This document shows, piece after piece, positions 1 through 64,000 of a stretch of 64,000 nucleotides of DNA (positions are counted from its first letter, which is position 1; each line of letters begins with the position of its first letter). The notes below the pieces were generated by a model. The model was not told where the DNA came from. It saw nothing but the letters and a program-made list of their open reading frames with translations, and ran no database searches. Source of the stretch: Maridesulfovibrio hydrothermalis AM13 = DSM 14728 (GTDB lineage: Bacteria > Desulfobacterota > Desulfovibrionia > Desulfovibrionales > Desulfovibrionaceae); NCBI RefSeq assembly GCF_000331025.1, contig NC_020055.1, positions 1,954,370-2,018,369 on the forward strand. The letters are read 5' to 3'. The translations under genes and the position numbers were made by a program.

Positions 1-1320
1 GGTGAAAACACTGACCTTGATGTTCTGGTCATTGAAAAAGGGAAATCATCCCTCAAGCGTAACTGTCCAATAACCGGTGATCAGGAATGCATTAAATGCA
101 AGCCCTGTAATATTTTGTCCGGTGTTGGCGGAGCAGGGCTTTTTTCCGACGGAAAGCTTAATTATATTCATAAACTCGGCAAGACTGATCTGACTCAGTT
201 TATGCCCGTATCAGAGGCGAAAGCCCTCATCGACGAAACTGAAGAGATCTTCAACCGCTTTAACATGGACGGGAAAGTTTTTCCGACCGATATGGAAGCG
301 GCTAAGAATATTAGAAAGGATGCCCTTAAAAATGGAATTGATCTTCTGCTTATTAAGCAGAAGCATCTAGGCAGCGACAATCTGCCCGGCCATATTGCGG
401 CTATGGCAGAGTACTGCAAAAACAAAGGCATTACCTTTCAGACCAATGAGAATGTTAAAGATATCCTTATTGAAAATGGTGAACTTACCGGCGTTATCAC
501 CAGCAAAGGTGAGTACAAGGCTAAGAATGTAATTCTTGCACCCGGCCGCGTCGGGGCTGAGTGGATGGGAGCAGTTGCTAAAAGGCATGATCTTGCCATC
601 ACCCAGCGTGGAATTGAAGTCGGTGTGCGTGTAGAGGTGCATGCAGATATCATGCGTGATCTCTGTGATATTATTTATGATCCTACCTTTTTTATCCGCA
701 CCAACACTTATGATGATCAGGTTCGCACTTTCTGCACTAATCAGGGCGGATTTATTGCACTTGAAAACTATCAGGATTTTATCTGTGTAAACGGACATGC
801 CTATATGGATAAAAAGTCTGAGAACACAAATTTCGCATTCCTTTCCAAGGTTGTGCTCGAAGAACCTGTGACGGATAATCAGGCTTACGGTGAATCCATA
901 GGCAAACTGGCAACCATCATCGGTGGCGGAAAACCTATTCTTCAGCGTTTCGGTGATCTCAAAAGAGGCCGCCGTTCTACATGGAACAGGGTTCGAAACA
1001 GCTTTATCGAGCCGACTATGAAAAATGTTACCTGCGGTGACATAGCTATGGCACTTCCTGAACGTATTGTCCGTAACCTTGTGGAAGGTTTGGAAAAGCT
1101 CAACGAAGTCGTCCCCGGAGTTTCGAACGAGGAAACATTACTCTATGCACCTGAAATCAAGTTCTTCTCCACTCAGGTTGAAACAAGCAATGTTCTTGAA
1201 ACAGCTCTTGAAGGATTGTTTGTCGCTGGTGACGGTCCCGGTGTGGCTGGAAATATAGTCTCCGCATCTGCTACCGGTATCATCCCTGCTAAAGAGATTG
1301 CCCGCAGAGCACAGAAGTAG
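1..1320 (+). CDS. FAD-dependent dehydrogenase (COG2509-like), 5' truncated by window edge
   Basis: The open frame runs from base 1 (G-E-N-T-D-L-D-V-L) to the TAG at 1320, so the gene begins before the window and the N-terminal dinucleotide-binding GxGxxG is missing. Visible are the end of the Rossmann beta-2 strand (VLVIEKG), a Cys-rich stretch (CPITGDQECIKCKPC, about residues 22-36), the GVGGAGLFSDGKL segment typical of this family, and a C-terminal FAD-binding segment (LFVAGDGPGVAGNIVSASA). These match the uncharacterised FAD-dependent dehydrogenases of COG2509. The substrate is unknown. The Cys cluster could bind a metal or take part in redox, which is inference. The gene is followed by a strong terminator, so it ends its transcription unit. 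Confidence 0.8.
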   Translation, partial: GENTDLDVLVIEKGKSSLKRNCPITGDQECIKCKPCNILSGVGGAGLFSDGKLNYIHKLGKTDLTQFMPVSEAKALIDETEEIFNRFNMDGKVFPTDMEAAKNIRKDALKNGIDLLLIKQKHLGSDNLPGHIAAMAEYCKNKGITFQTNENVKDILIENGELTGVITSKGEYKAKNVILAPGRVGAEWMGAVAKRHDLAITQRGIEVGVRVEVHADIMRDLCDIIYDPTFFIRTNTYDDQVRTFCTNQGGFIALENYQDFICVNGHAYMDKKSENTNFAFLSKVVLEEPVTDNQAYGESIGKLATIIGGGKPILQRFGDLKRGRRSTWNRVRNSFIEPTMKNVTCGDIAMALPERIVRNLVEGLEKLNEVVPGVSNEETLLYAPEIKFFSTQVETSNVLETALEGLFVAGDGPGVAGNIVSASATGIIPAKEIARRAQK

Positions 1321-1347
1321 ACAGCTAAGTTTTTTTTGAATTGCTTT

Positions 1348-1381
1348 AAAGTCCGCTGGATATGTTCCGGCGGACTTTTTT
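1348..1381 (+). terminator. Intrinsic terminator after the FAD dehydrogenase
   Basis: An inverted repeat (AGTCCGCTGGA / TTCCGGCGGACT, one G-T pair, short loop) is followed directly by a T-run. It lies 30 nt after the stop codon. Confidence 0.85.
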
Positions 1382-1502
1382 GTTGCCTTTGTTAAATCAA
1401 GTGTGTTTTGCGTATTGTTGTAATGACACATAATGATAAAGTATGTTAACTGCTTGAACTGTACTGTGCTGTAGTCTTTTATTTTAACATAAGAAGGGTG
1501 AC

Positions 1503-2909
1503 ATGGTCAGCGAGTCTTCTGAGAGTAAACAGTCCGCCAGTGTGATTTTTGTTCTGCTGATTTCCGCAGCCGCTGCACTGGGCGGTTTTCTTTTTGGATT
1601 TGATACCGCTGTGATCAACGGGGCTGTTGTTGCTCTTGGTGATCATTTTAATGTCGGGCCTGTTCTGGTCGGGCTGTCGGTTTCGCTGGCTCTGATCGGT
1701 TCAGCTGTGGGGGCACTGGCTTCGGGGTTTGTTTCTGAAAAGTATGGGCGCATCAGGCCCATGCTGCTTGCCGCTGTGTTGTTTACGGTCAGTGGTATCG
1801 GGGCCGGATTTCCTTTTACAGTCTGGGATTTTATTTTCTGGCGTTTCTTAGGCGGTGTGGGGATTGGACTGGCCAGTGCCATTACTCCTGCTTATATTGC
1901 TGAAATTTCTCCTGCCGAATTACGCGGGCGGTTCGGGTCGCTGCAACAGCTGGCTATTGTTACCGGAATATTTGTGGCTATGCTTAGCAACTATATGATG
2001 GTTGATTTTGCCGGAGGTTCTGCGGCTATGGACCTCTGGCTGGGCTTTGAAGCATGGCGCTGGATGTTTTGGGCCGAAGTTCCGCCCGCTTTGCTGTATG
2101 GTTTTGCAGCCTTGATGATTCCAGAATCTCCGCGTTATTTGATCGGAACCGGACGGGAAAAAGAGGCTGAAACTATTTTGGCTAAAGTGCTTGGGGAAAG
2201 CGTTCTGGAGAAGATTGAGGAAATCAAAGTAACCCTTGCGGTTGAGGGGAAGGCTTCATTTGCTGCTGTCAGAGGAAGTAAAGGATTAAAAACGGTTGTC
2301 TGGCTTGGGTTGGGGTTGTCGGTTCTACAGCAGTTTGTAGGGATTAATGTAATCTTTTATTATGGAAGCATGCTCTGGCGCAGTGTCGGTTTTTCTGAGC
2401 AGAATTCATTGTGGATTACAGTAATTACCGGAGTTGTAAATATAGTTACCACGCTGGTTGCGATAGCATTTATCGACCGTGTGGGGCGTAAGCCGCTGCT
2501 GCTGGTCGGTTCTGCCGGAATGCTTATCACTTTGGGAATTCTGGCTTATCTGTTCGGTCATGCCGCGGGTGGCAGTGCGGATCATCCTGTTTTAAGCGGT
2601 GCGTCTGCTACGGCGGCACTTATTTCGGCGAATTTGTATGTATTTTGTTTTGGTTTTTCGTGGGGGCCTGTTGTCTGGGTGCTGCTTGGCGAAATGTTCA
2701 ATAATCGCATGCGGGCATCAGCTCTCGCGCTTGGCGCAGGTGCGCAATGGATAGCAAATTTTGTGGTCTCGGCTTCTTTTCCCTCTTTAGTTAACTGGGC
2801 TGGACTGGGTATTACTTATTCTATCTATGCTTTTTTTGCGGCAGTCTCTTTTTTCTTTGTGCTGTTTCTGGTTAAGGAAACAAGAGGAAGGGAGCTGGAG
2901 GATATGTAA
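1503..2909 (+). CDS. MFS sugar porter (sugar:H+ symporter family)
   Basis: A 468-residue, very hydrophobic protein with about 12 predicted membrane segments. It carries the sugar-porter (TC 2.A.1.1, Sugar_tr) signatures: GGFLFGFDTAVINGA in TM1, PESPRYLIGTGREKEA before the central loop, QQFVGINVIFYY in TM7, DRVGRKPLLLVGS after TM8, and KETRGRELE (PETKG-like) at the C-terminus. These are shared by XylE, GalP, AraE and GlcP, so uptake of a monosaccharide such as glucose or xylose driven by a proton or sodium gradient is expected; the exact sugar cannot be told. ATG at 1503 follows an AGAAGGG ribosome site. The gene stands alone between a terminator and the sigma-54 activator promoter. Confidence 0.88.
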   Translation: MVSESSESKQSASVIFVLLISAAAALGGFLFGFDTAVINGAVVALGDHFNVGPVLVGLSVSLALIGSAVGALASGFVSEKYGRIRPMLLAAVLFTVSGIGAGFPFTVWDFIFWRFLGGVGIGLASAITPAYIAEISPAELRGRFGSLQQLAIVTGIFVAMLSNYMMVDFAGGSAAMDLWLGFEAWRWMFWAEVPPALLYGFAALMIPESPRYLIGTGREKEAETILAKVLGESVLEKIEEIKVTLAVEGKASFAAVRGSKGLKTVVWLGLGLSVLQQFVGINVIFYYGSMLWRSVGFSEQNSLWITVITGVVNIVTTLVAIAFIDRVGRKPLLLVGSAGMLITLGILAYLFGHAAGGSADHPVLSGASATAALISANLYVFCFGFSWGPVVWVLLGEMFNNRMRASALALGAGAQWIANFVVSASFPSLVNWAGLGITYSIYAFFAAVSFFFVLFLVKETRGRELEDM

Positions 2910-3010
2910 TAGCGTCGGTGTTTAAAGTTTATTTGAATTTGTATTTCTGCGTGTTTTTATTAATATTTTATAATAAAATATAACTTGTATATTGACTTTG
3001 CGTCATTTCA

Positions 3011-3039
3011 TTGACAGTGAATGTGTAGAGTTTTTATAT
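3011..3039 (+). promoter_or_regulatory. Sigma-70 type promoter for the sigma-54 activator gene
   Basis: TTGACA (3011-3016), a 17-bp spacer and TTATAT (3034-3039) form a near-consensus housekeeping promoter about 80 bp before the ATG at 3118, in an AT-rich region. Found by eye; no transcript data. Confidence 0.6.
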
Positions 3040-3117
3040 ATTATATGATGTCAAGGCTCTTATCATGTGGAATGGCTTATTAAAGTTCTCCCCGTTTAGA
3101 ATAATTCTGGAGGCTGG

Positions 3118-4134
3118 ATGGCTCTTAATCTTTGTGGAATAATCGAAAACAGCCTTGCTCTTACGCAGGTCTTCACAGTACTTGCGAAGGTCGCTCCTAC
3201 TGACAGTACCGTGCTGGTAACCGGGGAATCCGGCACAGGGAAGGAGCTGCTTGTAAGGGCGCTTCATCACAATAGCAATCGTAAGGATAAGCCGTTTGTC
3301 CCGGTGAATTGCGGAGCTATTCCTAAAGATCTGCTTGAGTCGGAACTTTTCGGGCACGAGAAGGGGGCTTTTACCCATGCTGTGCGTTCGCGTCCGGGGC
3401 GTTTTGAACTTGCAGACGGGGGCACCATCTTTCTTGATGAAATAGGGGAGATGGAATTAAGCCTGCAGGTTAAAATTCTGCGAGTTTTGCAGGAAAAGGA
3501 AATTGAGCGGGTCGGCGGAACATCTATCAAGAAAGTTGATGTACGTATTGTCGCTGCAACCAACCGCGATCTTGAAGCTGAGGTTGCAGCAGGCCGTTTC
3601 CGTGAGGATCTTTTTTATCGTCTTAATGTAATTCCCATGCATCTTCCGGCCCTGCGTGATCGTGGCGGAGATGTGCTTATGCTGGCAAAGCATTTTTTAA
3701 ATCGTTTTTGCGAAAATAAGGATGTCGAAGCTTTAAAGATCAGCAGTGAAGCTGCCGATATGATGGTATCTTACACATGGCCCGGCAATGTCCGCGAGCT
3801 TGAAAATTTCATGGAACGGATGTGCATCCTTTGTGATGAGGATGAAATCGTTCCCGATGATCTGCCCGAAAAAATTTGGAAAGATGTGGGCAAGGAACCG
3901 AAAAAGAAGGTTGCTGAGCTTATGCAGCCTGTCGGTTTCAGTTGGCCTACACTTGAGGATATGAGCGAGCAGGGCGCAGACGGGCTTAAGGATTTTCTGG
4001 AGAAAATTGAGGACCGGATTCTTGTTGAAGCTTTGCAGAAGGCCGGTGGCGTAAAAAATAAAGCCGCCGAAATGCTCGGAGTTAAGCGGACTACGCTTAT
4101 TGAAAAGATCAAGAAGAGGAAGCTGGACGTATAG
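3118..4134 (+). CDS. Sigma-54-dependent transcriptional activator (bEBP) without a sensory domain
   Basis: 338 residues: an AAA+ sigma-54 interaction domain (about residues 5-240) directly at the N-terminus, a linker, and a C-terminal Fis-type helix-turn-helix (about 297-336, with [18 protein letters not shown]). Walker A is GESGTGKE (36-43), Walker B FLDEIG (105-110), and the arginine-rich sensor region [12 protein letters not shown] is present. The sigma-54-contacting loop reads GAFTHA (83-88), not the usual GAFTGA. No receiver, GAF or PAS domain precedes the AAA+ domain, as in PspF or HrpR/S types, so activity may be set by a partner protein or by expression level (inference). The ATG has a GGAGG-like site (CTGGAGG). 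The next gene, the exported TPR protein, follows 37 nt later and may be its target or partner. Confidence 0.9.
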
Positions 4135-4160
4135 TTTTTTTAATTGTGTTTATGAGGGGT

Positions 4161-4176
4161 AGGCAAGAATATTGCA
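4161..4176 (+). promoter_or_regulatory. Possible sigma-54 -24/-12 element at the start of the TPR gene
   Basis: AGGCAAG-AATA-TTGCA has GG and GC exactly 10 bp apart and differs from TGGCACG-N4-TTGCA at two positions. It overlaps the proposed TTG start at 4172, so if used the mRNA would start downstream of that codon. It may be chance. Confidence 0.22.
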
Positions 4177-7100
4177 ACGATACCTGATTGTGACGATCAG
4201 CCGATTTACCGGAGTCTTCCGGACTCTCATTCTGGCGGCCTTAATCTGGTTCGCCTGCCCTCTTCCGGGTCATGCCATGGAGTATTTTATTGATACCAAG
4301 GCTGACATGGACACCATTCGTCTTGTCTTTGACCAGAAAAACTTATCCGGCACAGTGCGGCGGACCGGCCGTAATCAAGTCACCATTTCTTTTCCTGAAA
4401 ATTCACTTAAAAATGAGAAGGCTCCGACTCCGGCGCCCCTGTCTTCACTGCGTATAGTACGCTCCATTACGAAGGGAGCAAGTTCTATAACGATTGGAAC
4501 TAAGCTTACAGGTTTCGGATTTATCCGTATTCCTGCCGGTAATGGCAAAATGCTGATCCAATTTTTCCGAGATCCTATCGGTTCCAAATGGCGTTCCCCT
4601 GCTGAAAAAGCGGCGCGTGAAGCAGCCCGTAAAAAAGCTGCCCGTAAAAAAGCAGCGCAAAAACGTGCTGCGCAGAAAAAAGCGGATGCGGCCAAAAAAG
4701 CTGCGGTCAAAAAAGCTGAATCAAAGCCGGCCCCGAAACAAGATCCTAAGCCGGTCGTCAGAAAACAGACGCAGGAGCCTCCGGTTATAAGTGAAGTGGA
4801 TCTTCCCGACAGTGAAGAATCATCTGTTTTGCGGGAGGAGCTTAAAGAGGCACAGGAAATTAAAAATCCGGTTAAGCAGGTTGCTCCGGTGAGGCGACCT
4901 TTTTATTCTGTCCCTTATACTTATCGTGCTCCGGTTGCCAATGTCGGCCCGGGGGAAGCTCAAGCTGTTGATACTTCCATTCCCCCTGCAAGGGCTGGCG
5001 GAAATTTCAGTGCTGTTTCCGGTGGAACTGCTGTTGATAAGCAGGAAGCCGGCGCAGGTGCAGTTCCCTCTATTCCTCAGGCAGACAACGTTGTCAGCGG
5101 CAGTGCCCGCAGGCAGATTATACCTCCTGCTTCTCCTCAGCCCCGGGGAGCTGTGTCCGGTAAAATAACACCCCCTAAGCCCATTGAAACACCTGAGGAG
5201 AGTTCTGTTTCTGGCTCCGTCTCACCACCGCAGGTTTCCGAAGCGGGAGCGACCGGTCAGGTTATTCCGCCAGAACCGCAGGGGGGCGGGCAGGCTTCAG
5301 GACAAATTTCACCTCCTGATTCCGGTGCATCAGGTCAGGTTTCTCCGCCTCCGCAGAACGAAGATTCATTTGAAGCCGGGGAGTTCCCTGCTGAAGAAGG
5401 CGTAGCAGATGAATTAAGTGAATTCGGGGAAGAAGAATATTATGACAGTAACGGAACTGAAGAGTCAGAAGATTTAGCTGTCGAAGATGACGCCTCAGAT
5501 GCCTACCCCGTTGATGACGGTGGACAACTTGAGGGTGAGGAGGGAGCTGAAGGGGCAGAGGGCGGAAAAGAGATGACCCTTGAGGAAAAACTGAAGATTG
5601 CCAACGGTATTCTTCTTGCCTCCGAGGGTGCTCTTGAAGATGGGGAAACTCAGGCTGCCGTTGATGGTTTTAAAGAAATTTCTCTCCTTCCCTATGCTCC
5701 TCCTGAGATGCGTTTGCGTGCCTTATACGGTAAAGCTGAAGCTTTGACCGAGCTTCACCGTGAAGATCTTGCCGGTAATTTCGGTGAAGTTGCAAGCGCA
5801 TGGATGGAAGCTATGAATGCCGATACCAAAGCACCGAATGTGCCTATGGCTCTGCTTAATCTGGGGCTTTTGAACCTTAAAGTCGGCAACATGCCGGAAG
5901 CTAAGGCATATTTTAATCTGCTCAAATCTCAATATCCCAATGATCCCAATATTCCGTATATAAGTTACTACTGGGGTGAATATTATCTGGGGATGGAGGA
6001 GTATGAAAAGGCGGCAGATCAGTTTCAATATCTTGTCCAGATGTATCCGGACAGCAAGGTTGTCCGTGATGCTGCCCTAGGTCTTGCCAAGGCTCTGGAT
6101 AAACTAGGCTATGACGAGCAGGCATATCAAATTATTGACTATATTGATAAACGCTGGCCGCGTTTTTATATTGAAGATTTAGGTTTTCTGCTCATGGCAG
6201 CCAATACACAGAACAGGCTTGGCAAGCGTGATGATGCTCTGGAGAATTACTGGGCGTATTATAACCTTTCCCCTGAAGCCAAAGAAGCGGATATTGTTCT
6301 GGCCCGTATCGGTGATATTTATTTGAAAGAGGGCAAGAAACCAGCTGCTAAGCAGATTTATGAAAAGGCTGCTAAAGACTTTCCTGAAGAAGAGGGCGGT
6401 CTTGTCTCCATGATGCGTCTGGCTGAAGAAGGTATTTATGATGACCCCAGCATGAATGAAATGGATAAGGTCTTTGACCGTCCATATAATCTCAGGCCGC
6501 AGAAGATTTATACCTTGATTACTGAAAAGCATCCTGACAGTCCGCTTGCTCCGCTTGCGCAGCTTAAGCTGGGCATGTGGTATTACTGGAACAAGAAATA
6601 CGGCGACTGCCTTAGTGCTGTTCAGGATTTTCTTAAGAAATATCCCAGAAGTTCGTTAAGTGAAAAGGCCAGCGAACTGGGAACCAAAGTTTTTGATAGA
6701 GCTGTTCCTGAACTGGTCAAAGATGAGAATTACGGACGGGTAATCAACTATTGGAATAATTACGCTAAGAAGAATAACGAGGGCAAAGATGTAAGCGATG
6801 AAACCAGAATGGGCGTTGCCTTAAGTTTTGCTAAAAAAGAGCAACCGGAAAAGGCCCTTGAACTGATTGATCGTTATCTGCAAGACGAGGAAGTGCCTAA
6901 ATATTCCGCTATGGCACTTGACATGGCTCTTGGTATCTATGTTGACGAGCAGGCCTGGAGTAAGGTTACAGAGCTTGTTGATCGTGCTAAAATCAAGTGG
7001 AAACTTGATCCGAGGCAGCAGGTGCAGATAGAGTATGCAGAGGCTATGGCTTTTGAAAACTTAGGCGAAACAGAGCAGAGTACTCCGCTTTGGGCAGGTC

Positions 7101-7564
7101 TGGCGGCGAATCTTCTTTTACCTGAATCTTCGCGGGCATACGCTATGTACTATATGGCAAAGTCCTCCATGAAGAAGAAGGAGCTGAAAAAAGTTTTTAT
7201 CTATGCGCAGGAGGCTCTTGCCATGCTTTTAGAAACCGGAGGCGACCGCGAAAAGATCAAAGACTGCATTTTGATGACAATCTTTGCAGCGGAGAGTTCC
7301 GGAAGGTATCGTGAAGCTCTTAAGTGGGCTGCGGAATATGATAAATACATACCCGTATCGGATTCGGAATGGGCTTCATCGCGTTTCAGACTGGCTCAAC
7401 TGTATGAAAAAGCCGGTGCTATAAGCGAGTGGAAAAAGTTGATGGAAGAAGTAGCAGAGAAAAGTTCTGATGATTTATATGGGAGGCTTGCAAAGTCTGC
7501 TCTTGAAACACACAAGATCGAGCAGGAAGCTTCAAAATTTGAACCCGCCCCCATTTTTCAATAA
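4172..7564 (+). CDS. Large exported TPR-repeat protein with AMIN-like N-terminus and proline-rich spacer
   Basis: 1130 residues. A signal peptide or membrane anchor (LILAALIWFACPLPGHA, cleavage likely after residue 35) precedes a beta-rich region (36-125) resembling AMIN-type peptidoglycan- or machine-binding domains. Then come an Ala/Lys-rich helical stretch (about 145-190), a Pro-rich region with repeated S/T-G-x-I/V-x-P-P units (about 285-395), an acidic segment (395-470) and at least ten TPR-like helical repeats to the C-terminus. The layout resembles FimV or Tol/Pal-associated scaffold proteins that span the periplasm. The start is uncertain: TTG 4172 has GAGGGG 13 nt upstream and GTG 4190 is an alternative; both keep the signal peptide. 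It lies downstream of the sigma-54 activator and 16 nt before the MEMO gene. A scaffold role is inference; substrate and partners are unknown. Confidence 0.8.
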   Translation: MQRYLIVTISRFTGVFRTLILAALIWFACPLPGHAMEYFIDTKADMDTIRLVFDQKNLSGTVRRTGRNQVTISFPENSLKNEKAPTPAPLSSLRIVRSITKGASSITIGTKLTGFGFIRIPAGNGKMLIQFFRDPIGSKWRSPAEKAAREAARKKAARKKAAQKRAAQKKADAAKKAAVKKAESKPAPKQDPKPVVRKQTQEPPVISEVDLPDSEESSVLREELKEAQEIKNPVKQVAPVRRPFYSVPYTYRAPVANVGPGEAQAVDTSIPPARAGGNFSAVSGGTAVDKQEAGAGAVPSIPQADNVVSGSARRQIIPPASPQPRGAVSGKITPPKPIETPEESSVSGSVSPPQVSEAGATGQVIPPEPQGGGQASGQISPPDSGASGQVSPPPQNEDSFEAGEFPAEEGVADELSEFGEEEYYDSNGTEESEDLAVEDDASDAYPVDDGGQLEGEEGAEGAEGGKEMTLEEKLKIANGILLASEGALEDGETQAAVDGFKEISLLPYAPPEMRLRALYGKAEALTELHREDLAGNFGEVASAWMEAMNADTKAPNVPMALLNLGLLNLKVGNMPEAKAYFNLLKSQYPNDPNIPYISYYWGEYYLGMEEYEKAADQFQYLVQMYPDSKVVRDAALGLAKALDKLGYDEQAYQIIDYIDKRWPRFYIEDLGFLLMAANTQNRLGKRDDALENYWAYYNLSPEAKEADIVLARIGDIYLKEGKKPAAKQIYEKAAKDFPEEEGGLVSMMRLAEEGIYDDPSMNEMDKVFDRPYNLRPQKIYTLITEKHPDSPLAPLAQLKLGMWYYWNKKYGDCLSAVQDFLKKYPRSSLSEKASELGTKVFDRAVPELVKDENYGRVINYWNNYAKKNNEGKDVSDETRMGVALSFAKKEQPEKALELIDRYLQDEEVPKYSAMALDMALGIYVDEQAWSKVTELVDRAKIKWKLDPRQQVQIEYAEAMAFENLGETEQSTPLWAGLAANLLLPESSRAYAMYYMAKSSMKKKELKKVFIYAQEALAMLLETGGDREKIKDCILMTIFAAESSGRYREALKWAAEYDKYIPVSDSEWASSRFRLAQLYEKAGAISEWKKLMEEVAEKSSDDLYGRLAKSALETHKIEQEASKFEPAPIFQ

Positions 7565-7580
7565 TCAAAGGTAGGTATAG

Positions 7581-8393
7581 ATGAATAGGAAGCCCGTTGT
7601 TGCCGGACGTTTTTACACGGATAATCCACAGCAATTGAAGCAGGAGCTTAAGCAGTTTATCGGACCGCTTAATAAAAAAGCAGCCGCGCCTTATGATAGG
7701 CTGGTTATGCTTCCCCATGCTGGATACATGTTTTCCGGCGAGCCATGCGGGAAGACATTGGCCGGAGCAAACCTCGCACCGACAATAATTCTTCTCGGGC
7801 CTAATCATACCGGACTCGGATCGCCTCTGTCTGTCTGGGATTGCGGCAGCTGGGAATTTCCCGGCGGTAAACTCGATGTTGATGAAGACCTTGCGCAACA
7901 GTTAATTGATAGTGGAACCGGATTTGTTGAAAATCAGGCTGCTCATTCAAGGGAGCATTCCCTTGAAGTTATAGTCCCTTTTCTGCATTATCTGAATCCA
8001 GAGATACGGATAGTGCCAGTCTGCGTTTCTGAATCTGCGCCCAAAGTGCTCCACAAGGCCGGTGAAGCCATTGCGGATATAATTGATGCCTACTCTAAGC
8101 CGGTTTCAATAGTAGTAAGCTCAGATATGAGTCATTTTATTAAAGCTGATAAAGCCAAAAAAATGGATTCCATGGCACTGGAAGCAATTATCCGCATGGA
8201 CCCCGCTGACCTTTATTCCATAGTTTCATCCAATCAGATCAGTATGTGCGGAGTATTACCCATGACTATGGGCATGTACGCCGCCAAAAAGCTTGGTGCT
8301 AATGCCGGCCGGCTCATTGAGTATACCAATTCGGGTAAAGTTACCGGTGATTTTGAAAGCGTTGTCGCATATGCCGGAGTGGTTATTTCCTAG
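7581..8393 (+). CDS. amrB: MEMO-family protein (AmmeMemoRadiSam system protein B)
   Basis: 270 residues, the usual family length. Family signatures are clear: an N-terminal KPVVAGRFYTDNPQQL, LPHAGYMFSGE (metal-binding His), LLGPNHTG, the conserved SREHSLEVIVPFL, and SSDMSHF near residue 185. MEMO1 proteins adopt an extradiol-dioxygenase-like fold; in bacteria they often occur with an AMMECR1 protein and a radical SAM protein (the AmmeMemoRadiSam trio). The other two members are not beside it here, so the system may be split or incomplete. The biochemical role is unknown. ATG 7581 follows AAAGGTAGG, 16 nt after the TPR stop codon, suggesting co-transcription with that gene. Confidence 0.88.
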   Translation: MNRKPVVAGRFYTDNPQQLKQELKQFIGPLNKKAAAPYDRLVMLPHAGYMFSGEPCGKTLAGANLAPTIILLGPNHTGLGSPLSVWDCGSWEFPGGKLDVDEDLAQQLIDSGTGFVENQAAHSREHSLEVIVPFLHYLNPEIRIVPVCVSESAPKVLHKAGEAIADIIDAYSKPVSIVVSSDMSHFIKADKAKKMDSMALEAIIRMDPADLYSIVSSNQISMCGVLPMTMGMYAAKKLGANAGRLIEYTNSGKVTGDFESVVAYAGVVIS

Positions 8394-8545
8394 GTTACAT
8401 CTCGGTATCAGGTTCCTAAAGGGCCGCTGGAGCAATCTACCCCTTGCCAATCTTGTAAAGGGGCATTATTTGTACACGTCGGGTTGCGGTGGTGCGGCTT
8501 GACCTATGAAAATACGGCTCCATACGGGCAAAGGATATATTTATT

Positions 8546-10198
8546 ATGAGTTTTGAGAGCGGCTATGCGATTGGTATTGATACTGGCGGGACTTATACAG
8601 ATACAGTTGTTGTTAACTGCGCTGATTCAAGCGTTGTTGCTACGGCCAAATCGCCTACCACACATCATGATTTGAGTCTGGGACTGGCTTCTTCGCTTGA
8701 TAAGGCTATGACAGCCAGCGGCATTAACCCTGATGAGGTTAATCTTGTTTCTGTGTCCACGACTCTGGCTACTAATGCGGTTGTGGAAAACAAAGGGGCG
8801 CGGGTCGGGCTTTTTATGATCGGCTCTGTCAAGGCTTTGAAACTGCCGGTTGTTACCATGCGTTTTGTGAAGGGAGGTCATAAGATTACCGGTGCTGAAG
8901 ATGATCCGCTTGATATAGAATCTCTGGTTGACGGCGTTAATGATATGCGCGGGCATGTTGATTCCTATGCGGTTTGCGCTGCCATGAGTTTTAAGAATCC
9001 GGCTCATGAACTTATTGCGCAGAAAGCTATTTCACTTACCGATCCTAATCCTGTTTTTTGTTCCCATACAATCAGTACCAGAGCCGGACAGAGAGAAAGG
9101 GCGGCAACTGCGGTGCTTAACGCGCGGCTCATGCCTGTTATGAAAGAATTTCTTGCCGGAGTCGGTAAAGCTCTTGATGAGCGCAAACTCGGCTCCGCAG
9201 TTGTGGTTGTGCGCGGCAACGCCACTTCCATGAGTATGGATGACGCGGTGAGCCGTGCGGCTGAGACTTTTGCCAGCGGACCGGCCTCTACTGCTTATTA
9301 TGGAAGTATTTATTCCCCGGCCAGGGATGCTTTGATTGTTGATGTGGGCGGCACTACTACCGATGTGACTTTGATCAGGGACTTTCGCCCGACCATAGAA
9401 GAGAGCGGCAGCATTATCGGCGAATGGGAAACCCATGTCGAAGCGGTTGAAATGTTTACCGTGGGCGTTGGAGGGGACAGCTTCTCCCGTATTACCAGAT
9501 CCGGTAACCTTGAAGTCGGGCCGGGCAGGGTTATGCCTTTGTGCATGGCGGGGGATATTCCTGCTCCTGAAAAATGGATCGGCAGGGGACATGATTCTCA
9601 TTTGATCAAAGCCGGTCCTGCTGCGGGTGAAAATGACAGTTCTGTTCTTGCCTACCTGCGGGAAAATGGCGCGGCGACTTTTACGCAGATTATGGAAGGG
9701 CTGGAGGTTGGCGAAATCAAGCTCGGCGGTATGGTTGAAAAACTTGTGCGGGCGCAGTTTATTGATGAAGTTGGATTCACTCCTACCGACGCGCTGCATG
9801 TGCTGGGCAAAATAGATATCGGTGACGGTGAAAAATCTGTTGCCGCAGCTAAAGTACTGGGCGCAGAGCTTGGACTTGATGCACAGGGTTTTGCAGACAA
9901 AGTTCTGGCTGAAACCAGACTTAAAATTGAGAACGCAATGCTTGAACATATCGTCCGCAAGGAGATCGGGGGAAATATGGCCGGTATTGTTGCCGGACGT
10001 TCCGCAAGCCCGCTGGTCAGATTTGAAGTGTCACTCAATTTACCTATTGTCGGCATCGGCGCGGCAGCGGGTATGCTTTTACCCGAAGTTGCCCACAGAT
10101 TGCATACCGAAGCAGTTTTTCCTGATCATCATGAGGTCGGCAACGCCCTTGGTGCAGTCAGAATGGCTCTTGATAATATGAAAAAGGAGAGCAGATAA
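8546..10198 (+). CDS. Hydantoinase/oxoprolinase (HyuA-like) family protein
   Basis: 550 residues. The N-terminal ATP-grasp-like ASKHA motif YAIGIDTGGTYTDTVVV and the later DVGGTTTDVTLI phosphate-binding segment identify the hydantoinase A/oxoprolinase family, which hydrolyses cyclic amide bonds with ATP. A STTLATNAVVE segment and the GVGGDS loop are also present. Known members include N-methylhydantoinase A, 5-oxoprolinase and the acetone or acetophenone carboxylase subunits. No partner B subunit (HyuB) is adjacent, and the protein is shorter than full HyuA, so the substrate cannot be assigned. ATG 8546 has AAAGGA about 10 nt upstream. The stop codon overlaps the next ATG by one base (ATAATG), so the next gene is translationally coupled. 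This links the protein to the biotin genes, possibly only by position. Confidence 0.82.
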   Translation: MSFESGYAIGIDTGGTYTDTVVVNCADSSVVATAKSPTTHHDLSLGLASSLDKAMTASGINPDEVNLVSVSTTLATNAVVENKGARVGLFMIGSVKALKLPVVTMRFVKGGHKITGAEDDPLDIESLVDGVNDMRGHVDSYAVCAAMSFKNPAHELIAQKAISLTDPNPVFCSHTISTRAGQRERAATAVLNARLMPVMKEFLAGVGKALDERKLGSAVVVVRGNATSMSMDDAVSRAAETFASGPASTAYYGSIYSPARDALIVDVGGTTTDVTLIRDFRPTIEESGSIIGEWETHVEAVEMFTVGVGGDSFSRITRSGNLEVGPGRVMPLCMAGDIPAPEKWIGRGHDSHLIKAGPAAGENDSSVLAYLRENGAATFTQIMEGLEVGEIKLGGMVEKLVRAQFIDEVGFTPTDALHVLGKIDIGDGEKSVAAAKVLGAELGLDAQGFADKVLAETRLKIENAMLEHIVRKEIGGNMAGIVAGRSASPLVRFEVSLNLPIVGIGAAAGMLLPEVAHRLHTEAVFPDHHEVGNALGAVRMALDNMKKESR

Positions 10199-10554
10199 TG
10201 TATAATCGTCAACCTTCCGCGTATGAATATTGCCTTGAAGGGGCCAGTGAAAATATTGAAACAGAAGTAGTTCATGGCTGGATTATTAAAGACGGTGTAT
10301 GGACTGCACACGCATGGTGCGAATTTGCTGAACGGGTGATTGACCTGACTGTATCTACGCACTCCATGAATAAGTTCGATTATTACACAAAATTTATGGT
10401 CAGCAATGACCGTTGCGTACGTTATTCACGCATTGAATTTTTTGAATTAGTGGGTAATGAAAAGCATTTCGGCCCTTATGATACGGAACTTTTTTTTGCA
10501 GAGACCTGCGATCAGGATCCACTGGAAGTAATTAAAGCCCAAAAAGGTGAGTAA
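10198..10554 (+). CDS. Conserved-looking protein of unknown function, first gene coupled to bioDAB
   Basis: 118 residues, soluble, no signal peptide, rich in aromatic and acidic residues (VVHGWIIKDGVWTAHAWCEF; EFFELVGNEKHFGPYDTELF). I do not recognise a family. The regular alternation of hydrophobic and charged residues suggests a small alpha/beta domain. Its ATG shares a base with the hydantoinase stop codon, and its own end overlaps or abuts the bioD start, so it is tightly coupled on both sides. That arrangement makes expression with biotin synthesis likely, but a biotin-related function is only a guess. Confidence 0.75.
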   Translation: MYNRQPSAYEYCLEGASENIETEVVHGWIIKDGVWTAHAWCEFAERVIDLTVSTHSMNKFDYYTKFMVSNDRCVRYSRIEFFELVGNEKHFGPYDTELFFAETCDQDPLEVIKAQKGE

Positions 10555-10555
10555 A

Positions 10556-11275
10556 TTGCCGGCCGGGCTGTTTATTACCGGAACCGGAACCGATGTGGGC
10601 AAAACAGTGGTAACTGCCGGACTTGCACGGTTCTTTATGCAATACGGTGGGAAGGTGCTTGCGGTGAAACCCGTTCAGTCGGGAGGTATTATGCTTCCTG
10701 ACGGACGAATGGGTTCCCCTGACGGAGAAGTCTATAAAGCTGCCGGTGCTGTTTGGGATTCTGAAAGACAATGCCCTTTCATTTTTGAACCAGCCTGCTC
10801 CCCGCACCTTGCAGCGAAACTTTCCGGTGCGGAGCTTCAAATTTCAGAAATTACGGAAAAAATACGCGCCCTTGAAGCTGAAGGATTGCTTTTAGTTGAA
10901 GGGGCAGGCGGAATTATGGTCCCGCTTAATGAAAGTTCCACCATGCTGGATCTCATGTGTGAACTGTCCTACCCTGTAGTTCTGGTTTCTGAAAATAAAC
11001 TTGGTTCTATCAACGAGGCTCTTCTTTCCATTGCCGCGTTGAAGCAGGCCGGCCTCGGTGTCGCCGCAGTGATAATGACTGCGGCAAACAGTCCGGCTCC
11101 AACCGGATTCGGCATGGCAGAAGATAATATTCGCACTATTGAGAAATTTTCAGGGGTTAAGGTGCTTGCCTCCATTCCGCATATTCCTGACTGGAATCAT
11201 AACGATTCCAGATGCTGGGAAAAAGTAGACTCTGCTCTATCTCATCTCGATTCTGCCGCATTTTTGAATATGTAA
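10556..11275 (+). CDS. bioD: Dethiobiotin synthetase
   Basis: Forms dethiobiotin from 7,8-diaminopelargonate, CO2 and ATP, the penultimate step of biotin synthesis, in the cytoplasm. About 239 residues. The P-loop GTGTDVGKT is near the N-terminus, followed by VKPVQSGG (substrate Lys and Ser) and VEGAGGIMVPL (conserved Glu and Gly-rich switch), all as in BioD. I prefer TTG at 10556 over GTG at 10547: AAAAAGGTGAG lies 3-13 nt before the TTG, whereas the GTG would sit inside the ribosome site. Either way the gene overlaps or abuts the preceding stop codon at 10554. It is followed by bioA and bioB. Confidence 0.93.
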   Translation: MPAGLFITGTGTDVGKTVVTAGLARFFMQYGGKVLAVKPVQSGGIMLPDGRMGSPDGEVYKAAGAVWDSERQCPFIFEPACSPHLAAKLSGAELQISEITEKIRALEAEGLLLVEGAGGIMVPLNESSTMLDLMCELSYPVVLVSENKLGSINEALLSIAALKQAGLGVAAVIMTAANSPAPTGFGMAEDNIRTIEKFSGVKVLASIPHIPDWNHNDSRCWEKVDSALSHLDSAAFLNM

Positions 11276-11335
11276 GCGCATGGCAGGCATCCCCTGTCAA
11301 AAGCACAGCACATCCCATAAAGAAAAGAGTTTTCA

Positions 11336-12619
11336 ATGCCTATAACTGAATCCATGCTTAAATTTGATCGTGAACATATCTGGCATCCTTATACCTCAGC
11401 TGTTAATCCGCTGACGGTTTTCCCTGTTGCAGGAACTGAAGGGGTAAGAATTATCCTTGAAGACGGCAGAGAACTGATTGACGGCATGGCTTCATGGTGG
11501 AGTGCCATTCACGGATATAATAATCCGGTTCTGCATAAAGCTTTATGTGATCAGGCGCAGAAAATGCCGCATGTGATGTTCGGCGGCCTGACTCATGAGC
11601 CGGCTATTTTACTTGCGCAGACATTGGTGGATATTTCACCGGAACCTTTGCAGCATGTTTTTATAGCTGATTCCGGTTCTGTTGCTGTGGAAGTGGCCCT
11701 TAAAATGGCTATCCAGTACTGGCATGCTTTGGGTCATCCTGAAAAAAACAGATTGATGACTATCCGCAACGGCTATCATGGAGACACAATAGGTTGTATG
11801 TCAGTCTGTGACCCGGTGAACGGTATGCACTCGATGTTCAGCTCGGTGCTGCCGGAGCATATTTTTGCGGATGCGCCTGCCTGCCGGTATGAAGGCGGCT
11901 GTCCGGATGAAGATTTTTCTGATTTTAAGGGCAGGATTGAAAAACACGCCCATGAACTTGCGGCAGTTATTCTTGAGCCGATTGTGCAGGGAGCGGGAGG
12001 CATGCGTTTTTATGCACCGGAATATTTGCAAAGGGTGCGTGAGGCATGTGATGAACATGGTGTCCTGCTTATCTGTGATGAGATTGCCACTGGATTCGGT
12101 CGTGCAGGGGCCATGTTTGCAAGTGACATTGCCGGAATCAGCCCGGATATTATGTGTGTCGGTAAATCCATAACCGGAGGCTTAATGAGTCTGGCGGCGA
12201 CCCTTGCAACGCACGAAGTCGCCGATGGTATTTCGTCCAGAGGTGGTGTTTTTATGCACGGGCCTACTTTTATGGGTAATCCGCTGGCCTGTGCGGTAGC
12301 GAATGCTTCATTGGGATTGCTTATGAAAAGCAACTGGCAGGAGCGTGTTGAAAATATAACTGCTATGCTGCGTTCCGGTCTTGCTCCGTGCGAGATGCTT
12401 TCTACAGTTGCTGATGTACGTTGTCTTGGAGCCATCGGCGTGGTGGAACTTAAGAGTCCGGTTGATATGGATGCCATTCAGCGTGAATTTGTTAAGCGCG
12501 GGGTTTGGGTACGTCCTTTCGGTAAGCTGGTTTATGTGATGCCGCCATATATTATTTCCAATCTTGAGCTAGAAGCTCTCACTTCCGCCATATGTGAAGT
12601 GGTTAGTCTGCATAGGTAA
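11336..12619 (+). CDS. bioA: Adenosylmethionine-8-amino-7-oxononanoate aminotransferase
   Basis: PLP enzyme that converts KAPA to 7,8-diaminopelargonate with SAM as amino donor. 427 residues, the usual length. It shows the BioA-specific N-terminus ([12 protein letters not shown]), [11 protein letters not shown] (substrate-site Trp-Trp), [15 protein letters not shown] for the PLP phosphate, the [14 protein letters not shown] motif with the PLP-ring Asp, and GKSITGG with the catalytic Lys near residue 280. ATG 11336 lies 60 nt after bioD, preceded by AGAAAAGAG. The bioF/H/C steps are not in the window. Confidence 0.95.
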
Positions 12620-12625
12620 ATTAAA

Positions 12626-13609
12626 TTGGACAGAAAAGAAAAACAGGCCATCTGGACCGCTGTTCACGGCGGCGCGGCAATTGACAAGCATACGGCGGTT
12701 TCCATTTTGGGTGCTTCTCATGGTGAACTGGCGGAAGTTTTACATGCTGCTCATACTATGACTGTGCGTCGTTTCGGGCGCGAGGTCAGTTTGTGTTCCA
12801 TTGCCAATGTGCGTAGCGGAAATTGTTCAGAGGATTGCAGCTTTTGCGCCCAGTCCAGCCACTTTACCGGAACTCCTGCTCCGGCTTATCCGCTTATGTC
12901 AGTGGAGGAAATTCAGGATTGTGCAGAAAAGGCGGGAAAACATCCTCTGGAATTTTTCAGTTATGTTACCAGCGGCAGAGCCTTGGGTGGTAAGTCATTA
13001 AGCCATGTCTGCGAAGCGGTTGACGGTATGCCTGATAAAAAATTCAATCATTGTGCATCACTTGGGTGTCTTGACTTTGAATCGCTTAAAAAGCTTAGAG
13101 AGTCGGGGGTGAAACGTTATCATCATAACCTTGAGGCTTCGGAAAGTTTTTTCCAAAATGTTTGTACTACCCACACTTACGATGAAAGAATCCGTACTGT
13201 GCGGGATGCCAAAAAGGCCGGCCTTGAGGTTTGTTGCGGTGGGCTTTTAGGGCTGGGTGAAAGTCCTGAGCAGCGGGTAGAGCTGGCTCTGGCTGTTGCA
13301 GCTGAAGATGTGGATTCAATTCCGCTTAATTTTCTAGTGCCTATTCCCGGCACTCCCCTTGAAAACGTGGAGCCACTACAGCCTTTGGAGATTTTGTTGA
13401 CTATCGCTATGTTTCGTCTGGTCAATCCTCATGCGGAAGTACGTATGGCGGCTGGACGGGCAGCTTTGCGGTCCTTGCAGTCTTTTATTTTTCATGCCGG
13501 ATGTAATGGGTTGATGGTCGGTGATTTTCTGACTGTTTCCGGTCAGGGGATTGAAAATGATCTCACAATGCTTAAAGATCTGGGGCTGACTGTTAAGTGC
13601 AGAGACTAG
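12626..13609 (+). CDS. bioB: Biotin synthase (radical SAM)
   Basis: Inserts sulfur into dethiobiotin. 327 residues. The radical SAM motif C-x3-C-x2-C is in GNCSEDCSFCAQS (about residues 68-80). The conserved YHHNLEAS and LNFLVPIPGTPLE segments and the RxAAGR-type Arg ligand for the [2Fe-2S] cluster (VRMAAGRAALR) are present. The likely start is TTG 12626, 6 nt after the bioA stop, with a weak AGG upstream, which fits translational coupling. It is the last gene of the biotin unit, which is closed by a strong terminator. Confidence 0.95.
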   Translation: MDRKEKQAIWTAVHGGAAIDKHTAVSILGASHGELAEVLHAAHTMTVRRFGREVSLCSIANVRSGNCSEDCSFCAQSSHFTGTPAPAYPLMSVEEIQDCAEKAGKHPLEFFSYVTSGRALGGKSLSHVCEAVDGMPDKKFNHCASLGCLDFESLKKLRESGVKRYHHNLEASESFFQNVCTTHTYDERIRTVRDAKKAGLEVCCGGLLGLGESPEQRVELALAVAAEDVDSIPLNFLVPIPGTPLENVEPLQPLEILLTIAMFRLVNPHAEVRMAAGRAALRSLQSFIFHAGCNGLMVGDFLTVSGQGIENDLTMLKDLGLTVKCRD

Positions 13610-13631
13610 TCAATAGTCATTAATTAAAATA

Positions 13632-13666
13632 AAATGCCCGGCTGTTTTTTGCAGCCGGGCATTTTT
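13632..13666. terminator. Bidirectional terminator between bioB and the PilZ gene
   Basis: A perfect 12-bp stem (AATGCCCGGCTG / CAGCCGGGCATT) with a T-rich loop, a T-run on one side and an A-run on the other, sits between convergent genes. Confidence 0.9.
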
Positions 13667-13693
13667 ATTGGATTACGTATTGGAAATATTTTC

Positions 13694-14347
13694 TTAAGCG
13701 TGATGCAAAATTGTTGCAACGTAGTCCTGAATTTTAATCAAGACTTCAGGAGAAGGCTTATGAAAGTTCAGCCCTAAAGCAACCTTACGAGAGTCTTTGG
13801 TTGACCTCTGGACCTTGCAGGGGATGAAATTATTTCCATTTTCAGTGAAATAGGGGCAATAAACGTTGAAGTCATCGCCAATTTCAGGGTCTTTGATTTT
13901 ATCATCTTTGATATAGGTGATGCAGCAACCGCTGGAGCTTAAGTCTTCAACTACAGCAACAATTCTTTTACCGTTAATCTCCACTTCGGCTTCCAGAAAA
14001 CAGCTGACTCTTTTGTGTCTGCGCAGATTATAAGTCTCAATGCGTTTGGGATATTTTAAAAAGAGGAGTTTGTCCGGTGAATTAATAAGCTTGATGATAG
14101 TTGTTTTAAATCCGGAGGCAATACCATCATGGATATAGCGGACAGTCGCTTCATTGCCTGAATAAAGATATTCGGACCAGAGAGCTTTGTCAGCCGGGTG
14201 GACCATAGGTTCCTTTACAATGACATACTTGGCCGGCTCCCCGCCGATAACAATGGACGGAGCTTTATCATTTAACCCTGCAAGTTCCACTGCGACCCTC
14301 ATTCCCGGAGTACTGGCTGCTTTCAGTTTATCTTTTTGGCTGATCAT
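13694..14347 (-). CDS. PilZ-domain (cyclic-di-GMP receptor) protein, YcgR-like layout
   Basis: 217 residues. A C-terminal PilZ domain (about 108-215) has the c-di-GMP-binding RRHKR (RxxxR) and DLSSSG (D/NxSxxG) motifs, preceded by an N-terminal beta-rich domain as in the flagellar brake YcgR. It is expected to bind c-di-GMP and adjust motility or surface behaviour. The start ATG (14347) is only 3 nt after the stop codon of the upstream TPR gene, so the two form one unit, which suggests the TPR protein acts in the same process. A second, membrane-bound PilZ protein is encoded at 35.8-36.8 kb. Confidence 0.88.
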   Translation of the reverse strand: MISQKDKLKAASTPGMRVAVELAGLNDKAPSIVIGGEPAKYVIVKEPMVHPADKALWSEYLYSGNEATVRYIHDGIASGFKTTIIKLINSPDKLLFLKYPKRIETYNLRRHKRVSCFLEAEVEINGKRIVAVVEDLSSSGCCITYIKDDKIKDPEIGDDFNVYCPYFTENGNNFIPCKVQRSTKDSRKVALGLNFHKPSPEVLIKIQDYVATILHHA

Positions 14348-14350
14348 GTG

Positions 14351-15079
14351 TTAGCTCTTTTTGATAATATACTTTTTGAATTTGATGGCCCATTCGAGAC
14401 TGGGATCAATTTCCAAAGCTTTTTCAATATGCTTTAAAGCTTCTGGATTCATTCCCGCATCAAAATATGCTCTGGCTATATTGAAATGAAGATTTTCATC
14501 GTTCTCGTTTATTTCAATAGCCTTACTGTAAAAGTTAATGGCTTCATCAAAGAGTGACTGCTTGCGCAGTGAGATGGCAAACATATTAAATTCCTGCCGT
14601 TGCTCTTCGAGGAAAACTTCATCATTATTTAAAAGTTTTTCAATAATTTTGCTGAGCTTTTTGAAATTTTTCTTTGAGCATTGAACTGATCCCATTCCCA
14701 AATTTGCTTTAGGATTTTCAGGGTCCAGAAATAAAGCCCGCGTAAAGGACTGCTCTGCTTTGTCAAGATTGCCGTTGGAGAATTCTTCTTCGCCTTTGTC
14801 AATTTTGGATTTAAGAGATTTTAATGCTGGAAGAGTTTTACGTTCATAGTAGTTTATATCAGGTGCATAGGTTGAAATGAATTGTTTTTTAGTCAGTGAA
14901 GTGACAAGTCCGGAAGGGACATGCTGGTCATTTAAAGGTTGCACATGATATTCATCAACGCCGGAACGGGTGACATAGTAATACGTTTTGTGCTCTGCCT
15001 TTTGCATGGTTGCACCAGTTCCGGTGTGGTCCATGATGTTTTTTGAATAAACACCGAGCACTTGATTCAGGTCACCCAT
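14351..15079 (-). CDS. TPR protein with a conserved N-terminal domain; paralogue of the gene at 44.7 kb
   Basis: 242 residues, no signal peptide. Residues about 30-75 form a domain with YYYVTRSGVDEYHVQPLND and HVPSG, followed by a helical stretch and 3-4 TPR units (NGNLDKAEQSFTRALFLDPE; LFDEAINFYSKAIEIN; NPEALKHIEKALEIDP). The same arrangement, including VQPLN-x2-HVPSG, appears in the protein at 44662-45504, so the two are paralogues. TPR proteins are protein-binding adaptors; the partner here is unknown. The gene precedes the PilZ gene with a 3-nt gap. ATG 15079 follows CGGAG. Confidence 0.82.
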   Translation of the reverse strand: MGDLNQVLGVYSKNIMDHTGTGATMQKAEHKTYYYVTRSGVDEYHVQPLNDQHVPSGLVTSLTKKQFISTYAPDINYYERKTLPALKSLKSKIDKGEEEFSNGNLDKAEQSFTRALFLDPENPKANLGMGSVQCSKKNFKKLSKIIEKLLNNDEVFLEEQRQEFNMFAISLRKQSLFDEAINFYSKAIEINENDENLHFNIARAYFDAGMNPEALKHIEKALEIDPSLEWAIKFKKYIIKKS

Positions 15080-15148
15080 TAATGAAACTCCGTATAGTTA
15101 GCCTTAAAATTTCTCACATATTATAGTAGTTTGCTCAGATCGTCTAAT

Positions 15149-15180
15149 AAAAAAGCCTGCTCGTTATAAGCAGGCTTTTT
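15149..15180. terminator. Bidirectional terminator after the peptide ABC operon
   Basis: AAAAAGCCTGC / GCAGGCTTTTT forms an 11-bp stem with a 9-nt loop. It lies downstream of the last ABC gene (stop at 15216, minus strand). T-runs occur on both strands. Confidence 0.85.
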
Positions 15181-15215
15181 GAAATTGTCGATTAGAATTT
15201 TTGTTTAAGGCTCTT

Positions 15216-16229
15216 TTAGATACGTCCTTCTTCGACTGCATGGCAGGCGCATAGAGTCTCATTTGTAAGATTACGTGCATCCGGTATTTCTGAGCGGCAG
15301 CGGTCATTGGCGAAAGTGCAGCGTCCGTTGAACACGCAGCCTGTGGGTAAGTTAATCGGAGTCGGCACATCACCGGAAAGGTGGATATGCTTTTTCTTTT
15401 TGCCTCCCAGGGTCGGAATAGCTGAAAGCAGGGCCTTTGTGTAAGGGTGCTGGGGGTTGGCAAAAAGTTCTTTTGCCGGAGCCAGCTCACACAGACAGCC
15501 GAGGTACATAACTGCAACACGGTTGCTGATATGTTCAACAACCGAAAGGTCATGGCTGATGAACAGGTAGGTCAGATTGCGTTCTTCCTGAGCATCCATG
15601 AGCAGGTTCAGAATTTGTGCCTGAATGGACACGTCAAGGGCGGCAATAGGTTCATCGGCTACAATGAATTCCGGTTCAACGGCCAGAGCGCGTGCGATGC
15701 TGATACGCTGACGCTGTCCGCCGGAGAATTCATGCGGATAATTGTTGGCCCACTCCGGGTCCATGCCGACGCTGCGCATAACTTTGTGCAACCTGTCTTT
15801 GGCGTCACCGCGGGTGATGCCGGGGTTATGAAAGTAAATAGGTTCTTCAATGATCTGGCGTACAGTCATGCGGGGGTTCAGAGATGCATAGGGATCCTGA
15901 AAAACCATCTGCATTTTTGTGCGAAAGGGCAGCATTTGCGAAGGTGACAGCTGGTCGATGCGCTGTCCTCCGTAATGAACTGATCCGCCATTAGGAGGAT
16001 AAAGTCCCATGATGGTTCTTGCCAGAGTTGATTTACCACAGCCGGATTCGCCAACCACGCTCAGGGTTTCCCCTTTTCTGATTGCAAAGCTGACATTATT
16101 GACAGCCTGAACAATCGTACGCTCGCGGGTGATGCGTCCGTTTTCCATTTTCAACTGGTCGAGCAGTCCTCCGGATATATCGAAGTGCTTTACCAGATTT
16201 TTGATTTCTACGAGGGAATCGGTCTGCAT
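15216..16229 (-). CDS. dppF: Peptide ABC transporter ATP-binding protein (DppF/OppF type)
   Basis: 337 residues. Second ATPase of a di- or oligopeptide importer at the inner face of the membrane. It has Walker A GESGCGKST, Q-loop QMVFQDPYASLNPRM, signature EFSGGQRQRISIARAL, Walker B FIVADEPIAALD and H-loop ISHDLSVV. The C-terminal oligopeptide/dipeptide ABC extension contains a Cys-rich tail (GCVFNGRCTFANDRC, ending in CACH) that binds an Fe-S cluster in some homologues. It is last in the operon, 13 nt after the DppD-like gene. The peptide class transported cannot be told from sequence; nickel transporters of this family are an alternative. Confidence 0.92.
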   Translation of the reverse strand: MQTDSLVEIKNLVKHFDISGGLLDQLKMENGRITRERTIVQAVNNVSFAIRKGETLSVVGESGCGKSTLARTIMGLYPPNGGSVHYGGQRIDQLSPSQMLPFRTKMQMVFQDPYASLNPRMTVRQIIEEPIYFHNPGITRGDAKDRLHKVMRSVGMDPEWANNYPHEFSGGQRQRISIARALAVEPEFIVADEPIAALDVSIQAQILNLLMDAQEERNLTYLFISHDLSVVEHISNRVAVMYLGCLCELAPAKELFANPQHPYTKALLSAIPTLGGKKKKHIHLSGDVPTPINLPTGCVFNGRCTFANDRCRSEIPDARNLTNETLCACHAVEEGRI

Positions 16230-16242
16230 GACGAATCTCTAT

Positions 16243-17211
16243 TTATACTTTGTCGGCGTGATGACAAGCCACCAGAATGCCGGATTTATTTTCTTTAAGC
16301 TCAGGAATGTCCTGCTTACAGATATCTGTACAGATTTCGCACCTGGCGTGGAACGGACAACCCGGAGGCATATTAAGCAGAGAGGGCATGGCCCCGGGAA
16401 TCTGAGTCAACCGGTCACCAGCTCCGCCGGATTGCGGCAGTGCTGCGATAAGTCCCTTGGTATAAGGGTGTCCCGGATTTGTTGTTACCTGCTGGGTGGA
16501 GCCTGTTTCCACTATTCCCCCTGCGTACATGACCGCAATGCGCTGGGTTACTTCTGAAACGACTGCGAGGTCATGGGTGATCAGGATCAGTCCCATGTCA
16601 TCAGATTCACAGAGTTCCAGCAGCAGATCCATGATCTCGGCCTGAATGGTTACGTCCAGAGCTGTTGTAGGCTCATCAGCAATAATCAGGGCCGGTTCCG
16701 TCAGCAGGGATATGGCGATGACAATACGCTGACGCATGCCGCCGGAGAATTCATGCGGATACTGGGCAAGCCTTTTGCGCGGGGAGGGAATATAAACCTT
16801 GCGCAGCTTTTCAAGAGCAATTTCTTCAGCTTCCTTGCGGGTAACATTCATATGAGCCAATACAGTCTCAATCATCTGGGTCCCGACAGTCAGAACCGGA
16901 TTCAGGGTCATCATAGGATCCTGAAAGATCATGGAGATTCTGTTACCGCGGATGCCGCGCATCTTTTCAAAGGGAAGTTTCGCAAGATCCTGCCCGTCAA
17001 ACAAGATAGAACCTTTAGATATATAACCGGGTTTGGAAATCAGGTTGATGATGGAGAATCCGGTTACGGATTTACCCGCACCTGACTCGCCGACAAGCCC
17101 GAGCCGTTCACCTTTATTAAGTGAGAAGCTGACATTTCGCACTGCCTCAAGGGGGCCTTGGCGCAATGCAAATTCAACACTCAAGTTTTTTACATCAAGA
17201 AGTGGTTGCAT
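16243..17211 (-). CDS. dppD: Peptide ABC transporter ATP-binding protein (DppD/OppD type)
   Basis: 322 residues. First ATPase of the importer: Walker A GESGAGKSV, QDPMMTLNPVL, signature EFSGGMRQRIVIA, Walker B LIIADEPTTALDVT, H-loop ITHDLAVV. The C-terminal tail again carries the Cys-rich CPFHARCEICTDIC segment typical of OppD/DppD. It pairs with the downstream DppF-like protein to form the heterodimeric motor. The start codon at 17211 lies 3 nt after the stop of the permease gene, so translation is coupled. Confidence 0.92.
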   Translation of the reverse strand: MQPLLDVKNLSVEFALRQGPLEAVRNVSFSLNKGERLGLVGESGAGKSVTGFSIINLISKPGYISKGSILFDGQDLAKLPFEKMRGIRGNRISMIFQDPMMTLNPVLTVGTQMIETVLAHMNVTRKEAEEIALEKLRKVYIPSPRKRLAQYPHEFSGGMRQRIVIAISLLTEPALIIADEPTTALDVTIQAEIMDLLLELCESDDMGLILITHDLAVVSEVTQRIAVMYAGGIVETGSTQQVTTNPGHPYTKGLIAALPQSGGAGDRLTQIPGAMPSLLNMPPGCPFHARCEICTDICKQDIPELKENKSGILVACHHADKV

Positions 17212-17214
17212 TAT

Positions 17215-18141
17215 TTATCCCTTGTACAGTTTGGGGTTGAGGAAATCCCTCAGCCAGTCGCCGAGCAGGTTGATGACCAGAATAAGGACGATAAGTATAA
17301 TTCCGGGAAACATGGTAATCCACCATGATCCGCTGAAAATGTACTCAAACCCCACGTTGATCAGTGATCCCAGTGACGGTTGTGTGACCGGCATTCCCAG
17401 TCCGACAAAAGACAGGGCCGCTTCACTCATGATGGCGTTAGCCACCTGAATGGTGGAGATAACAAATACTGGAGAAAGAGTATTCGGAAGTACATGCCGC
17501 CACATTATGCGGGTCTGGGAAAGTCCGATAACCCGTGCGGCTTCAACGTATTCCTTTTTCTTTTCAGCCAGTACCGAGGCGCGCACAGTACGGGCGTATT
17601 GCGGCCATTCTGCAAATCCGATAATCAGAATCAGCAGCGGAACGGCAATTTCCTCGTATTTGGCAACCCCGAATGCCGCCTGAAAAATGGCGGAAATAAA
17701 AATCGCAACCATGTAGGTTGAAAAGGAGAGCTGCACATCTGCAATACGCATGAGCAGTGTCTCAACCTTTTTCCCCATGAACCCGGCAACCAGCCCGAGC
17801 ATGATGCCCAGAAAAGCTTGCAGAGCCACAGCTCCGAATCCGATGATCAGGGAAACGCGCATGCCGTAAAGCATGGTGGAGAAAAGGTCTCGTCCCTGTG
17901 CATCTGTTCCCATCAGGAATTGACTTTGACCGCCTTCAAGCCATGATGGCGGAATTTCAGAATCCATGATGTTAATGTTGTTGGCATCGTATGGGTCGAA
18001 AGGCGCGATAAGCGGCGCTGCAAACCCCATGAATAAAAGCACGACCAAAATAATGAAGCTTGTGAGAGCAACCTTGTCGTGCAGAAAATCGTGCAGAAAA
18101 TATGATTCTTTAAATCTCTGCCAGCGTGATCTGGTTCTCAT
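17215..18141 (-). CDS. dppC: Peptide ABC transporter permease (DppC/OppC type)
   Basis: 308 residues with six membrane segments. The N-terminal cytoplasmic stretch (RSRWQRFKESYFLHDFLHDKVALTS) precedes TM1, as in OppC/DppC. The EAA loop reads EAARVIGLSQTRIMWRHVLPN and contacts the ATPases. The stop of the DppB-like gene and this ATG are directly adjacent (18142/18141), so the two permeases are made in equal amounts. Confidence 0.92.
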   Translation of the reverse strand: MRTRSRWQRFKESYFLHDFLHDKVALTSFIILVVLLFMGFAAPLIAPFDPYDANNINIMDSEIPPSWLEGGQSQFLMGTDAQGRDLFSTMLYGMRVSLIIGFGAVALQAFLGIMLGLVAGFMGKKVETLLMRIADVQLSFSTYMVAIFISAIFQAAFGVAKYEEIAVPLLILIIGFAEWPQYARTVRASVLAEKKKEYVEAARVIGLSQTRIMWRHVLPNTLSPVFVISTIQVANAIMSEAALSFVGLGMPVTQPSLGSLINVGFEYIFSGSWWITMFPGIILIVLILVINLLGDWLRDFLNPKLYKG

Positions 18142-19116
18142 TTATTTTCGCCCCGTTATTCTGACCTGCGGGTTGACGAGTCCGTAGATGACATCAACCA
18201 CCGTGTTAACAATAACAAATATGAATCCGACTACAACCAGATAGGCGACCATAAGCGGTGCGTCTCCGCGTTCAACTGCTTCAATAAACATGAAGCCCAT
18301 ACCCTGCCACTGGAACACTGTTTCAGTGAGGATGGTAAACGCGATCATGGTTCCCAGCTGCACTCCGCCGACGGTGATAACCGGGAGCAGGGTGTTTTTA
18401 AAAGCGTGGACAATCCAGACTCTTTTTGGAGTCAGGCCTTTTGCCCATGCATATTTAATGTAATCGTTTTCAAGGACTTCCATCATTTCGGAGCGGATAA
18501 GGCGGATAAAGAGCGGGAGCATGATAGAAGATAGAGCAATAGAAGGCATAATGAGATGCAGCCAGCCGTCAGCCGTCAGAAAGCCTGTTCTCCAGCCGCC
18601 CAGATTAACGGTTTCCCCGCGTCCATACGATGGCAGCCAGTGCAACTGCACTGAAAAAATATAAATCATCATGATCGCGGTAAGGAATACCGGAATGGAT
18701 ACACCCAGAGTAGAGCCGCCCATGACAAATTTAGAAAAAATAGATTTTGGCCGTATTGCTGAATATATTCCCAGCGGAACGGAGAAAAGCACAATGAGGA
18801 TGGCAGAGCATAGAACCAGTTCTAGGGTAGCAGGAGCTTTGCTTAAGATTACTTCAAGGGCGGACTTTTTGTAGAAAAAGGACTTTCCGATATCGCCCTT
18901 GACGGCTCCTTGCAGGAATCTTCCGAACTGAATCAGGAACGGGTCATTGAGTCCCAGTTCATCCCTTATTTTTTCACGTTCCTCTGCCGATACGGATACC
19001 CCGGTAATCTCACGGACCGGGTCACCGAAGCTTTGCTTAATGGCAAAGCCGATACAGCTGATAATCAGCATGACTATAATCGCTTGCACGATTCTTCGGA
19101 CAATAAAAGCAAACAT
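18142..19116 (-). CDS. dppB: Peptide ABC transporter permease (DppB/OppB type)
   Basis: 324 residues, six membrane segments. The N-terminus MFAFIVRRIVQAIIVMLIIS, the periplasmic TGVSVSAEEREKIRDELGL region and the EAA loop YIKYAWAKGLTPKRVWIVHA match the DppB/OppB family. It follows the binding-protein gene after a 241-nt gap that holds a hairpin, which probably lowers expression of the membrane genes relative to the binding protein. Confidence 0.92.
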   Translation of the reverse strand: MFAFIVRRIVQAIIVMLIISCIGFAIKQSFGDPVREITGVSVSAEEREKIRDELGLNDPFLIQFGRFLQGAVKGDIGKSFFYKKSALEVILSKAPATLELVLCSAILIVLFSVPLGIYSAIRPKSIFSKFVMGGSTLGVSIPVFLTAIMMIYIFSVQLHWLPSYGRGETVNLGGWRTGFLTADGWLHLIMPSIALSSIMLPLFIRLIRSEMMEVLENDYIKYAWAKGLTPKRVWIVHAFKNTLLPVITVGGVQLGTMIAFTILTETVFQWQGMGFMFIEAVERGDAPLMVAYLVVVGFIFVIVNTVVDVIYGLVNPQVRITGRK

Positions 19117-19301
19117 TTTTTATTTCACTCCAGCAGGCAGCTGTTAGTCAGCTTCCTTCAGGCTTTCCATAAAGCCTCAAATTATTCGGACAGTCAAAAA
19201 AATAAATTTTGCATGAACTGAGCTGAGCGTCTATTTTTCTGGCGCGACCGGCCTTTTGAGACTTTCTGTAAAGCCTGATGATTTACTTATATATCAACTC
19301 A

Positions 19302-19329
19302 AAGGGAACCCCAAGTCTGGAGTTCCCTT
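19302..19329 (-). promoter_or_regulatory. Intercistronic hairpin between binding-protein and permease genes
   Basis: AAGGGAAC...GTTCCCTT, with two further G-C pairs, forms a stable hairpin just after the dppA stop codon on the minus strand. No T-run follows in the direction of transcription. This fits an mRNA-stabilising or partial-termination element that allows more binding protein than permease, as seen in other ABC operons (inference). Confidence 0.6.
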
Positions 19330-19357
19330 CGAATTTAACTTTGATCTGGAATTTCCT

Positions 19358-20977
19358 TTACTTGATGACGAGGTCGCCGAAGTAAGGGAAGTTCTGCACG
19401 TTTACAATTGTTTCGGTATTCATGTTATTCTTGGAAGCCCAAGACAGGTTCTGCCAGTGCAGAGGTACGAATGCTGCGTCATCATAGAGGAGTTTTTCAA
19501 CTTTCTGGAGCATTGCATTACGCTTTGCAAGGTCGGTTTCAGTCTGGGACTGGATAATCAGAGCGTCAACTTCCGGGTTGCAGTAGGTTCCGCTGTTGTA
19601 CTGGCCGTAACCGGTTTCCTTGTTAATGCACATAAGCAGGAATTCAGTGTAGTTGGCACTGTCTTCGGTGTCAGGATGCCAGCCGATCATCTGGATGTCA
19701 GCAGCCTTGAGGTCGAACTGATCCCAGTACTGAGCTTTAGGCATGGTTTTGAGGCTGACTTTGATGCCGATCTTACCGAGCATAGATACGAATGCTTCAG
19801 CGATCTTTTCATCATTAACGTAGCGGTTGTTAGGTGCAATCATGGTGCACTCGAAACCTTTTTCGTAACCGGCTTCTTTCATGAGCTGCTTTGCTTTTGC
19901 GAGGTCATAACGAGGTTTCAACTCAGCGTTGTAACCTGCAAAACCTTCAGGCCCCTGCTGGCATGCAACAGTTGCAAATCCTTTCATAACCTGACTGACA
20001 ATACCGGTGTTATCGGTAGCGTAGACAATAGCCTGACGGACTTTAGGGTTCTGGAAAGCTTTCAGACGAGTCTGGTTCAGCTGGAAGGTGATAATACGTG
20101 AGCCGGACATGGTGACCAGCTGCAGACCTTCAGTGGATTTGATACGCTTAAGATCCTGCGGGGGAACAGGCATGATGAAGTCAACATCACCGGAAAGCAG
20201 TGCTGCAACACGGGTAGCGTCATTCTTAATAGGAGTCAGGATGATGGTATCAACGTTACCGGATTTATCCCAGTATGCAGGAAAAGCTTTGAATACGGTG
20301 CGAACACCCTGTTCACGCTCTTTAACCATGTATTTACCGGTTCCGGACTCATTTGCGTTAGCAAAGGAGTAGTCGGTCTTGACGATAGCAGCTTTATCGA
20401 GGCCTTTTTCATCCTTACCGGTGTAGAACTTGCTATCCATAGGAAAAATGTAGGTGGCCATGTTGAGGAGCAGGCCGTAAGGCTCTTTGGTGATGATATC
20501 AACGGTGTTTTCATCAACAACTTTAGGTGTTGCGAAAGGTTCGAAAAGTCCTTTGTAGTCAATACTTGTTTTCAGACGTTCGATAGTCCAGACAACATCT
20601 TTAGCAGTGAAGGGGTTACCGCTATGGAAAGTTACGCCTTTACGGAGATGAAAGCGCAGGGTCTTGTCGTCAATGCGTTCCCATGACTCAGCAAGACGGG
20701 GTTCGAAAGAACCGTCTTTAGCCCAGCGAACGAGAGGGTCGAAAACCATGTGGGAGTACTGAAGCATACCACCGGAAAGCTGTACATGAGGGTCAAGAGA
20801 TACAGGGTCGGCATCCATAGCCAGTTTCAGGGTTTTCCCGCTTGTTTCGGCAGCTGGAGCTGCTTTTTCTGCGGTTTCCTTTTTGGCAGAAGCCTCTTCT
20901 TTTTTTTCTGCGCTGCATCCGGCAAGGCCGAGAGTCAGAATAACTACAAGCGCAAGAAACAGTAATGAACGTTTCAT
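19358..20977 (-). CDS. dppA: Peptide-binding lipoprotein of the ABC transporter (SBP family 5)
   Basis: About 539 residues. A lipoprotein signal peptide (KRSLLFLALVVILTLGLAGC, lipidated Cys near residue 22) is followed by a charged Ala/Lys/Glu linker and the SBP_bac_5 fold, with SWERIDDKTLRFHLRKGV, VTFHSGNPFTAKDVVWTIER and the C-terminal DDAAFVPLHW. It captures the substrate in the periplasm for the downstream permeases. I prefer ATG 20977 to the upstream GTG 20983 because AAGGAG lies 7 nt before the ATG. First gene of the operon. Confidence 0.92.
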   Translation of the reverse strand: MKRSLLFLALVVILTLGLAGCSAEKKEEASAKKETAEKAAPAAETSGKTLKLAMDADPVSLDPHVQLSGGMLQYSHMVFDPLVRWAKDGSFEPRLAESWERIDDKTLRFHLRKGVTFHSGNPFTAKDVVWTIERLKTSIDYKGLFEPFATPKVVDENTVDIITKEPYGLLLNMATYIFPMDSKFYTGKDEKGLDKAAIVKTDYSFANANESGTGKYMVKEREQGVRTVFKAFPAYWDKSGNVDTIILTPIKNDATRVAALLSGDVDFIMPVPPQDLKRIKSTEGLQLVTMSGSRIITFQLNQTRLKAFQNPKVRQAIVYATDNTGIVSQVMKGFATVACQQGPEGFAGYNAELKPRYDLAKAKQLMKEAGYEKGFECTMIAPNNRYVNDEKIAEAFVSMLGKIGIKVSLKTMPKAQYWDQFDLKAADIQMIGWHPDTEDSANYTEFLLMCINKETGYGQYNSGTYCNPEVDALIIQSQTETDLAKRNAMLQKVEKLLYDDAAFVPLHWQNLSWASKNNMNTETIVNVQNFPYFGDLVIK

Positions 20978-21034
20978 CCTCACACTCCTTGAAAGGTAAA
21001 AACTATAATAAAAAAAGCACCAAACACATCTTTA

Positions 21035-21051
21035 TTCAGGAACATCCTGAA
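21035..21051. repeat. Inverted repeat upstream of the peptide transporter operon
   Basis: TTCAGG-AACAT-CCTGAA lies about 60 bp before the dppA start. It could be a leader hairpin or an operator. No further support. Confidence 0.35.
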
Positions 21052-21242
21052 AAAGAGTGCACGTCGAAATAGGTTCAATAACAGATTTAACTATTATTAC
21101 ATGCGGCTTCCCCTTGCCGTATGCGCCCAATATTATTACACTTGATTTGCAATTTTCACAAATCTATAAGCTGTTGAAATATCATACTAAAAATAATTTA
21201 TTAACAGAAGTGTCAAACTGGGCGCAAAAAAGTGCGGATTTT

Positions 21243-21686
21243 ATGAATATAAAAAAATATAATTCTTATCTCTTTGGATTAATTCTGGTTTTATTTGTTA
21301 TAAGTACCTCGGGGTGCGCTTCTATTAATCCTTTTGCCGATTCTATTCCGGAATACGATCTAGACGGCGAGCATGAATTGAGGCTCGACCTTATGCCCGG
21401 GGAGGTGATTGCCTTTGAGATGCGCAATCCCGGGTCCGGTGGATATCAGTTTGACGGGATTACTTTTAATCCCAAATTAGTGACTCTGGATAAATTCAAT
21501 ATTGTTGAGCCTGATTCTGGAATGCTTGGTGACTTCGGTCGCTGGAGGTTCGAATTCACCATGGTCGGGATTGGAGATACTCCGGTAATCATAAATATTA
21601 AACGAGCCGGTGATAAGCAGCGTGATGCTTACAAAATAATAAATTTAAGCATTACCGAAGACGGTCCTCCTTTTTTTGAATGGTAG
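21243..21686 (+). CDS. Lipoprotein resembling chagasin-type (I42) cysteine-protease inhibitors
   Basis: About 147 residues from ATG 21243. A lipoprotein signal (SYLFGLILVLFVISTSGC) is followed by a single beta-rich domain: MRNPGSGGYQF resembles the NPTTGY loop of chagasin, and GRWRFEFTMVGIGDTPVIINIKR resembles the later conserved strands. Chagasin-like proteins inhibit papain-family proteases; bacterial lipoprotein versions exist. The match is by motif only and could be a related beta-sandwich without inhibitory activity. The frame extends upstream to 21057 but lacks a ribosome site and a signal peptide there, so the ATG before the signal peptide is chosen. It is transcribed alone, divergently from dppA. 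Confidence 0.7.
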   Translation: MNIKKYNSYLFGLILVLFVISTSGCASINPFADSIPEYDLDGEHELRLDLMPGEVIAFEMRNPGSGGYQFDGITFNPKLVTLDKFNIVEPDSGMLGDFGRWRFEFTMVGIGDTPVIINIKRAGDKQRDAYKIINLSITEDGPPFFEW

Positions 21687-21698
21687 TCGCTGAGTATA

Positions 21699-21737
21699 AA
21701 AAAGCCGCATTATCTGAAAACAGAAATGCGGCTTTTT
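21699..21737. terminator. Bidirectional terminator between convergent genes
   Basis: AAAAAGCCGCATT / AATGCGGCTTTTT is a 13-bp stem with a 13-nt loop. It ends both the lipoprotein gene (plus) and the radical SAM gene (minus). Confidence 0.88.
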
Positions 21738-21756
21738 AATTGTATTCTGGCTTAGT

Positions 21757-24270
21757 CTATTTAAATCGCTGGCCTGTTTTCAGGAGTGAGTAGTCAAGCA
21801 GTGTCGTACCGGGGCAGATTGCTGCGATCATTTTTACCGGACTCATATACAGGTCTGTCCAGTCGAAGGTCATTTTCACTGTACGGTCATCTATTTCTTC
21901 GAAACTGGTCAGAGTGGGGCGGATATTTTTTTGCTTCACTTTTTGCTTAGTGGTGTGTTCGACAATGTATTCGTCGGATTCGGCAAGCTCACGGAGTCTG
22001 GCAATTTTTTCAGCTGCATCTTCAGCACTGCTGGTGAAGGTCAGGGTGAAGTCTTCAACAGAAGGTTGCGGCTGCTTCTTGGACAGAGTCAGAGGATCGG
22101 CGGCAACAATGCGCATGCCTCTTGGCATTTGTTCATTGAGTCTCTCCAGAAGTTCGTGTGCAGATACCTTTGTGCGCAGCATTACATTCATCCATTCGCA
22201 CATGCTTTCCACACCGACCGGAAGTGCCCGCCCGAAGGATATCTTCGGCATGGGATGGAATCCCTGAGAGAAGGTCAGCGGCAATTTTGCTCTGCGCATT
22301 GCCCGCTCAATTACCGGTTGCAGGTCAAGCTGGCTGAGATAGGCTGTGGTTCCGGTTTTGGTGTACCATAGTCTGAAATTACAACCTTTGATGCCTAGAT
22401 CCGTTTTTTCTTTCTGCACAAAAGGAGGAACGTCTCCGGCCTGATCGCGGGTCTTGAAAACCATTTTGGGCTGGATATCTTTTTCCGCAGCCTGTTTTTT
22501 CAGCAGCGACTTGCGTCCGCCATGTCCGCATACACCGCAATTGCGGCACTCTTCGTAGCGACAGTCGCCGGTAAGTTTTTCGGCAAAACCGCGTTTGCGT
22601 TCAGTGAGCAGGAATTTTTTGCTTACTCCGCAAGACAGGTGGTCCCACGGAAGTCTGTCTTCTTCAGCTCTTTCAGCAAGAAAATCTTCGGCAACAAGTC
22701 CTTCCTCTTCCATTGCTTCAAGGTACGGCTCAAGCTTAAGATGATCTTTCCAGCTTGAAAAAAGTGCTCCGCGTTCGTAAGCCTTCTGGACTACAGGGCC
22801 TAGTCTGCGGTCACCGCGCGAGAAGATTCCTTCAAGGAAAGTCATGCGCGGAATATGAGATTTGAGGTTGATTCGTTTCTGGCTGTTGAATCTTTCGCGC
22901 AGGTAGTCAAGGCGTTCGTATATTTCATCAAGTGAAATCTGGCGTTCCCACTGAAAGGGACTGTGGGGCTTAGGCACGAAAGGGGAAACCGCAGCAGTAA
23001 TATTAAGTTTTTTGATGTGCCTGCCTGCAACGTCACGTACTTTAACACAGAGGTCGACTATTGCATCAAGATCTTCAAATGTTTCGGTGGGCAGTCCGAT
23101 CATGAAATATAGTTTTATATTCTGCCAGCCGTTATTGAAAAGCATAAGTGAATGAGCGAGCAGGGCTTCTTCGGTGATCCCTTTATTGATAACATCACGC
23201 ATACGCTGACTTCCGGCCTCGGGCGCAAGGGTGGCTCCGGTGCGGCGGATGGTGGCGATACGTTCCATGATGGGGTCGGAAAGAGAACCTACGCGAAGGG
23301 ACGGCAGTGAAATAGATATCTGTTCCGCTGCGCAGTGATCGAAGCTTTTGGCGAAAAGTGCATCCAGAGCGGAATAATCTCCTGTGCTGAGTGAAAGGAA
23401 TGAAGTCTCTTCATATCCGGTTTCATCAAGTCCCTGCCTGAGAGTCTCATCAAGCGTTTCCGGAGTGCGTTCACGAACCGGACGATAGATTATTCCGGCC
23501 TGACAGAAACGGCATCCGCGGGTGCAGCCACGGGCTATTTCCATGGTCAGCCTGTCGTGTACAGCCTTGCCGTAAGGCAGAACCTGTCCTTTGGGAAACG
23601 GAATTGGGTTCAGATCATCTACAACCGCTTTTTCCACAACGAAATCGCCCGGATTGTCGGGATCGAAAAATTCGGGAATGTAAATTCCGGGAAGTTCAGA
23701 CAGTGCTTCAAGTCTTTCTTTTCTCCCCAGTCCTTTTTCTTTGCAGTCAGCAATAACTTCCATCACTTTTATGATAGATTCTTCGCCGTCGCCGAGCATG
23801 ACTACATCGAAAAAGTCAGCCATGGGTTCAATGTTGAAACAGGCTCCGCCTCCGGCAATTACCAGTGGACAGGAATCATTCCGGTCTGCTGATTTGAAAG
23901 GAATTCCTGCCAGATCAAGCATGTAGAGCACGTTGGTATAACATAACTCATGGGTCAGGCTGATACCGAGTGCGTCAATATCCTTAAGGGGGGTGTCACT
24001 TTCCAGAGTTGCCAGAACCTCACCGTGCTCGCGCATGATTTCGGCAGTTTCTTCGCAGGGAACATAGGCCCTTTCTGCGTAGAAATCTGGATGTTTGTTG
24101 ACGATTTCATAAAGAATTTTTTGCCCGAGGTAAGACATTCCGATCTCGTAAAGGTCGGGGAACCCTATGGCGATATGAGCCTTTACGGATGACAAGTCCT
24201 TATGAACAGTACCCCATTCCGACCCGAGGTAGCGGGTGGGGCGAGGTAAAAGGGGGAGCAGCTTTTTCAA
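21757..24270 (-). CDS. B12-binding-domain radical SAM protein fused to a TIGR03936/DUF2344 domain (TIGR03960 type)
   Basis: 837 residues in three parts: an N-terminal cobalamin-binding-like Rossmann domain (about 20-190, HIAIGFPDLYEIGMSYLG), a radical SAM domain with the cluster motif RGCTRGCRFCQAG (C-x3-C-x2-C, near residue 255), and a C-terminal DUF2344 domain (from about 640: YTKTGTTAYLSQLDLQPVIE, FSQGFHPMPKISFG). This is the TIGR03960 architecture, often found near Rne/Rng and ribosomal genes in other bacteria; the reaction is unknown. The likely start is TTG 24270. A Cys-rich insert (CRYEECRNCGVCGHG, about 560-575) may bind a further metal. Confidence 0.85.
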   Translation of the reverse strand: MKKLLPLLPRPTRYLGSEWGTVHKDLSSVKAHIAIGFPDLYEIGMSYLGQKILYEIVNKHPDFYAERAYVPCEETAEIMREHGEVLATLESDTPLKDIDALGISLTHELCYTNVLYMLDLAGIPFKSADRNDSCPLVIAGGGACFNIEPMADFFDVVMLGDGEESIIKVMEVIADCKEKGLGRKERLEALSELPGIYIPEFFDPDNPGDFVVEKAVVDDLNPIPFPKGQVLPYGKAVHDRLTMEIARGCTRGCRFCQAGIIYRPVRERTPETLDETLRQGLDETGYEETSFLSLSTGDYSALDALFAKSFDHCAAEQISISLPSLRVGSLSDPIMERIATIRRTGATLAPEAGSQRMRDVINKGITEEALLAHSLMLFNNGWQNIKLYFMIGLPTETFEDLDAIVDLCVKVRDVAGRHIKKLNITAAVSPFVPKPHSPFQWERQISLDEIYERLDYLRERFNSQKRINLKSHIPRMTFLEGIFSRGDRRLGPVVQKAYERGALFSSWKDHLKLEPYLEAMEEEGLVAEDFLAERAEEDRLPWDHLSCGVSKKFLLTERKRGFAEKLTGDCRYEECRNCGVCGHGGRKSLLKKQAAEKDIQPKMVFKTRDQAGDVPPFVQKEKTDLGIKGCNFRLWYTKTGTTAYLSQLDLQPVIERAMRRAKLPLTFSQGFHPMPKISFGRALPVGVESMCEWMNVMLRTKVSAHELLERLNEQMPRGMRIVAADPLTLSKKQPQPSVEDFTLTFTSSAEDAAEKIARLRELAESDEYIVEHTTKQKVKQKNIRPTLTSFEEIDDRTVKMTFDWTDLYMSPVKMIAAICPGTTLLDYSLLKTGQRFK

Positions 24271-24307
24271 TGTACAGCCCTGAAAAATTTCAATTAATGG
24301 TTAAACA

Positions 24308-24328
24308 GGGAGCCGTTTAAAGGCTCCC
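24308..24328 (-). terminator. Weak terminator-like hairpin after the small minus-strand gene
   Basis: GGGAGCC-GTTTAAA-GGCTCCC, 8 nt downstream of the stop codon at 24337. The following T content is low (TGTTTAA). Confidence 0.55.
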
Positions 24329-24336
24329 CGCAAAAA

Positions 24337-24678
24337 TTATTTCTTGAGAAGCTGGGAGATATCGGAGACGTTACCGCCCATACCGCCGAGACCGCCGGAA
24401 GGAGCTGTAAGGGTCAGGTTGCTGGCTGCTTCAAGATATTTGGTAGAAACATCATCAGGACAGTTTTTGTATTCATAGATGATGTGACGGCCGTCGATTT
24501 CGCCCTCAATTTCGTTATCAAAGGGGTAGCCGAAAGGAAGAATCATCATCTGCACGCCCTGCTGAGCCGGTACAGTCTGCAAGATCGCAGGATCGGTAAT
24601 TTTATTTGCTTCTGCGTCCCATTTGCCGATAACCATGTCACCATTGATCAGTTTGAAAAGCTTTACATCGTAAGCCAT
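24337..24678 (-). CDS. Small protein of unknown function with an Sm-like beta pattern
   Basis: 113 residues, soluble. The N-terminal half (VKLFKLINGDMVIGKW, then ITDPAIL, then MMILPFGYPF) has the strand pattern of an Sm/LSm fold, with an NGD turn like the Sm1 motif. The tail is Gly/Leu-rich (SGGLGGMGGNVSDISQLLKK). The fold assignment is a visual guess and RNA binding is not shown. ATG 24678 has a clear AAGGAGAG site, and a hairpin follows the stop. It stands between the radical SAM gene and the OFA transporter and is probably its own unit. Confidence 0.75.
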   Translation of the reverse strand: MAYDVKLFKLINGDMVIGKWDAEANKITDPAILQTVPAQQGVQMMILPFGYPFDNEIEGEIDGRHIIYEYKNCPDDVSTKYLEAASNLTLTAPSGGLGGMGGNVSDISQLLKK

Positions 24679-24841
24679 GAGTATCTCTCCTTAAAAAATT
24701 ATCAAAATAAAAAAGACCGGATGGAATTTAAAAATATCCTTTTCCGGCTCAGTAGTTGCGCTGTGTCGAACATATAATAATTAGAGTCAACTTACCTGCC
24801 TGTCAAGGATGATAAGGTTTAATACTGGCTTAGTATTATTT

Positions 24842-24881
24842 AAAGGAAAAGCTCCCTGTATTATGCAGGGAGCTTTTCCTT
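24842..24881. terminator. Strong terminator after the OFA transporter gene
   Basis: A nearly perfect 16-bp stem (AAGGAAAAGCTCCCTG / CAGGGAGCTTTTCCTT, 7-nt loop), 57 nt after the minus-strand stop codon. Confidence 0.85.
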
Positions 24882-24937
24882 ATTATTTTGTCTGGAAAGT
24901 GACGATCCTTCCAGAGAATGATAGATCCATTGTCAGA

Positions 24938-26224
24938 TTATCTTCTGGCGAATTCTGGGGTAGTATTAACATTTCTGCCGGGTTTTTTGACCAGAGAGAT
25001 TGCTGCCGCGCCGATGAGACAACATGCTCCGCAGGTGGTAAATGCCAGAGGGAAATTGTTTATATCACCGAGCATCCCGCCAAGCATGGGGCCGAAAATT
25101 CCGCCTACACCGTAAGCCAGAAAAACGTAAGGATAGTTCTGCCCTACATTTTTTGTCCCGAAAGTATCGGCCGTTATGGTCGGGAAAAGGGCGAAGTTAC
25201 CGCCGAAGTTGAAACCGATAATACTTGCGCCCACATAGAGCAGGAGTTCATTGCCGGCCATAACCGTGAATGCCAGCAGGGTTACACCTTGAATAGCGGC
25301 CATGAGCAGGATAGACAGTTTACGGCCGAGCTTGTCACTGGCTGTTCCCCAGATGATTCTGCCGAGTCCGTTGGACAGGCTGAAAAAAACAGCCATGGCA
25401 GTACCTGCTATGGCACTTGCTTCAGCCGTGCTGTGTCCTGCCGCCTGTAATGCCTCCATGGGATAAAGTTTCATGAGTCCTATGGACATAAGACCTGCTG
25501 CGGCACTAAAAGTGAAAGTTGCAAAAATCAGGTAGAATTGCGGAGTTCTGAGCATTTCGGAAAAGCTGAAATTTTCTTCAGCTGCTTCATTTGCAGCAGC
25601 GGCGTTTGTTTCGGGGTGATAGCCTTCCGGTGTCCAGCCTTCGGGCGGGAATCTCATCCAGATACCGCCAATGGCAATCATTAGACAGAAGAGCAGTCCG
25701 TAGATTGAAAATGTTGTGGAAAGGCCGAATGTACCGATGAGATTACCCCATGCTCCTGCAAGTTTGACCCAGGCCATTGCTCCGAATCCGAAGCCTGCTA
25801 CAGCCAGTCCGGTAATAAATCCTTTTTTATCAGGAAACCAGCGCATACCGACGGCGATGGGAACAACATAGCCCAGCCCGATGCCTGCACCGCCGATAAC
25901 TCCGATGAAAAGGCAGAGTGCAGGAAAACTGGTTCCGCCTGTAGTACCTGCCAGAGCGTATCCTGCCCCGAGAACGATTGCGCTTAAAAAGGATAGTTTA
26001 CCCGGTCCCCATTTGGTGAGTTTTTTACCTGCCCAGACCATGGACAGCGCAAAGGTTACAAGCCCGATTGAAAATACTGCCTGAGTCTGGACTTTGGTCC
26101 ATCCTGCTTCAATCAGGGAAGGGGTGAATACCGACCATGCATAGATTGCGCCGAGAGCAAGTTGCATAAGTACGGCTCCTAAGACTGCAAGCCATCTATT
26201 CATTATACGTTTTTCACTCATCAT
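24938..26224 (-). CDS. OFA-family MFS transporter (oxalate/formate antiporter-like)
   Basis: 428 residues with 12 membrane segments. The N-terminus (NRWLAVLGAVLMQLALGAIYAWSVF) and the GLGYVVPIAVGMRWFPDKKG region are typical of the OFA family (TIGR00890-like), which moves small monocarboxylates or dicarboxylates. In sulfate reducers such transporters lie near lactate, formate or acetate genes; here the upstream neighbour on the same strand is acetyl-CoA synthetase, so acetate or another short acid is a reasonable guess. ATG 26224 or 26221 follows GGGGGAA. A long upstream region (26225-26856) carries CCGTTT-type sites like those in front of acs, suggesting shared regulation. Confidence 0.85.
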   Translation of the reverse strand: MMSEKRIMNRWLAVLGAVLMQLALGAIYAWSVFTPSLIEAGWTKVQTQAVFSIGLVTFALSMVWAGKKLTKWGPGKLSFLSAIVLGAGYALAGTTGGTSFPALCLFIGVIGGAGIGLGYVVPIAVGMRWFPDKKGFITGLAVAGFGFGAMAWVKLAGAWGNLIGTFGLSTTFSIYGLLFCLMIAIGGIWMRFPPEGWTPEGYHPETNAAAANEAAEENFSFSEMLRTPQFYLIFATFTFSAAAGLMSIGLMKLYPMEALQAAGHSTAEASAIAGTAMAVFFSLSNGLGRIIWGTASDKLGRKLSILLMAAIQGVTLLAFTVMAGNELLLYVGASIIGFNFGGNFALFPTITADTFGTKNVGQNYPYVFLAYGVGGIFGPMLGGMLGDINNFPLAFTTCGACCLIGAAAISLVKKPGRNVNTTPEFARR

Positions 26225-26268
26225 TTCCCCCGTTGTTTAAGATTATGGGTGGGGATATTTACTGTATC

Positions 26269-26479
26269 CCGTTTGAGCCGTTTCCTGCTCCGTTTTTGCC
26301 AGACCCTTTTTCTGCGGCATGTGCTTCATTTTCATGAAGGGCATCCTTATCTTCTGGAGAATAAAAGCATATTTTGCTGTTGCATTGCATTTCATTTTCG
26401 GTGAACGGACGTAAAAACGGCCGGACCAATTGTTGATCCGGCCTTGTTTGCCGTCTGTCCCGATAATATTACCGTTTAT
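26269..26479. promoter_or_regulatory. CCGTTT-type motif cluster upstream of the OFA transporter
   Basis: CCGTTTGA 26269-26276, CCGTTTCC 26278-26285, CCGTTTTT 26290-26297, AAACGG (reverse) 26415-26420 and an exact CCGTTTAT 26472-26479. The last matches the 8-mer in the acs upstream array. Only the last is a full match; the others share just six bases. Confidence 0.35.
26419..26443. terminator. Terminator-like hairpin in the OFA/acs gap
   Basis: GGCCGGA-N11-TCCGGCC, followed on the minus strand by GTTTTTAC and on the plus strand by TTGTTT. No annotated gene ends here, so it may end an unannotated short transcript or stop read-through from acs. Confidence 0.45.
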
Positions 26480-26710
26480 GGGATATTTCTGTTTTGAACG
26501 CCATATCGCTTACCTGTTAAATTATGGGTATCTATCTGATTTCGGGTGATTCATGGCTGATCAGGGGGGATTGGATGTCACTTGTTTTCATCTGAGTAAT
26601 ATTTGAGGGGAGACTTATTATTTAATAGCAGTATTCTTTAACTTCAGGAGATTAAACCATCTGCTAAAAGGAGGCAGGGATTTAAATATGCTTTTTTATA
26701 AAAAGAATGA

Positions 26711-26774
26711 CCGGGGTTCTCGGTGTTTCTGCTGCCACCTTCCAAAATGGCAGAAACCTAACCAAGTACCCCGG
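26711..26774. repeat. Nested inverted repeat (structured element)
   Basis: An outer stem CCGGGGT / ACCCCGG (26711-26717, 26768-26774) encloses an inner stem GTTTCTG-(CTG)-CCA / TGGCAGAAAC (26725-26757). It has the shape of a folded RNA, on either strand. Confidence 0.45.
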
Positions 26775-26806
26775 CCTGATCCGGTATATTTAAGGCTGTT
26801 GAACTA

Positions 26807-26832
26807 TCTCCCGCCACAAAAGTAGCGGGAGA
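26807..26832 (-). terminator. Terminator of acs
   Basis: TCTCCCGC / GCGGGAGA stem with a 10-nt loop, 25 nt downstream of the acs stop codon. The T-run is weak. Confidence 0.65.
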
Positions 26833-26856
26833 CTTCCGGACAACCGTAGTTTATAC

Positions 26857-28842
26857 TTAAGGATTCATAATCTCTTCGTAACCTTCGATGAGGTCGGTCA
26901 CTACTGAAGGATCAGCAAGTGTCGAGGTGTCACCGAGGTTTGAAGTATCGCCTTCAACTATCTTGCGCAGGATTCTGCGCATGATCTTTCCACTTCTGGT
27001 TTTAGGCAGAGACGGGGCGAACTGAATAACTTCCGGAGAAGCCAAAGGTCCGATCTCTTTACGAACGTGCATGCGCAGTTCTTTGATGAGATCATCATCT
27101 TCGTCAAACTCAGCTTTGAGAGTCACATAGGCGTAGATGGACTGGCCTTTTACTTCGTGCGGCATGCCGACAACAGCTGCTTCAGATACTGCGTGATGAG
27201 AAACCAGTGCAGATTCAATTTCAGCAGTTCCGAGTCTGTGGCCTGATACGTTGATAACGTCATCTACGCGGCCCATGATCCAGAAATAGCCGTCTGCGTC
27301 TTTGCGTGCACCGTCACCTGATTCGTATGTTCCGGGAAAACCTTCAAAGTACTGCTTTTTAAATCTTTCAGGAGCACCCCATACGCCGCGAAGCATTCCG
27401 GGCCAAGGTTTGTTGATAACAAGAAATCCGCCTTCGTTCGGGCCGACTTCTTTACCGTGACGGTCAACAATTGATGCGTCGATACCGGGCAGCGGAAGGG
27501 TTGCGGAGCCGGGTTTCAGCGGAGTTGCGTAAGGCAGCGGAGAAAGGACATGTCCGCCTGTTTCAGTCTGCCACCATGTATCAACAATGGGGAGCTTTTC
27601 CGCGCCGATATTTTCATGATACCACATCCACGCTTCGGGGTTGATAGGTTCCCCAACTGTTCCGAGAATACGCAGGCTGGAGAGGTCATACTTTTTAGTC
27701 CACTGGTCACCTTCACGCATGAGAGCGCGGATGGCTGTGGGGGCGGTGTAGAAAATATTCACTCTGAATTTTTCGCAGACCTGCCAGAATCTTGCAGGAT
27801 CTGGATAGGTCGGTACTGATTCAAACATGATGCTGGTCGCACCGAGAGCGAGCGGTCCGTAAACGATGTATGAATGTCCGGTAACCCAGCCGATATCGGC
27901 TGTGCACCAGTGAACATCATCATCTTTAAGGTCGAAAACCCACTGACAGGTGTGAGCGGCGTAGGTCATGTAGCCGCCTGTTGTGTGAAACACGCCTTTG
28001 GGTTTGCCGGTGCTGCCGGATGTATAGAGGATGAAGAGGGGATCTTCAGAATCCATCAGTTCGTATGGGCAGTCATCGGAGATCTCGGGATCGGACATAA
28101 GCTCGCCCCAGAGTCTGTCACGGCCTTCGACCATTTCAATTTCATTATTTGCTCTGGGAACAACAATGCATTGTTCAACTGTGGGGCACTCTTTGAGGGC
28201 TTCGTCGGAGTTCGGTTTAAGGGGGATGGATCTTCCGCCTCGCAGAACTCCGTCACCTGTGATGTGAATTTTTGCTTCGCAGTCATTGATACGGTCACGC
28301 AGACTGTTGGAGCTGAAACCTGCAAAAATGATGGAGTGGGGCGCGCCGATGCGGGTACATGCCAGCATGGCGATTGCCAGTTCCGGAATCATGGGCAGAT
28401 AAATAGTAACACGGTCGCCTTTTTTGACACCGAGTTTTTTGAGAACATTTGCAAAGCGGCATACTTCGCGGTGAAGCATGTCGTAGGTGTATACCTTTAC
28501 TTCGTGATCTTCTTCGCCCTGCCAGATCAGTGCAGCCTTGTTGCGGCGGCCGTTTTTGATGTGGCGGTCAAGGCAGTTGGCGGAAGCGTTAAGTTTGCCG
28601 CCCTCGAACCAGCTGATTTCAGGTTTGTCGAAATCGTAATCAAGGACATTGTCCCATTTTTTATCCCAAGTGAGAAGTTCCTCAGCACGTTCGGCCCAGA
28701 AACCTTCCATGTCGTTAATGGAGCGGTCGTAGATGGCTTTATATTCTTCCAAACTTTTGATGCACGCGCCGGGTACATTTGTAGGAGGATTAAAGAGTCT
28801 GTTTTCTGTGGAAAGACTTTCAATTTTGTTTTCTTCAGTCAT
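26857..28842 (-). CDS. acs: Acetyl-CoA synthetase (AMP-forming)
   Basis: Activates acetate with ATP and CoA through acetyl-AMP in the cytoplasm. 661 residues, the normal Acs length. It shows the P-loop-like [62 protein letters not shown] (hinge) and the C-terminal [14 protein letters not shown], whose Lys is the usual acetylation site for post-translational control. ATG 28842 has a strong AGGAGG site. The upstream region carries five phased CCGTTTA-type sites (28981-29067). In sulfate reducers that oxidise substrates incompletely, Acs serves acetate assimilation. Confidence 0.96.
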
Positions 28843-28980
28843 GAGCGAGCCTCCTGAGAGTGTTTTATGGTCCTGATTGGTGCAGAAAAAGGTATCCGTC
28901 AGAAAATTTGGTGTCTGATGCTTTTCTGACTTGATGATACGGTTATATACATTTTTTAAATTCCATGCACATGCTTTTCG

Positions 28981-29067
28981 ATAAACGGCGAAAGAAAATC
29001 ATAAACGGAAAGTTAAAGCCGTTTGGCGGAATCTATCGTCCGTTTATCTGGAAAACATACCGTTTAA
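28981..29067. promoter_or_regulatory. Phased array of five CCGTTTA-type sites upstream of acs
   Basis: ATAAACGG at 28981 and 29001, CCGTTTGG at 29019, CCGTTTAT at 29040 and CCGTTTAA at 29060. Starts are 20, 18, 21 and 20 bp apart, close to two helical turns, with two sites in one orientation and three in the other. The array is 139-225 bp before the acs start codon and 150-240 bp before the divergent glycosyltransferase gene. The spacing fits cooperative binding of an activator or repressor; the protein is unknown. Confidence 0.6.
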
Positions 29068-29119
29068 ATGAATAACAGATATTCCCGGACAGCTTTCAGC
29101 GGATAATAATCTTTGGCCA

Positions 29120-29143
29120 GCATACATTATTAATGCTGTATGC
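29120..29143. repeat. Inverted repeat in the acs/glycosyltransferase gap
   Basis: GCATACA-N10-TGTATGC, about 77 bp before the plus-strand gene. A possible operator. Confidence 0.35.
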
Positions 29144-29219
29144 CGCTATTACTGCTATTGCCGTATTCTGTATACTTGCGTTATGTCTTTGTTGAGCCAG
29201 AACTAAATTTAACCTCAGG

Positions 29220-30779
29220 ATGTCCCCGTTCATGAAAGCGTTAGTTATAAATCTTACCCGCTTCGGTGATTTGCTCCAGACTCAGCCCGTTATTTCCGCC
29301 CTTGCGCAGCAAAGTTATGAGACCGCGATGATGTGCCTTGAAAACTTTGCCGGAACAACCCGTTTGATGCGTGATGTAGCTGCAACATTTCCCCTTCCCG
29401 GAGCACCCTTTCTGGCTTCTCTGGATCGTGACTGGCGCGAATCTGTGAATGCTTTTGAGTCATATTGCACTGAAATTGAAGATAAATTTGATCCTGATCT
29501 GATCATTAATCTGACTCCATCGGTCCCTGCGCGGCTTATTGCACTGCGGCTGGCCGAAGGACGCGAGGTGCGCGGCTTTGCTATGGACGAGTTCGGCTTT
29601 AATGCTGATACTTCACCGTGGGCCGGATTTTTACAAGTGGCTTCGTCCAATAGAGGGTCCAGCCCGTTTAATGTGGTCGACCTGTTCAGTAAAGTTGCTG
29701 GTTTTGATAGACCAGCTCCGTTTCATCTTGCTGAGGCCCCGCCGGAAAGGACTGTTGCCGCGCTTGAATTATTTGAAAATTTTCCTCCTGAAACTAAAGG
29801 TTTTGTTGGTTTCCAGCCCGGAGCCAGTGAAGAACGCCGCCGTTGGCCTGTGGCTCATTTCAGAGAACTGGGTATGATGCTTTGGAATAAATTGCGCAGA
29901 GTTCCGGTTTTGCTGGGCACTGAAGGTGAGCAGGAATTGGGACAGAGAATTTTAGATGGAGCCGGTTTTCCCTATATTAATCTAATGGGGAAAACTTCAC
30001 TTCCTGAGCTTATGGCGGTGCTGCACAGGCTTGATCTGCTGATTACCAATGATACAGGCACAATGCACCTTGCCGCCGGAGCGGGAACTCCTGTTGCGGC
30101 TGTTTTTCTTGCCACCGCCCAGCCCTGGGATACCGGCCCTGCTGCTGAAAATTCTCTTTGCCTTGAGCCTGATGTGGATTGCCATCCCTGTCCTTTCGGA
30201 GCTGAATGCCCCAGTGAAAATATGTGCCGCCATCAGGTGGGGGCGGCGGCAGTGTTTGAGGCTGTTTCCTCTTATATTAATGAAGGCAGGTGGCCCCGGC
30301 TTGAAAAAAGGGGCGTGCGGAGCTATCTGACCGTGCGTGACGGGCAGGGGTTCATGACTCTGACATCTCTTTCCGGACATGAGCATACTGACCGTTATAA
30401 GTGGATCATGCTGCAACGTGATTTTTACCGTCGCTTTCTTGACGGGGAAGAGTTTTCCGGCCTTCTGGCTGGTAAGATTTTATTTTCGGATGATTTTCGG
30501 GCGCGGCTTGTCAAGTCCTTGTCAGAGAGTAGAGATGTACTCTTTCTGCTCAGTAAACAAGCCGTTATACTGCAAGCCGATCCCATCGAAGCTATGAAGG
30601 TTAAATTTTTAGCTAACTTTCAGAAAATACAAGATATTTTATCATCCTGTCCCGAACTTTCAGTGCTCTCGTCCTTATGGGATTTTGAGGCCAGATCCCA
30701 TGATTCCATGCAGGGCCTTGTTTCCCAGTTAAACCGCTATATGGGGTTGATTTCTGCTATCTTAGAATCTGTTGAATAG
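29220..30779 (+). CDS. Glycosyltransferase family 9 (heptosyltransferase-like) with a C-terminal extension
   Basis: 519 residues. The first 355 match the ADP-heptose:LPS heptosyltransferase family: LVINLTRFGDLLQTQPVISAL at the N-terminus, VGFQPGASEERRRWP, and the donor-binding TNDTGTMHLAAGAGTPVAAVF. A Cys-rich turn (CHPCPFGAECPSENMCRHQV, about 320-340) is common in this family. Heptosyltransferases are near 350 residues, so the extra 160 helical residues are unusual and may bind another protein. Enzymes of this fold add sugars to LPS core or, in some bacteria, to flagellin or other surface molecules. Starts ATG 29220 and ATG 29232 are both possible. The following two-gene unit may be functionally linked. 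Confidence 0.82.
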   Translation: MSPFMKALVINLTRFGDLLQTQPVISALAQQSYETAMMCLENFAGTTRLMRDVAATFPLPGAPFLASLDRDWRESVNAFESYCTEIEDKFDPDLIINLTPSVPARLIALRLAEGREVRGFAMDEFGFNADTSPWAGFLQVASSNRGSSPFNVVDLFSKVAGFDRPAPFHLAEAPPERTVAALELFENFPPETKGFVGFQPGASEERRRWPVAHFRELGMMLWNKLRRVPVLLGTEGEQELGQRILDGAGFPYINLMGKTSLPELMAVLHRLDLLITNDTGTMHLAAGAGTPVAAVFLATAQPWDTGPAAENSLCLEPDVDCHPCPFGAECPSENMCRHQVGAAAVFEAVSSYINEGRWPRLEKRGVRSYLTVRDGQGFMTLTSLSGHEHTDRYKWIMLQRDFYRRFLDGEEFSGLLAGKILFSDDFRARLVKSLSESRDVLFLLSKQAVILQADPIEAMKVKFLANFQKIQDILSSCPELSVLSSLWDFEARSHDSMQGLVSQLNRYMGLISAILESVE

Positions 30780-30782
30780 TGA

Positions 30783-30798
30783 TGGCACGACTCTTGAA
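30783..30798 (+). promoter_or_regulatory. Sigma-54-like promoter before the 30861/31472 gene pair
   Basis: TGGCACG-ACTC-TTGAA matches the consensus TGGCACG-N4-TTGCA except for C to A at the -12 position. It lies 4 nt after the upstream stop codon and 62 nt before the ATG at 30861. The perfect -24 half is the same as in the two promoters at 62.5 and 62.8 kb. The altered -12 base lowers confidence. Confidence 0.45.
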
Positions 30799-30860
30799 TT
30801 ACTTAGGCTGTACCGGGCCAACCGGAAAATTTTGCGTACCTAAGTCAGGAGGAGAGTCAA

Positions 30861-31466
30861 ATGATCGTTATCGATGGAACCAGGACTGAAATTGATGTCA
30901 GGAGTTTTGAAAACCTTGAACAGGTTTTCGAAAAAGTCCTTGAAAGCGGACACCTTGACGACCGCATCGTAACTGATGTGCTGGTCAATAAAGAACCTTT
31001 CAGTGAAATTTACCCCAACCAATCAGAAGATATTGAAACTTCTGAAATTGACAGCCTTGAAATCGTAAGTGCTACTGCTGCTGAAATGGCTTCCAGCATC
31101 ACCCTTGAACTCTACAAGGTTGTGAACATTATGGCTGGTGGCGGCAAGCAGGTTGCAGAGCTTTTCAGGCAGGCGGACGATGCCGAAGCACTCGAACTTT
31201 ATCAGGATCTTCTTGATGTGACTAGAGACTTCCTCGGTATGGTCGGCAGCTTGCGTGATCACTTCTCTCTTAAAGACGATAATGATTTCGGAAAGGTTGT
31301 AGAAGAATTTTCTGCTCTTTTTTCTGAAATGACTGAAGTCCTTGAAAACGAAGACTGGATTTTGCTGGCAGATTTACTTGAGTATGAATTCTTACCTTCC
31401 GTTGAAAAGTGGAAGAGCGTCATCTCCGCCATCCGTGAGGATATCCGGGAGGTTGCCAAGAGGTAA
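30861..31466 (+). CDS. Acidic helical protein of unknown function (first of a pair)
   Basis: 201 residues, acidic, no signal peptide. The first 65 residues look like a small alpha/beta domain (MIVIDGTRTEIDVRSF; DRIVTDVLVNKEPFSEIYP), the rest is helical (YKVVNIMAGGGKQVAELFRQ; LLEYEFLPSVEKWKSVISAI). I do not recognise the family. A very strong AGGAGGAGAG site precedes the ATG. It is 5 nt from the next small gene and behind a sigma-54-like element. Small helical gene pairs of this kind in Desulfovibrionaceae may be linked to flagella, but this is only context-based inference. Confidence 0.75.
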   Translation: MIVIDGTRTEIDVRSFENLEQVFEKVLESGHLDDRIVTDVLVNKEPFSEIYPNQSEDIETSEIDSLEIVSATAAEMASSITLELYKVVNIMAGGGKQVAELFRQADDAEALELYQDLLDVTRDFLGMVGSLRDHFSLKDDNDFGKVVEEFSALFSEMTEVLENEDWILLADLLEYEFLPSVEKWKSVISAIREDIREVAKR

Positions 31467-31471
31467 AAGTT

Positions 31472-31825
31472 ATGGCTGAAACCTTGAATCTTCTGGATCA
31501 GGCTTTAGATATTGGACACGAAGAGTTGCAATACCTTGTAGCCGGAGAGGTGGATGAAGCCTCTGATGCCGCAGAAAGGCGGGGTTTTCTTACCACTAAG
31601 GCTCTTGAAACTAAAGAAAGTGTTAGTCTTGACCAGATACTGGATAAGCTTAACAAGCTGAAGAACTTACAGGGGCAGCTTACAAGTGAAGCAAAGAAGC
31701 TTCATGCATCCCTCAAAAGTGATATCGGCAGAGTAAAGAAGGAAAATGTCAGGTTCAAGGGGTACGGCAGCGTCGTACGCGGCGCGTCCCTTATGCCTAA
31801 CCGTTACATTAACAAGGTTGGATAA
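31472..31825 (+). CDS. Small helical protein of unknown function (second of a pair, FliT/FlgN-like size)
   Basis: 117 residues, almost entirely helical with heptad-like leucines (LDQILDKLNKLKNLQGQLTS; AKKLHASLKSDIGRVKKE) and a basic C-terminus (FKGYGSVVRGASLMPNRYIN). Size and pattern resemble flagellar export chaperones such as FlgN or FliT, but there is no clear signature. It is co-transcribed with the preceding gene (5-nt gap, GAGG site) and followed by a strong terminator. Confidence 0.72.
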   Translation: MAETLNLLDQALDIGHEELQYLVAGEVDEASDAAERRGFLTTKALETKESVSLDQILDKLNKLKNLQGQLTSEAKKLHASLKSDIGRVKKENVRFKGYGSVVRGASLMPNRYINKVG

Positions 31826-31867
31826 ATCGCAAAATGAATAGAACACCTTTTTGCGTTAACACGGTAC

Positions 31868-31911
31868 AAAAAAAGTCTTCTGAACTTAAAAGCTCAGAAG
31901 ACTTTTTTTTT
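31868..31911. terminator. Bidirectional terminator
   Basis: A-run, GTCTTCTGA, 10-nt loop, TCAGAAGAC, then nine Ts. It lies between convergent genes ending at 31825 and 31999. Confidence 0.9.
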
Positions 31912-31998
31912 GTCCGATATAATTTCCCATTAAGGCGTAGTTACTCAAATAATGAGGTAACTCAACTTTCTTATAGTTTTGGAAACGACCTTAAGATG

Positions 31999-33186
31999 TT
32001 AGCGTGAAAGGAAATCTTTGATTCCGTCACCGAGTCTTTTGATGCCTTCTTCTATGCTCGCTTCATCAGCATTGGAGAAGTTGAGGCGGAAGGTGTTTTC
32101 TCCTGATCCGTCCACGTAGAAGGGACGTCCGGGAACAAAGGCAACTTTGTTTTTAATCGCCTCATCAAAAAGGTCCATAGAGGACATGGATTCAGGCAGG
32201 GTCGCCCAGAGGAACATGCCGCCTTCAGGGCGGGTGACTTTTACTTCTTCAGGGAAGTGGGCTTCAATGGCTTTAACCATTACATCGCGCTGGCTTCCGT
32301 AACGGGCGCGAATCTTTTCAATGTGCTCATCTAAGGAATTGTCAGTGACGTAGCGGTGGATCACACGCTGCGCAAAGGTGCTGGTGTGCAGGTCGGAAGC
32401 CTGTTTGGCAATGATCATTTTGTCGCGCATTTCACCGGAGCAGACCATCCATCCGAGACGGAAACCCGGTGCTGCCACTTTAGAGAAAGATCCGAGCAGA
32501 ATTCCGTTCTCTTTGAGGTATCCGCGCACAACCGGCTGGTAGGACTCACCCATGAAACGAAGCTCGCCGTATGGGTCATCTTCAACAAAAAGAATGTCCC
32601 GTCCCCGCAAAAGATCTGCAACGCCCTGACGTTTTTCAGGACTGTAGGTCAGGCCGGACGGGTTCTGAAAGTTTGTTACAGCGTAGAATATTTTACTTTC
32701 GTTTTCGTTAAGTAATTTTTCAAGTTCTGTGAGGTCCGGACCGTCTTCTTCAAGCCCGACGGTCAGAAAATTTGACTGAAACATGGAAAAAGACTGAATC
32801 GCACCGAGATATCCCGGGCGTTCGATGAGAACGTTATCTCCGGAGTTCAGGAAAACCTTTCCGAGCAGATCGAGACACTGCTGCGATCCGGAAGTAATCA
32901 GAATTTCATCAGCACTGACATCAATGCCTTTTACTTTTTTATAGCGGTCAGCAATATACTGACGCAGAGGTTCAAATCCTTCTGTAGTGGAATATTGCAT
33001 GGACTGCGGTCCGGCTTCCTGCATGACATCAACAGCTGCAGCTTTAAGGTCCGCCACTGGAAACAGTTCAGGATTGGGCAGGCCGCCTGCAAAGGATATA
33101 ATGGACTGGTCTTGAGTTACTTTAAGGATCTCACGGATAAAAGATCTGTGAACTGTGGACATACGGTCAGCGAATTGAACAGGCAT
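31999..33186 (-). CDS. PLP-dependent aminotransferase (class I/II, 2-aminoadipate/LysN type)
   Basis: 395 residues, the size of fold-type I aminotransferases. It shows ISFAGGLPNPELFP, the PLP-site YSTTEGFEPLRQYIA and ITSGSQQCLDLLGK, ERPGYLGAIQ, NFQNPSGLTYS, DDPYGELRF, and the catalytic Lys in GSFSKVAAPGFRLGW. This pattern is shared by LysN (2-aminoadipate), alpha-aminotransferases with broad specificity, and the C-terminal half of MocR regulators; no DNA-binding domain is present. The substrate is uncertain, perhaps branched or aromatic 2-oxo acids. ATG 33186 follows AAGGAGG. It is a single-gene unit. Confidence 0.88.
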   Translation of the reverse strand: MPVQFADRMSTVHRSFIREILKVTQDQSIISFAGGLPNPELFPVADLKAAAVDVMQEAGPQSMQYSTTEGFEPLRQYIADRYKKVKGIDVSADEILITSGSQQCLDLLGKVFLNSGDNVLIERPGYLGAIQSFSMFQSNFLTVGLEEDGPDLTELEKLLNENESKIFYAVTNFQNPSGLTYSPEKRQGVADLLRGRDILFVEDDPYGELRFMGESYQPVVRGYLKENGILLGSFSKVAAPGFRLGWMVCSGEMRDKMIIAKQASDLHTSTFAQRVIHRYVTDNSLDEHIEKIRARYGSQRDVMVKAIEAHFPEEVKVTRPEGGMFLWATLPESMSSMDLFDEAIKNKVAFVPGRPFYVDGSGENTFRLNFSNADEASIEEGIKRLGDGIKDFLSR

Positions 33187-33593
33187 CGGAGCCTCCTTGA
33201 ATATGTTGACGCTGCAATTATCAGTATGGATAAAGTGTCATACTTTCCGGTAACTATTTCCGGAAGAATTGCCAGCAAGTAGTTGCATATTTAGGGGTAA
33301 ATAAAAAAATGCAGGGGTTGAAGAGAAAGCATGGTACTGATTTTTCGGCAGAACACAAGTGACAGAATGCGGCTGCCGGGGCAGTACAGATAAAAATCCA
33401 GATAACAGCATTGCGGGGATGCGATCAGCGAAATATTTCAGGGGTGATCAGGAGTTGTTTTTTCAGTATATGAAGTGCTGTAAAAAATAGTTAATTTGAG
33501 TAGTTATCTGGTTAAAGTTTTTAAAAATAGAGAGGGGAGGCAGATCTGGTTATGTCTGCCTCCCCTCGGGGTTAGATGATAAGGAGATGGGAG
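33187..33593. other. 407-bp non-coding region
   Basis: No gene seen. It contains an inverted repeat TTCCGG-N9-CCGGAA (33245-33265), about 60 bp before the aminotransferase start on the minus strand, which is a candidate operator, and the terminator of the next minus-strand gene at 33532-33567. Confidence 0.5.
33532..33567 (-). terminator. Terminator of the 114-residue protein gene
   Basis: A perfect 13-bp stem GAGGGGAGGCAGA / TCTGCCTCCCCTC with a 10-nt loop, followed on the minus strand by TCTATTTTTAAAAA. Confidence 0.85.
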
Positions 33594-33938
33594 CTAATTG
33601 TTCATTTGTGTTTCGATCCAATCCTTAACTTCATCATTGATTGCGTAGTTGCCCTTAAGTCCGCCGACTGACTTTCTGAATCTTTCAGCGATTGCCTTGG
33701 GCAGTTCTATGCTCAAAAGTTCTCTTGCTTCTTCTGAGTTCCTGCGGACGAAGATAATTCTCGGCTTTTCGTCCCACATATAAACAGTGAAATAGTTTGT
33801 GTAGTCATTCTTTGAGGTGACCGGGCTGAACTTTGAATTCCAGGGATGGTTTCCCCACTCCAGATATAAAGTTACTGCATCTTCAGGTGTCATTTCCCAG
33901 TCGATGTCCCAATGCTTGTAATCTCTTAAGCTTCCCAT
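33594..33938 (-). CDS. Small conserved protein, possibly the DVU0772-like family
   Basis: 114 residues, soluble, Trp-rich at the N-terminus (MGSLRDYKHWDIDWEMTPED; YLEWGNHPWNSKF). The sequence reminds me of a small protein family of Desulfovibrio named after DVU0772, but this is from memory and unverified; its function is unknown. A clear promoter (33992-34019), an AAGGAG site and a strong terminator show a separate, probably well-expressed transcription unit. Confidence 0.8.
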   Translation of the reverse strand: MGSLRDYKHWDIDWEMTPEDAVTLYLEWGNHPWNSKFSPVTSKNDYTNYFTVYMWDEKPRIIFVRRNSEEARELLSIELPKAIAERFRKSVGGLKGNYAINDEVKDWIETQMNN

Positions 33939-33991
33939 AGCCGTCTCCTTATTTATCTAATTTAGCTCTGTTCTCCTTTAACCTTGAGTAA

Positions 33992-34019
33992 ATAATAACA
34001 ATTACTATTATGAAGTCAA
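33992..34019 (-). promoter_or_regulatory. Sigma-70 type promoter for the 114-residue protein gene
   Basis: On the minus strand TTGACT (34019-34014), a 16-bp spacer and TATTAT (33997-33992), 54 bp before the ATG. Confidence 0.55.
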
Positions 34020-34111
34020 GAAAATTAGTTCAAAAAGTTATCTCTTTCCTGCTATAAAAAAAGGAACAAAGTTGAAATGTTTTTTTAATTAATAAAATTG
34101 AAGACTTAAGT

Positions 34112-34741
34112 ATGATTAATAAAGCCTATCCAGTTCCAAAGGAAAAAGTGCGTACTGAAGAGCATATTAAAAAGAGCCGCTTCATTTGTGATATTATGCC
34201 AGTATCTACAAAAGGAGAAGCTAAAGAGTTCATTTCATCAATCAAAAGTGAATTTCCTGATGCCCGGCATCATTGCTCAGCGTTTATTGCAGGACCGCCT
34301 CAAACAGGTGATATGGGCATGAGTGATGACGGTGAGCCGCAAGGAACAGCCGGAAAACCCATGCTGCAGGTTCTGCAAGGCAGCGGTATCGGAGATATAG
34401 CAGTTGTTGTAACCAGATATTTCGGCGGTATACTGCTCGGGACAGGAGGACTTGTCAGGGCTTATTCCGGTGCTGTCCAGCAGGGATTGGAAGCTCTTGA
34501 AGTTGTAATGAAGGTTCCCATGCGCAGGGTGACTCTTGAAATAGGGTATGCACAGGAAGGAATGCTGCGCAGGATGCTTCCTGAGTTCACAGCTGAAATT
34601 GAAGAACAGACATTTGGTGCAGACATAACTTTTTCTTTGATAATGCCGTCTGATCAGGTTGAAAGTTTCAGCAGGCGGATTGTGGAAGACACTAACGGAA
34701 CCGCTGAACTGCTGGTTGAAGATGAAGATGTCTGGAAGTAG
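34112..34741 (+). CDS. yigZ: YigZ/IMPACT family protein
   Basis: 209 residues, typical length. The N-terminal UPF0029 domain has the signature KKSRFICDIMPV, ARHHCSAFIAG, SDDGEPQGTAGKPMLQVLQG and VVVTRYFGGILLGTGGLVRAYS; the C-terminal ferredoxin-like subdomain follows. IMPACT proteins regulate the translation kinase GCN2 in eukaryotes; the bacterial role is not established, with nucleic-acid or ribosome binding suggested. ATG 34112 lies in an AT-rich leader without a strong ribosome site. Single-gene unit. Confidence 0.9.
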   Translation: MINKAYPVPKEKVRTEEHIKKSRFICDIMPVSTKGEAKEFISSIKSEFPDARHHCSAFIAGPPQTGDMGMSDDGEPQGTAGKPMLQVLQGSGIGDIAVVVTRYFGGILLGTGGLVRAYSGAVQQGLEALEVVMKVPMRRVTLEIGYAQEGMLRRMLPEFTAEIEEQTFGADITFSLIMPSDQVESFSRRIVEDTNGTAELLVEDEDVWK

Positions 34742-34782
34742 TAGTTTTAATTAAGTTGGTTTTGTACCGGATTGTAAAAACG

Positions 34783-34814
34783 AAGGCTGCAAAGAGTTTA
34801 CTCTTTGCAGCCTT
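34783..34814. terminator. Bidirectional terminator after yigZ
   Basis: A perfect 14-bp stem AAGGCTGCAAAGAG / CTCTTTGCAGCCTT with a 4-nt loop, lying between convergent genes. Confidence 0.9.
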
Positions 34815-34839
34815 AAAAAAGTATCCGGTCTCGTTCCGA

Positions 34840-35019
34840 CTATTCTTTATCCGGGGACCAGTTCGGATCGCGGTATTTATCTGGATTATAAATGCGCCAG
34901 TCGCGATGGTTGTCTTTATATTTTGCATCTGCACCGGGGTACGGTACGTACACGGTGCTTTCATTTTTATTCTCGTTATCCTGTATGTCCGCTATGTCCG
35001 CCTTGGTAAGGTTTTCCAT
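34840..35019 (-). CDS. Small acidic/aromatic protein (59 residues) of unknown function
   Basis: From ATG 35019 (GGGAG 7 nt upstream) to the stop codon at 34840. The protein is Asp-, Asn- and Tyr-rich (STVYVPYPGADAKYKDNHRD; WRIYNPDKYRDPNWSPDKE) without a membrane segment. The upstream in-frame extension to 35046 lacks a ribosome site. The bidirectional terminator downstream and the good ribosome site support a real gene. I do not recognise it. Confidence 0.6.
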   Translation of the reverse strand: MENLTKADIADIQDNENKNESTVYVPYPGADAKYKDNHRDWRIYNPDKYRDPNWSPDKE

Positions 35020-35234
35020 GATGAACTCCCGCAGCCTTGAAGGCAATTTATAAATAATCTATTTTCTCAACAGATCCACTTTCTGCATGCAAAAGATCAG
35101 CAAAAAGCAAAAACTGTTTTTTTCAATTTCCAGTATTTTGAGCATATTGGAAAAAAGTGCCCCCATACTGTTTTTTAGAAGACGAGATTCACCTAATAGA
35201 CATACAAAATCAGGTCAAGCAGAAGATGCATTCA

Positions 35235-35810
35235 CTAGTCTACTGTCTTTTCCAGTAGCCATGCTATGTTTTCACCGATTCCTTTCATGGTTTCAAGGCC
35301 TTCAATATCCTGCTCTACGTCACCTGCTTTCAGTCCGTATCCGACATTCCAGTAAGTTGAACCGGGTACGATCATTCCGCTGATGAAGAAGAATTGATTA
35401 ATAGAGTCCATCACTCTCATAGCTCCAGCCCTGCGTGCTACAGCTACGCCGGCTCCTATTTTACGGGTAAGCGGGCTGCCGTTTGCTCTCATGGTCATTC
35501 CGCAACGGTCGATGAGTGATTTCATGTTGGTAGTTACGTCTGCGAAATACGTGGGGGAACCGAGGATAATTGCATCAGCTTCAAGCATTTTGGCAATGTA
35601 TTCGTTCATGGGGTCGTTTATGAGAGCGCAGGTGTTGTCTGCGCGCTCAAAACATTTATAACAGGCAATGCAGCCTTGCAGTGTTTTTTGCCCCAGTTCG
35701 ATAATTTCAGTTTCAATGCCAGCAGCTTCCAGTGGGGCAAGGGCGGCTTTTATCATTACTAATGTGTTTCCGCCTTTGCGGACACTTGCGTTAAATGCAA
35801 CAGCTTTCAT
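35235..35810 (-). CDS. Flavodoxin-fold NAD(P)H:FMN reductase / iron-sulfur flavoprotein-like
   Basis: 191 residues. An FMN-binding N-terminus FNASVRKGGNT (phosphate loop), a Cys cluster CIACYKCFERADNTC (about 47-61) and the LGSPTYFADVTTNMKSLIDR flavin loop place it in the NADPH-dependent FMN reductase family with a ferredoxin-like Cys insert, as in iron-sulfur flavoproteins of anaerobes. Only three Cys are close together, plus others, so a full [4Fe-4S] site is not certain. A likely role is electron transfer or detoxification of oxidants. ATG 35810 with AGGAG; 24 nt after the PilZ gene ends on the same strand. Confidence 0.85.
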   Translation of the reverse strand: MKAVAFNASVRKGGNTLVMIKAALAPLEAAGIETEIIELGQKTLQGCIACYKCFERADNTCALINDPMNEYIAKMLEADAIILGSPTYFADVTTNMKSLIDRCGMTMRANGSPLTRKIGAGVAVARRAGAMRVMDSINQFFFISGMIVPGSTYWNVGYGLKAGDVEQDIEGLETMKGIGENIAWLLEKTVD

Positions 35811-35834
35811 GGGTAGCTCCTGAGAGTAAAAAAA

Positions 35835-36779
35835 TTAGATTTTTGACCAGTCTATGTACTGTTCATTTTCATCGTGGATTTTGCCGCTCATCGTGAATTC
35901 AACTCCCAGCCGGTATGATTTGCCGTCTATTTCTTCGATAGTGCGAATTTTGCCAGCATACCAGTACGGCTTGAAAATCTTCTGGCGGAAATTAAACATA
36001 AAAATATTGATCAGCACATCATCATTTATATTGAACTTTGAGTCGACCAGTGTGTGATGCGCACTAACGCCGATGCCGCCATTGGAAATGTTGATCACTT
36101 GATTTTCTTCATGGCCGGTGGAGCGGGGATCGTAGGAATTTACTGCCAGATTGGGTGCTGCATCGGCAAAGGATGTTTCGTCTGTGTCGGGAGTACCGAG
36201 CCAGAATTTAACGCGGATGAATTGCTGGTCAATAACACGTTTACGTTTATGACGGCGGCGTTTGATCTGTGAAAAATCTGAGGGCGGAGTCAGGGTCATG
36301 CGTCCGCAGCCGTCTTCACTGCATTCAAGGTCCAGAATTGTTGATTTGCATGAGTTTACTCTTGATGAGCCGATCTTCTCCGGTGGAAACATGAGCATTA
36401 TTTCAGCTGATGCGGAAAGGGTTGATATCCCCGTTCCTTCAATTATTTCAAGCCTGATACGGTCTTCTGTTAGCTGAGTAAGTACGGCCCTGCCGAGAAC
36501 CTTGTCGTGGGAACCGGCCGCAGCAATATCCATTATTGTTCCGTTTTTTTTGAAAAACGATGTGAAGTCCTGAGGGGTTTCAGGCCCTTTTGTCTTTTTT
36601 TTGCGAGAAGGCCGCAAAAGGAGGTAAGCCAGCAAGGAGGCGAAAAGCGCAATACAGCCTGCTGCGCCGAGGACCAGATACATGGATTCCGGGGGCAGGG
36701 CAGCAAGATAGTTTTGAACAGGAGCTATAATTAATGTATCGATCTTGTCGAGAAGGTATTGGATGTCCGGTTTTTCCAT
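35835..36779 (-). CDS. Membrane-anchored PilZ-domain protein
   Basis: About 314 residues from ATG 36779 (AGGA 9 nt upstream; TTG 36785 is too close to it). One membrane segment (MYLVLGAAGCIALFASLLAY, about 33-54) is followed by a basic stretch and a cytoplasmic region with a beta-rich domain and a C-terminal PilZ domain: RRHKR, NISNGGIGV (N-x-S-x-x-G) and YRLGVEF. It should sense c-di-GMP at the membrane. Shared layout with the soluble PilZ protein at 13.7 kb suggests related roles. The downstream flavoprotein gene may be co-transcribed. Confidence 0.82.
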   Translation of the reverse strand: MEKPDIQYLLDKIDTLIIAPVQNYLAALPPESMYLVLGAAGCIALFASLLAYLLLRPSRKKKTKGPETPQDFTSFFKKNGTIMDIAAAGSHDKVLGRAVLTQLTEDRIRLEIIEGTGISTLSASAEIMLMFPPEKIGSSRVNSCKSTILDLECSEDGCGRMTLTPPSDFSQIKRRRHKRKRVIDQQFIRVKFWLGTPDTDETSFADAAPNLAVNSYDPRSTGHEENQVINISNGGIGVSAHHTLVDSKFNINDDVLINIFMFNFRQKIFKPYWYAGKIRTIEEIDGKSYRLGVEFTMSGKIHDENEQYIDWSKI

Positions 36780-37014
36780 TGTCAATTTTCCTGTAATCGC
36801 TATTATAGCAAAATTAAAATATCTTTTACCACCCCTCTATGTAGGTTCAGCAGAGATATATTGTCAATGTTGCGTTAAAGCTGGACTATCATGTTTATTA
36901 TGGATAATCACCTCCTTGCTGAACGGTTATTTCAGAGTCATCCGGAATTTTCTTCAGCCGCATTTTTAAAGGGTTGAACTATACTTTAACAAATTTCAAC
37001 AGGGCTGTTTTCAG

Positions 37015-37872
37015 ATGCTCGAAAGAACATTTTGTCATCTCAAAGGGATCGGAAGTACCACGGAAGCCAAGATATGGCAGGCCGGGGTTAACAATTGGAA
37101 CGACGTAATTGAAGGGGTTGCCGCACCTTTGTCGGAAGCTAAGATGGCTGCTCTTGAAAAGGGATGCGGCGAATCTTTGCAAAAGCTGAACGAAAGCGAT
37201 GCCAACTGGTTCGCCGATCGTCTTCCTGCTTCGGATCAATGGCGGATGTATTCTCATTTTCGCGGTGACGTGGCTTATATTGATATAGAAACCACCGGAA
37301 CTGATGCTCACTGCTGTGATATCACCACCATCGCCCTTTGGAACGGTAAAGAAATCAAAACATATGTGCAGGGTAAGAATCTCTACGATTTTGAAGAGGA
37401 GATAGCCTGCTACCCGATGATCGTAAGTTTTAACGGTAAATGTTTTGATGTTCCGTTTATTGAAAAATATTTTGGTATTAAGGTGGAAGCTGCGCATATT
37501 GATCTGCGTTTTGTCTTTCGTTCTCTTGGAATTACCGGTGGGCTTAAGGGGATTGAGCGTTATTTCGGTATGGATCGTGGTGACGCAGAAGGTCTGGATG
37601 GATATTTTGCTGTGTTGCTCTGGAATGAATATGAAATGAACGGTGATGACCGCGCCCTTGAAACGCTACTGGCCTACAATGTTCTGGATAGCGTTAATCT
37701 CGAAAATCTTATGATCAAAGGTTACAATCTGCATATTGAAAAATTTCCGCAGCATGACCTTGTCCCCATTGCCGAAAGACCTGAACCGCTCAACCCGTTT
37801 AAAGCTCATCGGGATGTGGTTGATGCCATCAGAAATAAATATCTTACGGAAGGAACATTCCGGAGATTCTAG
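37015..37872 (+). CDS. RNase H-fold DEDD exonuclease-like protein (YprB type)
   Basis: 285 residues. An N-terminal helix-hairpin-helix-like stretch (LKGIGSTTEAKIWQAGVNNW) precedes a DEDD nuclease domain: AYIDIETTG (Asp and Glu), SFNGKCFDVPFIEKYF (Asp) and YNVLDSVNLENL (Asp). This is the ribonuclease_H_2/YprB arrangement seen in Bacillus YprB. It probably acts on nucleic acid; substrate unknown. ATG 37015 lacks a strong ribosome site. A perfect terminator follows. Confidence 0.85.
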   Translation: MLERTFCHLKGIGSTTEAKIWQAGVNNWNDVIEGVAAPLSEAKMAALEKGCGESLQKLNESDANWFADRLPASDQWRMYSHFRGDVAYIDIETTGTDAHCCDITTIALWNGKEIKTYVQGKNLYDFEEEIACYPMIVSFNGKCFDVPFIEKYFGIKVEAAHIDLRFVFRSLGITGGLKGIERYFGMDRGDAEGLDGYFAVLLWNEYEMNGDDRALETLLAYNVLDSVNLENLMIKGYNLHIEKFPQHDLVPIAERPEPLNPFKAHRDVVDAIRNKYLTEGTFRRF

Positions 37873-37934
37873 TAAGGAATTTTAGTAAAAACTCCTTTTA
37901 TTTTATCTGCAAAAGTGGAAAAACTTGCCCGTTC

Positions 37935-37969
37935 GGGCCGTTTTCAAATTTGAAAACGGCCCTTTTTTT
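37935..37969 (+). terminator. Intrinsic terminator after the RNase H-fold gene
   Basis: A 28-nt perfect palindrome (GGGCCGTTTTCAAA / TTTGAAAACGGCCC) followed by seven Ts. Confidence 0.9.
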
Positions 37970-38145
37970 ATATTTTATAAATAATTTATATAATTATTTT
38001 GGTGGCTTATTTGTATTGTATTAGGTTTTAATTTAGCGTTCGGTTCGCAAAAATTCAATTGGGAACAGTCTGTGCATCTTGCTCAAAGTAGGTAAAGCAT
38101 GCCCCTTAAGGGTTAATATATTGATTTTTGCAAGGAGAAGTGGAG

Positions 38146-39135
38146 ATGCAGGAACAGAGCGCAGTTGAAGTTGAAAAATTTCACAATCCTTATATATCTT
38201 TAGAAGATATGGTCATAGACCCGTCCAATTACACAAGCAATTCTTTGATGGCCGATGTCGATATGATGAGCGATTCCGGCGTTAAAATTACCGATCCTAT
38301 GATTATGGGAATGGTTCTTAAATTTTTCTATTGCTACGTGCATAAGAGCGGCTTCGACGAGTCTGTGTCTCTTGAAGATGTCAGCAGGCTTTGTGAAATG
38401 TTCAGCCGTCATCGCAGTCTCAATGAACCTGATGATGATATTGAGCTTATGAATTACCTGCGTCAATGGTCGTTCTCTCTGCGCATGCTGGCCGATGTTA
38501 CTAAAACCAGCCATATCATCCGTTCCATCATTACCCAGAATATTTCTCCCATGCTGCTAGAACAGGATGAGTATGTCGGCCTTGATATCGGAACAGGAAC
38601 CGGAATTCTGCTTCTGGCCCAGCATATTCATGCCCGTAGAAACGGATTTAAGAAAATAGCCCTCTACGGTATTGAGTATGACAAAATGGTCGGACTTCAG
38701 AGCTATAAAATTTTTAAAGAACTCGGCATTGCAGAAATAATTCTAGGTGATGCGAGAGAGAGCCGCAATTATTCTGCCCTGACCGATAAGGTGGTTACAT
38801 TCGTTTCTAATGAAACTGTGGCTGCCATGCACCAGCCATTGCGCCGCGAACATTTCGTTTCTATCTGCAAGACTCTTTTCAGGACTTTAGGCAAAAACGT
38901 CAAAGACGCGGCTTTCTTTCCTGAAGGATTGATTGCCTTCTGCAAGGAAATGAATGTGTCTGTATTGCTGGCTAAGAATACCGCTTTTCAAGGTCCGAAA
39001 GAATATCACGATATGAATCTGTTTCCGCAAGGTATTATTATAGAAGGAAACATCGTGCCGCTGCATAAACTGGGCGAAGAATTATTGCCGTATCTGTCTG
39101 ACTGGGCGCAAAGCAGGTTGCCGAGACGCTGGTAA
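38146..39135 (+). CDS. SAM-dependent methyltransferase-like protein of unknown target
   Basis: About 329 residues from ATG 38146, preceded by AAGGAGAAGTGGAG. The N-terminal 130 residues are helical and unrecognised. A Rossmann methyltransferase core follows, with motif I VGLDIGTGTGILLLAQ (about 144-160), an acidic strand end IEYDKMVG, and DARESRNY. The C-terminal part resembles the class-I fold of protein Arg or small-molecule methyltransferases only loosely. The NPPY-type motif of N-methyltransferases is not seen (FVSNETVAAM instead). Function unknown. It is a single gene between two clear terminators. Confidence 0.72.
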   Translation: MQEQSAVEVEKFHNPYISLEDMVIDPSNYTSNSLMADVDMMSDSGVKITDPMIMGMVLKFFYCYVHKSGFDESVSLEDVSRLCEMFSRHRSLNEPDDDIELMNYLRQWSFSLRMLADVTKTSHIIRSIITQNISPMLLEQDEYVGLDIGTGTGILLLAQHIHARRNGFKKIALYGIEYDKMVGLQSYKIFKELGIAEIILGDARESRNYSALTDKVVTFVSNETVAAMHQPLRREHFVSICKTLFRTLGKNVKDAAFFPEGLIAFCKEMNVSVLLAKNTAFQGPKEYHDMNLFPQGIIIEGNIVPLHKLGEELLPYLSDWAQSRLPRRW

Positions 39136-39185
39136 TAAACAGCGGTTTGCGCCTTTACACTGCTACATAAATATATCATAGTCCG

Positions 39186-39209
39186 CGCGCCCTTCGGGGC
39201 GCGTTTTTT
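39186..39209 (+). terminator. Intrinsic terminator with a UUCG tetraloop
   Basis: CGCGCCC-TTCG-GGGCGCG followed by six Ts, 50 nt after the methyltransferase-like gene. Confidence 0.92.
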
Positions 39210-39305
39210 GTTGTGTTGTAATATTTTATTTGCATAGAATAATTGTTTCTGTGCGCATTATTTGTTTTTTTGCATAGTATTTATAAGCGGTTGCGGAGAG
39301 TTCTT

Positions 39306-40529
39306 TTGAGCTTTGATTTTTTTGGTTTTGACATGCGTCTTCTCTCGGGCATACGTGCTGCGGGATATGAAAATCCTACTCTCGTGCAGCGTAAGGCTAT
39401 TCCTGCGGTGCTGGAAGGAAGCGATGTCATGGGCCTTGCGCAGACTGGAACGGGGAAAAGTGCTGCTTTTGTACTGCCCGTTTTACAGCGGCTGCTCAGT
39501 GATGATGCCGGAAAAAAAGGTCCGGTCCGGGTTTTGGTGTTAACTCCCACGCGTGAGCTTGCATTGCAGATTCATGAAACGTTTATTGTTCTGGGAAAAC
39601 AGACCGGTATCAGGAGTGCTGCTGTTCACGGCGGTGTCGGCTTTGGCAGACAGCTTAAAGATATTAAAAAGGTGACAGTAGTTACGGCTTGCCCCGGCAG
39701 ATTGCTTGATCTTATGGAGCGGGGGGAGGTTGATTTAACGAACGTTGATACATTAGTATTGGATGAAGCGGACCGTATGCTTGATATGGGTTTTTTGACG
39801 GATGTGCAGAGGGTGCTGGATGCACTCCCCGCCAGACGGCAGAATTTGATGTTTTCCGCAACCATGCCTGAAACAATCGCTGAATTTTCAACAAAAATTC
39901 TGAATGATCCTGTCGTTGTAAAAGTTGCTCATACTGTTCCCGCAGACGGTGTTGATCATGTCTGCTGTCCTGTGCCTGTTCATTTAAAACAGAGTTTCCT
40001 GAAGGCGTTGCTGGATGAAACAGAATTTCAAAGTGTGCTTATTTTTGTGCGCACCAAACGCTGGGCCGGACGACTTGCTCAAAGACTTATGAAAAGCGGT
40101 TTCAGGGCCGTCGATCTGCACGGAGATCTTTCCCAGAGCAAACGCCGGCGTGCTTTGGATGGTTTTAAAAACGGCGAATTCAATGTTCTTGTTGCAACAG
40201 ATCTGGCTGCACGGGGTATCGATTGTTCCGGTATATCGCATGTAATTAATTATGATATGCCTGATACCGTCGAGATTTATGTCCACCGTATCGGCAGAAC
40301 CGGCAGAGTGGATCGTAAAGGAGTCGCTTTTACTTTTGTTGCAGTTGAAGACCAGATCAAAATGGAAGAAATAGAAGATGCGCTCGGCAGCAGTCTGAAG
40401 TTGCACTATCTGGACAGTTTTAATTACAGCGCACCGAAAACAGATTTTTCAGCAGTTGATAAAAGTGGCGCCGCAGCCCGGCAAAAAGGTCCGCGTTCCA
40501 AAGCGGGCAAGTCTTTCTCTAAAAAGTAA
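39306..40529 (+). CDS. rhlE: DEAD-box RNA helicase, RhlE type
   Basis: About 407 residues from TTG 39306, which gives the family-typical N-terminus (M)SFDFFGFDMRLL and has CGGAGAG upstream; the longer frame from 39243 encodes unrelated hydrophobic residues. Motifs in order: Q-motif PTLVQRKAIP, I AQTGTGKSAAF (Ser where most have Thr), Ia PTRELA, II VLDEADRMLDMGF, III SAT, and VI HRIGRTGR, then a basic tail (RSKAGKSFSKK). It unwinds RNA for ribosome assembly or RNA decay, and is often induced in the cold. Confidence 0.92.
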   Translation: MSFDFFGFDMRLLSGIRAAGYENPTLVQRKAIPAVLEGSDVMGLAQTGTGKSAAFVLPVLQRLLSDDAGKKGPVRVLVLTPTRELALQIHETFIVLGKQTGIRSAAVHGGVGFGRQLKDIKKVTVVTACPGRLLDLMERGEVDLTNVDTLVLDEADRMLDMGFLTDVQRVLDALPARRQNLMFSATMPETIAEFSTKILNDPVVVKVAHTVPADGVDHVCCPVPVHLKQSFLKALLDETEFQSVLIFVRTKRWAGRLAQRLMKSGFRAVDLHGDLSQSKRRRALDGFKNGEFNVLVATDLAARGIDCSGISHVINYDMPDTVEIYVHRIGRTGRVDRKGVAFTFVAVEDQIKMEEIEDALGSSLKLHYLDSFNYSAPKTDFSAVDKSGAAARQKGPRSKAGKSFSKK

Positions 40530-40586
40530 AGAGTTTTATATATTACGGCTCCATGTTATATGAGCCTGATAAAATGGACATCTATA

Positions 40587-41882
40587 ATGAAGAAATTCTG
40601 GCTTACCACCCTCGGTTGTAAAATAAACCAATACGAAAGCGAATCCATCCGTCAACGCTGGTTGCAAATGGGGTTTGAGCAGGCTGCTGATGACAGTGAT
40701 GCGCATGAGGTTGTTATCAATTCCTGCGCTGTGACAGCTTCGGCATTGCGTGACTTGCGCCAGACTGTGCGCGGAATTAATCGTCGTAATCCTTCTGCAA
40801 AAATTATTATCACCGGATGCGCTGCGCAGGTTTTTGCCGCTGAACTTTCTGAGCTTCCCGGTGTGACGGAAGTTATTCCTCAGGATCGTAAGTCAGATCT
40901 TCTTGAGCTTTCTGCTGACAGGCTAAAAGAAACGGATGGAAAAACAATTTTCCAACCTTTTGAAATCAAGGATTATCAACGCTCAAGGGCGGTGGTTAAG
41001 GTTCAGGACGGTTGCTCCCATCGCTGCACCTATTGCATTGTGCCCATCACCAGAGGACCGAGCGTGAGCCGTGGCGTAAATGATGTGCTTGAGGAAATAG
41101 CCCGTCTGCTTGAAGCCGGTTTTCGTGAAATGGTTATCAGCGGTATTAATCTCAGTCATTATGGGCGCGAGTTTGATAAGCCGATTGATTTCTGGGATCT
41201 TATGGAGCTGATTGAAGATGAATTCGGTGAGAAGTGGGGCGGAAAGGCAAGGCTGCGCATCAGTTCCTTAGAACCGGGGCAGCTTAAAGAGCGCGCTCTT
41301 GAAGTTTTTGCAAAGTCAGAACTTATTTGCCCTCAGCTTCATATTTCGTTGCAAAGTGGTGACAGAGCTGTCCTTAAACGCATGGGCAGAGGGCACTATA
41401 AACCCGAAGATCTGCTTGTTTTTCTTGAACAGCTGACTGCTGTCTGGCCTGTTTTCGGGCTGGGAGCTGATATCCTGACCGGATTTCCTGGCGAAACCGA
41501 AGAGGAATTCCGGAATACTCTTGAATTTTGCCGTAAACTACCGCTATCTTATGCGCACGTTTTTCCGTATTCTATCAGACCGGGGACGGCCGCTGCCAAA
41601 ATGAAGGATCAGTTGGATGGTCCGGTGAAGAAAGAACGGGGCAGAATCCTGCGTGAACTGGTAGAAGAAAAAAAGCAGGAATTCTTAAGCAGAATTTCAG
41701 AACTGGATTCGTTGAAAGTCCTTTTTCAAAATCAAAGCAAAGGTATCTGTGAATTTTACTCCACATGTGAGCTGGATGAAGTATTTGAAGGCAAAGCACC
41801 CCGTGAATTAGTAGAAGTAACTCCGGTTGCTGTTTCGGGTGATAAGTTGCAGGTCAGCCTCCGGCGGCCTTGCGGGGCGTAG
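40587..41882 (+). CDS. mtaB: tRNA t6A37 methylthiotransferase MtaB
   Basis: About 431 residues from ATG 40587 (KKFWLTTLGCKINQYES); the upstream ATG at 40560 adds nine residues not typical of the family. The N-terminal UPF0004 domain has three Cys (TLGCK, NSCAVT, TGCAAQ), the radical SAM motif is DGCSHRCTYCIVP (C-x3-C-x2-C), and a TRAM-like C-terminus follows. MtaB converts t6A to ms2t6A at position 37 of ANN-decoding tRNAs. TsaC, needed to make t6A, is encoded at 61.5 kb. Confidence 0.93.
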   Translation: MKKFWLTTLGCKINQYESESIRQRWLQMGFEQAADDSDAHEVVINSCAVTASALRDLRQTVRGINRRNPSAKIIITGCAAQVFAAELSELPGVTEVIPQDRKSDLLELSADRLKETDGKTIFQPFEIKDYQRSRAVVKVQDGCSHRCTYCIVPITRGPSVSRGVNDVLEEIARLLEAGFREMVISGINLSHYGREFDKPIDFWDLMELIEDEFGEKWGGKARLRISSLEPGQLKERALEVFAKSELICPQLHISLQSGDRAVLKRMGRGHYKPEDLLVFLEQLTAVWPVFGLGADILTGFPGETEEEFRNTLEFCRKLPLSYAHVFPYSIRPGTAAAKMKDQLDGPVKKERGRILRELVEEKKQEFLSRISELDSLKVLFQNQSKGICEFYSTCELDEVFEGKAPRELVEVTPVAVSGDKLQVSLRRPCGA

Positions 41883-41954
41883 ATTAAGATACGCCATCGC
41901 GCTTTTGACAGCTGATTTTGCTTCCGGCGGTCAAAGGGGATAGCTCCCTCTGCA

Positions 41955-41981
41955 CTTCCCGACTGGGAGGATGTTTTTTTT
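41955..41981 (+). terminator. Probable terminator after mtaB
   Basis: CTTCCC-GACT-GGGAGG short stem followed by ATG and eight Ts. The stem is only six pairs with one wobble. Confidence 0.5.
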
Positions 41982-42173
41982 GCTGTAATTGTTTATGTAA
42001 ATTGTATTGTGATAATTAAAATTGACGTCATTGAAGCTTTTTTAAACTCTGTTGAAGTTTGGAGGAGAAGGCGGCAATATTTTTAAAATATAAACTATAA
42101 AATTCTCTGGTGAAGCCGGCTAAAAGTTTTGTGAAAGTCAGGAGAGCCGCCGGAGTATTAAGGAGCATATATA

Positions 42174-43055
42174 ATGCCTGTAAGTATGACTGGATTTGGT
42201 CGTTCTGAGACCACTGAAGATAAATGGAGCCATGTTTGGGAAATCCGCAGCGTAAATTCTCGTTTTCTTGATCTTAAATGGAGACTGCCCGCATCTTTGC
42301 GCGGCTATGAATCCCGATGGGAGAAAGTTGTTCGTAAATATGGTTCACGTGGTCGTGTTGATCTTTCGCTTAATCTGGAAGTTTTCAGCACTGAACTTCT
42401 GGGTGTCAGCCTTAATAAATTGCAGGCTAAAGCGATGGTGGATCAGGTCTGGGCTATGGCTGAAGAGAACAAAGTGGATTTTACCCCTGATTACAATAGA
42501 CTTTTCAGTATCTCTTCACTGTGGAAAGATGCCATGAGTGAGCCTGATCCTGAAATGGCCAAATCCATTACCGCAGGACTGGAAAAGGCCCTTGCCAACT
42601 GGCGTGAATCTCGTCAGGCAGAAGGCGATGATATGGTCAGAGATATGGAGGAGCGTTTTACTCTGCTGAAAGAATATACTGAAACAGTTAAAGTCAAAAT
42701 TCCTGAAATCCTTGAGACCAAACGCGCTGCACTGATTGATAGAGTGAAAAACAACATGGAAACTTTGGGTGCTGAATATCTCGAAGACCGTATGATTCAG
42801 GAAGTTGCCATTCTTACAGATAAACTGGACGTTTCAGAAGAAATTACCAGACTTGATGCTCATCTTGATCGTATTTTTGAAGTACTGCGCGGTAAGAAAG
42901 ATGCCGGTAAGCGTCTGGATTTTCTGTTGCAGGAAACTTTTAGAGAAATCAACACCTGCGGTAATAAATGTCAGGATTCCGAAGTAAGCCGTGTGGTTGT
43001 GGAGTTCAAGGCTGAGCTTGAAAAGTGCCGTGAGCAGGTTCAAAACATCGAATAG
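42174..43055 (+). CDS. yicC: YicC-family endoribonuclease
   Basis: 293 residues, normal length. The N-terminus [12 protein letters not shown] and the C-terminal [22 protein letters not shown] with Glu/Asp-rich helices are family hallmarks. YicC is a ribonuclease reported to trim small RNAs in E. coli. ATG 42174 follows AAGGAG. It starts the cluster yicC-remA-gmk-pyrF, a common order in delta-proteobacteria. Confidence 0.93.
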
Positions 43056-43065
43056 TTTTAGTCAG

Positions 43066-43326
43066 ATGCAAAAACAGACATTATTAAATATAGGTTTCGG
43101 TAATTTTGTGGTTTCCAGCCGGGTAATCACCATCGTAAATCCCTCCTCCTCGCCTATGCGCAGATTGCGTGAAGATGCAAGGCAGCAAGGGCGGCTGGTG
43201 GATGCTACTCAGGGCCGTAAAACCCGCTCTATTATTGTGACCGACTCCAATCATGTTATTCTTTCGGCCATTCAGGCGGAAACCATCGGACATCGCTACA
43301 TTTCCGAAGAGGTGGATCATGACTGA
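43066..43326 (+). CDS. remA: DUF370/RemA-like DNA-binding regulator
   Basis: 86 residues from ATG 43066: [39 protein letters not shown] and [17 protein letters not shown] match the DUF370 (RemA/YlzA) family, which activates matrix genes in Bacillus. It lies between yicC and gmk as in many bacteria. Its last 8 bases overlap the gmk start (ATGACTGA), so translation is coupled. The frame extends upstream to 42991, but that part overlaps yicC and does not match the family. Confidence 0.88.
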
Positions 43327-43951
43327 TATCAGAACGCCAGAACGTAAAGGACAGGTGCTTGTTCTGTGTGCTCCCTCCGGTACGGGGAAAAGTACTCTGG
43401 TAAAAAAACTGCGTGAAGAATTTCCGCAAATCGGTTTTTCTATTTCCTGTACCACCCGCTCCCCCAGAGAGGGGGAGGAAGACGGCAGGGATTACTATTT
43501 TCTGTCTGTGGATGAGTTTAATGAAAAGCTTGAGGCTGGTGAGTTTGCTGAGTGGGCGGATGTTCATGGTAATTTTTACGGCACGCCTAAAGAACCGGTT
43601 GAAAAGATGCTTTATAAGGGCATGGATATCCTTTTTGATATCGATTTTCAGGGTTGCATGCAGCTCATGGAAACGATGCCTGATGCAATTTTCGTATTTC
43701 TGATGCCTCCTTCTTATGCGGACCTGAAGTCCCGTCTTGAAGGGCGGAATACAGAGACGGAAGCAGTCATAAACCGCAGGCTTCGTAATGCTATGAAGGA
43801 AATGGCTTCAGCACCGAAGTTTGAATACTGGATCGTCAATGATGATCTGGACAAGGCTTATGGTGAGTTGAAATCAATTTATTTGGCTGGTAAAAATCGT
43901 CCCTGTAGTAATCCGGGACTTCTTGAAAGCGTATTAAGCACCTGGGAGTAG
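43319..43951 (+). CDS. gmk: Guanylate kinase
   Basis: About 210 residues from ATG 43319 (GAGGTGG upstream). The P-loop APSGTGKST, the GMP-binding [19 protein letters not shown] and DIDFQG are diagnostic. It phosphorylates GMP to GDP in the cytoplasm. The start overlaps the remA stop. Confidence 0.96.
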
Positions 43952-43952
43952 T

Positions 43953-44645
43953 ATGTCTGAGTTAGTTGTAGCCCTTGATTTTAAAGATGCAGATTCCGCT
44001 GTTGAAATGGCTGAAAAAGTCCGCGGCGTAGCTCCCTGGGTAAAAGTAGGCCTTGAACTTTTCTGTGCCGAAGGGCCTGAAATTATCACCCGCTTTAAAG
44101 AAATGGGTTTTAAGGTTTTTGTCGATCTCAAATTTTTCGATATCCCCAATACTGTTAAAGGAGCAGTCCGTTCTGCAACTCGCGCCGGGGCTGATATGCT
44201 CAGTCTGCACGCCCTTGGCGGTGAGCGTATGGCTATTGCTGCCCGTGAGGGACGCGCTGAAGCTGCCGGAGGCGAGGCCGGGCCTTTGCTGATGGCCATT
44301 ACCGTTCTGACCAGTATGAGCGAGGAAGATATTCCTTTTCCCGTGCCCGAAGGGCTGGGCGCAGCGGTGCTTGATCTGGCATTGTCTGCATCACAGGCCG
44401 GTCTGGACGGTGTTGTCTGTTCCGGACTGGAAATAGAAGCCATTAAGGAAAAATGCGGAAAAGATTTTCTCGGATTGACTCCCGGTATAAGGCCTGCAAG
44501 TATCTCTGATGATCAGCGCAGAGTGGTTACACCGGCTCAGGCCGTAGAACGGGGTTCTAATTTTCTGGTGGTCGGCAGGCCCATCACCGGAGCGGACGAT
44601 CCGGCAGAAGCAGCACGCAGAATTGTTGCTGAAATGAATTCTTAG
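43953..44645 (+). CDS. pyrF: Orotidine 5'-phosphate decarboxylase
   Basis: 230 residues. ALDFKDADSA, VKVGLELFCAEGPEII, the catalytic VFVDLKFFDIPNTVKGA (Asp-x-Lys-x2-Asp) and TPGIRP are all present. Last step of UMP synthesis. ATG 43953 lies one base after the gmk stop, so it is co-translated. Confidence 0.96.
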   Translation: MSELVVALDFKDADSAVEMAEKVRGVAPWVKVGLELFCAEGPEIITRFKEMGFKVFVDLKFFDIPNTVKGAVRSATRAGADMLSLHALGGERMAIAAREGRAEAAGGEAGPLLMAITVLTSMSEEDIPFPVPEGLGAAVLDLALSASQAGLDGVVCSGLEIEAIKEKCGKDFLGLTPGIRPASISDDQRRVVTPAQAVERGSNFLVVGRPITGADDPAEAARRIVAEMNS

Positions 44646-44661
44646 GTCACAGGGGAGATTT

Positions 44662-45504
44662 ATGTCCGGAAGGGAAAGGATCAGAGGCGTTTTTTCATCT
44701 CAGACAGGTGCTACTGTCGGGACCGGAGCAACAAAACGTCAGACTCTTCAAAAAACATACTGGTATGTGAAAGAGCTGGATAATGGTGCTTTGGAAGTTC
44801 AGCCGCTCAATAGCAACCATGTACCTTCCGGCCCTAAATTCACTGTTGAACGGGAAAGTTTTCTGAACAGTTATAATCCCGAGCCTGAATTCTACACCCA
44901 GTATGTCCTGCCTGTTATGACAGCACTGGATGAAAAAATTAAACGCGGTGAAGAGCATCGCAATAAATCTGAAAGTTATAGTGCCGAGTACGAATTCAAT
45001 GCCGCAGTGGATGTGGATGAGGATAATGTACGGGCTAATTTCGGACTTGGACTTACCTATCTGGAGCGCGGCGAAACCGGCAGAGCGGAGGGAGTTTTTA
45101 AACGTCTTGTCGATCTCGGCGCAACTTATGAACCAAGGCATAAGCATCTTTTCAATGATTTCGGTATCAGTCTGCGTAAAAACGGGATGATTGAACAGGC
45201 TTTGGAATATTACCATAAAGCTGAAGCAATCTGTGATGAGGATGAAAATCTTTATTTGAATATTGCCCGTGCTTATTATGAGAAAGGTGATTTTGACGGA
45301 TGCAGGAATTATCTGCAAAAGTCCCTCAATATCAATCCTGATCTGGAAGAAGCCGGTATGTTCTGGGTTTATTTACAGGACAACGGTTATATGGATGAAG
45401 CAGATGATATGACTGAAGATTTAGATGTTTCCCGCATGAAGAAGATGAAAACGAAAAAGAAAACAAAAAGTACTCCTGTTCCCGGTTTAAAATTCGATTT
45501 TTAA
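44662..45504 (+). CDS. TPR protein with the VQPLN/HVPSG N-terminal domain; paralogue of the 14.4-kb gene
   Basis: 280 residues, no signal peptide. The N-terminal domain (about 30-65: YWYVKELDNGALEVQPLNSN, HVPSG) and the following helical and TPR region (AEYEFNAAVDVDEDNVRANF; GMIEQALEYYHKAEAI; CRNYLQKSLNINPDLEEA) align along their length with the protein at 14351-15079. A Lys-rich tail (KKMKTKKKTKSTPVPG) is unique to this copy. Function unknown. It sits 16 nt after pyrF and 32 nt before recJ, so it belongs to the operon. Confidence 0.82.
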   Translation: MSGRERIRGVFSSQTGATVGTGATKRQTLQKTYWYVKELDNGALEVQPLNSNHVPSGPKFTVERESFLNSYNPEPEFYTQYVLPVMTALDEKIKRGEEHRNKSESYSAEYEFNAAVDVDEDNVRANFGLGLTYLERGETGRAEGVFKRLVDLGATYEPRHKHLFNDFGISLRKNGMIEQALEYYHKAEAICDEDENLYLNIARAYYEKGDFDGCRNYLQKSLNINPDLEEAGMFWVYLQDNGYMDEADDMTEDLDVSRMKKMKTKKKTKSTPVPGLKFDF

Positions 45505-45536
45505 TTCTTTATATGTAGTTATTTCCGGAGATAACA

Positions 45537-47270
45537 TTGCCTAAAATATGGAAGCTGAGAAGTGAAGAGGAATTGCCTTCTTCAATATCTGAAATTGCGT
45601 CTGAACTCGGTATTACTGAACTTCTGGCAGAAATTCTCTGGAACAGAGGCTTTCAGTCCCGTAAAGAAATGGATCTTTTTCTTTCTCCCGGGCTGCGTAA
45701 TCTGTGCAAACCTGTGGAGATTCCCGGTCTTGAAGAATCCGCTGCGGTGCTCACAGACGGCATTGTACAGGGTAAGAAGTTTGCTGTCTGGGGTGATTAT
45801 GATGTGGACGGCGTTACTTCAACTGCCGTTGTGAAATCTGTTCTTAAAGATCGCGGATTTGAATGCACCCATCATCTGCCTAACCGGCTTGAAGAAGGTT
45901 ACGGGCTTAATATTGAAAATCTGCAAAAGCTCCGTGATGATGGTGTAGAACTCCTGCTTACCGTGGACTGCGGTATTACCAATAACGTTGAAATTTCCGC
46001 TGCCAATGAAATGGGGATGACCGTGATTGTTTCAGATCACCATCTGCCCGGTGAGGTCTTGCCTCCGGCGGCGGCTATCTGCAATCCCCGTCTTACTGAA
46101 TATAACGGTAAAAAATTTGAAGACTGCCCCTGTGAAGCTCTTGCGGGGGTGGGGGTGGCTTTTATGCTCATGGCGCAGGTCAACAAGCTGTTGCCCGGTG
46201 ATCCTGTTGATATGCGGGCATATCTTGATTTTGTCGCCCTCGGAACTATCGCAGATGTTGTGGGGTTGCAGGGGCAAAATCGTATTCTGGTAAAAAACGG
46301 GCTGCTGCTTTTGAAAGAGGCAAGGCGGCCCGGTCTGGCTGCGCTTAAAGTGGTCAGCGGCTATGATATGTTCGCTGCTATCGGGGCCGGACAGGTCGGA
46401 TTCGGGCTTGCACCGCGTATTAACGCTTCCGGCAGAATGGGTGATCCTGATAAGGCTCTTGAGTTGCTCATGACCGAAGAGATGGAGACCGCAAGGCCTA
46501 TCGCCAAAGTGCTGGATACCCTCAACTCAGAACGCAGAGCCGAAGAGGATCGTATTCTTGAACAGGCATTGAAGCAGGCAGAGGAGCAGGTTAAACGGCA
46601 TAACAGGGCCGGACTGGTCCTTTTTTCACCCGACTGGCATCCGGGTATTATCGGAATTGTTGCTTCCCGCGTTGTGGAAAAATTCTACCGCCCGACTATC
46701 ATGCTCTGTGAAGAGGAAGGGATTATTAAAGGGTCTGCCCGTTCCATCAAAGAATTTCATCTCCATGAAGCATTGACCGGAATGTCCGATCTTTTTCTTA
46801 ATTTCGGTGGTCACAAACTTGCCGCGGGGATGTCTCTTAAAGCGGCTGATTTTGAAGATTTTCGGGAAAGATTTGATAAGTCGGTGTTAGATATTGTGGG
46901 CAGTGAACCGCTGAAACCGACTCTTAAGGTTGATAAAGAACTTCCGCTGGAAAATATAGATTATATCCTTTTAAAGGAGCTGGATCTTATGCAGCCGTTC
47001 GGCATGGGCAACCCTGAGCCGGTTTTTACAACTCCACCTGTTGAGGTCATGGAGCGTCGCCCTATGGGCAAAGATCATGTTAAGTTAACTCTTTCCGACT
47101 TAGATAAAACCAGAAAAATGCCTGCCAAAGCATGGCGCATGGCGGAGCAGCTTGGTTCTGAACTGATCGGCGCAAAAATGCGTTTTGCTTTTTCTCCCAA
47201 GATCGATAAATTTAATGGCATTCCTACCATAGAACTAACTATCCGCGATTATACAAGAAAGCTTAGCTGA
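45537..47270 (+). CDS. recJ: Single-stranded-DNA-specific exonuclease RecJ
   Basis: 577 residues. DHH family: AVWGDYDVDGVTSTAVV (Asp cluster), TVDCGITN, VSDHHLPGE (DHH), the DHHA1 domain with NFGGHKLAAGMSL, and an OB-fold C-terminus (FTTPPVEVMERRPMGKDHVK). It degrades 5' single-stranded ends in recombination and mismatch repair. Start TTG 45537 with CGGAGAT upstream. Last gene of the cluster. Confidence 0.95.
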   Translation: MPKIWKLRSEEELPSSISEIASELGITELLAEILWNRGFQSRKEMDLFLSPGLRNLCKPVEIPGLEESAAVLTDGIVQGKKFAVWGDYDVDGVTSTAVVKSVLKDRGFECTHHLPNRLEEGYGLNIENLQKLRDDGVELLLTVDCGITNNVEISAANEMGMTVIVSDHHLPGEVLPPAAAICNPRLTEYNGKKFEDCPCEALAGVGVAFMLMAQVNKLLPGDPVDMRAYLDFVALGTIADVVGLQGQNRILVKNGLLLLKEARRPGLAALKVVSGYDMFAAIGAGQVGFGLAPRINASGRMGDPDKALELLMTEEMETARPIAKVLDTLNSERRAEEDRILEQALKQAEEQVKRHNRAGLVLFSPDWHPGIIGIVASRVVEKFYRPTIMLCEEEGIIKGSARSIKEFHLHEALTGMSDLFLNFGGHKLAAGMSLKAADFEDFRERFDKSVLDIVGSEPLKPTLKVDKELPLENIDYILLKELDLMQPFGMGNPEPVFTTPPVEVMERRPMGKDHVKLTLSDLDKTRKMPAKAWRMAEQLGSELIGAKMRFAFSPKIDKFNGIPTIELTIRDYTRKLS

Positions 47271-47306
47271 TATTTACAGATTTTATTTTTTGAAGGTATT
47301 GATTAA

Positions 47307-47349
47307 AAACTTCACCACTTTTTTTATGAAGAGTAGTGAAGTTTTTTTT
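47307..47349 (+). terminator. Terminator after recJ
   Basis: AAACTTCAC / GTGAAGTTT stem with a long loop and a trailing T-run. Confidence 0.75.
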
Positions 47350-47462
47350 ATAATACCTAGCAATTAAATTTTGTATTATATATAATACGCATTAATTGTA
47401 TAAAAATTAATAAAAATGTTTTGAAAAATGTGTGTGTTTATACACAAGTAAGCGGAGGCTCC

Positions 47463-49898
47463 TTGAAAAATTTACCAATCGGACTAAAACTGACTATCGG
47501 CTTCGGAGCGGTCTTGATTTTGCTTCTTACTTCGGGAGGGGCCGCGTACTATTATCTTTCCGACAATCTGGACTCTTTTAAATCATACCGGGGACTGGCA
47601 CGTGATACGAATCTAATGGGGCGTGTGCAGGCCAGTCTGCTTATGGTGCGTATGAATGTGAAGGATTTTCTTATCACTGACAGCCAAAAAGATATTGATG
47701 AATACAATCAATATATGAGCCGTACTGAAAAATTTATGAACAGGGCTCTTGAGGAGATTAAGAATCCAGACCGTGCACGAATGGTGAAAGAATCCAGCGA
47801 ATTGCTGGTAAAATATAATGACCAGTTTAATGAAGTAAAAAATATTCAGATTCAGCGTAATGCTCAGGTAGATGTCTTAAATCGCATTGGGCCTTTGATT
47901 GAGCGTAAGTTGACCAGAATAATGCAGACCGCAAACGATGACGGAGACATAACCGCAGCATATTATGCCGGGCGTGCTCTCAGGAATATTTTGCTGGCCC
48001 GGTTATATGTAGTTAAATTTTTACAGGATAATAAACAGGCTGCCGTAGATCGGGTTCATGCTGAATTCAAAGAATTCATGGGTGAATATTCTACTTTGGA
48101 CAGCGAGGTGGAAAATAGCGGCCGCCGTCAGCTTCTTCAGGAAATAATCACTCTTAAAAAAGAGTATGTATCTGCATTTGAAACTGTCTCCACGCTTATT
48201 TTTAAACGCAACCATATTGTTAAAGAAAAGCTTGATAAATGGGGGCCTGTGATAGCTAAAGATCTTGAAGACAGTAAGCTCTCTGTGAAAAAAGATCAGG
48301 ATATTCTAGGGCCTCAAGTACAAAGCAAGAGTGAACACGCTCAGTCATTGGTGGGCATTCTGTCTTTGGTGGCAACAATTATCGGTCTGCTTGCCGGGGT
48401 TATTATCACCCGTGTGATTACTGTGCCTTTGGCAGCGGCAACTGAGCTTGCTGATGCAGTTTCTAAAGGGGATTTCACAAAAAGTATTGATGTTAATCAA
48501 AAAGACGAAGTCGGTGAAATTTGCAAGGCTCTTGTTTCAATCAGAGAGGCTGTATCCGCTGCAACTGACGAGGTTGAACAGATCGTTGTCAGTGTGGAGT
48601 CTGGTGAGATGACAGCCAATGGAGATGCAGCACTCTACTCCGGAGGATTTGCTGATTTGATAAGAGGTGTAAACTCTCTTGTTCTTACATACAGTAATTT
48701 TCTGGACCAATTGCCGGTAGGTGTTATGGCGGTGTCTCCTGATCATAAGGTGGTCTATCTAAATAAAACAGCACAAACCATTGGCGGTATAGAATCATTT
48801 AAAGGAAAAACTTGTAGTGATGTTTTCAATACTGATGATTGCAATACTGACAATTGTGCTTCTGATATTTGCATGAAATCAAGAACTGCTGCCAGTTCAG
48901 AAACCCATGCCTCAACAAAAAGCGGTTCCTATGAGTTGAGATATACATCCATCCCGCTTATTTCCCGTGAGGGTAAGGTTATGGGAGCTATTGAGATTCA
49001 GATTGATCAGACTGAAATCAAGACGGCTCAAAAAACAATGTTTGAGGTAGCCAACAGGGCTGATGAAATTGCTGATCGGGTGGCCTCAGCGTCTGAAGAA
49101 TTGTCTGCTCAGATTGAGGAGGTCAGTCAGGGGGCTGAAGTCCAGCAGCAACGCGTGGGAGAAACCGCGACCGCTATGGAAGAGATGAATGCCACTGTAT
49201 TGGAAGTTGCCAAAAATGCTGCAATGGCTACGGAGCAGTCCGACAACTCTAAGAATAAAGCCGAAGAGGGCGCGGTACTGGTTAACGACGTAGTTGCTTC
49301 TATTAATAAGATTAACAGTGTTGCACAGGAACTGCAGGGCAACATGGAGAAACTTGGACGTCATGCTAATTCCATCGGCAGCGTCATGACTGTTATTACT
49401 GACATTGCTGATCAGACCAACCTTCTGGCTTTGAACGCAGCCATCGAAGCTGCCCGTGCAGGTGAGGCCGGACGCGGGTTTGCCGTTGTCGCAGATGAAG
49501 TGCGTAAACTTGCAGAAAAGACTATGGCAGCCACAACTGAGGTTGGTAAGAATATCAAGACGATTCAGTCTGCAGCTCAAACCAACGTTAAAAGCGTTGA
49601 TCTGGCTGTAGAAAATGTAAATGAAGCAACGGAACTGGCAAGTAGTTCCGGTGAGGCATTGGGACAGATTGTGGCAATGTCCGCTGATACCTCTCTGCTG
49701 ATCAGTAGCATCGCAACTGCGGCCGAACAGCAGTCTGCAACAAGTGAAGAAATTAATGGAGCTATTGATGAGGTCAATCAGATTGTATCTGAAACCACTG
49801 ACGGAATGGTTCAGTCAGCCACCGCGGTTCAGGAGCTTGCACAGATGGCTTTGGAACTGAAGAACGTTTTAGGTGGTCTGACAAGCGATAAATCTTAG
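47463..49898 (+). CDS. Methyl-accepting chemotaxis protein with HAMP and PAS-like domains
   Basis: About 811 residues from TTG 47463 (GCGGAGG 6 nt upstream; the frame opens earlier at 47421 without one). Layout: TM1 ([20 protein letters not shown]), a periplasmic helical sensor of about 270 residues (4HB or HBM type), TM2 ([20 protein letters not shown]), HAMP, a PAS-like domain ([20 protein letters not shown]) with a Cys cluster (about 462-477), and a signalling tip with [20 protein letters not shown]. No C-terminal methylase-tethering pentapeptide. The Cys-rich PAS segment is unusual and might hold a metal or redox sensor (inference). Single gene. Confidence 0.92.
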
Positions 49899-49936
49899 CA
49901 TTGGTTGGCTGATAACTCGGCTATGATATTAACAGA

Positions 49937-49970
49937 AGCCTCTGCGCTGTTCAGGGCGGAGGCTTTTTTA
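49937..49970 (+). terminator. Terminator after the chemoreceptor gene
   Basis: AGCCTCTGCGC / GGCGGAGGCT imperfect stem followed by TTTTTT. Confidence 0.8.
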
Positions 49971-49997
49971 TTTATATGATTATAAAAAGCAGAACAT

Positions 49998-50033
49998 AAA
50001 AAAAGGTTAGCTAAATCAATAGCTAACCTTTTT
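49998..50033. terminator. Bidirectional terminator (ends DUF4242 gene)
   Basis: AAAAAGGTTAGCT / AGCTAACCTTTTT, 13-bp stem, 8-nt loop. Confidence 0.88.
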
Positions 50034-50060
50034 AATTGTAAATGAATAAGGTCAGAATGT

Positions 50061-50333
50061 TTATTCTGCGGTGGTAGGGTCTATTACAGTGCGTATTTCT
50101 GATACGCTGTTGGCTGGGAAACCGCCTTTTTCTGCATGTTCGCGGACAGCTGCTTCATCCGGGGCAATGTAAATACAATATATTTTATTGTCAGTTACAT
50201 AGCTTTGAACCCACTGAATCTGTGGTCCCATCTCTTGCAATACTCCACATGATTTTTGTGAAATTCCCTGCAAATCTTCAGGTTTAAGATCCCCTGCGCC
50301 AGGTATTTCACGTTCGACTACATATTTAGGCAT
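50061..50333 (-). CDS. DUF4242 (SCO4226-like nickel-binding) domain protein
   Basis: 90 residues: PKYVVEREIPGAGDLKPEDL, IQWVQSYVTDNKIYCIYIAP and AVREHAEKGGFPANSVSEIR match the DUF4242 ferredoxin-like fold; the Streptomyces homologue SCO4226 binds nickel. The role in this organism is unknown. ATG 50333 with GGAG. It lies 153 nt after lipA on the same strand and may be separate. Confidence 0.85.
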   Translation of the reverse strand: MPKYVVEREIPGAGDLKPEDLQGISQKSCGVLQEMGPQIQWVQSYVTDNKIYCIYIAPDEAAVREHAEKGGFPANSVSEIRTVIDPTTAE

Positions 50334-50486
50334 ATGTTTCTCCTCTACAGCTGCATGTCATCTGGGCACGCAGCAAGCTACTGATTAAAGGTCAATTCAG
50401 GTGTTAATAAGCATTGACTAATCCGAGCCTCATTAAATGCGTAGAACCTGCGTGAAATTTTGTCAATTGAGGGATAGATTTTTTTC

Positions 50487-51362
50487 CTATAACTCCTCAA
50501 ATGCCTCAGCAGCATTAAAGCTGCTTCTAACCAGAGGAGCACAGAACATGTGGGGTACTTTTAAACTTTTACCATACTCCGCATATTCATCGAAAATTTG
50601 CGGCTCCACATATCTTTCAACCGCGGGATGCTCTTTTGAAGGACGCATGTATTGACCGATGGTTATGATATCGCACTCTGTTGCGGCCAGATCATCGATA
50701 ACTTTTCGGACCTGTTCATCTGATTCGCCCAGTCCGACCATGAGGCCTGACTTAACGTGGATACTGCTCAGTTTTTTTACCCGTTCTAACAGTTCGAGAC
50801 TTTGCCGATAATCAGCCTGAGGTCTGATTTCTGAATATAGGTCCGGTGAGGTTTCAACGTTATGATTGATTACGTCCGGCCCTGCTGCGATAACTGTTTT
50901 GAGCGCGTTCAGATCGCCTTGGAAATCCGGAATAAGCACCTCTACCGTACATTGTGGATGGTCCGCGTGGATACGGCTGATTGTTTCGGCGTAGTGGGCG
51001 GCTCCGCCATCTTGCAGGTCATCTCTGGTAACTGAAGTGATGACCACGTATTTCAGTTCCAGGCGCGAAACAGCTTCGGACACGCGACGTGGTTCGTCGG
51101 TATCAAGTGGATCAAGTTTGCCCGGTGCAATGTTGCAAAAGGCGCAGTTGCGCGTGCAATTGTGACCCATGATTAAAAAAGTTGCCACCTTGCGCGAAAA
51201 GCAGTCCCATGTGTTGGGGCATTTGGCATTCTGGCAGACGGTGTTCAGGTTCAGGTCTGCCAGCAATTTGGCTGTGTGGTTGAAGCTTTTACCAGTGGGC
51301 AGTTTAACCCGCAGCCACGGTGGAATCCGTAAATATTCTTTTGAATTCTTCTCTGAAGACAT
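50487..51362 (-). CDS. lipA: Lipoyl synthase (radical SAM)
   Basis: 291 residues. Auxiliary cluster CQNAKCPNTWDC (C-x4-C-x5-C), radical SAM motif CTRNCAFCNI (C-x3-C-x2-C) and the C-terminal RSSFNAAE serine ligand. It inserts two sulfurs into octanoyl groups on lipoyl domains. ATG 51362 has GAGGAAG upstream and lies inside lipB, so the genes overlap by 59 bases; no later in-frame ATG, GTG or TTG starts the conserved region. Confidence 0.95.
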   Translation of the reverse strand: MSSEKNSKEYLRIPPWLRVKLPTGKSFNHTAKLLADLNLNTVCQNAKCPNTWDCFSRKVATFLIMGHNCTRNCAFCNIAPGKLDPLDTDEPRRVSEAVSRLELKYVVITSVTRDDLQDGGAAHYAETISRIHADHPQCTVEVLIPDFQGDLNALKTVIAAGPDVINHNVETSPDLYSEIRPQADYRQSLELLERVKKLSSIHVKSGLMVGLGESDEQVRKVIDDLAATECDIITIGQYMRPSKEHPAVERYVEPQIFDEYAEYGKSLKVPHMFCAPLVRSSFNAAEAFEEL

Positions 51363-51948
51363 TTTTTACTTCCTCGGTATCTATGTCACGCCCTGCTTCT
51401 CTGGAAAGGGAGGTGGGATGTGCGCCGCTTAGCCCGCAGAGGGTGATAGCGTCGAAAAGTTTCATGTCGCGTGATACGTTAAAGGACAGCCCGTGATAGG
51501 TGATCCATTTTTTTACCCCGATGCCGATCGAGCAGAGTTTACCGGGGCCGACCCATACTCCGGGTCTGCCTTCACTGCGCGCAGCTTTTACACCGAAACG
51601 TGCGGCTGTGCTGATGGCGGTTTCTTCCATATCATGGAAAAATTTCTTAATACCACCACGTCTTTTTTCAATACGGATCACCGGATAGACCACTAATTGT
51701 CCGGGGTAATGGCAGGTTATGTTGCCGCCTCTTGCCGTCTGGACAATCTGTGCTCCCATTTTGCTTAACGCTTCTTCGCTGATGAGTAGATTATCAAGTC
51801 CGCCTTGCCGGCCTAAAGTGACCACCGGTGGATGTTCAAGCAGATAGAGAGCGTCGCCTGCAACGCCCTCTATCACCTGATTTAATCTTTCTAGCTGGAT
51901 CTTTTCAGCCTCCCCGTGGGGGATAAGTCCCAGATCAATAAAATCCAA
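51304..51948 (-). CDS. lipB: Octanoyltransferase
   Basis: 214 residues. LYLLEHPPVVTLGRQG, the RGGNITCHYPGQLVVYP substrate pocket and the catalytic GLSGAHPTSL-type region identify LipB, although the catalytic Cys is in ITLCGLSG. It moves octanoyl from ACP to lipoyl domains, the step before LipA. Start TTG 51948 with CCGGAGG about 9 nt upstream. Confidence 0.93.
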   Translation of the reverse strand: MDFIDLGLIPHGEAEKIQLERLNQVIEGVAGDALYLLEHPPVVTLGRQGGLDNLLISEEALSKMGAQIVQTARGGNITCHYPGQLVVYPVIRIEKRRGGIKKFFHDMEETAISTAARFGVKAARSEGRPGVWVGPGKLCSIGIGVKKWITYHGLSFNVSRDMKLFDAITLCGLSGAHPTSLSREAGRDIDTEEVKNVFREEFKRIFTDSTVAAG

Positions 51949-51978
51949 TTTATATGCCTCCGGCGGCTTAACCCTTTA

Positions 51979-53187
51979 TTACTTTATCTTGCGCGGAGTC
52001 TTGCGTTCTTCACGTGGTGCGTCTTCGCGGGGGAGCTTGTGCTTTTCACGCGTGGGCAGTTCAACAATCATGGCGCCGGACTTGAGGTCTTCTTCCATTT
52101 CAGTCTGTATGGGCATTCCCAGAAGTCCGCCCGGGAAGATTGAGCGCGCTCCGCCTTTCGCGAGCAGCAGCAGCAATCCTTCCGCTCCACATGCGTACTG
52201 ACCATATCCGCCGTCGTCAATTCTGAAGGAATCAGTAATGGCGCGGATAAGCATTTCGCCTTCGTGCGGTACAGGAGAAGGTGTGCCGGGCTGGCCTACA
52301 TAAAGAAAACTCAGGCTTACGTTGTCTTTTTCCAGACGACATCTGGCAGAAAGTTTTTGCAGCCATACCGGAGAATGATTTGAGTCAAAGTTAAAATGAC
52401 ACCAAGGTTTACCGTGCTCCGCGGTCATGGGGCATTCCTCTTCATGAGGGCATGGGGCAAGGATTGAGTATCCTTTTTCAATGAACTCATTACGCATTAC
52501 TGAAAGAGTTCTTCCCGATCTGCGGATACCCGGTTCAATGATCAGCATTTTACCTTCAGGGGCCAGCATTCTGCTGATGTGCTGACAGAACTTTGCACTC
52601 CAGACCGGAAGCGGTGCTTTCATACCTGACGCGGCTTCGTTGACCATGTTTGCAGTAACGAGCAGATTTGCTCTTTCGCGAATTTTGGAAGACGGGCCGC
52701 CTTTTACGTTGACCATTCTCCAGGGGCTTTTACTGGCAAGAGCTTCGAAAAGCTTAGCTCCTTCGCGCATGGGTTTTGGTGAACGGTCCACGTTGATGAA
52801 AGTCAGTTTCTTTTCACGAAGGTCAGGTCTGGCGATCCAGAGAGCCTGTGCCACAGTGAGCGGACCGGCTCCGAGATCAATAATGATCCCGTTGTCTGGC
52901 AGATTGATATCAAGCCCCTGAAAAAGGCGGGACAGCCGGTAAAGGTTCCACGGCAGGAAGTAGCGCAGATAAGCGTTTAAACTGCGTGGGTCGCCCATGT
53001 AATCTTTGGGCAGGCTGGACCGTTCTCCGGTAAGGGCCTTTGAGAGATCGCGGATTGCGTAGGGCAGTTCTGTTTTGTGCTTTGAGCGCAGTGGAACGGC
53101 CTTGTCCAGAATATTGAGATAATTCTCAAGTTTTTTGGTAATCTCTGCCGGCGGCAGAGGGAATAGTGAACTTACTTTAATAGACAT
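51979..53187 (-). CDS. Rsm22-like ribosome-associated methyltransferase homologue
   Basis: 402 residues. A Rossmann methyltransferase core (IIIDLGAGPLTVAQALW near residue 100) is followed by a Cys/His cluster CPHEEECPM...WCHF (about 243-261), diagnostic of the Rsm22 family, in which these residues bind an Fe-S cluster. Mitochondrial Rsm22 is needed for small-subunit assembly; bacterial members are uncharacterised. The C-terminus is basic and low-complexity (REDAPREERKTPRKIK). It overlaps the upstream gene by 11 bases and precedes lipB. Confidence 0.85.
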   Translation of the reverse strand: MSIKVSSLFPLPPAEITKKLENYLNILDKAVPLRSKHKTELPYAIRDLSKALTGERSSLPKDYMGDPRSLNAYLRYFLPWNLYRLSRLFQGLDINLPDNGIIIDLGAGPLTVAQALWIARPDLREKKLTFINVDRSPKPMREGAKLFEALASKSPWRMVNVKGGPSSKIRERANLLVTANMVNEAASGMKAPLPVWSAKFCQHISRMLAPEGKMLIIEPGIRRSGRTLSVMRNEFIEKGYSILAPCPHEEECPMTAEHGKPWCHFNFDSNHSPVWLQKLSARCRLEKDNVSLSFLYVGQPGTPSPVPHEGEMLIRAITDSFRIDDGGYGQYACGAEGLLLLLAKGGARSIFPGGLLGMPIQTEMEEDLKSGAMIVELPTREKHKLPREDAPREERKTPRKIK

Positions 53188-54733
53188 ATTGGAATATCAT
53201 CCTTTCGAGATATTTTTGTCCGAAATCCTGACTGCCGGCCAGTTCCAGTACGGAAGAGCGGGAAGGCAGAGCAGATGCAAAATCTCGAGCGTTTTTATTA
53301 TTAGTGAGAATTATAGCTCCCGTCAGGGAGGTGTTACCTGCGGCACGGGTGACCCCGGCTATTTCCGCAGGAATGAATCCGGTGGAAACCAGATCGTTTA
53401 TGTTTACATGCTGCCCCATAGCTCCTCCTAGAACAAGTGAATTCAGGTCTGAAGGAGCTAGTTCTGCCTGATCAAGCAGGGCAGACATGGCAAGGTTGAA
53501 AGCTGCTTTGACTTTCAGAATTTCTTCCACATCAGTAGCTGGAAGATTCAGATCATTATTTAACCCTAAATCAAGAGCCGGAGTGTTTTTCACTTCGGTC
53601 AGATTGCGGGCCAGTTTGGCAGCAAGGGGGGTATTGCCTGATGCAAACTGTCCCCCGCGGGTGAGTATGCCTGATTTAAGCAGCAGGGAACAGAGCGAAA
53701 GATATCCTGTTCCGGTTATACCCGGACGGCTGTTTTCGTCCGGCTGGCTGATAAAAAAGGGTGCAAGGCCTTTGGGCGTCAGGGTGAAAGATGATATTGC
53801 GCCCGGTCCTGCGGTTCGTCCGTTGCTTAATCCTACTCCTTCAAGTGCCGGCCCCATAGGGACTGATGAAACAATATATTTGTCTTCTGAAAGACAGAGT
53901 ACAAATTCACCATTGGTTCCGAGATCGGCAAACAGGTAGGGAGGTTCTGGTTTCTTTCCGGAAAAGTTAAGTGCCACAATTCCTGCTGTAATGTCTGCAC
54001 CCACAAAGGGGGCGAGGTGGGCAGGTATGTATGCATCGGGCAGTTTTTCGTCAATAGATATCAAACTGCCGCCTTTGGAGGGTAGTGAATAGGGGGCGTG
54101 GCTCAGCCCTTCAACATTATCCTGCGCAAGGATTGAGGTCATGGACGGGTTGCCGGTAACGACAAGAGTTTTAACTGGTCCGGTTTCAGCGATAATTTCT
54201 TTGATCCGTCCGCTGACCAGATCAGACAAAATTTTACACTGCTCAGGTTTAGCAGCAAATGCAAGACGGGACATTACTTCACTTCCAAGTCCAATCTGCG
54301 GATTAAGTTCCTGTCCGGACTTAACAATTTCATCGCCGATGATGAAGGCCCAGTGCATCCCCGTAGTGCCTAGGTCAACGGCAAGCGACAGGTCACCGGG
54401 GAGTTTTTCAGAGAATTTTCCGGAAACCTTGGGGACAACCCGCTCCGGCTCTGGCAGAAATACTGCTGCCGCATCAGCCCTGTGCAAGCAGGAAAGTCGC
54501 CAGCCCGACTTAATTTCATCCGCGTTGAATTTCTTAAGCTCTTCTTTGCGGGGAGCGGGTGCGTTAGATTCGAATCTCACTTTACACAGCGCGCAGCGGC
54601 CCATCCCTGAACATAGCGGCACGCCTTTAAATGCTCCGTTCAGAAATAAAAGCTGAGCCAGATTAAGCTCTTGTGATGGCGCAAGGTTCATAATGCTTTG
54701 ATCATGGACGTGCACTGTGAGGGAATCTTTCAT
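53177..54733 (-). CDS. RACo-like protein: N-terminal [2Fe-2S] ferredoxin domain fused to an ASKHA (DUF4445) domain
   Basis: 518 residues. The N-terminal 85 residues hold CSGMGRCALC and a later SCLH (C-x5-C-x2-C...C), the plant-type ferredoxin pattern. The rest is an ATPase fold with AVDLGTTGMHWAF, VTGNPSM, FADLGTNGEFVL and GGAMGQHVNI. This is the architecture of RACo/RamA reductive activators of corrinoid proteins. No corrinoid protein or methyltransferase gene is adjacent, so the client must be elsewhere. First gene of the unit with Rsm22-like and lipBA; the functional link is unclear. Confidence 0.85.
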   Translation of the reverse strand: MKDSLTVHVHDQSIMNLAPSQELNLAQLLFLNGAFKGVPLCSGMGRCALCKVRFESNAPAPRKEELKKFNADEIKSGWRLSCLHRADAAAVFLPEPERVVPKVSGKFSEKLPGDLSLAVDLGTTGMHWAFIIGDEIVKSGQELNPQIGLGSEVMSRLAFAAKPEQCKILSDLVSGRIKEIIAETGPVKTLVVTGNPSMTSILAQDNVEGLSHAPYSLPSKGGSLISIDEKLPDAYIPAHLAPFVGADITAGIVALNFSGKKPEPPYLFADLGTNGEFVLCLSEDKYIVSSVPMGPALEGVGLSNGRTAGPGAISSFTLTPKGLAPFFISQPDENSRPGITGTGYLSLCSLLLKSGILTRGGQFASGNTPLAAKLARNLTEVKNTPALDLGLNNDLNLPATDVEEILKVKAAFNLAMSALLDQAELAPSDLNSLVLGGAMGQHVNINDLVSTGFIPAEIAGVTRAAGNTSLTGAIILTNNKNARDFASALPSRSSVLELAGSQDFGQKYLERMIFQYVY

Positions 54734-54833
54734 AAATTAGCTTAATTTTATCGCGTTCGCACTTTTACAGGTGATTTTGCCGGCGGCGGGCGAAGGGGTT
54801 ATTCCCTTTGCATCGTAATTGGGTGACAGGAAA

Positions 54834-54865
54834 AAATAACCGCACCAGTATATTAATATATGCGG
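54834..54865 (-). terminator. Terminator of cbiK
   Basis: On the minus strand CCGCA, inner TATATTAATATA, TGCGG, followed by TTATTTTTTCC; 40 nt after the cbiK stop. Confidence 0.7.
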
Positions 54866-54904
54866 CGCGGATGATTGGCAAGGGGGCAGGATCGGTCTGG
54901 AAAG

Positions 54905-55702
54905 TTAATTTTCCAGTTCTTTAATAGCCTTTTGCAAATTATCCATCCAGCGGTTGGCAAAAACATCGAATTCGCCGATGCCTTTTGTTATGGTAACAAC
55001 CTTTATTCCGCGAGAAGCAACTATGTTTTTCCATGAAGCGTCATGATTACCGGCCATGTCTTTTATGACGTGATTTCCAGCTCCGAAAAGAAGCGGCAGC
55101 AGGTATGCTTTTTTAACACCGGATTTTTTTATTTTTTCACTGATTTCGACAATGCCTTCTTCTACGTTAAGTTTGCCCAGATAAGCATTTTTATCTTTTC
55201 GTTCTAATACTTCTTTAAATTTATCGTAGAGGCTGTTTCCGCTGTCAGAGTGTTTTGATCCATGAGCCACCAGCACCAAAGCTTCATTTTCCGGGTCTCG
55301 TTCTTCCAGCAGGGAAAGAATCATGTCGGAAATTTCATCAATTTCCTGCTCACCGGTCAGCAGTGGATTTCCTAATACTGCTTTTTCCAGTTTTATCTTA
55401 CCGTCATCTACCTGAGAGACCAGCTTGCTGATGTTAGCAAATTCGGTTCCCGGAATAACGTGCAGGGATTGTACAACCACGTGGGTGATGCCGTCTTTAC
55501 TGAAATTTTCCAGAGTTTGCTTGATGCTTAGCAGGTCTTGTCCTTGTTCTTTCAGCCTTTTAAGAACATGGCGGGAAGTAAATGCGCTTTTGATGAGAAG
55601 GTCAGGGTGTCGCTCTTCAGCCATCTTTAAAATATTGCCCAGAGCAGAATTGGCTGCCGTGTTTTTTGAACCGTGCGCTGCAAAAAGGATGGCTTTTCTC
55701 AT
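54905..55702 (-). CDS. cbiK: Sirohydrochlorin cobaltochelatase, cytoplasmic CbiK type
   Basis: About 265 residues from ATG 55702 (TTG 55705 is directly upstream). ILFAAHGSKN, SLHVIPGTEF, a second LVLVAHGSKHSD with the metal-site His, and LLFGAGNHVIKDMAG fit CbiK. It inserts cobalt into sirohydrochlorin for B12 synthesis; sulfate reducers also use CbiK-type enzymes in haem and sirohaem metabolism. No signal peptide, so this is the cytoplasmic form. Single gene. Confidence 0.9.
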   Translation of the reverse strand: MRKAILFAAHGSKNTAANSALGNILKMAEERHPDLLIKSAFTSRHVLKRLKEQGQDLLSIKQTLENFSKDGITHVVVQSLHVIPGTEFANISKLVSQVDDGKIKLEKAVLGNPLLTGEQEIDEISDMILSLLEERDPENEALVLVAHGSKHSDSGNSLYDKFKEVLERKDKNAYLGKLNVEEGIVEISEKIKKSGVKKAYLLPLLFGAGNHVIKDMAGNHDASWKNIVASRGIKVVTITKGIGEFDVFANRWMDNLQKAIKELEN

Positions 55703-55851
55703 CAACTGTATACCTGCATGATTATCTGTTTGTTTACTTGGTACGAACTTTATATCATATCAGATAAAATCTGGAGAGTAAAAGTCTTTTACGCAGGGTA
55801 AAAAACACCGCTCTGCGTCTCAGGCAGTATTATATTTTGCTCAGTGTTTTT

Positions 55852-57639
55852 TTATGATTGCAGTGGGTTCTTTTCCTCAAAATCTTCAAGCTGGGTGGTA
55901 ATAAGGGTTTCCGTATCGATGACCAGAGCATCTTTTTCACCCATCATGCCGAACCCGAGGATCGGGAGTCTGTACAGTGTGTTAACAGGCAGAGTAAATC
56001 CTGTGACCACTGCTTTCTGCTGGCGCAGGACTTCATCTACTAAAATAGCGGCGCAAATATCACCCATTTTTACCAGAATGGTTTTAGGTGTAATATTGTC
56101 ATCAGGCGGCGGGAAGTCGAAAATTTTGTGCATGCGGATCAGGGGGTGTACTTTACCGCGGATGGATACTGTTTCGCGTCCGTCGGGCAGTTCGGTGAAT
56201 TCCTTGGCAACTGGCTCATATACTTCAAGCACTTCACGGCTGGGGAAGATAAATGTCTCTGTGCCGATGGTGGTGATCAGGGCATCCACAATGCCTTCAT
56301 TCACAGAGCGGCTGAGTGGAATGGTGATGGTGAAAGTGGAGCCTTCTCCCAGTTTGCTTTTGATGGAAATTTTTCCATCAAGGGTATTATGGACGGCCGT
56401 TACGACTGCGTCCATGCCGACACCGCGACCTGAAATATCTGTCACTGCACTGGCTGTGGAGAAACCTGACTGCAGGATGAATTCGTATATTTCCTCTTCA
56501 GTATATTTTTTATCAGGATCAGCGATTCCTTTTTCAATGGCTTTGCTGAGCAGTATGTCTGCATCAAGGCCTTTGCCGTCGTCCACGATTTCAATATAGG
56601 CGAATTCACCTTTCCTTGATGCGTTCAGGGTGACGCTTCCCACTTCATCTTTACCGAACATCTGGCGGTCTTCAGTGGACTCAATACCGTGGTCCAATGC
56701 ATTTCTAAGCAGGTGAACCAGTGGTTCGTTCAGGCATTCCACAATAGTTTTATCCAGAGCCAGATCTTCGCCGCTGATGGTGAATTTAATGCGTTTATTA
56801 AGTTTTTGCGATGTGCTTTTTACAAGCCGGTGCATGGGCATAAAAATTTGCTTGAGCGGAACCAGTCTGATTTCATCCATTTCTGATTGCAGGTTGCGGA
56901 TAACCTTATCAAGTTCAGACAGGCTGGATGAAATTTTGGAAATATTATCGACTTTGGTCTGCGCAATGACTGCGTAAGTGACCATAAGTTTTCCCACCAG
57001 TTCAATCAGTGAATCCAGCTGCTGAGTGGAAACCCGGATGGATGAAATAGCCTGCGGCTCTTTCATTTTATCTTTGGCAGGGTGGACTGCTTTAGATTTT
57101 TCTTCGGTTTTGATTTCTTTTGCTGCTACCGGCTCAGGGGAATTTTCCGGTATTTCAGGTTCTTCACCGTGATACTTGCTGAGTTTTTCGTCAGGAGCTG
57201 TGGATGGAACCTCACAGGCTTCAAGCTTTTCCCAGCCATCAGCTTCATTTGGTTCGCCGCCATCCATTGCCTCTATTTCGGCAATCATTTCTATCTCAGC
57301 CTCAGTCATTTCAGTCTGAGAGGAACTTTTTGGAGCTGCATTTTCTTCTGATTTGCGTGAATCAAGTTTGACTCCGCCTTGATCAAGGAGGCCGCCGATG
57401 CAGTAATAAAACTTTTTCTGAGCTTCGGTTATTTCAAGCAGGGCGGTGATCAGGTCGGGGGTGACGGGGGTGATACCGTCGGTCAGCATATCCATAAGAG
57501 CAATGACTTGAGCTGAGGGCATTTTTACATGCTCAATACCAAGGTCTTGCAGGATGGAGTTGATATCTCCTGTGCCGTGTTCAAGATTGGTAATTGATTC
57601 TTGAAGCTGGCTTATGCAACTGGAAATACTGTCTTTCAT
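55852..57639 (-). CDS. cheA: Chemotaxis histidine kinase CheA lacking a functional phosphotransfer (P1) domain
   Basis: 595 residues. The N-terminal 80 residues are helical but have no H-x2-K-G phosphorylation motif; then an acidic linker (80-185), a P3 dimerisation helix pair (QQLDSLIELVGKLMVTYAVI), a P4 kinase with N-box EPLVHLLRNALDHGIES, DDGKGLD and GRGVGMDAV, and a CheW-like P5 (440-590). Upstream on the same strand lies a separate Hpt protein, so the phosphorylated His is supplied in trans. ATG 57639, 18 nt after the hpt stop. Confidence 0.9.
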   Translation of the reverse strand: MKDSISSCISQLQESITNLEHGTGDINSILQDLGIEHVKMPSAQVIALMDMLTDGITPVTPDLITALLEITEAQKKFYYCIGGLLDQGGVKLDSRKSEENAAPKSSSQTEMTEAEIEMIAEIEAMDGGEPNEADGWEKLEACEVPSTAPDEKLSKYHGEEPEIPENSPEPVAAKEIKTEEKSKAVHPAKDKMKEPQAISSIRVSTQQLDSLIELVGKLMVTYAVIAQTKVDNISKISSSLSELDKVIRNLQSEMDEIRLVPLKQIFMPMHRLVKSTSQKLNKRIKFTISGEDLALDKTIVECLNEPLVHLLRNALDHGIESTEDRQMFGKDEVGSVTLNASRKGEFAYIEIVDDGKGLDADILLSKAIEKGIADPDKKYTEEEIYEFILQSGFSTASAVTDISGRGVGMDAVVTAVHNTLDGKISIKSKLGEGSTFTITIPLSRSVNEGIVDALITTIGTETFIFPSREVLEVYEPVAKEFTELPDGRETVSIRGKVHPLIRMHKIFDFPPPDDNITPKTILVKMGDICAAILVDEVLRQQKAVVTGFTLPVNTLYRLPILGFGMMGEKDALVIDTETLITTQLEDFEEKNPLQS

Positions 57640-57657
57640 TATCCGCTCGCTCCGGCG

Positions 57658-58383
57658 TTACTTGAGAAAAGAGTCTCTGCTGTCAAATACATTCAGGTAT
57701 CTCTGGAAACCCCATGAATAAAAAGTGCTTGTGCAGTGAGTGTTCATTCCGGTTATTCCGATTTCATGGGAGTCGGAATAGGAGGCAATGAGTTCAAAAA
57801 GTGAAGAAGCAACTGACATTGAAATTCCGAAATCAAATAGAATACGTTTGCCTTCAGCAATTGTTTTTAGGGTATCATCGACTATACCAAGTTGTTGCTG
57901 GTTGTACAGTCTTCTTGCTTTTAAGGTGATAATTTCTGCATCAGGCAATGACTCAAGCTCAACGGGGGTATCACTTTCAGCCCCTATACCTTCAGTTTTT
58001 TTTCCTTCGCCTGCGAGTCTTTTCTCAATATCGTCGGTGGCTGCTTTGTCATAGCTGCCTGATTCGCGAAGCTGTTCAATGATCATGAAAATCGAGTTAA
58101 CAGATTCAATGGCGAGGGCAATCTGCGGAAGTTTATGTGCAATTTCCCCAGCTTGCATCTTTTTCAGGAAACTTTCAACTTTGTGGGTGAAGGTTGAAGC
58201 CGGTTCAAATCCGGACATGAATCCGGTAACGCCTTTGATGGTATGCAGCGGACGTGAGAGAGCCTCAATGCCTTCCTCAATGCACTGTTCATCCAGCAGA
58301 TCAATACCCTCTAAAACCTGAGGATAGTATTTATCGTTTACTTCCGAGAAGAATTCTTCAATTAATGAATCATCATCACTCAT
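57658..58383 (-). CDS. Hpt phosphotransfer protein with a C-terminal STAS-like domain
   Basis: 241 residues. An N-terminal Hpt domain (1-110) has RPLHTIKGVTGF, with the phosphorylated His at residue 47. A linker and a C-terminal domain (about 145-240: KRILFDFGISMSVASSLFEL; IGITGMNTHCTSTFYSWGFQ; YLNVFDS) have the strand-helix pattern and closing motif of STAS domains. It is expected to take phosphate from the neighbouring CheA and pass it to CheY. The STAS match is by eye. Lies between cheY and cheA. Confidence 0.82.
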   Translation of the reverse strand: MSDDDSLIEEFFSEVNDKYYPQVLEGIDLLDEQCIEEGIEALSRPLHTIKGVTGFMSGFEPASTFTHKVESFLKKMQAGEIAHKLPQIALAIESVNSIFMIIEQLRESGSYDKAATDDIEKRLAGEGKKTEGIGAESDTPVELESLPDAEIITLKARRLYNQQQLGIVDDTLKTIAEGKRILFDFGISMSVASSLFELIASYSDSHEIGITGMNTHCTSTFYSWGFQRYLNVFDSRDSFLK

Positions 58384-58407
58384 ATAAATACTCCCCTAAA
58401 CGGGATT

Positions 58408-58803
58408 TTATTTTTGCAGCAGTCCGATTTTTTCAAGTTCTTCATATAATTTTTCTCTGATGACCGGCTTAACAATGTATGCAGAAGCTCCTGCATCATG
58501 AAAAGAACGGATTACGGTTTTTGCATCATCAAGAGCGGTGGTCATTATCACTTTGACGTTATTATCAACGTTATTTGATTTTTCATATTTTCTGATGGCT
58601 TCAAGGGCACTTATCCCGTCAAGTTCCGGCATCATTATATCCATAAAGATAACAGCGTAAGGATTATCTTCTTCATAAGCCATTATAAAGGCATCAACGG
58701 CTTCCTTTCCGTTAACAACAATATCGATTTCAAAAAGTGGAGCCATAAAGGTTGATAACAATTTTCTGCCAACAAATTCGTCTTCTGCAATCAGCGCGCG
58801 CAT
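58408..58803 (-). CDS. cheY: CheY-like single-domain response regulator
   Basis: 131 residues from ATG 58803 (GGAGG 5 nt upstream). Receiver residues: acidic pair in IAEDEF, phospho-Asp in VIFMDIMMPELDG, Thr in IMTTALDD and Lys in YIVKPV. First gene of the cheY-hpt-cheA unit and its likely output. The RR could act on the flagellar switch or another target. Confidence 0.9.
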   Translation of the reverse strand: MRALIAEDEFVGRKLLSTFMAPLFEIDIVVNGKEAVDAFIMAYEEDNPYAVIFMDIMMPELDGISALEAIRKYEKSNNVDNNVKVIMTTALDDAKTVIRSFHDAGASAYIVKPVIREKLYEELEKIGLLQK

Positions 58804-58960
58804 CAATGCCTCCGTAAATAATATATCATCTTAGATAATTACATATCATGTTTTTTTTGGCAATTAAATGTGAATATCCTTAGTATAAAATTTGTATCTT
58901 AAATTACAAGCTTTACCACTTCCCTTGCAAACTCTTAAAAGGTTGAGTACCTAAATCGCC

Positions 58961-59551
58961 ATGGAAAAACAGAGAACCCCGCAAAGAGAAGCAAGAGTCA
59001 GGGAAGTTCTGGCAAAACGCCAGAAAGATTTTACCCTTATCATCGATAATGTCTGGGACCCGCATAACGTGTCTGCCATTTTGCGCAGCTGTGATGCCTT
59101 CGGTGTTTATGGCATTCATCTGTATTATACTGTATCCCAGTGGCCTGAACTGGCTAAAAAGTCATCGGCGTCCGGTAAAAAATGGGTGGAACGTACAAAA
59201 CACAGCGATCCGGTCAAAATGATCAGCGGACTTCGCGATCAAGGGTATCAGGTCTTGCGTACAGGATTTTCCGAAACCGCCAGACCTCTTATGGATTTTG
59301 ATCTCAGCACTCCTTCAGCGGTGATACTCAGCAATGAGCATAGCGGAACTGCGCCGGAACTGGCTGAACTGGTTCCTGACGAAGTATACATCCCCATGCA
59401 GGGAATGATTCAAAGTTTTAATGTATCTGTTGCTGCAGCTCTGATTCTTTATCATGGATTCAGTCAGAGGTATGCCAAAGGAATGTATAACGATCCATCA
59501 TTTACACCTGAAGAGCTGGAAAAACTGACTGCCGAGTGGCTTGCCCGGTAA
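58961..59551 (+). CDS. trmH: tRNA (Gm18) 2'-O-methyltransferase TrmH/SpoU type
   Basis: 196 residues. SPOUT motifs: NVSAILRSCDAFGV (motif 1), AVILSNEHSG (motif 2) and IPMQGMIQSFNVSVAAALIL (motif 3). A C-terminal extension resembles TrmH of E. coli. Methylates the ribose of G18 in tRNA. ATG 58961 lacks a clear ribosome site. Confidence 0.9.
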   Translation: MEKQRTPQREARVREVLAKRQKDFTLIIDNVWDPHNVSAILRSCDAFGVYGIHLYYTVSQWPELAKKSSASGKKWVERTKHSDPVKMISGLRDQGYQVLRTGFSETARPLMDFDLSTPSAVILSNEHSGTAPELAELVPDEVYIPMQGMIQSFNVSVAAALILYHGFSQRYAKGMYNDPSFTPEELEKLTAEWLAR

Positions 59552-59626
59552 GAGACTTTTGTCGGCAGTCTTTTGGGATAAACATTTGCAGCTGCGTACC
59601 TGAAGGTCTGAGCGGGATTAGGGGAC

Positions 59627-61291
59627 TCAAACAGTTTCAGCCAGTTCTTTCCATTTTTTTTCAGTATCGGCCCAGAGTCGGGTCAGGTCTTTGCTGAAAA
59701 TTGAATTCAGGTTGTCTGCTGAATATTTGCTTTCAAGTTTTATTTTGTTGCCGAAAACCTGCGCCATGCCGCGCATGTTACTTGCTTTAGCCAGACTTGA
59801 ATGCTGGATGTGCTGGATGCCCAGCTGTCCGGCGTAAATATGGGTATAGCCACCGAGACTGGCCCGCAGGTCGCGTTCGAGGTCATCGAATTGGGTGGGA
59901 TTGAAGCGCACATCAAAGGGGCCGCATTTATGCACTGCCTCCATGTTGAGCATGTGGCAGCATCCTGAAACATGAACAGCCGGACGGGTGTATGAAAACT
60001 GGCCACAGTCAAAGGCATTGCGGCAGCTGTCAAAGACCATGACATGCTCGGTTAAGCCGTCAATCTGCGAAGTTCCGTTTCCGGGCGGGAAAAGGTGATA
60101 GTCCGCAGATTGCAATGATGTCGGGACGGACGCTGATGTGATACGGCAGCCCACTGCACCGGGATTGTTGTAGTGCTTAGCGGTGGCAAGAAGCTCTTTC
60201 AGCCAGTTTTCAGGCAGTTCAACGTCATCATCTAAGAATACGGCCCATTTTGATCTGCGTACTTCCGGTTCTGCCAGCAGCCAGTTTCTGGCCGGAGGTG
60301 CTCCTACATTAACTGGGAGTTGAATTTCTTTATATTGTTCACGCTGGAAAAGTTTTTTTGCGGCTGAAACTACTTCGCCGGTGTTGTCGCTTGAGCCATT
60401 GTTCAGGGCGAATACTTTTGCATTGCCTATACTTGATTCAGCTACATTTTTTAGAGTATTCTCGATCAGCTTTCCATTATTCCACGAGTACATCAGGATG
60501 CATACATCTGCTGAGTCGTTTAACGCGCCTGTTGTATCAATGGGATTAAGCAGTGCGTGGAGTTTTTGTCCCCAGTTAATATTCCAGACGTTTGATTTCC
60601 ACAGAGCGGAAAGGCATTCTACAGCCTCCTTTTGCCGGTTTGTCCTGAGCAGAAGTTCGCAGCGCATGTATTCTTTCCAGAGCGACCAGATGTTTCCGTC
60701 AAGCTTCTCCACTGCGCTGAGACTTTCATCCGCCGGCCGGTATAAAAAATAATACTGCGCTTTAAGGCGTTGTTTTATCGGGATAAGTTCTTTGTTCCAA
60801 TTGATAAGGTCGAGTGCTGTGACAGGAATATCCGGGTTGCCCATGCGCAGAAGCGTATCCCAGCAATGGGTAAGCCATGTGAATCCATCTGGACCGCGCA
60901 GCAGGGGGAAAAGATGGCGGATGATCAGTTTCCGATCCCTTGATTGAAGCAGATTATCGAGATCTTCAAAAGGTATTTCAGGCTGCGGCAGGGACAGGAT
61001 TGCATTTAAGAGTTTAGAGAGCGGGGCAGAGCAGCTTGATCCATTAAGCTCATGACATTTTTGAGTTGCGGTCCGGTCCAGAGGATTTTGCATCCACATT
61101 AACAATGACAGTTTTTTGCTGATACCGGTCAGTTGCGGATTTGTCTTTGAGTGGTGTTCAAAAATATTTATCAGTCCGCTCTGATGGGTAATCTCTTCTG
61201 TTCCCAGAACCCACAGGGGAATGGCTTTTTTTATGGCGGAGAGAAGTTTGTCTATGTCTGAAACAATTTGCTGTGTGTTTTGGGAAATCAT
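59627..61291 (-). CDS. Glycosyltransferase family 2 with a helical N-terminal region
   Basis: About 554 residues from ATG 61291, which has CGGAG 7 nt upstream; ATG 61330 has none. The N-terminal 260 residues are helical and unrecognised. The GT-A domain follows: VCILMYSWNNGKLIENTLKN, FALNNGSSDNTGEVV, the DXD-type AVFLDDDVELPENW, and FNPTQFDDLERDLRA as the acidic C-terminal motif. It probably adds a sugar to a surface molecule. Donor and acceptor are unknown. Confidence 0.82.
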   Translation of the reverse strand: MISQNTQQIVSDIDKLLSAIKKAIPLWVLGTEEITHQSGLINIFEHHSKTNPQLTGISKKLSLLMWMQNPLDRTATQKCHELNGSSCSAPLSKLLNAILSLPQPEIPFEDLDNLLQSRDRKLIIRHLFPLLRGPDGFTWLTHCWDTLLRMGNPDIPVTALDLINWNKELIPIKQRLKAQYYFLYRPADESLSAVEKLDGNIWSLWKEYMRCELLLRTNRQKEAVECLSALWKSNVWNINWGQKLHALLNPIDTTGALNDSADVCILMYSWNNGKLIENTLKNVAESSIGNAKVFALNNGSSDNTGEVVSAAKKLFQREQYKEIQLPVNVGAPPARNWLLAEPEVRRSKWAVFLDDDVELPENWLKELLATAKHYNNPGAVGCRITSASVPTSLQSADYHLFPPGNGTSQIDGLTEHVMVFDSCRNAFDCGQFSYTRPAVHVSGCCHMLNMEAVHKCGPFDVRFNPTQFDDLERDLRASLGGYTHIYAGQLGIQHIQHSSLAKASNMRGMAQVFGNKIKLESKYSADNLNSIFSKDLTRLWADTEKKWKELAETV

Positions 61292-61490
61292 AATTTTCTC
61301 CGGCTTTTCGTGCAGTAAGTGTTCTTTCATTATGACAAACTTCAGATAAAGTCATGCCGGATTAATACAAATTTAGTGTATCATATATATAATGTGTTTT
61401 CGGACACAGCAAAAGATGCTGGACAAAGTGTATAAAGCTGGTATTAATAATCGCTCTGTACGCCTTAGTACAAAATCGGAGTTAATACGC

Positions 61491-62099
61491 ATGAGTGAAC
61501 AGGAAGCTGTAAATATAATAAAGACTGGAGGGGTACTTGTTTACCCTACCGAAACCCTTTTTGCCATTGGGGCTGATGCCAGTGACGAAAGGGCGGCAAA
61601 TCGTGTTGCCCGTATCAAGGGGCGTCCGGTTTCCAAGCCATTACCGCTTATTATCGGCAGTATGGAGCAGCTTGATCTTGTCACTGATTTTATTTCTTCT
61701 GAAATTTTGAAACTTGCAAAGAGTTTCTGGCCCGGACCTCTATCAATTCTGATCAAAGCCCGCGGGGAACTGCCTTCTGCTGTAAAGGATTCCAGAGGAT
61801 ACACTTCTGTGCGCTGGACTGATCATCCTTTAGCCTGTGCATTGTGTATAAAGTCCAGAACGGCGCTTATTGCCACCAGTGCCAATATGAGCGGTAAGCA
61901 GGCTGTGGCAAAAGTTGAAGATCTTGATAACGAGTTGACTGTAATGGCTGAGGGTGTTTTTGATGGCTGTCCCGGACCGAAGGGCGGTAGTCCTTCAACC
62001 GTAGTAGAGCCGCTTTGCGGCGGGAAAGTCAGGGTTTTGCGCGATGGAGTTATCTCACGCAAGACTTTAATCCGGGCTGGGTTTGCTGTTGTGCGTTAG
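61491..62099 (+). CDS. tsaC: L-threonylcarbamoyladenylate synthase (TsaC/Sua5 family)
   Basis: About 202 residues from ATG 61491 (CGGAG upstream); the frame opens earlier at 61392 with sequence foreign to the family. VLVYPTETLFAIGADA, the KGRPVSKPLPLII loop, SFWPGPLSILIKA, SVRWTDHPLA and IATSANMSG identify the YrdC fold. It makes threonylcarbamoyl-AMP for t6A37 in tRNA, the substrate later used by MtaB (41 kb). Confidence 0.92.
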   Translation: MSEQEAVNIIKTGGVLVYPTETLFAIGADASDERAANRVARIKGRPVSKPLPLIIGSMEQLDLVTDFISSEILKLAKSFWPGPLSILIKARGELPSAVKDSRGYTSVRWTDHPLACALCIKSRTALIATSANMSGKQAVAKVEDLDNELTVMAEGVFDGCPGPKGGSPSTVVEPLCGGKVRVLRDGVISRKTLIRAGFAVVR

Positions 62100-62129
62100 A
62101 CTGTTTTTATACATATATTTTAGGCGGAT

Positions 62130-62160
62130 AAACCTGTTCTCATTAGAGATCAGGTTTTTT
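62130..62160 (+). terminator. Terminator after tsaC
   Basis: AACCTG...CAGGTT with an inner CTC/GAG pair, followed by TTTTTT. Confidence 0.85.
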
Positions 62161-62196
62161 GCTTTTTCTAAGTACAAATAATTCTACTGAAAGTAC

Positions 62197-62282
62197 GACA
62201 GGCAGGTCATGTTCATTGTTTTCCTGTCATCGTTCTTAATTTTTACTCCCTTGTGATGCCTGTAAGTAAGATTCTGCCTGTC
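62197..62282. repeat. Separated inverted repeat upstream of the twin RNA units
   Basis: GACAGGCAG (62197-62205) and CTGCCTGTC (62274-62282) are perfect 9-bp complements 68 nt apart. They could close a larger RNA fold or be protein sites. Not repeated in the second unit. Confidence 0.35.
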
Positions 62283-62328
62283 TGGAAGATCGGGGCATAC
62301 CTGTTTACCCTGATATTGAGTTTACTCA

Positions 62329-62396
62329 GGTATAAAATATTTTACCGGCATCCCAGCTTTTTAGCGGAAAAATCTGACAGGGTATAAAAATTTGTA
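62329..62396 (+). promoter_or_regulatory. Conserved upstream activator block, unit 1
   Basis: Contains a near-palindrome GGTATAAAATATTTTACC (62329-62346), CCCAG, TTAGCG and GGGTATAAAAA (62380-62390). TATAAAA occurs twice, 52 bp apart, about five helical turns. The block is 90-157 bp upstream of the -24 element, the usual place for a sigma-54 activator. Confidence 0.6.
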
Positions 62397-62485
62397 TTTT
62401 ATTTGGAGATTAGTTGAAAAAGATATTCGTGTAATAGCTTAGTAATTTTAATGGGTTATGCAGGGTTTGAATGCTTTTTTATTTT

Positions 62486-62503
62486 TGGCACGCCAGTTGC
62501 TAT
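62486..62503 (+). promoter_or_regulatory. Consensus sigma-54 promoter, unit 1
   Basis: TGGCACG-CCAG-TTGCTAT fully matches TGGCACG-N4-TTGCW, with GG and GC 10 bp apart. Predicted start of transcription is about 62512. Confidence 0.85.
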
Positions 62504-62511
62504 ATCTAAAT

Positions 62512-62585
62512 TACCTTCATTCTTTTGTTGAACTAATATCGAAAACAGGCCTCGTCAGAACCAACTGACGGGGCCTTTTCGATTT
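62512..62585 (+). ncRNA. Putative sigma-54-dependent small RNA 1
   Basis: About 74 nt from the predicted start to a T-run. The first 36 nt (62512-62547) are identical in unit 2, unstructured by eye and pyrimidine-rich at the 5' end (ACCTTC could pair with GAAGGU-like ribosome sites). A 12-bp stem (62547-62558 with 62565-62576, loop of 6) follows, ending in TTTT. Flanking ATCGAAAA/TTTTCGAT can extend the stem. No reading frame is preserved between the copies. Family not recognised. Confidence 0.72.
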
Positions 62586-62612
62586 TCTAAAGCTGAAATG
62601 GAATGAATTGGG

Positions 62613-62680
62613 TGTATAAAATATTTAACCCGTAACCCAGTTAATTAGCGAAAAAGGCTAACGGGGTATAAAAAGTTGTA
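62613..62680 (+). promoter_or_regulatory. Conserved upstream activator block, unit 2
   Basis: Same anchors as unit 1 at an offset of 284 bp, with TATAAAA at 62615 and 62667. TTAGC-GAAAAAG-GCTAA (62645-62661) also forms an inverted repeat here. Distance to its promoter is the same as in unit 1. Confidence 0.6.
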
Positions 62681-62769
62681 CTTTTTTTTGATTGCTCGGG
62701 GAAACGTGTCTTGAGTGATAATTGTTGAATTACAGTATGTTAAGCTCTTTCTGGCGCTGTATTTATTTT

Positions 62770-62787
62770 TGGCACGCCAGTTGCTAT
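62770..62787 (+). promoter_or_regulatory. Consensus sigma-54 promoter, unit 2
   Basis: The same 18 bases as in unit 1 (TGGCACG-CCAG-TTGCTAT), preceded by the same T-rich stretch. Predicted start about 62796. Confidence 0.85.
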
Positions 62788-62795
62788 GTTTAAAC

Positions 62796-62870
62796 TACCT
62801 TCATTCTTTTGTTGAACTAATATCGAAAACAAGCCCTGCCAGTCCCAACTGGCGGGGCTTTTCGATTTTT
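62796..62870 (+). ncRNA. Putative sigma-54-dependent small RNA 2
   Basis: About 75 nt. The 36-nt 5' part (62796-62831) is identical to RNA 1. The terminator stem (62832-62843 with 62848-62859, 4-nt loop, then TTTTCGATTTTT) has different bases from RNA 1 but full pairing, so changes are compensatory. A 62-codon frame overlapping it (62715-62903) is absent in unit 1 and is not taken as a gene. Confidence 0.72.
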
Positions 62871-62879
62871 AAGGGGGGA

Positions 62880-63228
62880 GTGCTGTCTGTTACGTCTCTT
62901 TAAGACATAAAAATACAGATTCTGATTTTTCCCTGTTTTGTAAAGATGAAACGAAGTCGTCACCAGAACGCCGATGAATTCTGTGTTTATGTGTTGTAGT
63001 CTTATCTTTCACGGCTAATTTTAAGTTTATAATTCTACTCTTGTTACTACCAAAAAACGCAGTTTAAATTATTGAACTTAATTTGGAGTCTTTTGAAACG
63101 AAAAACGGCTGGAAAAAAAATCGTATTCTCTTGTCATGAAACGGCATTCAAGGTAATGATCATAAATGATTGTCAGTTGTATTCATGTTTAACGGGTTTA
63201 CGTAATATTAAATTCAAGGCTGTTCTTT
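62880..63228. other. Non-coding region between RNA unit 2 and the NUDIX gene
   Basis: About 350 bp of AT-rich sequence. I see no supported gene, no clear promoter and no strong hairpin. It should contain the promoter for the NUDIX/glgA unit. Confidence 0.5.
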
Positions 63229-63708
63229 ATGGTTCTCTCAAAACCCTGTCCTCATTGCGGAAAGGATGTAGTCCATTACCGCAATCCTGTTCCTACTGTT
63301 GATATAGTTATATATGATCCTGTGCGCGGTGTTGTTTTGATTGAACGGAAAAATCCTCCGCTCGGCTGGGCGCTGCCGGGAGGGTTTGTTGATTACGGGG
63401 AAACTCTTGAACATGCAGCAGTGCGTGAAGCTAAAGAGGAAACAGGGCTTGAAGTAGTGCTTACCGGATTGGTCGGGGTTTACTCCATGCCTTGCAGAGA
63501 TGATAGGCAGCATACTATCAGTATAACATACAGTGCGGTAACCGGTGACCCGGAAAAGCTCATAGCCGGTGATGATGCCGGGGGGGCCGGATTTTTCAAG
63601 CTGGACGACCTGCCTGAACTTGTCTTTGATCATACAGACATTTTAAAAGATTTTTCATCAAATGTATTAAGGTTGCAAGCTCATGCCGCTATAGGCAATT
63701 CTGATTAA
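63229..63708 (+). CDS. NUDIX hydrolase with an N-terminal Cys pair
   Basis: 159 residues. The Nudix box [20 protein letters not shown] followed by ETGLEV is complete (G-x5-E-x7-R-E-x2-E-E-x-G). An N-terminal CPHCG half-knuckle resembles the zinc ribbon of NADH pyrophosphatase-type members, but a second Cys pair is missing. It hydrolyses a nucleoside diphosphate linked to another group; given the next gene (glgA), an ADP-sugar pyrophosphatase role is possible but unproven. AAGG lies 9 nt before ATG 63229. Confidence 0.87.
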
Positions 63709-63738
63709 CAGAATAAAAATATTTATGGAGTCGGATCA

Positions 63739-64000
63739 GTGCACGAGGTTCTTTACGTAACATCTGAAATGTATCCTTTTTCCAAGACAGGCGGACTCGG
63801 TGATGTCATGGGAGCTTTGCCTCCTGCTATTAGTGGCAAAGGGGTTAATACCGCTGTCATAACTCCTTTTTACGGGCGTATGAATTTGGATGGTCATAAA
63901 TTGCGGCTGGTTTATTCCGATCTGCCGGTCGGATATCCCTGGCCATCCACTACCGCTGAAATATATCAGACTGAGTATGATGGTGTTTCAGTCTATTTTG
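63739..64000 (+). CDS. glgA: Glycogen/starch synthase, N-terminal part (cut by window edge)
   Basis: 87 codons visible from GTG 63739 (GGAG upstream), still open at base 64000. EVLYVTSEMYPFSKTGGLGD contains the ADP-glucose-binding KTGGLGDV motif of GT5 glycogen synthases, followed by VITPFYGRM. It extends alpha-1,4-glucan with ADP-glucose. It begins 30 nt after the NUDIX gene, so the two are likely co-transcribed. Confidence 0.92.
   Translation, partial: MHEVLYVTSEMYPFSKTGGLGDVMGALPPAISGKGVNTAVITPFYGRMNLDGHKLRLVYSDLPVGYPWPSTTAEIYQTEYDGVSVYF

Follow-up and report, generated by a model that had tools for sequence, protein, structure and literature searches.

The window analysed here, a stretch of 64,000 nucleotides from Maridesulfovibrio hydrothermalis AM13, contains two tandem units that each have the layout of a small RNA gene under a sigma-54 promoter. 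The sequence TGGCACGCCAGTTGCT is found at 62486-62501 and again at 62770-62785, i.e., at a spacing of exactly 284 bp. From 5' to 3', each unit is composed of two AT-rich palindromes, a gap of 88 bp, a perfect sigma-54 promoter, a short RNA segment, and a terminator. The features are, in window coordinates:

61392-62099, plus strand: Sua5/YrdC gene, conserved left neighbour (context only)
62330-62345, no strand: distal palindrome of unit 1, GTATAAAATATTTTAC (putative upstream activator site 1)
62382-62397, no strand: proximal palindrome of unit 1, GTATAAAAATTTGTAT (putative upstream activator site 2), 52 bp from site 1
62486-62501, plus strand: sigma-54 promoter of unit 1, TGGCACG-N4-TTGCT, -24 GG at 62487-62488, -12 GC at 62499-62500
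62512-62586, plus strand: predicted sRNA of unit 1, about 75 nt, 5' end predicted
62513-62519, plus strand: core A of unit 1, ACCTTCA, invariant across 37 aligned units of the genus
62522-62531, plus strand: core B of unit 1, CTTTTGTTGA, exact complement of the ribosome-binding site TCAACAAAAG of a porin gene of the same genome
62546-62586, plus strand: intrinsic terminator of unit 1
62614-62629, no strand: distal palindrome of unit 2, GTATAAAATATTTAAC
62666-62681, no strand: proximal palindrome of unit 2, GTATAAAAAGTTGTAC, 52 bp from the distal one
62770-62785, plus strand: sigma-54 promoter of unit 2
62796-62870, plus strand: predicted sRNA of unit 2, about 75 nt
62797-62803, plus strand: core A of unit 2, ACCTTCA
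62806-62815, plus strand: core B of unit 2, CTTTTGTTGA
62831-62870, plus strand: intrinsic terminator of unit 2
63229-63708, plus strand: NUDIX hydrolase gene, conserved right neighbour, followed by glgA from 63739 (context only)

Twin units with a perfect promoter, an identical segment of 36 nt and a terminator had been described in an earlier note on this DNA, and all of these elements as well as the unit spacing were recovered; the "conserved upstream block" of that note corresponds to the two palindromes of each unit. The identical segment extends from TACCTTC through AAAACA. The transcription starts were predicted from the promoter geometry, i.e., from the spacing between -12 and +1: with the C of the -12 element at 62500 and 62784 the starts would lie at about 62512 and 62796, and, therefore, the predicted RNAs begin with UACCUUCAUUCUUUUGUUGA. 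By the same geometry the shared segment is predicted to be the 5' end of both RNAs. Both units terminate with a GC-rich stem and a T-run, and the predicted RNAs fold as the terminator hairpin (-29.3 and -29.6 kcal/mol), while the 5' end is nearly unpaired apart from a weak stem of 4 bp close to it. The earlier statement that no gene follows the units also held. A GTG frame of 62 aa on the plus strand (62715-62903) opens before unit 2, crosses all of it and looks spurious, and the plus-strand ORFs of at least 40 aa located 3' of unit 2 are a TTG frame of 76 aa at 63072 and then the NUDIX gene at 63229.

The exact pattern TGGCACG-N4-TTGCT has three occurrences in the whole genome of 3.7 Mb, and its reversed control has none. 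The third occurrence lies elsewhere (L001 1501, G000:C2:759236) and precedes an ORF starting with MAVREEVYG; it was rejected as a further copy of the family because no sRNA core is present downstream of it.

That the arrangement is beyond chance is supported by its recurrence in 37 units of 16 genomes of the genus, and by two copies in the 17th genome (G001). By similarity search, copies were detected in all genus genomes but one (16 of 17), and 41 other genomes yielded none. A covariance model, a check that the earlier note had proposed, was built from the 37 units of the 16 genomes. It also revealed the two copies in G001, so that two or three strong copies are retained in 17/17 genus genomes with scores of 88.6-121 bits, compared to at most 62.7 bits outside of the genus. 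This retention is in line with the proposed Qrr-like design of twin RpoN-type sRNA genes. All 37 aligned units have the same TGGCA and TGC in the promoter and the same core A, and a GG-N10-GC (-24/-12) promoter is located directly before the RNA, as is characteristic of the sigma-54-dependent sRNA class. ACCTTCA-NN-CTTTTG is present in 38 of 39 units, those of G001 included, and the exception is one copy in G013 with CCTTTG. The terminator varies, with changes on both sides in 8 of the 17 modelled pairs, and the terminators of G002 look replaced.

The gene order Sua5/YrdC - sRNAs - NUDIX - GlgA is found in 14 of 16 genus genomes. In G012 and G016 an additional ORF lies between the sRNA copies and the order is otherwise the standard one, in G003 one copy sits together with NUDIX and glgA at another place, and the locus in G014 lacks a called NUDIX ORF. 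Genes for CheA-like (HATPase, CheW), Hpt-like and receiver-domain proteins at 55852-58806, to the left of the locus, are conserved together with it in the genus. A pattern scan of genome contigs returned two records of the genus as well as one Neisseriaceae and one Marinomonas record (L105, L107), the latter two possibly by chance.

The restriction to the genus suggested by the similarity search was overturned by the covariance model, which detected divergent relatives across the order. Matches with E <= 0.01 were found in 178 of 348 genomes, a number that includes mostly uninspected genomes and a score to which promoter and terminator alone already contribute. Inspection by eye of 20 loci outside of the genus (19 genomes) revealed that 19 look genuine, i.e., have a sigma-54 promoter, a version of the core, e.g., TACCTTCCTTTCTTTTGCTGA, and a terminator; at the loci in G320 and G345 only part of the core is present, and the match in G119 (L157) was spurious. 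The complete order YrdC - sRNA - NUDIX - GlgA is present at L147, which belongs to another family of the order, and the neighbours in other genera are YrdC (L148), NUDIX (L144) or GlgA (L141, L156). Three model matches were found in G223, and two in G226, where a third copy is visible by eye at the YrdC-NUDIX site.

In the genus, each promoter is preceded by two copies of GTWNAAWWWWTTNWAC with a start-to-start distance of 52 bp in 37/37 units, and the pair ends 87-90 bp before the promoter. Outside of the genus (22 units) the spacing was 52-53 bp in 13 units, 40-41 bp in four, and different in five. Distances of 52 and 41 bp correspond to about five and about four helical turns. The mean pair score, with a maximum of 28, was 27.7 in the genus and 25.1 outside, compared to 20.5 (SD 1.7) in shuffled sequence. 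Such paired palindromes are the arrangement expected for an NtrC-type enhancer-binding protein, which would bind to them. Up to three neighbouring ORFs on either side of every one of the 20 outside loci were screened for GAFTGA-type motifs; this screen, which misses other motif variants, flagged no adjacent activator gene.

The set of candidate activators could be narrowed with the 1.4-Mb genome G201, which carries the sRNA and encodes only two clear sigma-54 activators; two marginal, partial PF00158 matches in long proteins (25.8 and 21.8 bits, cut-off 20.2) were judged to be Clp/Lon-type ATPases and set aside. One of the two activators has a GAFTEA motif, resembles DVU0151 and, according to a Pfam scan of its G172 ortholog, weakly matches Cache. 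It was rejected because six of 21 genomes, all of them carriers of the sRNA and one of them the own genome, lack it at E <= 1e-80. The other one is a response regulator with a GSFTGA motif and a Fis-type HTH, and it is the candidate because G201 has just two clear activators and the alternative is missing in the own genome. One clear ortholog was present in 21 of 22 genomes with 617-1030 bits, the next row reaching 397 bits; paralogs were set apart by score, and short rows reach 50% identity. The ortholog of the own genome (G000:C2:1116727-1118097) combines a receiver with a sigma-54 and a Fis-type domain and is preceded by a histidine kinase gene. The same GSFTGA motif is found in DVU3220 of D. 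vulgaris, one of two regulators reported to be conserved in all Desulfovibrio examined, which had neither DAP-chip data nor a motif (PMC3333781, PMC4641369). The activator is probably the order-wide GSFTGA response regulator that resembles, and is probably orthologous to, DVU3220.

Another enhancer-binding protein might activate the sRNA genes instead, e.g., a DVU1419-like envelope-stress regulator, with the DVU3220-like protein conserved for a different reason, and this is a serious contender with slightly less than even odds. DVU3220 was tied by EMSA to an ammonium-transport operon and was assigned to nitrogen (PMC3333781), and envelope stress as well as a ncRNA are listed for DVU1419 (PMC4641369). 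In addition, a pattern scan showed no palindrome in the flanks of the regulator gene in four genomes, and no ortholog of the regulator was found in the 70-contig assembly of G172, an sRNA carrier closely related to G201. Against this stands that the sRNA is retained in G201, whose only two clear activators include one that is missing from the own genome.

The palindromes also led to a candidate target. A search of the own genome resulted in 10 matches, compared to four in the reversed control. They fall within both sRNA units, at two scattered positions, and in a cluster of three that separates uvrC (named by eye) from the gene of an outer-membrane protein. These searches carry background, and several matches of a further search lie in genes. 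In G044 an exact palindrome, GTTCAAAAATTTGTAC, precedes a purM-like gene (L207 1501, by eye). The protein encoded beside the three-palindrome cluster is a DESULF_POR1 porin (NCBIfam NF033939, 545.9 bits, cut-off 250), which was, therefore, reached via the palindromes and not via RNA matching. Its leader contains TCAACAAAAG eight bases before the ATG, the exact complement of core B.

The porin is present in 17/17 genus genomes. Among the 21 genus copies the element is TCAGCAAAAG in 16 cases, TCAGCAATTGAAGG in two, TCAACAAAAG in the own genome, TTAGCAAAAG in G002, and TAAGCAAAAG in one fragment. In the own genome (RNA CTTTTGTTGA) and in G002 (RNA CTTTTGCTA) both the sRNA and the porin element are changed in a mirrored fashion, and we read the two forms as independent double changes. 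Palindromes were seen by eye in 16 of the 21 porin copies, and the remaining five retain some form of the pairing element. Outside of the genus, DESULF_POR1 genes were found in 17 of 18 genomes, and many of their leaders match the local sRNA, with lineage-specific changes in length. The odd form GCAAAAGCAATAG matches in G277 (15 nt) and G030 (13 nt), the GCAAAGAAAGG form in G096 gives a match of 17 nt, the match in G129 has 18 nt, and G311 has the odd leader form GCAAAAAAAGG. The genome without a DESULF_POR1 gene, G044, has a palindrome upstream of an outer-membrane-like gene without a Pfam match (L227 1500-1640), the leader of which shares 11 nt with the complement of the local sRNA at the ribosome-binding site.

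The matches were compared with permuted sRNA-porin pairs, using one genome per genus (15 genera) drawn from 20 genomes, three of the 17 of the genus and 17 from outside. The pairing energies of matched pairs averaged -23.8 to -24.6 kcal/mol compared to -18.0 to -18.7 kcal/mol (SD 0.8) for permuted pairs, the Watson-Crick runs 11.5-11.9 compared to 8.1-8.3. In each of four samplings, none of 20,000 permutations reached the matched energy or run length. The comparison was made without a 56-aa porin fragment (L104), a partial porin (L183), a porin with an uncertain start (L192), G223:C13, the second G223:C9 piece, and G044. Some outside porin starts are model starts without a checked ATG (e.g., L164, L177, L182, L185, L191, L194, L205), including those behind the match of G250 and the best match of G057. 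The own sRNA ranked first for the own porin in eight of 20 genomes, and poor own ranks were seen in G002 (8/18), G320 (9/20) and G110 (10/20). Independent drift should break the pairing and not yield such matches, and, therefore, the complementarity to the porin ribosome-binding site has been maintained by co-variation across the 15 genera, as is characteristic of a porin-silencing sRNA. Both units have the same predicted 5' end and thus the same target, as the earlier note had proposed, and with the porin a strong candidate for that target has emerged.

The core resembles an anti-Shine-Dalgarno sequence and should, therefore, pair to some degree with any ribosome-binding site. This raises the alternative that RpoN-dependent sRNAs act on many mRNAs via this core, the porin being one target among others or a fortuitous one. 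The pairing energy of the own porin is not outstanding among the sampled leaders: in the own genome, the value of the porin (-14.7) is equalled or surpassed by four of 76 other sampled genes, and that of the best porin by four of 239 control genes from 15 further genomes of the genus. This control covered 16 of the 17 genus genomes, the own sample comprised 77 genes including the porin, and the controls were the best of up to three starts. TCAACAAAAG occurs at 23 sites in the own genome, two of which are the sRNA genes, and among the remaining ones only that of the porin lies just before a start codon outside of a larger frame. Genus-wide, 3-18 matches of TCAGCAAAAG near an ATG were found per genome, compared to 0-6 for the reversed control. 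Among the listed matches that were examined, this exact 10-mer is located shortly before the start of CstA in G016 and G004 (L334 365, L335 365) and of a 4-alpha-glucanotransferase in G005 and G006 (L332 287, L333 295), in each case at a plausible distance, and the two genes are possible further targets, perhaps among others. Two other groups among the matches listed, each recurring in three genomes, were rejected because they lie inside a gene or lack a following open frame and precede no gene start. The 15-genus test of matched against permuted pairs, the two double changes in the genus and the palindromes shared with the porin promoter all single out the porin, so that this alternative appears less likely than not.

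The predicted 5' end of the porin mRNA, TGAAGGTA, is the complement of core A in the majority of the main copies in the genus (L084-L104). A single duplex through both cores was rejected because this site lies upstream, which is the wrong order for one continuous helix, and, thus, only core B is claimed for these leaders. In some other genera, GCGTCAGG adjoining TGAAGGTA recurs.

Complementarity by itself gives no sign of the regulatory effect, and pairing could activate the porin or protect its mRNA instead of silencing it. However, the predicted pairing covers or abuts the Shine-Dalgarno sequence, at most about 30 nt from the start codon, and known sRNAs that pair at such positions block initiation, which makes a positive effect improbable. 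Finally, the units could be leader parts of a NUDIX-glgA transcript, with which they share the strand and a conserved order, but a strong terminator closes each unit, no NUDIX gene is visible beside four of the copies, two each from G003 and G226, and the duplication comprised the whole unit including promoter and palindromes, and this reading can practically be dismissed.

Taken together, the best reading, to which we assign a probability of about 0.8 on the basis of comparative sequence analysis, is that the two units encode an RpoN-dependent, multi-copy, trans-acting sRNA that would block translation of the DESULF_POR1 porin. A phosphorylated response regulator of the NtrC-type enhancer-binding class would bind to both palindromes spaced by 52 bp and activate sigma-54 RNA polymerase at the -24/-12 element, and each unit would give rise to a trans-acting sRNA of about 75 nt. 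The unstructured 5' end, ACCUUCA-NN-CUUUUGUUGA in the own genome, would pair with the ribosome-binding site of the porin mRNA, thereby block the entry of ribosomes and lower porin synthesis, while the 3' hairpin would serve as the terminator. The two or three copies would sum to one regulatory dose.

The porin gene of the own genome has a palindrome 27 bp upstream of the sigma-70-like promoter TTGCCA-N17-TAGAAC, and the same DNA-binding protein probably acts also on this promoter. A palindrome at such a position is unusual for the NtrC-type activator class and counts against the best reading. A tentative extension, which we regard as somewhat less probable than not, is a two-layer porin switch across the order, in which a two-component system of the DVU3220 type would activate the sRNA and bind the sigma-70 promoter of the porin, forming a feed-forward loop. 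If this were true, a system so far seen as a nitrogen regulator would control a porin through both layers, and sRNA seed and porin ribosome-binding site would have drifted together across the whole order. DVU0799 of D. vulgaris presumably belongs to the DESULF_POR1 family like the candidate target. It is the major porin of that species and may matter for sulfate entry (PMC5686591), and, therefore, porin control bears on the management of the outer membrane in these bacteria.

The view of the earlier note that no such family is known in sulfate reducers has to be revised, because sigma-54-driven ncRNAs have been described for D. vulgaris. Four of them are counted (PMC4641369), ncRNAs are placed under DVU0653, DVU1419 and DVU2359 (PMC4641369, PMC3333781), and Dv_sRNA2 is placed under the response regulator DVU0679, its function being called unknown (PMC3333781). 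They resemble the present family in their sigma-54 promoters and enhancer-binding regulators and stem from the same bacterial order, but each is linked to another regulator, and the available descriptions contain no link to a porin. The D. vulgaris representative of the present family may be identical with one of these ncRNAs, the comparison with them being one of descriptions and not of sequences. The open-access literature, as far as its text was available, contains no mention of the present family or of a porin sRNA in sulfate reducers, nor of a trans-acting sRNA of a sulfate reducer with an experimentally assigned target, and "sRNA", "small RNA" and "porin" are absent from the available main text of an RNA-seq study of D. 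hydrothermalis (PMC4162548). Sigma-54-dependent ncRNAs are thus already known in sulfate reducers as a kind, and the present family and its target appear to be new. For an sRNA of a sulfate reducer, they supply a specific candidate target and a regulator prediction, together with an exact pairing accessible to point changes. The order-wide co-variation of sRNA and target preserves an unusually long natural record of the evolution of such pairs.

The Qrr RNAs of Vibrio are multi-copy, sigma-54-dependent sRNAs with shared pairing regions. The present family is alike in having several copies, a sigma-54 promoter and a common pairing region, and differs in its one main hairpin, its length of about 75 nt, its tandem copies and its candidate porin target. 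A kinship with Qrr was not borne out by Rfam: no family reached the gathering score anywhere in the window, and neither L004 nor any of 11 homologous loci matched the Qrr covariance model at E values up to 0.5. GlmY and GlmZ of enterobacteria also have sigma-54-dependent promoters, but their target and structure differ, and they, too, had no Rfam match here. The enterobacterial MicA, RybB, MicC, MicF and OmrA/B act on mRNAs of envelope proteins, which they silence by pairing close to the ribosome-binding site, in the case of RybB and OmrA/B via a 5'-terminal seed, and to our knowledge none of them has a sigma-54 promoter. They share with the present family the predicted pairing near the ribosome-binding site of an envelope protein, and they differ in the porin family and in the absence of an Rfam match here. 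By analogy, the proposed sRNA can, thus, be viewed as a cross of Qrr, with respect to promoter and copies, and of RybB/MicA, with respect to the 5' seed and the porin target.
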